A stretch of DNA of 32,900 nt from Thermofilaceae archaeon (GCA_026986905.1 JALSNQ010000015.1:1-32900), one strand, 5' to 3'. Shown: positions 1 through 32,900, numbered from the stretch's first letter. Numbers and translations are program-made. The notes: generated by a model from the letters alone, not told the origin.

Positions 1-256
1 TCGAGAAAACGGGGGTAGAAATTTTCATTATCACCGGCCATTCTCATTTTCCACCCATCTGGCAGGAGGAGCAATGTATGAAACACGAGTTGGGGGAGAC
101 ACCTGTGGGACTTAGACAGGGATCGTTTACGCCGTATGAGGGCTTTTCCCATTTTTTATTATTAAATTCGGTTTATTTGCCATATCTTACACCAATATAT
201 TATTACAAAACTAATATATATATATCCATAAATTATCCTAGAACTACTTTATAGTT
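1..256. other. Left-edge region upstream of the ROK kinase, no firm gene
   Basis: The first 145 bases are of mixed composition and the rest is strongly AT-rich. One plus-strand frame is open from base 3 to a TAG at 252-254, with no clear start and no family I recognise. Its second half runs through the AT-rich promoter, so I do not call it a gene. A second frame, open from base 2 to a TAG at 113-115, contains an ATG at 74 preceded by AGGAGG and would encode only 13 residues. Either could be the tail of a gene outside the window, which cannot be decided from here. Confidence 0.3.
213..225 (+). promoter_or_regulatory. TATA box of the ROK kinase gene
   Basis: An alternating AATATATATATAT tract lies about 30-40 bases before the start codons at 257 and 263. 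By the usual archaeal spacing of about 25 bases this puts transcription start near 245 and leaves a very short leader. I see no strong Shine-Dalgarno sequence before either start. Confidence 0.45.
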
Positions 257-1219
257 ATGACCATGTTTGGGATAGCAGTCGACATAGGAGGTACCTATAC
301 CCGCGTGGCCATTGGGGATACTCAGGGCAAACTGCTCGGACTAGAAAGATTCTATACCAGGGAAATAAGATCGCCTGGAGAGCTTGCCTCCCGCATCGCA
401 GACGCCGCTAAACGTCTCGCGGCGCGCCTCGGCGTCGACCCTGTTGCTGCAGCCGTTGGCACAGCGGGCCCCCTAGACCCCGAGAAGGGGGAGATAGTCG
501 GGTCGCCCAACATGCCGTTTAAGCGTATACCGCTCGCCGAGCCGCTCCGGGAGCTCCTAGGGCTCCCAGTGACCGTGTTGAACGACTGTAACGCCGCCGT
601 GGTTGGCGAGAGGACGTGGGGCGCGGGGAAGGGGCTCGACAACTTGGTGTACGTCACTATAAGCACGGGCATCGGGGGCGGCGCCTACGTGGATGGCGAG
701 CTTCTCCTAGGTAAAGATGGCAATGCCGTCGAGGTGGGCCACATAGTGATCGACAGCGAGGAGAGGCTTGTATGTGGCTGCGGGGGGCGGGGGCACTGGG
801 AGGCGTACTCGTCGGGGACGGGCATCCCGAGGCTCGCAGCTTTGCTATCACAAAGCAGCCCGGAGCTTTGGGAGAAAAGCCCCCTCTCGAGCATGGGGGA
901 GTTCACCGCTAAAGAGGTGTTCGAGGCCTATAGGGCTGGCGACCGCTTCGCAGAGCTCGTTGTCTCGGAGGTGGTGAGGTATAACGTGTACGGGTTCGCC
1001 GCGATCGTAAACTACTTCGACCCTGAGCTCATAACCGTGGGGGGCTCTGTGGCGCTGAACAACGCTGATATACTCCTCAGAGGGTTCAGGGAGAGGGTCT
1101 CCGGCTACACGATAAATAGGGTGCCTGAGATAAGGGTTACCCCGCTGGGCGGGGACGCCGTCCTGCTGGGCGCACTGGCCGTGGCCCTGGGCTTTGAGGA
1201 GAAGGTGAGGCCCCGCTAG
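257..1219 (+). CDS. ROK-family ATP-dependent hexokinase/glucokinase
   Basis: This is probably a cytosolic sugar kinase that phosphorylates glucose and related hexoses at C6 with ATP, the entry step of sugar breakdown in crenarchaea. Visible motifs are the phosphate-binding DIGGTYTR at residues 9-16, GTAGPLD near 68, NDCNAA with the likely catalytic Asp at 110, and TGIGGGAYVDG near 137. The ROK zinc region has His162, Cys173, Cys175 and His180, in CGCGGRGHWE. His replaces the third Cys of the bacterial motif, as I recall from crenarchaeal ROK hexokinases. The length of 320 residues fits the family. ATG at 263 (codon 3) is an equally possible start. Substrate range cannot be read from sequence. 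Confidence 0.9.
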   Translation: MTMFGIAVDIGGTYTRVAIGDTQGKLLGLERFYTREIRSPGELASRIADAAKRLAARLGVDPVAAAVGTAGPLDPEKGEIVGSPNMPFKRIPLAEPLRELLGLPVTVLNDCNAAVVGERTWGAGKGLDNLVYVTISTGIGGGAYVDGELLLGKDGNAVEVGHIVIDSEERLVCGCGGRGHWEAYSSGTGIPRLAALLSQSSPELWEKSPLSSMGEFTAKEVFEAYRAGDRFAELVVSEVVRYNVYGFAAIVNYFDPELITVGGSVALNNADILLRGFRERVSGYTINRVPEIRVTPLGGDAVLLGALAVALGFEEKVRPR

Positions 1220-1286
1220 AGGGGGGTCTCGTGGATAGGCAAGCAATTTATCGCCGTGAAACCTGGTCTCCTCGAGGCAAAGAGGA

Positions 1287-1889
1287 ATGGAAAACGAGCC
1301 TAGGTTTTTCCTGTCACCCGCCGCTTTGACCCTACTTTTTCCCTGGTTCTTCTCTGAAAAGCCGCTTCTGGGCGGCTATGTATCTCCCTGCGGCGGTGAA
1401 AGGGCAAAGCATAGCTCCCTCGCCATGGCGGCGATCGTGGCCACGTACCTCTATCTGAACGAGGCGAGGCTGGCGGCCCTCGAGATAAGGCGCGAGGGCC
1501 TTGTGTTGAAGACGGACTCCGTGTATGTCCACGCGCTTTCAGGCTCTGCTTCACGTGTGAGCTACCTGACGAGGAGGCTTAGGGGCGGCGTGGGAGGCCG
1601 AGGAGTGAGGCTGCGAAGACTGGTCGCGGAGCCGGTAAAGGTGTATTCCCCCTATAGGTACATTCTCGCGAAGATATATGAGCACGACCTGATGGGGAGC
1701 CCCCTTGTGACCCCCAATGGCATCGACTGCGGGGAGGCTGCGAGGTTTTCTGGCCAGGCGGCCTGGCTCAGGGACATGCTGGCGAGGTACCGGGCGTATA
1801 GCCCGAGGCTCTACAAGAGTGTGAGGAGGGAGGCGGCGGTCGCGCTTGGCAGTATGAAGGAAGAGGACGTAGACGTGGACGACGTGTAG
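1287..1889 (+). CDS. Unrecognised 200-residue protein
   Basis: I do not recognise a family. The ATG follows AAAGAGGA, a plausible ribosome binding site, and ATTTAT at about 1244-1249 could be its TATA box. The protein is basic in its middle and C-terminal parts, with Arg-rich stretches near residues 95-110, and ends in a short acidic tail (EEDVDVDDV). It has no convincing membrane segment; the N-terminal hydrophobic run is short and broken by prolines. It ends 18 bases from the convergent cysS stop. Composition and the available start favour a real gene over the antisense frames here, but function is unknown. Confidence 0.6.
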   Translation: MENEPRFFLSPAALTLLFPWFFSEKPLLGGYVSPCGGERAKHSSLAMAAIVATYLYLNEARLAALEIRREGLVLKTDSVYVHALSGSASRVSYLTRRLRGGVGGRGVRLRRLVAEPVKVYSPYRYILAKIYEHDLMGSPLVTPNGIDCGEAARFSGQAAWLRDMLARYRAYSPRLYKSVRREAAVALGSMKEEDVDVDDV

Positions 1890-1907
1890 GCTAAAATAAA
1901 CGTGAGC

Positions 1908-3329
1908 TTAGTGTTTTATCCACCTGGTCTCGCTTCCCTTATCCATTAGCGCCACGCCGAGGCTTGAAAGCCTGTCCCTGATGTAGTCGGCGAGCTCGTA
2001 GAGCTTCATTTCGCGGAGCCTAGCCCTTACGTCGACCAGTATCCTTATATAGTCGTCCTCGCGGCGCCCTCCTCCGCCGTAGAGCTGCTCGTCCAGCACG
2101 CCTAGAACCCTGTTAAACTCCTCGAAAAGCCTGTAGGCTCTCCACGCGGTCGCATAGGAGGGGCTAGGCTCTATCTCGGCGTACACGATCCTTGCGAGCT
2201 CCATTACGGCCGCGAAGGCCCCGCTGGCGTTGAAGTCGCGCTCCATCTCCCTGTGGAACCTGTCTCTTAGAGCGTAGAGCTTCCTCAGCGTCTCCACCTG
2301 GGCGTCGCTCAGCCTCCCCTCAGGCTCTGTTTCCCATAGGAGATCCCTCAGCAGGGCTACGGCCCCGCGGAGTCTCTGAAGGTTTGCCTGAGCCTGCTGG
2401 AGGGCCTGGTCGGTGAAGCTTATAACCGCCCTGTAGTGGGCCGAGGCGAGCCAGAGCCTCACGGCTAGGGGGTCGTACTCCTTGAAGAGGTCGCGTAGGG
2501 GCACTATGTTGCGCAGGCTCTTACTCATCTTCTCCCCGGCTACCTGCAGCATGCCGCTGTGCATCCAGTATTTAACCCAAGGCTTAACCCCCAACGCCGC
2601 CTCGCTCTGCGCCCTCTCGTTCTCGTGGTGGGGGAAGATCAGGTCGCTGCCCCCCGCGTGTATGTCTATCTGGCGGCCCAGGTACCTCGTGGACATCACG
2701 CTGCACTCTATGTGCCAGCCGGGGCGCCCAGGCCCCCATGGGCTGTCCCAATAGGGCTCTCCGGGCTTCCTGGCCTTCCAGAGCGCGAAGTCGTAGGGGT
2801 TCTTCTTCTCCTTCGCGAATTCCTCCTGCGTCCACTGCTGCCTGTCTAGGCGGCCGCTGAGCCTTCCATAGTCGGGGTAGGTGTCAACGTCGAAGTAGAC
2901 GCTGCCGCTCGGCGCCACGTAGGCGTGGCCCTTGTCTATGAGGAGCTGTATGAAGTCTATTATCTCGGAAATGTGCTCCGTGACCCTTGGGTGAATGTCT
3001 ACGTGGACGTTTAGCCTCTTCAGCGCCTCGAGGTAGTCCTTCGCGTAAGTGTCGGCTACCTCGCGCCAGTCCCTGCCCTCCTCCTGCGCTCTGCGTATAA
3101 TTTTATCGTCTATATCCGTGATGTTCTGGACGTGGACTACGTCGTAGCCGCGCAGCAGAAGATACCGCTTCACGACGTCGAAGGCAACGTAGGTGCGTGC
3201 ATGGCCAACGTGGTTGTAGTCATAGACGGTGGGGCCGCAGACGTACATCTTCACTCGGGGCGGCTCTACGGGGGAAAACTCCTCTAGCCGCCTGCTCAAC
3301 GTGTTATATACCTGCAACACAATAGGCAT
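1908..3329 (-). CDS. cysS: Cysteinyl-tRNA synthetase
   Basis: A class I aminoacyl-tRNA synthetase that charges tRNA-Cys with cysteine in the cytosol. The HIGH motif appears as HVGH at residues 40-43 and KMSKS at 267-271. The catalytic zinc ligands are visible as Cys31 (CGPTVY), Cys209 (WHIEC), His234 and Glu238 (FPHHENE). The C-terminal helical region after residue 320 carries the anticodon-binding part. The length of 473 residues is normal. GAGGTG lies directly before the ATG and supports this start. A TATA-like TAAGGATAATAA (minus strand, about 3365-3376) would serve as promoter. A direct CysRS suggests that Cys-tRNA is made here without the SepRS/SepCysS route. Confidence 0.97.
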
Positions 3330-3343
3330 CCACCTCTCAGGCG

Positions 3344-3353
3344 CCTATATATT
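3344..3353 (+). promoter_or_regulatory. TATA box for the 3396 gene in the cysS divergent region
   Basis: CCTATATATT lies about 45-50 bases before the TTG at 3396, which puts transcription start near 3375 and leaves a leader containing GGTGGTG. The sequence is nearly symmetrical. On the minus strand it would start transcription inside cysS, so it more likely serves the plus-strand gene. Confidence 0.4.
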
Positions 3354-3395
3354 CCCTAGCCCTGTTATTATCCTTAATCCCCCGGTGGTGTCTGC

Positions 3396-4103
3396 TTGAA
3401 GGTGGTGAAGGCCGGCTCCAGGCTCCCCAACGGCGTGTACACCCCCCTGGGCAGGCGTAGGGCCACGCTGGATCTAGTAGAGCTCGACGCCTCCTGGCGT
3501 AGGGGGACGCCGGCGCTGGGCGTCGGAGGCCTAGTGGAGGTGAACGCTGCGAAGCTCCTAGCGGTCAGAGCCCGTGGAAGGAGGAGGTGGAGTCTCCGTG
3601 AAGCGCTCTTCGAAGACTGGGGCGCCGAGCCCTTCTCGGTGGTTGTAAGGGGCGATGACCTCTGCACGGGGCTAAGCGCGTGGGTCGTGGCCTACGACCC
3701 CGTGGCGCCGGCCTACTATATAATTAGGCGCAGCGACCTACGCCCCACAGTTGCGGTCGTAGAGGAGGTTTCCAGGGGGCCGCTATGGGAGGCCGTGTCG
3801 AGGCGGATAGGGTGGAGGCCTCTTAGCGTGGAAGAGTACGTGGAGGCCTGCACCGTCTTTGACAGGGTGGGGCCGGGCCCGGAGACACTCCTCGCGTTCA
3901 CCGCTGCCGCGCTCATCGAAGTCTCTCCCGAGGAGGCTGTCAGGGAGTTTCTCCGAGGAGGCGTGATGAGGTGGGAAAAGAGGAGAGGGGTCAGCCTGCT
4001 CGTGGAGCATGCGTGGAGCTTCTACAGCGCCAGGCTGAGAGCAGAAGGGTGGAGAAAAATAGACGTACACAGGTTCTTCGACGCTCACGTGGAGACGCGC
4101 TAG
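3396..4103 (+). CDS. Unrecognised 235-residue protein
   Basis: I do not recognise the family. The predicted protein is soluble, rich in Arg and Trp, with no signal peptide or membrane segment. Residues 1-60 look beta-rich (NGVYTPLGRRRATLDLVEL) and the rest alternates strands and helices. The start is a TTG preceded by GGTGGTG, and no upstream ATG is available in frame. It is divergent from cysS. Its stop codon is shared with the convergent ABC ATPase gene through CTAG at 4100-4103. It could be a crenarchaea-specific protein, but nothing in the sequence gives a function. Confidence 0.65.
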   Translation: MKVVKAGSRLPNGVYTPLGRRRATLDLVELDASWRRGTPALGVGGLVEVNAAKLLAVRARGRRRWSLREALFEDWGAEPFSVVVRGDDLCTGLSAWVVAYDPVAPAYYIIRRSDLRPTVAVVEEVSRGPLWEAVSRRIGWRPLSVEEYVEACTVFDRVGPGPETLLAFTAAALIEVSPEEAVREFLRGGVMRWEKRRGVSLLVEHAWSFYSARLRAEGWRKIDVHRFFDAHVETR

Positions 4104-4867
4104 CTGTGGAGGGCTTCAGCCTTTAGGCGGCGCCTGCGGATGGAGCGTAGAAACTCCTTTGTTCTATCCTTCTCAGGGTTGTAGAGTATCTTGTGCGGCT
4201 CGCCCTCCTCGACGACAACGCCGTTTTCCATGAATATTATCCTGTCAGCCACGTCCTCCGCGAAGTCGAGCTCGTGGGTGACTATGAGCATCGCTATCCC
4301 CTCCTGTGCCACCTTCTCCAGGGTATTGAGCACCTCCTCTTTGAGCTCGGGGTCCAGGGCACTGGTCGGCTCGTCTAGGAAGAAGATTATGGGGTCCATT
4401 GCGAGGGCCCTCGCAATGGCGACGCGCTGCTGCTGGCCGCCACTCAGCTGGAGGGGGTATTTGTGCTCCACGCCTTCGAGACCCACTTCCCTTAAAACCT
4501 CATGGGCCCTCTTCACGGCCTCTTCGCGTCGAACCTTCTTCACGAGTATCTGGGGTAGAACTATGTTGTCGAGCACGGTCATGTGGGGGAAAAGGTTGTA
4601 GCTCTGGAACACGAAGCCCGTCTTCGCCCTCACCTTGCGTATGTCGACGCCCCTCGCCGTGACCTCTACGCCGTCCAGCACTATCCTGCCCTTCCACGGC
4701 TTAACAAGTAGCACGGCTGTCTTGAGGAGGGTGCTCTTACCGCTCCCGCTGGGCCCCATGACAACTACCCGCTCTCCACGCCTAACCCTAAGGGAGACGC
4801 CCTTGAGGACCCTGTGATCCTCGTAGCCCGCCTCCACGTCCTCCATCACAAGCACGTAGTCGTCCAC
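4100..4867 (-). CDS. Amino-acid ABC transporter ATPase (GlnQ/HisP type)
   Basis: The cytoplasmic ATPase of a polar amino-acid importer. Motifs in order are Walker A GPSGSGKST at residues 38-46, Q-loop Gln89, signature LSGGQQQRV at 142-150, Walker B FFLDEP with Asp166-Glu167, and the switch His199 (VTHE). Length of 255 residues is typical. The GTG start lies 2 bases after the permease stop, with GGGTGGA upstream inside the permease gene, so translation is probably coupled. An ATG at codon 8 is an alternative. It is last in an operon with the permease at 4870 and the binding protein at 5583. Confidence 0.95.
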   Translation of the reverse strand: MDDYVLVMEDVEAGYEDHRVLKGVSLRVRRGERVVVMGPSGSGKSTLLKTAVLLVKPWKGRIVLDGVEVTARGVDIRKVRAKTGFVFQSYNLFPHMTVLDNIVLPQILVKKVRREEAVKRAHEVLREVGLEGVEHKYPLQLSGGQQQRVAIARALAMDPIIFFLDEPTSALDPELKEEVLNTLEKVAQEGIAMLIVTHELDFAEDVADRIIFMENGVVVEEGEPHKILYNPEKDRTKEFLRSIRRRRLKAEALHS

Positions 4868-4869
4868 GC

Positions 4870-5535
4870 CTATCCACCCTTGTAGCCGGGTATCCTGGTC
4901 TTTTTCTCTATCGCCCTAGCCCCGTATGAGAAGAAGTAGCATAGCACGAAGTATATTATGGCGGCTGCGAGGTAGGCCTCGAAGGCCCTAAAGGTGTACG
5001 CGGCCACGTAGTCCGCCCTCCTAGTTATGTCCACAATTCCTATTATCGAGGCGAGCGCGCTCTCCTTTATAAGCGTCACAAACTCGTTGACCAGCGCCGG
5101 CAAGGCTATCCTCACGGCCTGTGGTAAAACGACGTAGCGGAAGGTCTGGAGCTTCGTGAACCCGAGGGATTCGGCGGCAAGAAACTGGCTCTCAGGTATA
5201 CCCTTTATCGCCGACCTGAATATCTCGGCCTGGTACGCGGCGCTGTTGAGGCCCAGCGCCAGAATACTAGCCGTCATCGCGTCGAACTTTACCCCTATAG
5301 ATGGTAGACCAAAGTATATGAGAAAAAGCTGTACCAGCAGGGGCGTGCCCCTGACCACCTCCACGTAGGACCGCGACACGAGCCGCACGGGTAGGACGCC
5401 GAAGAGGTTCGCCATTACGAGCGGCATCGCCGCCGTGAAGCCTAGCGCGAATGAGAAAACGGTTAGCTGGAGCGTCACCGTTGCCCCCTGCGCGATAAAC
5501 GGCATGTACTGCACTAGAAACTCGAATACTCCCAT
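4870..5535 (-). CDS. Amino-acid ABC transporter permease (HisM/GlnP type)
   Basis: An integral membrane subunit of the same importer, 221 residues with about five hydrophobic segments. The EAA loop that contacts the ATPase is clear near residues 115-150 (AAESLGF, LPQAVRIALPAL). Only one permease gene is present, so it probably acts as a homodimer, as in several one-permease amino-acid systems. GAGGCGAGG upstream of the ATG is a plausible ribosome binding site. The gene is separated from the upstream binding protein by 47 bases containing two T-tracts on the coding strand. Confidence 0.93.
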   Translation of the reverse strand: MGVFEFLVQYMPFIAQGATVTLQLTVFSFALGFTAAMPLVMANLFGVLPVRLVSRSYVEVVRGTPLLVQLFLIYFGLPSIGVKFDAMTASILALGLNSAAYQAEIFRSAIKGIPESQFLAAESLGFTKLQTFRYVVLPQAVRIALPALVNEFVTLIKESALASIIGIVDITRRADYVAAYTFRAFEAYLAAAIIYFVLCYFFSYGARAIEKKTRIPGYKGG

Positions 5536-5559
5536 TTAGCCTCGCCTCACCGGGACGCG

Positions 5560-5581
5560 AAAAAGAGTGGTTGGGAAAAAA
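5560..5581 (-). terminator. T-tracts between binding protein and permease
   Basis: On the minus strand the stop codon of the binding protein gene is followed almost at once by TTTTTT (5581-5576) and then TTTTT (5564-5560). Oligo-T runs are the known intrinsic termination signal in archaea. Here they would end part of the transcripts and let the binding protein be made in excess over permease and ATPase. No strong hairpin is visible. Confidence 0.5.
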
Positions 5582-5582
5582 T

Positions 5583-6467
5583 TTAGCCCTGGCTCGAGAG
5601 CCACTTGTCTATCTCCTGCTGGAAGACCTTCTTCATCTCACCGTTCTGGAGCATGTCGTAGATCACGCTGTTTACCACGTACTTGAGGTCCTCGGCGCAC
5701 TGGGGTACGGCGACCGCCCCGCCTACCCCGGAGCCGCCGGCGTAGAAGGCTATCTTGAGGCTCGGATCCTTCTTGAGGAGGACGTCGGCGACCATGTCTG
5801 AGACTATTATCGCCGCCACGTCGCCTCTCTTAAGCACCATCACCATGTCGGGGTATACCTTGTCGTAGCTCACTATCTCCGCCTTGCCCTTCAGGTTGTC
5901 CTTCGCCCAGTCCTCCTGGATGGTGCCGAGCTGCACGCCCACCTTCTTGCCGTAGAGGTCCTGTATGCTCTGTATGTTAGAGGACTTCAGGACTACGACC
6001 GCATTCCCCTTGCTGAAGTAGTAGGGTATAGAGAAGTCAACCACCTTCTCCCTCTCCGGGGTGGGGGTCATGTCCGCCAGTATCATGTCTATCTTCCCGT
6101 CCTGGAGGCTCTGGATTAGGGCCGCGAACTTCATGTCCTTTACGACGAGTTTTACACCCAGCTTCTGGGCTATCCTTTTCGCTATTTCGATGTCTATGCC
6201 CACATAGTGGCCCTGCTTGTCTATATACTCGAAGGGTGGCCAGTCAGCGCTAGTACCGAGTATTATATAGCCCCTCTTCTTAATCTTCTCGACCAGCCCG
6301 GTGGTCTGGATGCACCCACCGGCTCCTCCCTGCCCAAGCTTTGATTCTAGTGAGGCTACTTTAGATTTCAGCTGGTTTATCTGGGACAGCGAGACAGCAT
6401 ACCCTATCCCCGCCCCCACTAGGAGCGCTATTATTATACCCGCTATCAGGGTGGTTTTGGCGTCCAT
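5583..6467 (-). CDS. Amino-acid ABC transporter substrate-binding protein, membrane-anchored
   Basis: A periplasmic-binding-protein type 2 (SBP_bac_3) protein that captures a polar amino acid outside the cell. Residues 1-25 form a hydrophobic segment. A heptad-like stretch follows at about 28-45 (QINQLKSKVASLESKL), then a Gly-rich linker. The binding domain starts near residue 60, with the family motifs ADWPPFEY, GIDIEIAKRIA, LADMTPTPERE (Arg expected to hold the ligand carboxylate) and VGVQLGTIQE. The N-terminus reads as an uncleaved anchor with a short coiled-coil stalk, though a processed class III signal is possible. Two cysteines, in GGCIQ and PQCAED, could form a disulphide. The ligand cannot be named. 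Confidence 0.93.
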   Translation of the reverse strand: MDAKTTLIAGIIIALLVGAGIGYAVSLSQINQLKSKVASLESKLGQGGAGGCIQTTGLVEKIKKRGYIILGTSADWPPFEYIDKQGHYVGIDIEIAKRIAQKLGVKLVVKDMKFAALIQSLQDGKIDMILADMTPTPEREKVVDFSIPYYFSKGNAVVVLKSSNIQSIQDLYGKKVGVQLGTIQEDWAKDNLKGKAEIVSYDKVYPDMVMVLKRGDVAAIIVSDMVADVLLKKDPSLKIAFYAGGSGVGGAVAVPQCAEDLKYVVNSVIYDMLQNGEMKKVFQQEIDKWLSSQG

Positions 6468-6499
6468 TTTTCTCAGCCTTGTGCATCAAATAGTGAAAA

Positions 6500-6511
6500 T
6501 ATATATTTATT
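6500..6511 (-). promoter_or_regulatory. TATA box of the amino-acid transporter operon
   Basis: The plus strand reads TATATATTTATT across this area, giving an AATAAATATATA element on the minus strand about 35-45 bases before the ATG at 6467. Transcription would start near 6480 with a short leader. It lies about 11 bases from the nearest copy of the repeated half-site at 6522. Confidence 0.45.
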
Positions 6512-6521
6512 TTGTATCTAA

Positions 6522-6560
6522 ATGTTACATACATTCGAGTTTATGTTACATATGAAACAT
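6522..6560. promoter_or_regulatory. Three-copy ATGTTACAT operator array in a divergent promoter region
   Basis: ATGTTACAT occurs exactly at 6522-6530 and 6543-6551, 21 bases apart, which is two helical turns. The second copy is followed directly by ATGAAACAT at 6552-6560, its inverted partner with one mismatch. Together they form an 18-base near-palindrome centred on CATATG. The array sits between the TATA boxes of the two divergent transcription units. It therefore looks like a binding site for a dimeric regulator controlling the importer, the ACT-domain gene, or both. The identity of the regulator is inference. Confidence 0.6.
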
Positions 6561-6562
6561 AG

Positions 6563-6571
6563 ATTTATATT
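6563..6571 (+). promoter_or_regulatory. TATA box of the ACT-domain/protoglobin operon
   Basis: ATTTATATT lies about 35-42 bases before the GTG at 6605, predicting transcription start near 6594 and a leader of about 10 bases. The near-palindrome at 6543-6560 ends just upstream of it, where the TFB recognition element would be. That placement suits either activation by TFB recruitment or repression. Confidence 0.45.
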
Positions 6572-6604
6572 GAAGCAACACCATACTAGCCGGGGATAAC
6601 CGAG

Positions 6605-7291
6605 GTGCCCCTCAGGAGGGACAGCGTGGCGCAGCACGTCAGAAACCTTGTCTACAATAGGCCCTGCCTACTAGAAGCGCTACGTATGCGCATCGTCAAC
6701 TACAGCGCGCTCGCCGCGTACCTTCAGAGAGAGCTGGAGAGCATCGGGGTAAGGGCGGGTCTCAGCGCCATCAAGGTTGCCCTAGTCAGGATAGCCCGGG
6801 AACTCCCCGGCGAGGCTCCCAGGAAAAGCAGGCTCGCAGAGGTTATAGCCAACAGCACGCTGAGCCTAGTTGACGACATAGAGGTCTTAACCATCGACGC
6901 GAGGAGGGGCAGGGGGCTTCTGCCGAAGCTGCTCAGCAGCGCTAGGAAGGCGAGGTTCTTCCAACTCGCCCAGAGCGTCGAGACGATGACGCTCATGGTG
7001 GACAGGGAGACGGGTGAGAAGATGAGAGAAGTTGTCGGTGGGGCGCTGCTCTACTACCTGAGGCGGCAGGCGGCCGTTATAATGAAGAGCCCACCCGAGA
7101 TAGTGTCCACGCCGGGCGTCGTATCCTACCTCACGTTCCTCTTATCCTCGAGGGGCGTGAATGTGACGCAGATAATATCCTGCTATCGGGATACAATACT
7201 AATAGTGGATAGCAGGGATACCCTGCTCGTATACACTGTTTTGAAAAACGTCATGGAGGAGTATCGACGGGCTCTAGCTGAGAAACGGTAA
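6605..7291 (+). CDS. ACT-domain protein, probable amino-acid-responsive regulator
   Basis: The C-terminal part, about residues 156-217, reads like an aspartokinase-type ACT domain (TPGVVSYLTFLLSSRGVNV followed by a DTILIVD strand), a fold that usually senses amino acids. Residues 90-145 may hold a second, weaker ACT-like unit. Residues 1-75 are helical and basic (LLEALRMRIVNYSALAAYL) and could be a winged-helix-like DNA-binding part, which is a guess. There is no kinase domain. The start is GTG with a very short predicted leader. The gene is divergent from an amino-acid importer across an operator-like array and 39 bases upstream of protoglobin, so a regulatory role for one or both is plausible. 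Confidence 0.7.
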   Translation: MPLRRDSVAQHVRNLVYNRPCLLEALRMRIVNYSALAAYLQRELESIGVRAGLSAIKVALVRIARELPGEAPRKSRLAEVIANSTLSLVDDIEVLTIDARRGRGLLPKLLSSARKARFFQLAQSVETMTLMVDRETGEKMREVVGGALLYYLRRQAAVIMKSPPEIVSTPGVVSYLTFLLSSRGVNVTQIISCYRDTILIVDSRDTLLVYTVLKNVMEEYRRALAEKR

Positions 7292-7330
7292 AGTAGAGGT
7301 AAAATACCTGTTTTCAGAGAGGTGCAGGGC

Positions 7331-7912
7331 ATGGTGGAGAAGGAGGAAGTGCTGCGCTACGTCGAGGATCTCATACGCCTCACAGGATTCAGCGAAAAAG
7401 ACGGTGAAACACTAGCCAAGTACAGGGACGTCGCGCTGAAGTGGGCAAACGACGTGGTTAAAGAGTTCTACGATACACTGTTCTCCTATGAGCCTACAGC
7501 GAAGGTGTTCAGGGAGGGGGAGCGCCCGCTTAGAGAGAAGACCCTCAGGGAATGGTATGAGCGCCTCTTCGACGGAAAATACGATGACTCCTTTTGGCTC
7601 TGGCAGTGGTATGTAGGCATCATCCACATAAAGAGAAAGGTGTATAACCGCTACATGCTGGCAATGATGGGGCGCGTCCAGCTAGCCTTTCTGAGGAAAG
7701 CCCTCTCCGAGCTGCCCCCCGACGAGGCAATAGAGCTGTGTACGGCGTTTAAGCGGCTCACCGACGTTATCGCCGGCCTCATAGCCGAGAGCTACCACCT
7801 GACATACATATACTCGCTGGAGGCAGTCGCCGGGATAAAGCCTGCACTAGCTGAAAAAATGATGAGCCTACACCTAAACAGAGAGCTGGAGAAATACGCT
7901 CCTAGAAGTTAA
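7331..7912 (+). CDS. Protoglobin
   Basis: A single-domain haem protein of the globin-coupled-sensor lineage, binding O2, CO or NO in the cytosol. The proximal haem ligand is the His in YVGIIHIKRKVYNRY, residue 99 from this start. The all-helical pattern and 193 residues match protoglobins known from Aeropyrum and Methanosarcina. The protein stops after the globin domain with no output domain. I chose the ATG at 7331 because GAGGTG lies six bases before it; a GTG at 7322 would add three residues. It is probably co-transcribed with the ACT-domain gene. Its end overlaps the convergent Mrp gene by 11 bases. Family assignment is strong; the physiological role is unknown. Confidence 0.9.
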   Translation: MVEKEEVLRYVEDLIRLTGFSEKDGETLAKYRDVALKWANDVVKEFYDTLFSYEPTAKVFREGERPLREKTLREWYERLFDGKYDDSFWLWQWYVGIIHIKRKVYNRYMLAMMGRVQLAFLRKALSELPPDEAIELCTAFKRLTDVIAGLIAESYHLTYIYSLEAVAGIKPALAEKMMSLHLNRELEKYAPRS

Positions 7913-8834
7913 GGTATAGGCGTTTGTCGCCCGGATCACGTGAGGAGGCCGAGTCGCCTTCTTCTTTTTCTCCCTCTTGTTTCTGCTCCAGCTGCTCGAC
8001 TACCTGGTCGGCGACTTCCATTATCTTCTTTGCAGCCTCCGCCTCCGGGAACGCCACGACGAAGGGCACTCCCTTGTCTACGGCCTCGCTTATCCTCGGG
8101 TCGAGGGGTATGTCTGCGAGTAGGCGTAGCCCCATTTCCTTCGCGAGTTTGTCGGCTCCCCCCTTTCCGAATATGTAGTATTTTGCGCCGCAGTTGGGGC
8201 ATATGAAGCAGCACATGTTGTTGACGATGCCGAGTATACGCACCTTGAGCTGGTTGCAGAAGGTGACAGCCTTCTTAACAACTATCCTTGTTAGGTCGCT
8301 GGGCGTCGTGACGACGATTGCGCCGTCCAGGTCCTTTATGAGCTGGGCTATCGTCAGCGCCTCGTCGCCGGTTCCCGGCGGGAGGTCTACTAGTAGAAAG
8401 TCCATTTCCCCCCAGTTCACCATTGATAGGAGTTCGCGTATGAAACCCGTCTTAAGGGGGCCCCTCCAGATAAGCGCTGCCTCCTCGTTGGGTAGCATGA
8501 GGTCTGCTGAGACTACACGTACGTTTCCGACGCCCATGAGCGGCATAATGCCTCCGGGGCCGGCGTATAGGCTCTGGCCGTGTAGGCCGAACATTTTAGG
8601 TATAGAGGGGCCGTGTATGTCTGCGTCTAGGACGCCCACCGTGTACCCCTTTTTTGCGAGGGCGGCGGCTATGTTCGCTGTGATGAAGGATTTTCCTACG
8701 CCGCCCTTCCCGCTGAGAACTATTATTTTGTGCTTAATCTTGGAGAGGCGGCGGCGCGCCTCCTCCTCCTGTTGTCTAATCTTCTTTATCTGTTCTATCT
8801 GGATCTTCCTCTGTATTTCAGCCGCTGACGGCAT
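7902..8834 (-). CDS. Mrp/Nbp35-type iron-sulphur cluster carrier ATPase
   Basis: A P-loop ATPase of the Mrp/NBP35/ApbC group that carries [4Fe-4S] clusters to apoproteins in the cytosol. The deviant Walker A GKGGVGKS is at residues 42-49, DADIHGPSIP near 71 and DLPPGTGDEALT near 150. The cluster-binding cysteines are CCFICPNC at 208-215, with Cys212 and Cys215 as the CxxC pair. A basic, charged helix of about 35 residues precedes the ATPase core and a short Glu/Lys-rich tail follows it. ATG is preceded by AAGG. CTAATATGC on the minus strand (about 8866-8875) is a possible TATA box. Confidence 0.94.
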   Translation of the reverse strand: MPSAAEIQRKIQIEQIKKIRQQEEEARRRLSKIKHKIIVLSGKGGVGKSFITANIAAALAKKGYTVGVLDADIHGPSIPKMFGLHGQSLYAGPGGIMPLMGVGNVRVVSADLMLPNEEAALIWRGPLKTGFIRELLSMVNWGEMDFLLVDLPPGTGDEALTIAQLIKDLDGAIVVTTPSDLTRIVVKKAVTFCNQLKVRILGIVNNMCCFICPNCGAKYYIFGKGGADKLAKEMGLRLLADIPLDPRISEAVDKGVPFVVAFPEAEAAKKIMEVADQVVEQLEQKQEGEKEEGDSASSRDPGDKRLYLNF

Positions 8835-8897
8835 CCTTAAGACCGTGGCTTAAAGATATGCCGCTTGCATATTAGCTTGGCGCTCCAAGATAGGCCT

Positions 8898-9482
8898 CTA
8901 TATAAAAAAGGAGAGATACACGGAGAAGCCCATAAGCACCAGCCACACGGGTATACTCCACGACGCGATCTTCCTGCCGTCGAGGGGGCCGAAGGGCAGT
9001 AGGTTGAAGAACGCTATCCACCCGCTTATCTGGGCCAATATGACGGCGATGGGGGCCCTGAAGGCGAGGGCATAGGCCAGGGATGCCAGGCCTATGACTA
9101 TATTCGTGGCGGGGCCTGCCGCGGCTATTATCCCGTTCTCCTCCTTATTTATGGGGCCGAAGGAGTATATCAGCACGGTACCGGGTACGATGATCTTTAT
9201 CGGTATGAGGGGGATGGCCGAGATAAGGGTCAGTAGGAAGTACTCGAGTATAAGCTTGAACCTGGCCGGGTAGCCGTAGTGGAGCGCCGTGAACTTGTGC
9301 GCCATCTCATGCGGCACGTATACCAGGAAGGAGAGTATGAATATGTACAAGAGGTGCCGTGGCGTGAATATGAAGCCGGCCATGCTTAGGAACACCGCGT
9401 AGACCGAGAGCATGGCTAGGAGGAGCTCGCCGAGCTCGCCGGGATAGAAGAACCGTCCCCTCCCGTATCTATACCCGTACAT
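8898..9482 (-). CDS. M50-family membrane metalloprotease (site-2 protease-like)
   Basis: A polytopic intramembrane zinc protease of 194 residues. The zinc site HEMAH is at residues 58-62 within a hydrophobic segment, and the third ligand is Asp168 in FNLLPFGPLDG. Hydrophobic segments occur near residues 20-40, 45-60, 80-105, 117-140, 145-165 and 172-194. There is no PDZ or CBS domain, so it is one of the minimal archaeal forms. Family members cut membrane-bound regulators or clear membrane segments; the substrate here is unknown. It is separated by 63 bases from the Mrp gene and could share its transcript or stand alone. Confidence 0.9.
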   Translation of the reverse strand: MYGYRYGRGRFFYPGELGELLLAMLSVYAVFLSMAGFIFTPRHLLYIFILSFLVYVPHEMAHKFTALHYGYPARFKLILEYFLLTLISAIPLIPIKIIVPGTVLIYSFGPINKEENGIIAAAGPATNIVIGLASLAYALAFRAPIAVILAQISGWIAFFNLLPFGPLDGRKIASWSIPVWLVLMGFSVYLSFFI

Positions 9483-9524
9483 AACAGGGCACCAGTTATC
9501 CTAGGCCGCTGATGGTAAAAATCT

Positions 9525-10835
9525 TCATTTACGATTCAGAATGTCGTCCAGCGTGTACACCCTTAACCCCCCAGGTATAGAGCCTTTAACGCTCCTGCAC
9601 ACTACGGCGTAAATCCTATCCTCGACGTCGATCGACGAGGACTTAGCGACCAGGCCTGTGTACAGCCTCTTTAAGTCCTGCTCGTCAAGGTCGCTCCACT
9701 TCGCTTCAACAAATATGCCCAGCCTTCTACCCGAGAGGCCCACGATGTCTATCTCCTTGCCCCTATGCCACCACCTCCCGAGCTTCTCCACGCGTGGAAG
9801 CTCCCCCCTTCTCACGAGGCTGGACACGTATTCCAGCGCGATCTTCTCGAAAACTCTCCCCAGATACGTGTCATACGTCCTCTTAATGTGGTCGACGCTG
9901 TAGACGCCAAGCTCTATTTCCGATAAAAACGGATAGATGTACCTAAACCAGAACCGCGTGAAGTTGTCCTTGATAAAATACAGGCCCCTTTTTCCGCCCA
10001 CTACGGGCTTAACGTACTCCACGAGTTCTACCTCTATAAGGTTCCTCAGGTACTCGGTGAGAGACTCTTTGCCGACAAAGCTCTTTATCTCTCCTAGCCG
10101 GGTCTTCCCCGAGGCTATTGCTTCGAGTATCCTCTTATAAGTGCCCACTTCCTCGAACTCGTAGCGGAGGAGGAAATCCCCCTCTTCCTTTAAAAAACTC
10201 TTAGGATCGTTAATCTCCCTTGAAAGCCACTCCCAGAACGGCGTCTCAACCTTCTCCAAATAGTATGGTATACCGTCCGCAAACCCATATATCTCTACAA
10301 GCTCCCTCGGAGAGGCTGTGGGGAAAAACTCTCTCAGAGAGGGGAAGGGGAGGGGGCGTAGTTTTAGTTGGCCTGTACGTCTACCATAGAGCGGCGACTT
10401 GTAGCTCAAAACAAGATCCTTCATCATGGAGACGGAGGAGCCCACTAGGAAGATTTTTGTACGCGTCCCGCTCAGCGTCTCATCAACTATTTTCTGAAAA
10501 ACCGACAGCACGGTTTTATCCTCTCTTATAAGATTTGGAAACTCGTCTATGACGACTATCTCGTCCCTGAGGAAATGAAATATAGCCTCCCAGTCGTTCC
10601 TAACGTATCTTAGCTCCGGAATTATCCTTGAGGCCGTCTTCCTGAACCTTTCCGCGTTTCCGCTTTCAACGGCCAGATAGTATACGTAGCGCCTACCCTT
10701 AAGCGCCTCTAATATAAGCCTTGTCTTGCCTATACGGCGTCGACCGTAGATTATAACGAGCTCCATGTTAGGGGAGTCGAGGAGCTCCGAAAGGGACTGG
10801 AGCTCCTCCTCTCTATCAACAAATTTGACAATCAC
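9525..10835 (-). CDS. Archaeal ATPase with DUF234 nuclease-like C-terminus
   Basis: A STAND/AAA-like P-loop ATPase common in multiple copies in archaea. Walker A GRRRIGKT is at residues 31-38 and Walker B VVIDEFP has Asp97-Glu98. A winged-helix-like middle region follows, about 220-290. The C-terminal DUF234 part has the PD-(D/E)XK pattern EID at 361-363 and EAK at 377-379. These motifs suggest ATP-dependent DNA or RNA handling, but no member has a firm role that I know of. The GTG start lies 17 bases after the stop of the small coiled-coil gene, so the two may be co-transcribed. TTTTT on the minus strand at about 9520-9516 could terminate it. Confidence 0.88.
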   Translation of the reverse strand: MIVKFVDREEELQSLSELLDSPNMELVIIYGRRRIGKTRLILEALKGRRYVYYLAVESGNAERFRKTASRIIPELRYVRNDWEAIFHFLRDEIVVIDEFPNLIREDKTVLSVFQKIVDETLSGTRTKIFLVGSSVSMMKDLVLSYKSPLYGRRTGQLKLRPLPFPSLREFFPTASPRELVEIYGFADGIPYYLEKVETPFWEWLSREINDPKSFLKEEGDFLLRYEFEEVGTYKRILEAIASGKTRLGEIKSFVGKESLTEYLRNLIEVELVEYVKPVVGGKRGLYFIKDNFTRFWFRYIYPFLSEIELGVYSVDHIKRTYDTYLGRVFEKIALEYVSSLVRRGELPRVEKLGRWWHRGKEIDIVGLSGRRLGIFVEAKWSDLDEQDLKRLYTGLVAKSSSIDVEDRIYAVVCRSVKGSIPGGLRVYTLDDILNRK

Positions 10836-10852
10836 AATTATGATAATTCTAC

Positions 10853-11092
10853 TTACCTTTTTAATCTTGTCTTCTTCTCCTTTATTCTCTCACGCATCCG
10901 CTCAACTATGCGGCGAGCCTCCTCGGGAGAGACTTCTATGAACAAGACACCCCCAAAAGAGGCGTAGATCCTCCTAGCTACGCTACGGCTCAAGAACTCC
11001 TCAGCTTCTTCAAGCTCCTTCTCCAACTCCTCTAACTCCCACACTTCATCTACCACGAACACCCACCCCTGAGAAAAACACTTTACTGACAA
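10853..11092 (-). CDS. Small coiled-coil protein downstream of prefoldin alpha
   Basis: A 79-residue charged protein that I cannot assign. A Glu-rich helix (ELEELEKELEEAEEFL) spans about residues 19-34. A short strand pair (ASFGGVLFIEV) and a basic helix (RIVERMRERIKEKK) follow. It starts 24 bases after the prefoldin alpha stop on the same strand, so it is probably in that operon. The listed start is TTG. A GTG at 11053, after GGGGTG with good spacing, would give 66 residues and may be the true start. It resembles small uncharacterised archaeal proteins found near prefoldin genes, but I do not claim a match. Confidence 0.6.
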   Translation of the reverse strand: MSVKCFSQGWVFVVDEVWELEELEKELEEAEEFLSRSVARRIYASFGGVLFIEVSPEEARRIVERMRERIKEKKTRLKR

Positions 11093-11116
11093 GTACTTGA
11101 AAAATGAGAGGCGGTT

Positions 11117-11533
11117 TTACTGGGAACTCGCCTCCTGGACAAGCTCCCTTATCCTAGCATTTACCTCCTCGAGCTTCCTACGTAGGTCTAGCCTAAGGGT
11201 CTCCAAAGTCGCGATACGCTCATTAAGGGTCTTTTTAGCCTCCTCGATGCCAGCCTCTACGCTAAGCCGCCCTCCTACCCCCATTATCACCTTCTCGGTG
11301 TCGATTATCCTGGCGCGCACGAAATTGCCAGCTCCTATGGGCACCAGAACAACCTTGTCCTTGCCATGCTCCTTTATATAGTCCAGCGTCTCCACCACGG
11401 CTGCGAGGTCGAGTATAGTATCGTCTATTGTAGCTATCTGCCTGCGAATGCTCTCAGCCTGTCCGAAGAGCGTACGCAGCTCCTCCTCCATCTTGTCGCT
11501 CTCCTTTATCTCCTTCTTCTCCTTCTCGGCCAT
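11117..11533 (-). CDS. pfdA: Prefoldin subunit alpha
   Basis: The alpha subunit of the archaeal prefoldin/GimC chaperone, which with beta subunits forms a jellyfish-shaped hexamer that passes unfolded proteins to the thermosome in the cytosol. The 138 residues show the family layout: an N-terminal coiled-coil helix (about 12-55), beta hairpins (DKVVLVPIGAGNFVRARI and EKVIMGVGGRLSVE), and a C-terminal coiled-coil helix (95-135). ATG is preceded by GGTGGAGTGAC. TATA-like AATATAATCG and TATAATATATAT lie upstream on the minus strand (about 11546-11573). The usual ribosomal protein neighbours are not here. Confidence 0.93.
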   Translation of the reverse strand: MAEKEKKEIKESDKMEEELRTLFGQAESIRRQIATIDDTILDLAAVVETLDYIKEHGKDKVVLVPIGAGNFVRARIIDTEKVIMGVGGRLSVEAGIEEAKKTLNERIATLETLRLDLRRKLEEVNARIRELVQEASSQ

Positions 11534-11633
11534 GTCACTCCACCATATATATTATATTCAAACGATTATATTAATTTATGGTTAAACAATATTAAATATA
11601 TAATAAATACAACCAAAGAGAAACAATGTTATT

Positions 11634-12095
11634 TTATTCCACACCCTCCATGGGCGGTTCAATTCTATACGGCCTAAGCCTCTTAATCTCCGCCATCACC
11701 CTCTCAATAAACGCGTCAACATAGGGCCAACTTATGCCACGCTCCTCCAGGATCTCCCTAACGTACTCCTCCGTAAGCCTATAGCTCTTATACTTCTCGT
11801 TAAGCTCGCGCCACGGTATACCCTTCAACGCCTCGGCAAGCTTCTCGTCAAACGGTAGAACCCCCTTTAACATGAGAAAAGCTATGGCCGGATAACCCAG
11901 ATACCCCCGGTAAACCGACCCATTGTCTGTAGAATATATGCCCAGCTTACCGTCCCAGTAAACCCTGTAGCTCCGCTTACCGTCAGAGCCTACAACGACT
12001 GCGCTATCATCCTCAATCTTTATGCGCCCATCGCCTATACAGCCCAAGGCTTCGAGAACCTTAATCCTGGGGGGAAGCTTCCACCTCCGCGTCAC
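11634..12095 (-). CDS. Conserved-looking archaeal protein of unknown function
   Basis: A 153-residue soluble basic protein that I cannot name. The first half is strand-rich, with the pattern KVLEALGCIGDGRIKI, then YRVYWDGKLGIYSTDNGSVYRGYLGYPAIAFL. The second half is helical (EYVREILEERG, YVDAFIERVMAEIKRL). The regular fold pattern and many aromatic residues suggest a conserved domain and not a random frame. The start is GTG; the leader sequence is AT-rich and shows no good Shine-Dalgarno. The gene precedes prefoldin alpha by 100 AT-rich bases, which hold a separate promoter, so the two need not be one operon. Confidence 0.7.
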   Translation of the reverse strand: MTRRWKLPPRIKVLEALGCIGDGRIKIEDDSAVVVGSDGKRSYRVYWDGKLGIYSTDNGSVYRGYLGYPAIAFLMLKGVLPFDEKLAEALKGIPWRELNEKYKSYRLTEEYVREILEERGISWPYVDAFIERVMAEIKRLRPYRIEPPMEGVE

Positions 12096-12136
12096 AAAAT
12101 AGTAAGGATTAAAAGCGGTATAAACACGATACCCTC

Positions 12137-12490
12137 CTAGCCCGTAGCCATAAGTGCCTCTACAAGGCCTCCTGGAACAGCGACCGAGCTGCCCGGGGTC
12201 TTTCGTCCACCAATCAGGGAGAGAGCTAGTCTAAACCAGCCATCTAGGTTCTCCCTCTCTAAAGCCACCGCCACGTAGCCGCCGTAACGCTTGTAAAAGA
12301 CGCGTATGCCCTCGCCGACGACAACACCGCTACCCGCATTCCTACCGGGGATCTTCGAAACAATTGCCTCGAGATCCGGCTCCTTATCTAACCCTATAGA
12401 CACCTTGACTATAGTTTTTCCGCGGGAATCCGTCAACGCGTAAAAAACGGGCGTGCTCGCCACTATGCCCCTCTCCACGGCCACCACCAC
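12137..12490 (-). CDS. Unrecognised 117-residue protein
   Basis: A small soluble protein rich in Val and Gly and predicted mostly beta (VASTPVFYALTD, KTIVKVSIGL, GEGIRVFYKRYGGYVAVAL). I know no family for it. Three GTG codons in a row allow starts at 12490, 12487 and 12484. A minus-strand AGATATAGTATA (about 12506-12518) lies where a TATA box for a leaderless transcript would be. It is 41 bases upstream of the 11634 gene on the same strand, so the two could be co-transcribed. Confidence 0.55.
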   Translation of the reverse strand: MVVAVERGIVASTPVFYALTDSRGKTIVKVSIGLDKEPDLEAIVSKIPGRNAGSGVVVGEGIRVFYKRYGGYVAVALERENLDGWFRLALSLIGGRKTPGSSVAVPGGLVEALMATG

Positions 12491-12573
12491 TACTTAGGCT
12501 ACAGGCTATACTATATCTGTTACGCCATATAGTTTCTCGGGAAAAACAACATAATAATTATGTATATCTGAGT

Positions 12574-12583
12574 AAAAAACAAA
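12574..12583 (-). terminator. T-rich terminator after the thioredoxin-CcdA gene
   Basis: The minus strand reads GTTTGTTTTTTA about 30 bases beyond the stop codon of the fusion gene. Such T-rich runs act as intrinsic terminators in archaea. The remaining AT-rich sequence to 12491 holds the promoter of the next gene. Confidence 0.4.
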
Positions 12584-12614
12584 CATTATAGCCTATCGTC
12601 GAAATAATGATTGG

Positions 12615-13793
12615 TTACAGTCCAGGCGAAACCAGGTAGTAGAGCATAGCCACTGCAGACGCTATGAGGGCTACGCCACCTATCCTCGTAACGACCTTCT
12701 CCCGGGCCAGCAGTCTCCCAACGACTCCACGAACCCTTTCAACACCAGCGAGTATCAGGGTGAGTGTGACACCCAAGCCGACAGCGTAGCCTATTACTAC
12801 TGCAAGGCCCTCGAGCAGCCCACCGCCCCCCGCGCCCAAGGCTATGAGAAACGGGGCGAGGACTAACGGCATATTACACTGGAGAGACAGTATACTGAAT
12901 AGCCCGCAGCTGCCAGCGACACCGAGACCCCTAAACCCGGAGAAGGAGGGAGCCGAGAAACTATATCCAAGCACCTGTGCAGCACCCAGCTGTAAGAGCA
13001 GCGCCGCAGCGAAAACTGTGACCCCTCCCTGCAGCATTGAGACCGCAGAAGCCGCTATGAGGAATATTAATCCGGCGGCCACAACCCCTAGAAGGGCGGC
13101 CGCGAAACAGCCGCATAGGGTGCCTTTTCCCCGCCTCCTCGAACCCTGTACACTGCCAGCGTATGCCAGGAAGAGAGGCAGGGTGCATGGGGAAAGTGTA
13201 GCTAGGAATCCGGTGAGGAGTGAGATGGCTAGGAAAAAGGGCTCCCCGCTTTTAGGCTCCGGCGCCGCTATTTTGCAGGCCGCGCCCACGCATGTCGAGT
13301 TGGAATAACTGCTTACCCCGGTGTCAGGTTCGAGCAGAGACTTTGTGGCCCAATCCAGCATAGCCTGGGTAATGTTCCTACCCCTAAACTCCCCCACGTA
13401 TCTCGCAACAGGCTTCCCATCATAGAAGAGGATGAAGGTGGGCGTCTCCGTGATGCCTAGCCTGCTGTAGAGGGGCGCCGTCCTAGGAGTATAGTATACT
13501 ATGAGAAACCTGATCCCCACCTCTCTCGCTTCAACAAGCCTTCTCCAGTAGGGCTCCATACTCCTACACACAGGGCATGAACTCGAGGAAAACATGACCG
13601 CCACAGCGTCATTACCCGCCACAGCCTCCTCGAAGCCCCTAGCGTCGGTTATAGCGTAGCCTCCAGTGTGGTTTACCGCTGCAGCATAGGCGAGTGAGAC
13701 GAGCAGCGCTATTAGGGCCATATAGCCTACGTGGCGGAGCCTAAGCCTCCTCTTCTCCCTGTACCTAAGGACTAGCCTCATGCTCTCCGGCAT
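12615..13793 (-). CDS. Thioredoxin-CcdA fusion, membrane thiol-disulphide exchanger
   Basis: A 392-residue fusion. Residues 1-21 are basic and about 22-40 form a membrane anchor. A thioredoxin domain follows at about 45-150 with the catalytic CPVC at 73-76 and cis-Pro118 (TETPTF). From about 183 to the end lies a CcdA/DsbD-beta-like membrane domain of about six segments, with LSPCTLP (Cys203) and LQCNMP (Cys306) as the expected relay pair. By family knowledge CcdA passes electrons from cytosolic thioredoxin to an outside partner; here that partner would be the fused domain. The linker adds Cys168 and Cys173. TATA-like CTTAAATAT on the minus strand (about 13822-13832) suggests its own promoter. 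Confidence 0.9.
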   Translation of the reverse strand: MPESMRLVLRYREKRRLRLRHVGYMALIALLVSLAYAAAVNHTGGYAITDARGFEEAVAGNDAVAVMFSSSSCPVCRSMEPYWRRLVEAREVGIRFLIVYYTPRTAPLYSRLGITETPTFILFYDGKPVARYVGEFRGRNITQAMLDWATKSLLEPDTGVSSYSNSTCVGAACKIAAPEPKSGEPFFLAISLLTGFLATLSPCTLPLFLAYAGSVQGSRRRGKGTLCGCFAAALLGVVAAGLIFLIAASAVSMLQGGVTVFAAALLLQLGAAQVLGYSFSAPSFSGFRGLGVAGSCGLFSILSLQCNMPLVLAPFLIALGAGGGGLLEGLAVVIGYAVGLGVTLTLILAGVERVRGVVGRLLAREKVVTRIGGVALIASAVAMLYYLVSPGL

Positions 13794-13896
13794 AACTCCC
13801 GAGGGTATCCTGCCGGGATGATATTTAAGCTAGCCCCCGGCTCTCCAGTGGCCACCACGATTCCCTCCTCCAGTTTCCAAGCCGGATGGCGAGAGC

Positions 13897-13904
13897 GATA
13901 TAAG
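13897..13904 (+). promoter_or_regulatory. TATA box of the XTP/dITP pyrophosphatase gene
   Basis: GATATAAG lies about 29-36 bases before the ATG at 13933, so the transcript is nearly leaderless. The divergent fusion gene has its own TATA-like element about 70 bases to the left. Confidence 0.45.
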
Positions 13905-13932
13905 CCCCCGAGACATAGCTCCACGGAAAATC

Positions 13933-14484
13933 ATGGCGAAAATATACTTCGCTACGGGGAACCCGCATAAGATACGTGAACTAGCAGCCGTGCTAGAGCC
14001 CCTCGGCATAGAGCTGGTACCAGTGAGAGCCGAGAAGCTGGAGATACAGTCCGAGAGCCTCGAGGAAATCGCCAGGTTTGCTGCTCAGAGGCTGCCCGAG
14101 ATGGACGCGCCTGTGGCCGTGGAGGACGCTGGCCTCTTCGTAGAGAAGCTGAGAGGGTTCCCGGGGCCCTATAGCAGCTATGTGTACAAAACCCTAGGGC
14201 TGTGGGGCATACTGAGGCTCCTCGAGGGCGTGGACGAGAGGAGAGCGTACTTCGAGTCTGCGATAGGCGTAAAGACCCCGAGAGGGAGGGTGCTCGTGTT
14301 CAAGGGCAGAGTCCACGGGACGATCACGGCCGAGCCCCGCGGCAAGGGGGGATTCGGCTTCGACCCCATATTTGTCCCGGAAGGAGCAACTAAAACATTT
14401 GCCGAAATGAGGCTCAGCGAAAAAAACATGAATTCTCACAGAGCCCGCGCTGCGCGAGCTCTAGCCGAATGGCTGCTCGGCTAG
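13933..14484 (+). CDS. rdgB: XTP/dITP pyrophosphatase (RdgB/HAM1 family)
   Basis: A cytosolic house-cleaning enzyme that hydrolyses XTP, ITP and dITP to the monophosphate and pyrophosphate, keeping deaminated purines out of nucleic acids. Signatures are FATGNPHKIREL at residues 5-16, VEDAGLFV with metal-binding acids near 61-68, GFPGPYSS near 75, GFGFDPIFVPEG near 139, and SHRARAARAL near the end. The 183 residues match the family. The stop codon is shared with the convergent 950-residue protein gene through CTAG at 14481-14484. Confidence 0.95.
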   Translation: MAKIYFATGNPHKIRELAAVLEPLGIELVPVRAEKLEIQSESLEEIARFAAQRLPEMDAPVAVEDAGLFVEKLRGFPGPYSSYVYKTLGLWGILRLLEGVDERRAYFESAIGVKTPRGRVLVFKGRVHGTITAEPRGKGGFGFDPIFVPEGATKTFAEMRLSEKNMNSHRARAARALAEWLLG

Positions 14485-17333
14485 GGCGGGCCTATTTCCG
14501 GGAGATAATCTTCTAGGAACATCGGCGCGTATATGTATCCATTTTCCCAGTAATCGCTCACATCGGTTAGGTTCAGCCAGCCTTCGCCTCTAGGCCTAAA
14601 GTCCATGAAGACTCCGTTATACACGACTAATGTGCCCCTGTAGACGGTGGAATAGTAGTCAATGGGGTTGTAAAGCGTCTCTATCGATCCCTGCTTGAAG
14701 CCTCCAGGGGCGAACATCGTTACTTCGAACTTTGGCTCTACGCCAGTGTTGTAGAGATTATCTACGCTAGCCCTATCTATTATAGCGGCTCTACCCATGA
14801 CGTCGTTCCAGTAGGCCGCGAAGAAGCTTGGATTGTCTTTCTCTACAACAGGGGGATAAGACGTCCATGCGAAGGGCGTGCCGTCCGTCGAGTTATTAGT
14901 GTCTACGTAGACGAACCAGTCGGCTATGCCTCGGCCCATTGCGCTGTACATCCAGTAGCCCACGTCTGTGTGGCTACGCTTCCAATAGACGTATGTGGTG
15001 ACAGGTATGTACCGTGTGCCGTTGATTATCTCTACGAGCGAAAGCGTATCATAATAGTTTGTGAGTCCACCTGGTACATAGCAGCTAGAATAAACACTGT
15101 TCACCCTAGACGTGTTTAGTAGCGCGAAAATGCGTATGGGAGCTTTGATGTAGCTGTAGCGCATGTAGTGATAGTATATAGTCCAGGTACCGTAGGGCCT
15201 CCACTTGCCCAGGGAGCTCCCACACTCCCCGAAGGCGTGTATGTTGAATGGGCCGAAGGCGTAGTCGGTTATCGGGTCTCTCAAGACGAAGGCCGCTACG
15301 CCGTAGTAGTCGACGTAGCCCCTCGAGGTCGTATGCTCCTGGTCAACGAACTCTACGTCGTAGAGGGGGTGCCAGACGTCCTTATGCGTGGCGTCCTCAA
15401 TATAGGTGATGTTTGTCGGATAGGCTGCGGGCTCGGTGTCCAGGTCGTCGTGCCACCATATGATAACCGTCTGGTTTGATATGTCGAGCCTAGGGAACTT
15501 TACCTGGAAGACTAGCGTGTCGTTGCCGTAGAAGTCTGTCTGGGGATCCGCTAGGCCAAGCGGAACCCTAACGGGCACTCCGTGCCACAGTACTACGGTC
15601 CAGTTCTCATACTGTATGGGCCTCTCCCTGAGCGTTGCAAGCGTACCATCCTCTGTTATGTTTACTCGGAGCTGTTTTATCGGCATAAACGGGAATGGAA
15701 GTATGCGGAACCCCCTTCTCACGGGAAGCCTGTGCCCGAGGAAGTAGAAGGAATAGTTCCACGTCATTTCAAGCGTGTAGACCTCGTCCGGCGTGGCGGC
15801 GGGTCTATTAATAGTATTTACGACGTACCTGTAGGCTACACCATACGTCGCGTATGCCCGATCTAAGTTCACGCTGGTTGGGGAGCCTATATCTAGATCC
15901 TGTATATACGAGACCCTGTCAAGCTCGATTCTCCACTGGCCACTCTTATAGGGATAGGTGCATGGTGACCTTAGATCGACCCAGTTACCCTCAAACACTA
16001 TGTTAAAGTAGCGCCTCCAGGTGACGCCGCTGAAGTATAACTGCATGTAGTCGACCGTGACATTGGTATATGTCACATAGTTTACGGTGAAGCTACTCAC
16101 ATGTACGTCGTCTAGGACTAACTCTCCATTGTACCACGTATCGTAGATTATCTGAGCGGCGCCATAGCGCGAACTGTCGTGATCGACAACAACCCTCACG
16201 TAAGAGTAGCGTGGAATATACACGTCGAGCGTGCTACCATTAGGGAATATTAACGAAGCCACAGTAGTGTACCTAGCATACACGCCCACGTCACCGCTCA
16301 CAACTGTGTGGCCGTTCTGCCCATTAAAGCCCCAGAGAGAGTACTGGTCTTCACAGACTACACTAGGCTTTACTGTAGAGACTGTTTGGGGCGTTCTCTT
16401 GTACACCTTGAACGCTATGTAGCGGTACGTCATGGCTTCCACTATTATACCCCTGTCGTCGCTCACCACTACCATCAAGGGGACGAAGTTTTTCCCAGTG
16501 AGAGGGTCTGCGAGTTCCTCAACGTATGGCTGAAAAGTGACGGTATAGTTCCCGAAGCCCTCGTATGTCACGTCGACGATCTTCGCTTTTTTCCACCTTC
16601 CCGTCCAGTAGCCGCTCTTCTTCTCGGGATAGTAGACCTCTATCCACCCTTTTGTGAGCAGTTCGGAGTAGGGTATGCCGTCGTCCACCCGGACGTTTAT
16701 CCTAATCGTGGTCGTGTTGGCCACTGGATCCTCCTTTACGGGTTCGGGGAAAACGGTCAGGAAGACCCCGACCAGTACGTCGGACTCCCATCCATAGAAG
16801 CCAGCGTTTGTTAGATTAAGCCTCAGCTTAGCATACGCGACAGACGCCGAGCTCGGCCAGTACCAGTAACCCTTTACCAGGTCGCTTACACTCCTTTTCC
16901 TGCCTATGTACTTTGAAATATCGAGTGTGCCTATCTGGTAGCTTATCTGAGGCCCATAGCTAGAATACGCCGTAGAAGTAGCTGCGAGCCAGTACTGGAG
17001 GTACGCGTTAGCAACCATCCTAGCGACGGTGAAGTTGTGCCTCGCGCCGTAGGAGAGGCCTAGGTTGCTGAATCTCGATAGGAATGCGCGGAACCTGGAG
17101 TAGTTGTAGTACGCCCTCGTGGCAGCGGCGAGGACTACCGCCGTGGCCCTGGAGAAGTCTGCGGTTATGGAGCCGACGACCTCCCTGACCACTATGCTCC
17201 TTGTTTTGAGGAAGAAGAGTTGGGCCTCGTAGACGCTTACAACTATGCTCATGACCACTATAGTGATGAGGAGGGCTGTGGCTACGAGTATCTGGCCCCT
17301 CCTACTCCTTCTATATGAACACGCGGGCCTCAT
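14481..17333 (-). CDS. Large pilin-like secreted protein, last gene of the pilin-type operon
   Basis: A 950-residue protein with no recognised family. The N-terminus YRRSRRG-QILVATALL, with a hydrophobic run to about residue 35, looks like a class III (prepilin peptidase) signal cut after Gly13. About 60 more helical residues follow, then a long beta-rich exterior domain very rich in Tyr, Trp and Asn. I count about 18 N-x-S/T glycosylation sites. There are four exterior cysteines (in VVCED, SPCTY, GECGS, SSCYV). The ATG follows the previous stop by 2 bases. By position and size it recalls the large tip pseudopilin GspK of type II secretion, but that is only an analogy. It could equally be a surface adhesin or sheath protein. 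Confidence 0.85.
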   Translation of the reverse strand: MRPACSYRRSRRGQILVATALLITIVVMSIVVSVYEAQLFFLKTRSIVVREVVGSITADFSRATAVVLAAATRAYYNYSRFRAFLSRFSNLGLSYGARHNFTVARMVANAYLQYWLAATSTAYSSYGPQISYQIGTLDISKYIGRKRSVSDLVKGYWYWPSSASVAYAKLRLNLTNAGFYGWESDVLVGVFLTVFPEPVKEDPVANTTTIRINVRVDDGIPYSELLTKGWIEVYYPEKKSGYWTGRWKKAKIVDVTYEGFGNYTVTFQPYVEELADPLTGKNFVPLMVVVSDDRGIIVEAMTYRYIAFKVYKRTPQTVSTVKPSVVCEDQYSLWGFNGQNGHTVVSGDVGVYARYTTVASLIFPNGSTLDVYIPRYSYVRVVVDHDSSRYGAAQIIYDTWYNGELVLDDVHVSSFTVNYVTYTNVTVDYMQLYFSGVTWRRYFNIVFEGNWVDLRSPCTYPYKSGQWRIELDRVSYIQDLDIGSPTSVNLDRAYATYGVAYRYVVNTINRPAATPDEVYTLEMTWNYSFYFLGHRLPVRRGFRILPFPFMPIKQLRVNITEDGTLATLRERPIQYENWTVVLWHGVPVRVPLGLADPQTDFYGNDTLVFQVKFPRLDISNQTVIIWWHDDLDTEPAAYPTNITYIEDATHKDVWHPLYDVEFVDQEHTTSRGYVDYYGVAAFVLRDPITDYAFGPFNIHAFGECGSSLGKWRPYGTWTIYYHYMRYSYIKAPIRIFALLNTSRVNSVYSSCYVPGGLTNYYDTLSLVEIINGTRYIPVTTYVYWKRSHTDVGYWMYSAMGRGIADWFVYVDTNNSTDGTPFAWTSYPPVVEKDNPSFFAAYWNDVMGRAAIIDRASVDNLYNTGVEPKFEVTMFAPGGFKQGSIETLYNPIDYYSTVYRGTLVVYNGVFMDFRPRGEGWLNLTDVSDYWENGYIYAPMFLEDYLPEIGPP

Positions 17334-17335
17334 GG

Positions 17336-17845
17336 CTAACCACCAAAACCTAGTACAAGGATTATATAGAGGACAGAGCCTCTGACAGAGTCAGGCCTCC
17401 CAACTACAACGTATGTGTAGGAGACCGATTCAGCGTCATAGAGAGTCATGTTGTCGAAGTCCTCAACATTCGTTATTCTCCCGTGATCTAACCTATCAAA
17501 ATATATTTCACCCGTAGTTGCGTTTATCTTCATCTCGTATACCTCCATTTTGAATACTATCTCTGGGGGCAGGCTAGTGGAGAGCATGAGCTTCATCTCG
17601 TTTTCCCAGTCGGCCCCGGTGAGGTTCCCCTGGACGATTATGCGCTCATAGACCCTCGCCTTTGCGAAGTCGTTGAGAAGGTTGTATGCCAGCCTGCGCA
17701 GGTCGCTGGTCTCCCTGACGTACTGGCTCTTTATCGGCCTCGTGAAGTTCATGACGAATATTATCGCGACTACCATCATGAAGGTGGCTAAGAGGAGTTC
17801 TATGAGCCTCGCCTGCCCCCTACGTTTACGCGATATAGCGGTCAT
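17336..17845 (-). CDS. Pilin-like membrane protein with class III signal
   Basis: A 169-residue protein. The leader KRRG followed by QARLIELLL and a hydrophobic run to about residue 34 is close to the type IV pilin pattern, including a Glu six residues after the likely cut at Gly10. The rest is a small exterior domain with four N-x-S/T sites. I place the start at the ATG at 17845 because it overlaps the upstream stop as ATGA, has GGAGGG directly before it and leads straight into the signal. The open frame reaches back to 18013, but that part is inside the upstream gene and looks unlike protein. It is the fourth gene of the operon. Confidence 0.85.
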   Translation of the reverse strand: MTAISRKRRGQARLIELLLATFMMVVAIIFVMNFTRPIKSQYVRETSDLRRLAYNLLNDFAKARVYERIIVQGNLTGADWENEMKLMLSTSLPPEIVFKMEVYEMKINATTGEIYFDRLDHGRITNVEDFDNMTLYDAESVSYTYVVVGRPDSVRGSVLYIILVLGFGG

Positions 17846-19035
17846 CCCTCCACCCCCCTCCAAATGGTTAGCCTGACGAGGTAGGGGTAGTTGTAGATCT
17901 GCGCTATGCGCGTGATCACAACGGAGTTCGCCGGCATGCTCGCCCTCGAGCCATACGATATGTCTATACTGGGTATCCTGTTGACCACTATGACTATGAG
18001 GCTCCCATTCCACTCCCCCAGCACGAAGACGTGCGAGGAGAGTCTCTCCAGGTAGCTTATCTTGCCGACCTTGAAGTCTCCAGGCGGCAGGGGGACTGTG
18101 AAGTTGAACGGCGTAGCGTTGTACCAGGTAATACTCGTGGTCGCGAGCAGGCTCCTATACTCTGGGAGAGCCTGCACCACCTCGTCCCTGGTTATTATCG
18201 CGCCGCTCAGGTTTCCCACGTTCACGCTACTATTCACTATCACGTAGTCCCCGATTATGTAGCCCGTGGTGGGCGCCCCGGGAGCCGGGGGCAGCGAGTA
18301 GCCCGCTACAGCGACGAAGCCCTTCCAGTCAACATGGATAATATAGAAGTGGAAGAGGAGCTTCGTGTTGAATGTGCTCAGCGCGGAGCTTATCTCATCA
18401 GTAAAGTTCATCTCCGCGTAGCCGAGCGCGTCGGTCGCGTTACTCTTCGCGAATATCACATAGCTGACGTTCGAGCCTCCCCCGGGCAGCGGGGTGGCCT
18501 TGGCTAGCACGAGAATAGCCGTCACGTTGGCGCCTGGCACGCCGAAGTCATACCAGTTATAGACCTGCACCCTTACGACGGACGGTATACCGGGAGCCGG
18601 GGAGCCTGGAACCGGGTAAAATGCTAGAGGCGTCACGTTGACTGAGAGGAGAGGCTTCATTTCAAGCCTGAATCCGTACTTGCCGCTGAGCCCCAGCATG
18701 CCGGCTATCTCGGTGGAGTTCACTAGAAGCGGGTTAGGGAGCGTCGTGAGGTTTGCTAACCTCATAACCTTGTCGGGATCCACGACGTAGGGGGTTCGCG
18801 TTCCATTCAACGCTAGCCCGAAGTCCGTGAGCGTGGCGTTCGGGTTGGTTCCCCAGTCCGGCGGGTCGCCGGGCGTCAACAGAACCTTGTCCATCACTCG
18901 CTCCGCCACGTTGTATAGCTGCTCCTCTTTGACTGTCTCCAGCCTGCCAGTGACCACGTTGACTACTTCAAACGCTACTATGAGGAAGAGGACTATGAGG
19001 ACTCCTATGGCCAGGTACTCGAGCGCCGCGTGCAT
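17842..19035 (-). CDS. Membrane-anchored, heavily glycosylatable pilin-like protein
   Basis: A 397-residue protein that begins MHAALEYLAIG and runs directly into a hydrophobic segment to about residue 29. It therefore looks like a pilin core without the usual basic leader. A helix (TVKEEQLYNVAERVMDKVLL) and TPGDPPDWG follow, then a long beta-rich exterior part with Pro/Gly-rich stretches. I count 14 N-x-S/T sites and no cysteine. ATG lies 2 bases after the upstream stop, with GGTGGA before it. It is the third gene of the operon. No enzyme motif is visible. Exterior location is inferred from the anchor and the sequons. Confidence 0.85.
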   Translation of the reverse strand: MHAALEYLAIGVLIVLFLIVAFEVVNVVTGRLETVKEEQLYNVAERVMDKVLLTPGDPPDWGTNPNATLTDFGLALNGTRTPYVVDPDKVMRLANLTTLPNPLLVNSTEIAGMLGLSGKYGFRLEMKPLLSVNVTPLAFYPVPGSPAPGIPSVVRVQVYNWYDFGVPGANVTAILVLAKATPLPGGGSNVSYVIFAKSNATDALGYAEMNFTDEISSALSTFNTKLLFHFYIIHVDWKGFVAVAGYSLPPAPGAPTTGYIIGDYVIVNSSVNVGNLSGAIITRDEVVQALPEYRSLLATTSITWYNATPFNFTVPLPPGDFKVGKISYLERLSSHVFVLGEWNGSLIVIVVNRIPSIDISYGSRASMPANSVVITRIAQIYNYPYLVRLTIWRGVEG

Positions 19036-19037
19036 GG

Positions 19038-19580
19038 CTATCCACCGTATACCACTCCAAAGCCCACGTAGACGTAGCCGCCGCTCCTATAGGTCACAAT
19101 GACGGGCTTCCCCGGCATCTCCTCTCCACCCACCACCCGCGGCGGCGTGGGCAGTAGCAGCCTGTTTGTGACGTTTATCCCGTTAACCGTCACAGTGCCG
19201 TTGACCACCCTCACAGGGTTTTTGCCGAAATTCGGCGTCACAACGACCCTAACCTGCTCATAAAGCTGCAGCTTAGCCTTTACAAGTATCTTGTCGCTGG
19301 CAACCTGGTCGATAATTATCTCGTAGGCCTGGTTTGCAATCGTGGGGGGCACGTGTAGGTACATGTAGCTCATACTGCCCCCGCCGAGCGTCTGGACGGA
19401 GACCAGCTCCACTATCTCCTTAGCCGTGCTCTCAGCGACCTCTGCGAGCCTAACGTTCTGTATCTGCATTGATACGAGAAAGCCAAGCCCTATGAAGGCC
19501 GCCACGATGATAAACATGACCCCCATGAGCGCGAGGGTGCCCATCAGGTGGGAGAATATAGGCGACGCCATGTCTCTCAC
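19038..19580 (-). CDS. Membrane-anchored small pilin-like protein
   Basis: A 180-residue protein with a hydrophobic N-terminal segment at about residues 12-38 and a helix after it (RLAEVAESTAKEIVELVS). An exterior beta-rich domain with two N-x-S/T sites follows. No basic-Gly leader is visible, so it may be a plain anchor like FlaF/FlaG-type proteins or a leaderless pseudopilin. The listed GTG overlaps the upstream TGA by 4 bases (GTGA). An ATG three codons later at 19571 is possible. It is the second gene of the operon. The VGGGSMSYMYLHVPP-type core is not one I can place. Confidence 0.82.
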   Translation of the reverse strand: MRDMASPIFSHLMGTLALMGVMFIIVAAFIGLGFLVSMQIQNVRLAEVAESTAKEIVELVSVQTLGGGSMSYMYLHVPPTIANQAYEIIIDQVASDKILVKAKLQLYEQVRVVVTPNFGKNPVRVVNGTVTVNGINVTNRLLLPTPPRVVGGEEMPGKPVIVTYRSGGYVYVGFGVVYGG

Positions 19581-20380
19581 CCGCGCGTGCTAACCTCGAC
19601 GTCGGCTATCCTCACAACAACGATCGTCCCCTGGGCCGTGGGGTCTCCTGCGAAGACCTTGCTCTCGGGATGACCGTTCAAGACCGCTGTGACATTTATC
19701 GCGGTACCGCTGAACTTGTACTCCATGGTTTTTATGCCGCGGTTCCTGAAGATCACCGGTATATGCCCGGCGCCCCCCACGGGGCCTATCGTGAGGTTGA
19801 TATAGGATATAGCGAAGTAATTGTACTTCTTCGTCACCCCTCCCTCTAAGAGGTCGAAGACACCCATATAATTGACCCTCACCCTGGTGGGCATGAGGTA
19901 CACCTTAGCCCTACCGCTGAAGTTCTCATAGACGACAACCATGGGCTCCCCGGGGCCTACGATGAGCCTCTTAAGCTCTAGACCGGGGTTTATCGTTATT
20001 TCTGGCCTGAGAACCCTGAACACAGTGGTCACCAGGGAGCCTCCCACAGCCACTATGGAGGAGGTCTCCCGGTCGTAGATAACCCTCGTGCCGTTAACAT
20101 ACACCTCTAGGGGGCCGTAGGCGTTCTCAACAAAGTTTATTCCCGTCGATGAGAGGCTGAACCTAATATACCTAGACCCCCCCGCGCCCAGAGCTACCTG
20201 CTCGAGCGCGGTAGCCGTGTATATGAACATGTCCTTCGTAGACTCGTATTCCATCTGCTGCCTGTTCGCGTCTATAAGCGACGTGGCGTAGAAGATGGCC
20301 ACACCGATTAACGTGAGCAGTATACCCGCTAAAATAACCGTCGAGACTACCTGGGAAACACCTCTACGTCTACGAGGCAT
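19577..20380 (-). CDS. Type IV pilin-like protein, first gene of the operon
   Basis: A 267-residue protein with the clearest archaeal pilin signal in the window. MPRRRRG is followed by VSQVVSTVILAGILL, resembling the archaeal type IV pilin N-terminal domain, with a predicted cut after Gly7 by a PibD-type peptidase. The exterior domain is beta-rich, with four N-x-S/T sites and no cysteine. The open frame extends to a GTG at 20425. However, the TATA-like element at 20431-20441 places transcription start near 20408, downstream of that GTG, so I take the ATG at 20380. It is probably the founding or major subunit of whatever the operon builds. Confidence 0.87.
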   Translation of the reverse strand: MPRRRRGVSQVVSTVILAGILLTLIGVAIFYATSLIDANRQQMEYESTKDMFIYTATALEQVALGAGGSRYIRFSLSSTGINFVENAYGPLEVYVNGTRVIYDRETSSIVAVGGSLVTTVFRVLRPEITINPGLELKRLIVGPGEPMVVVYENFSGRAKVYLMPTRVRVNYMGVFDLLEGGVTKKYNYFAISYINLTIGPVGGAGHIPVIFRNRGIKTMEYKFSGTAINVTAVLNGHPESKVFAGDPTAQGTIVVVRIADVEVSTRG

Positions 20381-20430
20381 AACAAGGCACCGCGTAACAG
20401 CTACCAAACTATACCGGCATACCACTATGG

Positions 20431-20441
20431 AATATATATCA
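20431..20441 (-). promoter_or_regulatory. TATA box of the pilin-like operon
   Basis: The minus strand reads TGATATATATT here, about 50-60 bases before the ATG at 20380. Transcription would start near 20408 and give a leader of about 25 bases. No other TATA-like element is seen on the minus strand between the five genes, so one transcript is likely. Confidence 0.5.
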
Positions 20442-20522
20442 TGTATAGTTCAAAAAAAGGATACCTCTGCAAACAATCTTCCACCCACGGAGGCAGCGAC
20501 GCAATGTACCCCCGCGGCGTCA

Positions 20523-20531
20523 CTGATATAC
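20523..20531 (+). promoter_or_regulatory. TATA box of the NfeD/stomatin pair
   Basis: CTGATATACAA lies about 30-36 bases before the ATG at 20559, predicting transcription start near 20552 and an almost leaderless message. The stretch between this and the pilin-operon promoter (20442-20522) shows no gene that I can support. Confidence 0.4.
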
Positions 20532-20558
20532 AAGGTCTACAAGTGATCATATACATAG

Positions 20559-21839
20559 ATGGAGAAGATGACGGAAACACAGCGTCTCGAGGTGCGGGCC
20601 ACCGTTTTAACGCTCATACTCGTGGTCTCCCTCTCAATCCTCCTTGCCCAAACACGTGCCTCCCCGGCAGCAAAGGGCCCCCTGGTGATAGCCTACGTCA
20701 AGGGTACAGTCGACGAAGGCCTAGTCTACACCATTCAGCGCGCCGCTTCGGCAGCCAAGGGCGGCACGCTTATACTAGTAGTCGACAGCTACGGTGGATA
20801 TCTACGCTCGATGGATAGGATAGTGGAGACCGTCTCCTCCTGCCCCTGCCGCACGGTCGCATGGATCCCTCCCGGCTCCAAAGCGGTGTCCGCGGCCGCG
20901 GTTGTCGCGCTTAGCGCAGAGAAACTCTACGTGGGCAAGGGGGCGGTGCTGGGCGCGTGCCACTCCTGGCCGGCCGACGAGAAAGTATTATCATACATGG
21001 CTAAGAGGGTCGAAAGCCTTCTAGTAAAGAGGGGCGTGAGGGATGCGAAACGCCTAGCCATAGGAATGGTGTACAACAACACAACACTAGACTATGAGGA
21101 GATGGTGAAACGGGGAGTGGCTGACGGGGAAGCCGATACGCTAGACGCGCTCCTCGCAGAATTGGGGCTCAAGGGGTCTCACGCGGAGATATATAGGAGA
21201 GGGGTTGTGAGCGACCTTATAAGTTTTCTCTTCGACCCGGGCACCGCGCTCATGTTCATAGTTCTAGGCGTCCTTCTCGTCGTGCTTGGCGTAAAGACAG
21301 GAGGACACCACGGGTTCCTCCTAACAGGCCTTGCGCTGTTGGCGCTCTCGTTCTACTCCCTGGACATTATAGGTGGAAGCCTACTCACATTCACCCTGCT
21401 CGCGTTGGGCCTCACAGCGCTCATACTGGAGCTGAAAAAGCCGGGCCTGCAGGTCTTCGGCGCGCTGGGCTTAACGCTGATATTTCTAGCGGTTATATTC
21501 GAATACTATAGGCGGCCCTACGTCGAGTTCGGCTTGAACCTTCTCCCACTGGTCGTCAGCTTCATAGTGATAGCCGGCTTCCTAGTCTTCGTTATAGTGA
21601 AGGCGTCTACGGCGTTGAAGATGCACGTGGAGAGCCTGGAGGAAAAGCTCGTCGGTAAGAGGGGCAGGGCGAAGACTAGGATATCCCCTGGAAAGCCCGG
21701 CGTAGTCAACGTGGAGAGCGAGGACTGGAGCGCCGTAAGCGATGAGGAGATAGAGGCCGGAGAAGAGGTGGAGGTTGTAGGTGTCGAGGGTCTCACGCTG
21801 AGAGTGAAGCGTGCCGGGAATAAGCAACCTTTATCGTAA
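20559..21839 (+). CDS. NfeD-type membrane serine protease
   Basis: A ClpP-class membrane protease of the NfeD 1b family, as in Pyrococcus PH1510, which cuts the C-terminus of its partner stomatin. The signal or anchor is at residues 14-31. The ClpP-like exterior domain spans about 40-205, with VVDSYGG, the likely nucleophile Ser111 (KAVSAAA) and a likely general-base Lys149 (YMAKR). Five or six membrane segments lie at about 225-365. A C-terminal OB-fold NfeD domain ends with GEEVEVVGVEGLTLRV at about 400-415. Length of 426 residues is normal. ATG at 20568, three codons in, follows GGAG and is an alternative start. The stomatin gene follows after 33 bases. Confidence 0.92.
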   Translation: MEKMTETQRLEVRATVLTLILVVSLSILLAQTRASPAAKGPLVIAYVKGTVDEGLVYTIQRAASAAKGGTLILVVDSYGGYLRSMDRIVETVSSCPCRTVAWIPPGSKAVSAAAVVALSAEKLYVGKGAVLGACHSWPADEKVLSYMAKRVESLLVKRGVRDAKRLAIGMVYNNTTLDYEEMVKRGVADGEADTLDALLAELGLKGSHAEIYRRGVVSDLISFLFDPGTALMFIVLGVLLVVLGVKTGGHHGFLLTGLALLALSFYSLDIIGGSLLTFTLLALGLTALILELKKPGLQVFGALGLTLIFLAVIFEYYRRPYVEFGLNLLPLVVSFIVIAGFLVFVIVKASTALKMHVESLEEKLVGKRGRAKTRISPGKPGVVNVESEDWSAVSDEEIEAGEEVEVVGVEGLTLRVKRAGNKQPLS

Positions 21840-21872
21840 ATATACGCGTTAACCTCATGCTGGGTGCAGCAG

Positions 21873-22745
21873 ATGTTCGACATAATAACTCTAATCGTAG
21901 TCCTCCTGATACTGGGCTACATCATATACAGTAGCATAAAGATCGTCCCCGAGTACCAGCGCCTAGTGGTCTTCAGGCTAGGCAGGGCTATCAAGGTAGC
22001 CGGGCCCGGGCTAGTATTCCTTATACCATTCATAGACAAAGGCGTGGTAGTCGACCTGAGGGAGCAGTACATAGAGGTTGAGCGGCAGACGTGTATAACA
22101 AAGGACAACGCCCCAGTCGACATAGACTTCCTGATATACTTCAAGGTCATCGACCCCTTCAAAAGCGTACTCGAGGTGAGGGACTTTAGGGGCGCCGCAA
22201 TAGGCCTCGCAACGACCACCCTCAGGGCAGTCGTGGGGGACATAGACCTCGACCACGTACTCGCACAGCGCGAGTACATAAACGAGGTGCTCAGGGAGAA
22301 ACTAGACGAAGTAACCGCTAGATGGGGCGTCAAGGTTACGGCGGTCGAGATAAGGGAGATTCTGCCGCCTAGAGAGGTCCAGGAGGCCATGATCAAGCAG
22401 ATGAGCGCTGAGAGGACGCGGCGCGCAATGGTCACGGAGGCCGAGGGCAAGAAGGAGGCCGCCATCAAGGTAGCGGAGGGTGAGAAGCAGGCGACCATCC
22501 TGCGGGCGGAGGGCGAGAAACAGGCAGCGATACTCAGGGCTGAGGGGCTCGCGCTGGCGCTCGGCAAGATAGACGAGGCTGCATCCAAGATTGACAGCAA
22601 GACCATGATGCTGCAGTACTTCGACACGCTCCAGAAGGTCGGCAGCTCCCAGTCGACCAAGCTCGTGCTGCCAATGGAGGTCTTCAGGCTCCTAGAGCCC
22701 ATAAAGGAGCACCTTAAAGCACTCGAGGCTAAAAAACAGGCCTAA
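21873..22745 (+). CDS. Stomatin/prohibitin-family (SPFH) protein
   Basis: A membrane-anchored scaffold of 290 residues. The N-terminal hydrophobic hairpin or anchor is at about 2-22. The SPFH domain is at about 25-190, with EYQRLVVFRLGR and GPGLVFLIPFID. A coiled coil at about 185-240 carries repeats of AEGEKQA and AEGKKEA, and a C-terminal region is rich in charged residues. SPFH proteins form large membrane assemblies and are the substrate or partner of NfeD proteases, which matches the gene order here. I choose the ATG at 21873 because GGGTG lies six bases before it; the GTG at 21864 is part of that site. Confidence 0.94.
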   Translation: MFDIITLIVVLLILGYIIYSSIKIVPEYQRLVVFRLGRAIKVAGPGLVFLIPFIDKGVVVDLREQYIEVERQTCITKDNAPVDIDFLIYFKVIDPFKSVLEVRDFRGAAIGLATTTLRAVVGDIDLDHVLAQREYINEVLREKLDEVTARWGVKVTAVEIREILPPREVQEAMIKQMSAERTRRAMVTEAEGKKEAAIKVAEGEKQATILRAEGEKQAAILRAEGLALALGKIDEAASKIDSKTMMLQYFDTLQKVGSSQSTKLVLPMEVFRLLEPIKEHLKALEAKKQA

Positions 22746-22753
22746 GCCCGAAT

Positions 22754-22779
22754 CCCCTTTTTATATAAATAGCCAAAAA
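22754..22779. terminator. Two-sided T-rich terminator between stomatin and FGGY kinase genes
   Basis: On the plus strand CCCCTTTTTA at 22754-22763 follows the stomatin stop. On the minus strand GTTTTTGG at about 22780-22773 follows the FGGY kinase stop. Both are oligo-T runs of the kind that end archaeal transcription, in a 42-base convergent gap. Confidence 0.45.
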
Positions 22780-22787
22780 CATGAAGA

Positions 22788-24392
22788 TTATTTTTCGAGC
22801 TTAAAGAGCAGGTGCAGTAGCCGCTCTATATCCCAGGGCGGGGTTGGGGGCTCGCATTCTGGCAGCTGAGCCGCCTCCGCGTAGAATTCTTCCATTGCGT
22901 GTACAAGCTTTTCATAGAACCTGTAGTACTTGTCGTAGATCTCCACCCTCTTGGGGTCGGACCTTATCCTCATCCTCTCGCGGAAGAACCTGGCAGCGCC
23001 CTCTCTAAAGCCGAATAATCCCGTCGCGACGCCCGCGACCACCGCGTCGCCTGCCAGCGCCGCGTCAAGCAGCTCTGGGAGCACGACCTCCTTGCCCGTC
23101 ACGTCGGCCTTTATGCGGGCCCATGTAGGCGTCTTCCCGCCGCCGCCCATCACCACTATCTCGTTACTACGTATACCCTGTTCCTCGAGGACCTCGAGGA
23201 TCTTCCTTATCTCGTACGCGATGCCCTCCATCAACGCACGGAACACGTGGGCCCTCGTATGGTACACCGTTAAGCCGAATATGACGCCGCGGGCATCCGG
23301 GTTCCAGCGCGGAGCCCTGGCGCCCGAGAAGAACGGTATCACTATTAGCCCGTTACTCCCTGGGGGCACGTACTCGGCCTCCATGTCCAGGTACTCATAA
23401 CTCCTCCGCCGCGTCATATCGGCTAGAAGCTTCTCGCCCCCGGCGAACTGGTCGCGGAACCACCTGAGCACGGCGCCCGCGGTCGACATGCCGGCCTCTA
23501 TTGTCCACATACCGTCGACGGCCGACACGGTCACCACGTACCGCATTTTAGGGTCGAGGAGCGGCCTGTCCACGTGGGTCGCCGTCGTGCTCCCAGTCCC
23601 CGTGCTCTCCTCGAGCCTCTGTGGCCCCAGTATGCCCGCGCCGAGCACCTCTGCCTGCCTGTCCCCCATGCCTGCAGCCACCGGGGTCCCCGCTGGGACG
23701 CCGAGCCTCTGTGCGGCCTCCTCTGTCACGTGGCCGACCACTTCTCTGCTGGGATAGGCCTCCGGCATCAGTCTCCTGTACTCCGTGAGGCCCATCCACT
23801 CGAAGAGCTCCTCGTCCCACTCCAGCCTGTGTATGTTAAACAGCATCGTGCGGGAGGCAGCGGAGTAGTCTGTCGCCGCGACCCCTGTCATGCGGAAGAC
23901 CAGGTAGTCTTTCGGCTGCAGGCCCTTCCACGCTCTCTCCAGGAGGCCAGGGTTGTTGTCTCTAAGCCACATGAGCTTGGTGGCGGTGAACGTCGCGTCC
24001 ACGATGAGGCCGGTACGCCTATATATCTCGCCGGGGTCGAGGTTCTCCCTGATCCACTTGGCCTGGGGCGCGCTGCGCCTGTCCATCCATATGGGAATCC
24101 TCCCCAGGCTCCTACCATCGCGGTCTATGAAGGCCATCGTCTCCCTCTGACTGCTGACGCATATCCCGGCTATCCTGGCGGGCTCTATCTTAGCCCTGGC
24201 AAGTGCTTCCCTGACAACGGCCACCGCGGCGTCCCACCAGTCCTCGGGGTCCTGCTCCGCCCACCCCGGTCTAGGGTAGAATGTGGGGTACTCGCGTGTC
24301 GCCGTGGCCTTCACGTCGCCTTCCTCGCCGAAGATCGCCGCCTTCGCCGTGGTCGTGCCGACGTCTATGGCTAGGAGTAGTTTTTCCGACAC
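22788..24392 (-). CDS. FGGY-family sugar kinase, xylulokinase-like
   Basis: A cytosolic carbohydrate kinase of 534 residues. The phosphate-1 motif AIDVGTTTAK is near the start and SSQRETMAF follows. The central AGMGDRQAEVLGAG and STGTGSTT lie before an FGGY-type C-terminal lobe with RGVIFGLTVYHTRAHVFRALMEGIAYE and VMGGGGKTPTW. Best match from memory is xylulokinase, though glycerol and other polyol kinases share these motifs. The frame is open back to 24656, but that part is antisense to the divergent ATPase gene. A minus-strand AAATAAATA (24428-24436) puts transcription start near 24405, so I choose the GTG at 24392. An ATG at 24425 is less likely. Confidence 0.85.
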   Translation of the reverse strand: MSEKLLLAIDVGTTTAKAAIFGEEGDVKATATREYPTFYPRPGWAEQDPEDWWDAAVAVVREALARAKIEPARIAGICVSSQRETMAFIDRDGRSLGRIPIWMDRRSAPQAKWIRENLDPGEIYRRTGLIVDATFTATKLMWLRDNNPGLLERAWKGLQPKDYLVFRMTGVAATDYSAASRTMLFNIHRLEWDEELFEWMGLTEYRRLMPEAYPSREVVGHVTEEAAQRLGVPAGTPVAAGMGDRQAEVLGAGILGPQRLEESTGTGSTTATHVDRPLLDPKMRYVVTVSAVDGMWTIEAGMSTAGAVLRWFRDQFAGGEKLLADMTRRRSYEYLDMEAEYVPPGSNGLIVIPFFSGARAPRWNPDARGVIFGLTVYHTRAHVFRALMEGIAYEIRKILEVLEEQGIRSNEIVVMGGGGKTPTWARIKADVTGKEVVLPELLDAALAGDAVVAGVATGLFGFREGAARFFRERMRIRSDPKRVEIYDKYYRFYEKLVHAMEEFYAEAAQLPECEPPTPPWDIERLLHLLFKLEK

Positions 24393-24402
24393 TTCCCGGC
24401 AC

Positions 24403-24412
24403 CCACGCGTGG
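24403..24412. promoter_or_regulatory. Perfect palindrome at the predicted FGGY kinase transcription start
   Basis: CCACGCGTGG is a perfect 10-base palindrome overlapping the predicted start site of the minus-strand kinase transcript, downstream of its TATA-like element at 24428-24436. A repressor bound here would block initiation. It is short, so chance is not excluded. Confidence 0.35.
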
Positions 24413-24448
24413 CGGGGCTGAACATTCTATTTATTTGTTCCCACCAAT

Positions 24449-24455
24449 GTTTAAG
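24449..24455 (+). promoter_or_regulatory. TATA box of the sugar-type ABC ATPase gene
   Basis: GTTTAAG lies about 25 bases before a run of AAAAGGGG at 24476-24483, where transcription should start. GGGGT just before the ATG at 24490 can serve as ribosome binding site. Confidence 0.35.
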
Positions 24456-24489
24456 TCGAATGAATAACCCGTAGTAAAAGGGGTAGCAG

Positions 24490-25565
<1,076 letters not shown>

Positions 25566-25569
<4 letters not shown>

Positions 25570-26192
25570 CGGCACCCGCGGAACATCTCCCTCTCTTTAA
25601 TCATTCTTTCATAGTCCCTCCTAGGAACGGCTATTTTTCTCCCGCACCGGCTACACTTGTAGACGACCTCTTCTCCGACGCTGACTATGTCCTCCTCCCT
25701 AAGGGGCCGGCCGCACGTGCATACAAAGCCTATAAGCCTAGCGGGGTTACCGGCCACGAGGCCGTGATCAGGCACGTCTTTTGTAACGACGCTGCCGGCA
25801 GCCACCATCGCGTAGCGGCCTATGGTTACGCCACACACTATGGTGGCGTTCGCGCCTATCGACGCGCCCTCCCTTACGAGAGTGGGCACAACCTCCCATT
25901 CCTCGTTGAAAGCCCTTGGATACTTGTCATTGGTAAAAGCCACGTGGGGGCCTACGAAGACGTCGTCCTCAAGCCTAACCCCCCTGTACACCGAGACGCC
26001 GTTCTGTATCTTAACCCTGTTACCTATGACCACGCCAACGTCTACATACACATCCTTACCAAGGTTACACCCCTCACCTATCCTGGCCCCGCTCCTAACA
26101 TGCGCGAAGTGCCATATCCTCGTGCCATCCCCCACCACAGCGCCCTCCTCGACTATAGCCGTAGGATGCTTATAGTAGCCCGTGGATGCCAC
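25566..26192 (-). CDS. Nucleotide-sugar N-acetyltransferase (WlbB/WbpD-like) with zinc ribbon
   Basis: A left-handed beta-helix acetyltransferase of 208 residues, close to enzymes that acetylate the 3-amino group of UDP-2-acetamido-3-amino-glucuronate. Hexapeptide repeats run from about residue 8 to 150 (AVVGDGTRIW, ARIGEGCNLG, NRVKIQNGVSVY, VFVGPHVAFTN, ASIGANATIVCG). The acetyl-CoA end is GNPARLIGFV. The last 50 residues form a zinc-ribbon-like unit with CTCG and CSRCG. The GTG start seems leaderless. In archaea such sugars are found in S-layer or pilin glycans, which would suit the sequon-rich proteins in this window, but that link is inference. No other glycan gene is adjacent. Confidence 0.85.
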
Positions 26193-26223
26193 CCACTAGT
26201 TAGGAGAACCCCCGGTTAAAAGG

Positions 26224-26901
26224 CTAAACCCTCCCCACCTTCCTCCAAGACTTCCAGCTTCTCCTAGCTATCGGCGGCGGCTCGCCCCCATGCCCTTCAA
26301 GCCAACGGGCCGCCCACTCCCTAGTCCTCGGGTCAGACGGGTAGCCCGAGCCGAAATCTCCATACCTAGCCTTGAGGGCCTCGACAAGCCTGTCCCTCTC
26401 CGTCTTGGCCAGGATCGAGGCGGCCGAGACTATAACGTATTTCTTGTCCGCATCGTTCTCCGCGACAACCACCACCCCAGTCTCCTCGGACAGCTTGGCC
26501 GCGAATCGCTCCGGGACAGGATCCGGGGAGTCCACATAGGCTGCCTCCACCCTGCACCTATCAGCTGCCAGTCTTATCAGTTCGGCCATCGCCACCGCCT
26601 CGAGAACATTGAGGCTCCCATACCTTCTCCCCCACACAGCCTCGTCTATCTCCCACGGCTCCACAACCCCGACAGCTGCGAAGTCGAGCATCCTTTCCAG
26701 GATGGCCCTCACCCGCTCCCTACTCCGCGGAGTCATAGCCTTAGAGTCGCGCGCGCCAACGCCCACCAGCGCCTGGAGGCGCCTCCTAGGCAGGCCGGCG
26801 ACGGCCACAACCATGGGGCCTATCATGGGGCCCCGGCCTGCCTCGTCGAGCCCTATTACTAGCGGCTCGCCGCAGCGTTCAGCTATCACCCTCACATCCA
26901 C
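26224..26901 (-). CDS. rnhB: Ribonuclease HII
   Basis: A cytosolic enzyme that cuts RNA in RNA-DNA hybrids and starts ribonucleotide excision repair. The catalytic core motif GLDEAGRG has Asp19 and Glu20. YVDSPDP near 120 carries the third acid, and ENDADKKYVIVSAASILAKTERD near 150 carries the fourth acid and the conserved Lys and Ser. The 225 residues match archaeal RNase HII. GTG is preceded by GGTGAG. It is divergent from the NMN adenylyltransferase gene with only about 55 bases between them. Confidence 0.96.
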   Translation of the reverse strand: MDVRVIAERCGEPLVIGLDEAGRGPMIGPMVVAVAGLPRRRLQALVGVGARDSKAMTPRSRERVRAILERMLDFAAVGVVEPWEIDEAVWGRRYGSLNVLEAVAMAELIRLAADRCRVEAAYVDSPDPVPERFAAKLSEETGVVVVAENDADKKYVIVSAASILAKTERDRLVEALKARYGDFGSGYPSDPRTREWAARWLEGHGGEPPPIARRSWKSWRKVGRV

Positions 26902-26955
26902 GAGCCCTCACCCTTGAGTGGAGATATAGATGGGCGGATGATAATGCTAAGCACG

Positions 26956-27492
26956 ATGAAGTATAAACGAGTGTTTTATCCAGGCCGATTCCAGCCCGTA
27001 CACCTGGGCCACGTTCACGCCATAACGTGGCTCCTCGAAAACGCGGCGGAGGAGCTAGTGGTGGGCGTAACCGCCGCACAGTACAACTACACGTGGGAAA
27101 ACCCCTTCACGGCCGGGGAGAGGATAGAGATGCTGAAAAGAGCCCTTGAAGATACGTGGCACCGCCTCTACGTTATACCCCTAGACAACGTGCCTGACAA
27201 CAGGCTCTGGCTACGCCACGTAGAGACCAGGACTCCGCGCTTCGAGGCAGTAGCCACCAACAACACATTCGTCGAGCTGCTCGCCGAGGAGCGCGGACTA
27301 CCTGTGGTAAAGCCCCCACTCTACAGGAGGGAGCACCTCTCCGGGACACACATAAGGAGGCTCATGGCCTCGGAGGGGGATTGGGAGCCGCTTGTCCCCA
27401 AGAGCGTTGCAGACTTCATCTCCGAGATAGGCGGCGCGGAGAGAGTAAAACGGATAGCCTCCTCCGAAAAAGTGATTATACCGAAGTATTGA
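26956..27492 (+). CDS. nadM: Nicotinamide-mononucleotide adenylyltransferase, archaeal type
   Basis: Joins NMN and ATP to NAD plus pyrophosphate in the cytosol, the last step of NAD synthesis. The nucleotidyltransferase motif GRFQPVHLGH is at residues 10-19 and the second motif, SGTHIRRLM, is near 145. The 178 residues fit archaeal NadM. The frame opens at a TTG at 26914 and has ATGs at 26938 and 26944. GATATAGA (26923-26930) reads as the TATA box and puts transcription start near 26952, so I choose the ATG at 26956, which also gives the usual short N-terminus before GRFQP. Confidence 0.94.
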   Translation: MKYKRVFYPGRFQPVHLGHVHAITWLLENAAEELVVGVTAAQYNYTWENPFTAGERIEMLKRALEDTWHRLYVIPLDNVPDNRLWLRHVETRTPRFEAVATNNTFVELLAEERGLPVVKPPLYRREHLSGTHIRRLMASEGDWEPLVPKSVADFISEIGGAERVKRIASSEKVIIPKY

Positions 27493-27502
27493 GGAACTCC
27501 TT

Positions 27503-27862
27503 TTAAATGAGTCCCTGCTTCTTAGCCTTCTCGACTATCTCCTGGACGAGCTCATCCCTGCTCTTGTTCTCGGCCTCGACGCCGAGTATCTTGGCGAGCT
27601 TCTTGAGGTCCTCGTCGCTCACACTACTCTCCTTACTCGCCACTTCGCGCTGAATGCTTTTAAGGGTGGCTGTCTCCTCATCGCTGAGCTTTCTGCTCTC
27701 CTCCCTGAACACCCTCACGGCCTCGCCCGCCGCCTTAGCCAGCTCCGGTAGCTTGCGTGGCCCAAAGATTATCAGCGCTATCAGTATCAGGATTAGTATC
27801 TCTGTAGGCCCTAGCTGGCCGGTGAAGCCCGGCGTGAACGGAGGTGAATATGCTGGAATCAT
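27503..27862 (-). CDS. tatA: Twin-arginine translocase TatA-type subunit
   Basis: A 119-residue pore-forming or regulatory component of the Tat pathway, which exports folded proteins. A membrane segment at about 21-35 (EILILILIALIIFG) runs into the hallmark FGPRKLPELAKAAGEAVRVFR amphipathic helix. A long charged C-terminal helix follows, including ELVQEIVEKAKKQ. An extra 18 residues rich in Pro and Gly precede the membrane segment. No TatC gene is in the window. It ends 10 bases from the convergent nadM stop. Confidence 0.9.
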   Translation of the reverse strand: MIPAYSPPFTPGFTGQLGPTEILILILIALIIFGPRKLPELAKAAGEAVRVFREESRKLSDEETATLKSIQREVASKESSVSDEDLKKLAKILGVEAENKSRDELVQEIVEKAKKQGLI

Positions 27863-27906
27863 AATCTTGCGCCTCTGCAGGATACACGAGGCCTGACGTA
27901 AATAGG

Positions 27907-28416
27907 TTATGCCCCGCTCCTAAAGAGAAGCCTCTCAGCGTTTTCTAGGCCGGCTCTAGCCCTCACGTATACCAGCGCGTTCACTATCAGGGCGGCTAGG
28001 CCGGCCAATGCGAGGGAAGCCTGCCCACGCGCCACGCCGGCGATGGCGACGGAGAGGCCCAGGAGCACCCCTGAAAGGCCTACGTAGTAGGCGCTCTTCA
28101 CGGCAGCCAGGTACCTTGCCAGGCGCCCACTCTCAGCGCGGCGGAGACTCAGTCCCCGCACGGCTACGATTATGCCGGCCACGAAGAGTATGAGCGACGC
28201 CGTGTATGGGGCTACCAGGTAGAAGCCGTATCCCCCGGCCCCCGTCTTCGGCGCTAGAGTAGCCGGGCCCTGCGGCGCCTTGGCCACGCTGACCCTCGGG
28301 GCTCTGCATCCCTCCAGCGACTCGAAGGCCACGGTGTAGTTGCCGGCGAATGCGACCAGCGAGGCGGCGGTTACTGAAAGCGCTAGTATGAAGGCGGCCA
28401 GCGTGTACTTCGTCAT
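27907..28416 (-). CDS. Small membrane protein of unknown function
   Basis: A 169-residue protein with about four hydrophobic segments: a signal-like N-terminus (5-23), about 68-86, 112-130 and 133-151. The 45 residues between the first two are probably outside and hold one N-x-T site and a single Cys (EGCRAP). A basic loop (RGLSLRRAESGRLAR) should be cytoplasmic. No family is recognised. Minus-strand CATATAAAT (about 28441-28449) is a good TATA box for an almost leaderless transcript. It lies 44 bases upstream of tatA and may be co-transcribed with it. Confidence 0.7.
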   Translation of the reverse strand: MTKYTLAAFILALSVTAASLVAFAGNYTVAFESLEGCRAPRVSVAKAPQGPATLAPKTGAGGYGFYLVAPYTASLILFVAGIIVAVRGLSLRRAESGRLARYLAAVKSAYYVGLSGVLLGLSVAIAGVARGQASLALAGLAALIVNALVYVRARAGLENAERLLFRSGA

Positions 28417-28461
28417 ATCAGCTCTTGATTTGGGAAGGGGAATTTATATGATAAGCTGTGC

Positions 28462-28474
28462 GTATCGCTGATAC
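28462..28474. repeat. Short perfect inverted repeat upstream of the 28416 promoter
   Basis: GTATC-GCT-GATAC is a perfect 5-base inverted repeat. It sits between the stop of the AEC carrier gene (28484) and the TATA box of the next gene on the minus strand. It could be an operator for that gene or part of the carrier's terminator; it is short enough to be chance. Confidence 0.3.
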
Positions 28475-28483
28475 CTAGCCCGG

Positions 28484-29359
28484 CTACGACATGAGCCACA
28501 GGAAGAGCGGTATGGAGACAGCCGAGGCGACGAGGGTGGAGGTGACTACTATCTCCGACACCTTTTCAGCATCGAGGCCGAACTCCCTGGCCAGGACAAC
28601 GTTGCTGACAGCGCTCGGCATGATGGCCTCGAGTAACGCGACTTTGAGCTCTAGGCCCCCAAGAGCCCCCACCAAGCTAAACACCCAGACAAGCAGCATT
28701 GCGACCAACGCGTGTAGAATGTACGTCTCAGCGCCCCTCCTCACGAGCCTGAGGCGTTTCGAGAACTCGAGGCCGAGTATTATCAGCGCCATAGTGGGCG
28801 CGGCGTCGCCTAGGTAATGCGTCACAGCTATAAAGGCTCTAGGAAGGGGCGTGCGCGCAGCACCCAGCGCTGTACCAAGGGCTATGCCGTAGAGCGGGGC
28901 GAAGTAGGCGAGGCGGCGAAGCCCGCTCTTCAGGTCGCCTCTACTGCTCAACAAAGGTATAGCAACGTTTGACGTCGTGTTGTTGCCAAGTATGTAGAAG
29001 CCCACGTCCGCCACGCCCGGCTCACCCCATAGGGGGAGGGCTATCGCCAACGGCAGGTAGCCCGCGTTCGAGTACATCGCAGCCATCGTCGTCTCCACGT
29101 CGCCTCTGAAGAGAACGTGTGCGGCTACGCCGGAACACGCCACGGCCAGGGCCGCTAGAAGGGGGAGCGCCAGCGCTCCAAGCGTTACGCCCTGCGAGGC
29201 CTTCGCATACGTAGACCTGAAGAGGAGGAATGGCAACAGAAGGTAGAGTACAAGCCTCGAAAGGTATGTAAGCTCGGCGTCTCCGGGGCGTCTGATCCTT
29301 CCATAAACCACGCCTAGCAGTAGCGGCGCATAGAAGGCTGCAAAGGCCTCGGCCAGCAA
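28484..29359 (-). CDS. AEC-family (auxin efflux carrier-like) transporter
   Basis: A 291-residue membrane protein with about ten hydrophobic segments in two related halves. Features typical of the AEC family are LLLPFLLFRSTY near 45, SNAGYLPLAI near 97, LGNNTTSNVAIPL near 125, APTMALIILGLEFS near 188 and AIMPSAVSNVVLAREFG near 242. Archaeal and bacterial members move organic acids or similar anions; the substrate is not evident. The start is a TTG, the only one available in frame, with GAGAGGAG about 17 bases before it, so the N-terminus is uncertain. CTTATAGA on the minus strand (about 29414-29421) is a likely TATA box. Confidence 0.85.
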   Translation of the reverse strand: MLAEAFAAFYAPLLLGVVYGRIRRPGDAELTYLSRLVLYLLLPFLLFRSTYAKASQGVTLGALALPLLAALAVACSGVAAHVLFRGDVETTMAAMYSNAGYLPLAIALPLWGEPGVADVGFYILGNNTTSNVAIPLLSSRGDLKSGLRRLAYFAPLYGIALGTALGAARTPLPRAFIAVTHYLGDAAPTMALIILGLEFSKRLRLVRRGAETYILHALVAMLLVWVFSLVGALGGLELKVALLEAIMPSAVSNVVLAREFGLDAEKVSEIVVTSTLVASAVSIPLFLWLMS

Positions 29360-29440
29360 GGGCGGCGCACCACTCCTCTCAGCATGTAGAAGGCTATATC
29401 CTCTACGCCCTAGCTCTATAAGAAATAGTTTGCCGGCAAA

Positions 29441-29449
29441 GGTTTAATT
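29441..29449 (+). promoter_or_regulatory. TATA box of the sugar isomerase operon
   Basis: GGTTTAATTC lies about 25-30 bases before a CCACGTGG palindrome (29466-29473) where transcription should start. GTGAGAGGG then precedes the ATG at 29486. The palindrome at the start site may be regulatory. Confidence 0.4.
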
Positions 29450-29485
29450 CGGTTACAGGGATATGCCACGTGGGTGAGAGGGAGC

Positions 29486-30424
29486 ATGTTCTCAGTCCAC
29501 CTCTCGAAGGACGGCGGAGAGGTAACGGTGAAGTTCCCGTGGAAGGTTAGCATAGTAGCATTCATGGCCAACCCGCCCGTCATGAAGGGCGACGCCGACG
29601 CTGCAAGGGAGGCCTTCGCCACGCTTGCAAGGGATCCCTTCTTCGACGTGATAGAGGTCAACGTGCTGCCAGAGGAGGCGTGGCGCCGCGTAGAGCCCAT
29701 AGTCAGGGAGACCGGCATAGAGGTTGCGAGCGGCCTCCAGCCACTAGTGCTGGCGAAGGGGTTCAACCCCAGCTCTCTAGACGAGGGTGAGCGGAAGAAG
29801 GCTGTCGAGGCCATAAAGGAGGAGATAAAGATCTCCGCGGCCAGGGGCATCAGGAAGGCCGCCTTCTGCAGCGGCCCCGACCCCGGCGACAAGGACAGAG
29901 AGGCCGCGAAGGATCAGCTCGTAAAGAGCCTAAAGGAGGTGGCGGGCTATGCGGAGAAGCTCGGGGTCTACGTGATACTGGAGACGTTTGACAGGTACTG
30001 GGACAAGAAGCAGCTTATAGGGCCTATAACGGAGGCCGTGGAGGTGGCCAAGGAGGTCAGGGAGGAGCACGAGAACTTCGGCCTACTCTGGGATCTGAGC
30101 CACGGCCCCATGCTCGGCGAGCGGCCGAGGGATATAGTGGTCGCAAAGGACTACCTCGCGCACATCCACATAGGCTGCACGAAGAAGATGCCCGACGGCG
30201 CGCTTAAGGACTGGCACCCAGGCTTCTACAGGCCCGGCGCGATAAACGGCGTCGACGACGTCAAGGAGCTGCTGGAAGTGCTGCTTGAGATAGGCTACCG
30301 CGGCGCCGTCGGCTTCGAGGTAAAGCCTGAGGAGGGGCAGGTGTGGCAGGAGCCCGTTCACGCGGCCAAGGGCGTGCTCTACACGGCCTTCGCGAAACTC
30401 GCTGAGGAGAAGCTCCTGAGGTGA
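29486..30424 (+). CDS. Sugar phosphate isomerase/epimerase, TIM-barrel (AP endonuclease 2 superfamily)
   Basis: A xylose-isomerase-like TIM barrel of 312 residues, probably converting a sugar or sugar phosphate with a divalent metal. The expected metal ligands are visible as Glu166 (VILETFD), Asp203 (LLWDLSHGP), His228 (HIHIG) and Glu278 (VGFEVKP), in the right order. The substrate is unknown. I choose the ATG at 29486 because GTGAGAGGG is well placed before it; a GTG at 29474 would add four residues. Its stop overlaps the start of the next gene by 4 bases. Endonuclease IV is an alternative of the same fold, but that family's multi-metal motif is absent. Confidence 0.85.
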
Positions 30425-30816
30425 GGGGTGTGGCCAGGCTCAAGATAACGTTCCCCGAGAGCATAGGGGAAGTGATAGTAGAGCTCATAGACAAGAACCC
30501 GAAGACCCGGGACGCGTTCCTAAGCGCTGTGCCCTTCGAGTCACGGGCGCAGAGGTGGGGCGACGAGATATACTTCTCCACCCCGGTGGAGCTGGGGCAG
30601 GAGAACGCCCAGGAGGTCGTCGAGAAAGGCGACGTCGCTTACTGGCCACCCGGCAACGCGCTGTGCATATTCTTCGGCCCAACACCGGTGAGCAGCCCCG
30701 GCGAGATAAGGCCTGCAAGCCCCGTAAACGTCTTCGGCCGCGTAGTCGGCGACCTAGAAAGGCTGAAGCGCGTCCGCTCGGGGGAGAAGGTTATCGTAGA
30801 GAAGGTGGAAGAGTAG
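30421..30816 (+). CDS. Cyclophilin-like-fold protein
   Basis: A 131-residue beta-barrel-like protein resembling the 'cyclophilin-like' family known from Thermotoga TM1367 and archaea, not a true peptidyl-prolyl isomerase. Signs are [59 protein letters not shown] and [16 protein letters not shown]. Its function is not known to me. The GTG start overlaps the isomerase stop (GTGA), so the two are translationally coupled. That suggests a role with the same substrate or regulation. A second GTG at 30430 is possible. Confidence 0.8.
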
Positions 30817-30847
30817 GAGGAAATATTTTCCCCTTTCTCCGCCTTCT

Positions 30848-30853
30848 GTATAA
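30848..30853 (+). promoter_or_regulatory. TATA box of the aldolase gene
   Basis: GTATAA in CTGTATAACG lies 40-45 bases before the ATG at 30893, predicting transcription start near 30876. AGGGTG at 30879-30884 gives a well-spaced ribosome binding site. Confidence 0.45.
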
Positions 30854-30872
30854 CGCGGCTACCTGGCCGCGT
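30853..30872. promoter_or_regulatory. Operator-like inverted repeat between TATA box and start of the aldolase gene
   Basis: ACGCGGC at 30853-30859 and GCCGCGT at 30866-30872 are perfect 7-base inverted arms around a 6-base spacer. The repeat fills the gap between TATA box and predicted transcription start, the classic position for a repressor site in archaea. Because transcription should start after it, a role as an RNA hairpin in this message is less likely. Confidence 0.5.
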
Positions 30873-30892
30873 GTTCCCAGGGTGTAAGACTG

Positions 30893-31672
30893 ATGGAAAC
30901 GGGGAAAAACATTAGGCTTAGAAGGCTCTTCCGCGATGGGAAAGCCCTTATAGTAGCCCTAGACCACGGGAGAAGGCACGGCCCCATAGAGGGGATCAAG
31001 GATCTAGGCTCGACGCTAGAAAAAATTGTGTCCGCCGGCCCGGACGCCGTGATGATGACGCCTGCGATGATAAGCCGCTACTGGGAAAAAGTGGCCGACG
31101 TATTCCTCGTTGCACGGATAGACGGCACCGGAACCGTGAAGAGCCTCGATGAAAGCGATGACCGCCTTATATCGAGCGTTAGACGCGCGGCCGCATGCGG
31201 CGCCGACGCGGTCAGCGTAATGGTTTACCCTGGCAGTGTGAACGAGCAACAGCTGTGGGAGAAGCTGGCCAAGGTCGTTGAAGAGGCGGATGGACTAGGC
31301 GTACCCGTGATGGCGGAGGTGGTTCCGAAGCCGCCGGTATTCAAGAACAGCCGCGACGCCTACGCCGTTGCATACGGCTCCAGGATAGCCGCCGAGATAG
31401 GGGCCGACATCGTGAAGACGCTCTTCACGGAGGGCTTCAGAGAAGTAGTCGAGTCAACCCCTGTACCCGTGGTCGTCCTCGGGGGTGCTAAGAAGGGAGG
31501 CCCCCGCGACACCCTGAAAATGGTTGAAGAGGCGATCCGGCAGGGCGCAGCCGGGGCCGCCATCGGCAGAAACATCTTCCAGCATGAGAAGCCGGATGCG
31601 ATGGTAAGGGCCCTAATGGCGGTTATACACGAAGGACTCTCCGCCGAGGCCGCGGCCGAAAAATACCTCTAG
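30893..31672 (+). CDS. Archaeal class I fructose-bisphosphate aldolase (DhnA/FbaB family)
   Basis: A 259-residue TIM-barrel aldolase that cleaves or forms fructose 1,6-bisphosphate through a Schiff base in the cytosol. LDHGRRHGP holds Asp24 and His25. VMVYPGS near 109-115 includes the likely catalytic Tyr112, ADIVKT carries the Schiff-base Lys175, and GGAKKGG plus AIGRNIF form the phosphate site. The related ADH synthase and LsrF aldolases share this fold, but the sugar-metabolism setting favours FBP aldolase. It has its own promoter and a palindrome between TATA box and start. The MDP-1-type phosphatase gene follows 46 bases later and may be co-transcribed. Confidence 0.88.
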   Translation: METGKNIRLRRLFRDGKALIVALDHGRRHGPIEGIKDLGSTLEKIVSAGPDAVMMTPAMISRYWEKVADVFLVARIDGTGTVKSLDESDDRLISSVRRAAACGADAVSVMVYPGSVNEQQLWEKLAKVVEEADGLGVPVMAEVVPKPPVFKNSRDAYAVAYGSRIAAEIGADIVKTLFTEGFREVVESTPVPVVVLGGAKKGGPRDTLKMVEEAIRQGAAGAAIGRNIFQHEKPDAMVRALMAVIHEGLSAEAAAEKYL

Positions 31673-31718
31673 GGCTGCGGCCAAGATGCCTGGTAGAAAC
31701 TAGCACGTGGGGCGCATC

Positions 31719-32252
31719 ATGGTAGACAAGCCTGGCTGCGAGCTGCTGGAGAAGAGGGTATTTGTCTTTGACCTCGACCTAACCCTCTGGAGCCACGAAG
31801 ACGCGCAGAGCCTGAAGCCGCCAATAAGGGTGGAGGGTCTCAGGGCCATCGACTCTACAGGCGACGTAGCCGAGCTCTACGAGTGCGTGCCTAGGCTCTT
31901 CAAGTTGCTCAAGGAACGGGGGAAGAAGATAGCTATAGCAAGCTGGAACGCCCCGCAGACCCCGACGGAGCTTCTGAGGCTCTTCGGCCTCTGGCAGTAC
32001 ATAGACTATGCAATCATAGAGCCGCACCCCTACAAGACCTCCATGCTCATGCGGATAATGACTAGGCTCGCCGCGACGCCGGAAGAAGTCGTCTTCTTCG
32101 ACGATAACGAGGAGATAGCTGAACGCGTAGCCTCCAACCTCGGATTAGACGTATACGTGGTAGGTAGGGACATAGACCACATCTGCGAGCTAGAGAGAAT
32201 CCTGGAAAAAAGCGCTGAGTGCACCGCTAGCGGCGCACAACCTCGCCCTTAA
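31719..32252 (+). CDS. MDP-1-type HAD phosphatase
   Basis: A 177-residue HAD-superfamily phosphatase like magnesium-dependent phosphatase-1. The nucleophile motif FDLDLTLW has Asp18 and Asp20. The second motif is IAIASWN near residue 75, then Lys in HPYKTSML near 105, and the metal-binding VVFFDDNEE near 124. Family members act on phosphorylated sugars or protein tyrosines; the natural substrate here is not clear. I prefer the ATG at 31719, with GTGGGG before it, over the GTG at 31707. The last 26 bases overlap the convergent beta-helix gene. Confidence 0.87.
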   Translation: MVDKPGCELLEKRVFVFDLDLTLWSHEDAQSLKPPIRVEGLRAIDSTGDVAELYECVPRLFKLLKERGKKIAIASWNAPQTPTELLRLFGLWQYIDYAIIEPHPYKTSMLMRIMTRLAATPEEVVFFDDNEEIAERVASNLGLDVYVVGRDIDHICELERILEKSAECTASGAQPRP

Positions 32253-32895
32253 CGTTCCCACGTACCTCGGCGCTGCCCTCGAGAATCACCTGCTCGGCCT
32301 CCACGTCGCCGTCAACAACCACATCCCTCAGCCTGACGGTTCCACCCTTAATCCTCTTCACTGAAAGCACGGGCTTTCCACCTATCTTATGTATTGAAAA
32401 GCCAAGTATACTGATAACCTTCTTCCTCTCAGCCCTGACACTAACAGTGCCGCCGGTAATCTCGCCAGCCTCGCTGTCATCGCTCAGGCTCAGGGAAACA
32501 ACGTCCCCCTTCAACACCCCGTCCACCCGGAAGGAGCCGCTGACCTTAACCGTACCGGCCTCAACGCCGCCCGATTTCAAACCACCCGCCACGGAGACAA
32601 GGCCGCCGGCCACCACGCCGGAAACCTTAGCGGAGCCAGAAATCTTCACCGTGTCCCCCCTAAGCGACCCCTCAACCCTTATAGCCCCGCTCACCTTGAC
32701 CAGGTCGGCCGTAAGGTCTCCCTCAACCCTTGCACTGCCTGCCACCCTAAACTCCCGGGCCCTCACAGGCCCCTGCACCTTCAGGCTGCCACTGGCCTTC
32801 ACGACCTTGTACGTGCCTCCCTGGATTACGCCGGCCCCGGCAATAGAGACCTCATCCCCCTCTACCGGGGAGGCCCTGCCCTTCAAAGCCTTCAT
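32227..32895 (-). CDS. Bactofilin-like beta-helix repeat protein
   Basis: A 222-residue protein made of Gly/Val-rich repeats with a period of about 17 residues, from about residue 33 to 150 (VAGSARVEGDLTADLVK, VSGAIRVEGSLRGDTVK, ISGSAKVSGVVAGGLVS and so on). It resembles the right-handed beta-helix of bactofilins and other polymer-forming cytoskeletal proteins. A non-repeat insert with an aliphatic stretch (KKVISILGFSIHKIGGKPVL) interrupts the helix near residue 157-180, then two or three turns follow. It has no signal peptide. The ATG lies five bases from the window edge, so an earlier start outside cannot be ruled out. Confidence 0.75.
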   Translation of the reverse strand: MKALKGRASPVEGDEVSIAGAGVIQGGTYKVVKASGSLKVQGPVRAREFRVAGSARVEGDLTADLVKVSGAIRVEGSLRGDTVKISGSAKVSGVVAGGLVSVAGGLKSGGVEAGTVKVSGSFRVDGVLKGDVVSLSLSDDSEAGEITGGTVSVRAERKKVISILGFSIHKIGGKPVLSVKRIKGGTVRLRDVVVDGDVEAEQVILEGSAEVRGNVKGEVVRR

Positions 32896-32900
32896 GTACT

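Follow-up and report, generated by a model that had tools for sequence, protein, structure and literature searches.

Known pilus systems and their relation to the operon

That type IV pili are so abundant and diverse in hyperthermophiles was termed a 'major enigma' in the 2016 census by Makarova et al. (PMC4858521). The census described type IV pilus loci in Thermofilum, in Vulcanisaeta/Caldivirga and in subclade 4E; it gave a firm machine neither to the Thermofilum nor to the Vulcanisaeta/Caldivirga pilin loci, the link of the former to an ATPase being a tentative one. Pilus systems of the Sulfolobales mostly consist of three components according to the same census. Modular minor pilins have been placed at the pilus tip (PMC8179133; reviewed in PMC10191384), and the archaellum stators ArlF and ArlG are leaderless pilin-like proteins encoded together with the machine of a type IV filament (PMC8978795).

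The window studied here, i.e. the whole analyzed stretch of 32,900 nucleotides from a Thermofilaceae archaeon, contains an operon of five genes that we term P1 to P5. It has the taxa, the multiple predicted minor pilins and the lack of an ATPase gene within the locus in common with the loci of the census. Homologs of P3 occur in Vulcanisaeta-, Caldivirga- and Pyrobaculum-type genomes, and the ATPase found linked to the five genes belongs to a clade sister to the ATPases of such organisms. While the connection to an ATPase was tentative in the census, it is shown here by operon structure in sister families. Regarding the Aap, Ups and bindosome pili of the Sulfolobales, ATPase and platform are distant relatives of theirs (BasE, UpsF, BasF) and PilA/UpsA-like pilins are likewise present near some P1-P5 loci, but P1-P5 constitute five extra subunits, two of them leaderless and one very large. 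P2 and P3 share the absence of a leader with ArlF and ArlG; P2, however, lacks any sequence match or significant structural match to these proteins. PilB and PilC from Streptococcus sanguinis and the bacterial H-I-J-K tip also feature a small pilin set, a pilin module to which a bulky domain is attached and a proposed tip location, but homology to P1-P5 is not detectable and in P1-P5 the large module resides on either of two subunits, depending on the genome. The resemblance to the bacterial GspH-I-J-K tip put forward in the initial annotation is an analogy only: a sequence relation was not found, and in Pfam and NCBIfam no family was matched above its cut-off. In sum, the system has been partly known since 2016; new are the link to a machine, the swap of a large ectodomain between subunits and the start of P3 at the cleavage residue of its relatives.

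Gene arrangement and sequence features

All five co-directional genes are present in the place originally described for them, tightly packed on the minus strand between positions 14481 and 20380 (Table 1). Of the four junctions first given as -4, +2, -4 and +2 bases, the last three are correct, while the P1-P2 junction has to be changed. It amounts to -4 only if GTG 19580 is taken as the start of P2 and is +5 with ATG 19571, which we prefer because this start is conserved in relatives. For P1, ATG 20380 was chosen since the alternative GTG 20425 lies almost on the TATA-like element AATATATATC.

Table 1. Coordinates of the operon, of the P5 modules and of genes for the putative assembly machine. 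Positions of P1-P5 and of the TATA-like element refer to the window; the slash marks the predicted cleavage site.
Feature	Position	Strand	Description	Basis
P1	19577-20380	minus	class III prepilin, 267 aa, beta-rich head	
P2	19038-19571	minus	leaderless pilin-like protein, 177 aa	
P3	17842-19035	minus	leaderless pilin-like protein, 397 aa	
P4	17336-17845	minus	class III prepilin KRRG/QARLIE, 169 aa	
P5	14481-17333	minus	large modular class III prepilin RRG/QILVA, 950 aa	
TATA-like element AATATATATC	20431-20440	minus	putative, ~55 bases 5' of the P1 ATG	direct sequence reading
P5 core	residues 1-~318		pilin-like	alignment
P5 insert	residues ~320-505		only in window P5 and G023	alignment
P5 ectodomain	residues ~505-950		large, beta-rich	alignment
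L077 ATPase	11339-13120		first gene of seven-gene run	
L077 platform	9546-11342		second gene of seven-gene run	
A24 prepilin peptidase, window's genome	G000:C3:15314-15580		above family cut-off	
G006	pair 1.296-1.303 Mb; pilins 1.007-1.012 Mb		ATPase/platform pair versus pilins	
G010	pair 1.058-1.062 Mb; pilins 1.358-1.364 Mb		ATPase/platform pair versus pilins	
G012	pair 0.841-0.845 Mb; pilins 0.563-0.569 Mb		ATPase/platform pair versus pilins	
G008	pair 0.397-0.405 Mb; pilins 0.864-0.869 Mb		ATPase/platform pair versus pilins	

Each of the five proteins contains exactly one strongly hydrophobic segment and this is located N-terminally (Kyte-Doolittle maximum of 2.66-2.86 within residues 1-50, at most 1.47 elsewhere). 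The leaders of P1 (RRRRG/VSQVV), P4 and P5 are exactly as first read, and P2 and P3 indeed open almost directly with the hydrophobic segment. Searches with P1-P5 against Pfam and NCBIfam yielded nothing above cut-off, P1 having a weak match to DUF7289 below it. There was no match in PHROGs and therefore no sign of a viral origin of the five genes. When PDB sequences were searched using P5 itself and profiles for P1-P4, all matches were at chance level.

Conservation in related genomes

The order P1-P2-P3-P4-P5 on one strand was found within 20-kb neighborhoods in 19 genomes of the class, with that of the window included (the others are G003, G005, G006, G008, G009, G010, G012, G013, G014, G015, G017, G018, G019, G023, G025, G027, G030 and G038). 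Chance is therefore excluded, and the five genes noted at the outset are a conserved unit in composition, order and strand. This number comprises two genomes in which the contig stops inside P5 (G017, G025), one in which stops split P5 (G015) and two in which one gene was assigned chiefly by position (P2 in G038, P5 in G030). In a further genome (G011), P3-P5 are followed by the end of the contig, and G005 and G018 each have two copies of the five-gene set. Taken singly, P4 is present in 19 of the 41 related genomes and P5 in 20 of them; a P3 profile detects relatives in 41 of the 81 genomes of the class. Whether a given gene encodes a leader or not is likewise kept across relatives. One of the genomes (G008) we take to be that of Thermofilum pendens, and the window would thus stem from a Thermofilum-like archaeon. 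An XTP-pyrophosphatase-like gene follows P5 in the window and occupies the same place in Thermofilum-like genomes; the operon is therefore positionally orthologous.

More distant relationships became apparent upon profile comparison. HHalign related P3 to pilin clusters of the Vulcanisaeta/Caldivirga type with 99% and to those of the Pyrobaculum type with 96% probability, while P4 reached 97% and P1 87% with clusters of these kinds. The genomes concerned are presumably those of Caldivirga maquilingensis, Vulcanisaeta distributa, V. moutnovskia and Pyrobaculum aerophilum.

Linkage to an assembly machine

The absence of an assembly machine, stressed in the initial annotation, holds locally only. 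In sister families, the operon opens with genes for an ATPase and a platform protein, and in four loci (L076-L079) ATPase, platform and P1 through P5 form a single seven-gene run with genes overlapping or nearly touching. In L077, for example, all seven genes reside on one strand, and each is separated from the next, or overlaps it, by just a few bases. In L080, L081 and L082, the ATPase/platform pair is adjacent to the five genes, in part divergently oriented. A cut ATPase gene and the platform gene precede P1-P4 in L146 from G018, the platform gene is situated directly 5' of P1 in L093, and about 7 kb separate the pair from the five genes in L084. The linked ATPase matches Pfam T2SSE with 133 bits and has a C-terminal winged helix. 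The TadC-type platform matches T2SSF in two stretches (71.7 bits). Their closest named families are ArlI/BasE and UpsF/BasF/ArlJ, respectively.

In the family of the window, the same pair is encoded at a distance of approximately 280-470 kb from the pilins in the closed genomes (G006, G008, G010, G012; Table 1), and it is found on C92 in the genome of the same genus (G001). Linked and unlinked ATPases fall into a single clade with a support of 1.0 in a FastTree phylogeny, and this clade is sister to ATPases from Vulcanisaeta- and Pyrobaculum-like genomes. Among 40 relatives, the five genes occur together with a strong platform ortholog in 18, the five genes alone in none, the platform alone in two (G001, G024) and neither in 20 (Fisher p = 3.4e-9, a figure inflated by shared ancestry). 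One genome counted as having neither (G030) was later seen, by a more sensitive search, to contain a diverged five-gene set; its platform match is weak (4e-23). At the level of genome sequence, it is thereby shown that the T2SSE ATPase and the double-T2SSF platform belong to the same predicted system as P1-P5.

Neither gene was found in the window's own genome, which is 57% complete. We ascribe this to the unlinked position of the pair in this family and to the incompleteness of the genome. A prepilin peptidase of the A24 family is encoded there. The early suggestion of an ATPase and a platform encoded elsewhere is supported: ATPase, TadC-type platform and A24 peptidase are all present in relatives, and the peptidase is present in the genome itself. 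A separation of about 500 kb between pilin genes and their own machine has been reported for Cuniculiplasma (PMC12448462).

Predicted structures and the large ectodomain

Structure prediction gave pilin-type models for both P2 and P5, each with a long N-terminal helix and a beta-rich domain. In the AF2 model of P2 (pLDDT 88.2), one helix of 59 residues (4-62) is followed by a beta domain, resulting in the lollipop shape of a pilin. A comparison of this model with PDB structures gave no match with an E value below 0.1, and profiles of P2 and P3 found none among PDB sequences. The AF2 model of P5 (pLDDT 83.7, pTM 0.76) exhibits an N-terminal helix of 82 residues (10-91) as well as one further helix and multiple beta domains.

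With Foldseek, part of P5 resembles supersandwich folds of sugar enzymes (GH38, LacZ, 3k25) as well as YidC, at target-normalized TM-scores of at most 0.50, and a pilin is absent among the matches listed. The likeness to sugar-enzyme beta domains is a weak hint at the fold of the model only. It could be brought into line with a short pseudopilus of a type II secretion-like machine, in which P5 would serve as a piston tip or displayed enzyme instead of an adhesin, and the succession of small pilin-like genes and a large one recalls the order GspH-I-J-K. Neither a secretin-type gene nor any other type II secretion gene was recognized in the loci, and a bacterial-type outer membrane that would have to be crossed does not exist in archaea. 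Among named families, ATPase and platform are closest to those of archaellum, bindosome and Ups. Together with the low TM-scores, this makes such a pseudopilus distinctly unlikely.

That P1-P5 resemble pilins in looks only and are membrane-anchored surface proteins appears highly improbable. N-terminal hydrophobic helices are generic and the proteins from the window match no curated pilin model, but the leaders are conserved, ATPase and platform are encoded in the same operon in sister families, the models are of the pilin type and co-occurrence extends over the class.

P5 is modular (Table 1). In G009 and G014 it is reduced to the core of about 275 aa, and it is P2 that has grown to 760 aa by a grafted ectodomain of about 590 aa (the long forms L090/L091). 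We considered that one and the same ectodomain had moved from P5 to P2 in these two genomes and rejected this, as the domains are unrelated by phmmer and HHalign. Judged by these comparisons, it is the position of the ectodomain that moved between P5 and P2 and not the domain itself. There is one large ectodomain per operon, either on P2 or on P5, and we therefore infer that the two subunits reside in the same exposed part of the structure. The grafted ectodomain probably serves adhesion.

Leaders and leaderless subunits

P1, P4 and P5 carry class III leaders in essentially all relatives, the P1 leader reading RRG/ISPVIATVILT there. The glutamate at position +6 of the predicted mature chain of P4 (QARLIE) is invariant. 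P2 and P3, by contrast, are devoid of a class III leader in all relatives belonging to the order. A short distance upstream of their genes in these relatives, the reading frame is closed by stops, and no start codon remains for an extension; upstream of P2 in the window there is just one GTG, three codons away. Two subunits made without the usual cleaved leader are unusual.

For P3, the sequences point to an origin. Its residues M1, E6 and Y7 are invariant, and its homologs in loci of the Vulcanisaeta, Caldivirga and Pyrobaculum type possess a leader (RG/QSSAVE, KG/QTSAIE, RG/LESFD). The start methionine of P3 coincides exactly with position +1 of the mature chains of these homologs, and an acidic residue is held at +6 (MHAALE compared with QSSAIE), the glutamate at this position being shared with P4. 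The most plausible reading of P3 is that of a pilin whose leader has been lost, and P3 would need no trimming because its start codon corresponds to the cleavage-site position of its relatives. Tentatively, and with odds that are rather against it, P2 and P3 can be looked upon as 'born-mature' pilins, with P3 bypassing peptidase and quality control and either seeding the pilus or staying in the envelope as a permanent anchor.

The two leaderless proteins might also be absent from any filament. As the main alternative, though one that we would not favor, P2 and P3 may sit at the base of the pilus as a collar or anchor bound to the membrane, like ArlF and ArlG, with processing and assembly confined to P1, P4 and P5. 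The consistent lack of a leader throughout the order fits this arrangement, as ArlF and ArlG are archaellin-like but without signal peptide (PMC8978795), and the 14 N-glycosylation sequons of P3 suggest an exposed envelope protein. The leaders retained by the P3 relatives, on the other hand, indicate descent from a processed pilin, a large ectodomain as it is present on P2 in two genomes would be odd for a collar, and P2 has no structural match to solved ArlF or ArlG.

Major pilin candidates and neighboring genes

Genes for PilA/UpsA-like pilins are present in nearly all relatives and are located near the ATPase gene in L081, L082 and L084; in L081 and L084, they encode the TIGR02537 N-terminal domain above cut-off. 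No PilA-like match was obtained in the genome of the window (57% complete) or in that of the same genus (76% complete). P1-P5 could in principle build a heteropolymeric filament by themselves, without any separate major pilin, and this lack as well as the pilin signature ISPVIATVIL in P1 of relatives would agree with it. Nevertheless, we hold such a filament to be improbable: PilA/UpsA-like genes are nearly ubiquitous in the relatives and in several of them close to the locus, P1, P3 and P5 far exceed the size of a typical major pilin, and the genomes lacking a match are the incomplete ones just mentioned.

In L081, L084 and L086, a protein of about 515 aa with a signal peptide and a C-terminal membrane segment is encoded directly 5' of P1. 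An S-layer-like protein of such layout was noted in some pilus loci in the 2016 census (PMC4858521). A winged-helix gene resembling that for the archaellum activator ArnR is present in L077 (57 bits, below cut-off), with relatives in L080 and L082; archaellum genes were not found in the loci examined.

Proposed function and significance

Taken together, we consider the operon to encode a dedicated set of pilins, most likely minor ones, of one archaeal type IV pilus in Thermofilum-like archaea and their relatives, and assign a probability of roughly 0.75 to this reading. A PibD-type peptidase would trim P1, P4 and P5, whereas P3 would enter without trimming. The ATPase, encoded elsewhere in the family of the window, would drive the TadC-type platform, which may begin the construction of the pilus with P1-P5, and PilA/UpsA-like pilins encoded elsewhere would then form the shaft. 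The large beta-rich ectodomain of P5 would be exposed on or close to the tip and would probably act as an adhesin; we infer both the tip position and the adhesive role of the set. Of the two possibilities raised initially, a tip complex or a new surface filament, what stands is that the pilin-like proteins belong to one assembly with its machine encoded elsewhere. A new filament system without machine is not supported, because the operons of sister families start with ATPase and platform and comparable loci from Thermofilum have already been described (PMC4858521).

The seven-gene operons of the sister families define the ATPase, the platform and five subunits of a system that was left without a firm machine in 2016, and this set is now open to expression, imaging and deletion. 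The leaderless P3 and its leader-bearing relatives make it testable whether every pilin needs processing by the peptidase, and the two subunits predicted to share a site of display are P2 and P5, between which the ectodomain is swapped.

Genes adjoining the pilus locus and copy number of the five-gene set

The genes surrounding the pilin operon and the loci of relatives (L-numbers; genomes, G-numbers) are collected in the table. In G015 the prepilin P5 is broken into two reading frames and contains internal stops, pointing at either gene decay or an error of assembly, and the P5 homolog of G022 resides in surroundings without recognisable P1-P4. The five-gene set is present twice in two genomes, G005 (L082 and L083) and G018 (L093 and L146), and the two copies in G005 are diverged.

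The pilus ATPase of L078 features a C-terminal winged helix-turn-helix (residues ~607-680, HTH_24 match above cut-off), an extension uncommon for secretion ATPases. The ~515-aa protein, a candidate S-layer or anchor component, is not present in the window. The winged-helix protein resembles the archaellum activator ArnR and is a candidate regulator.

Features at and around the pilus loci
Feature	Position	Remarks
392-aa protein	window 12615-13793	apparent thioredoxin-like domain (CPVC), then apparent CcdA/DsbD-like membrane part
NfeD-like membrane protease and stomatin/SPFH-like pair	window 20559-22745	divergent from pilin operon
Winged-helix protein	L077:2421-3179; L080:2493-3317; L082:1174-1935	C-terminal membrane segments; adjoins pilus locus
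~515-aa protein	L081:14406-15980; L084:8737-10272; L086:10271-11827	signal peptide, C-terminal membrane anchor; immediately upstream of P1
Pilus ATPase	L078:5959-8016	
P5, G015	L089:5387-7854	
P5 homolog, G022	L092:3255-5495
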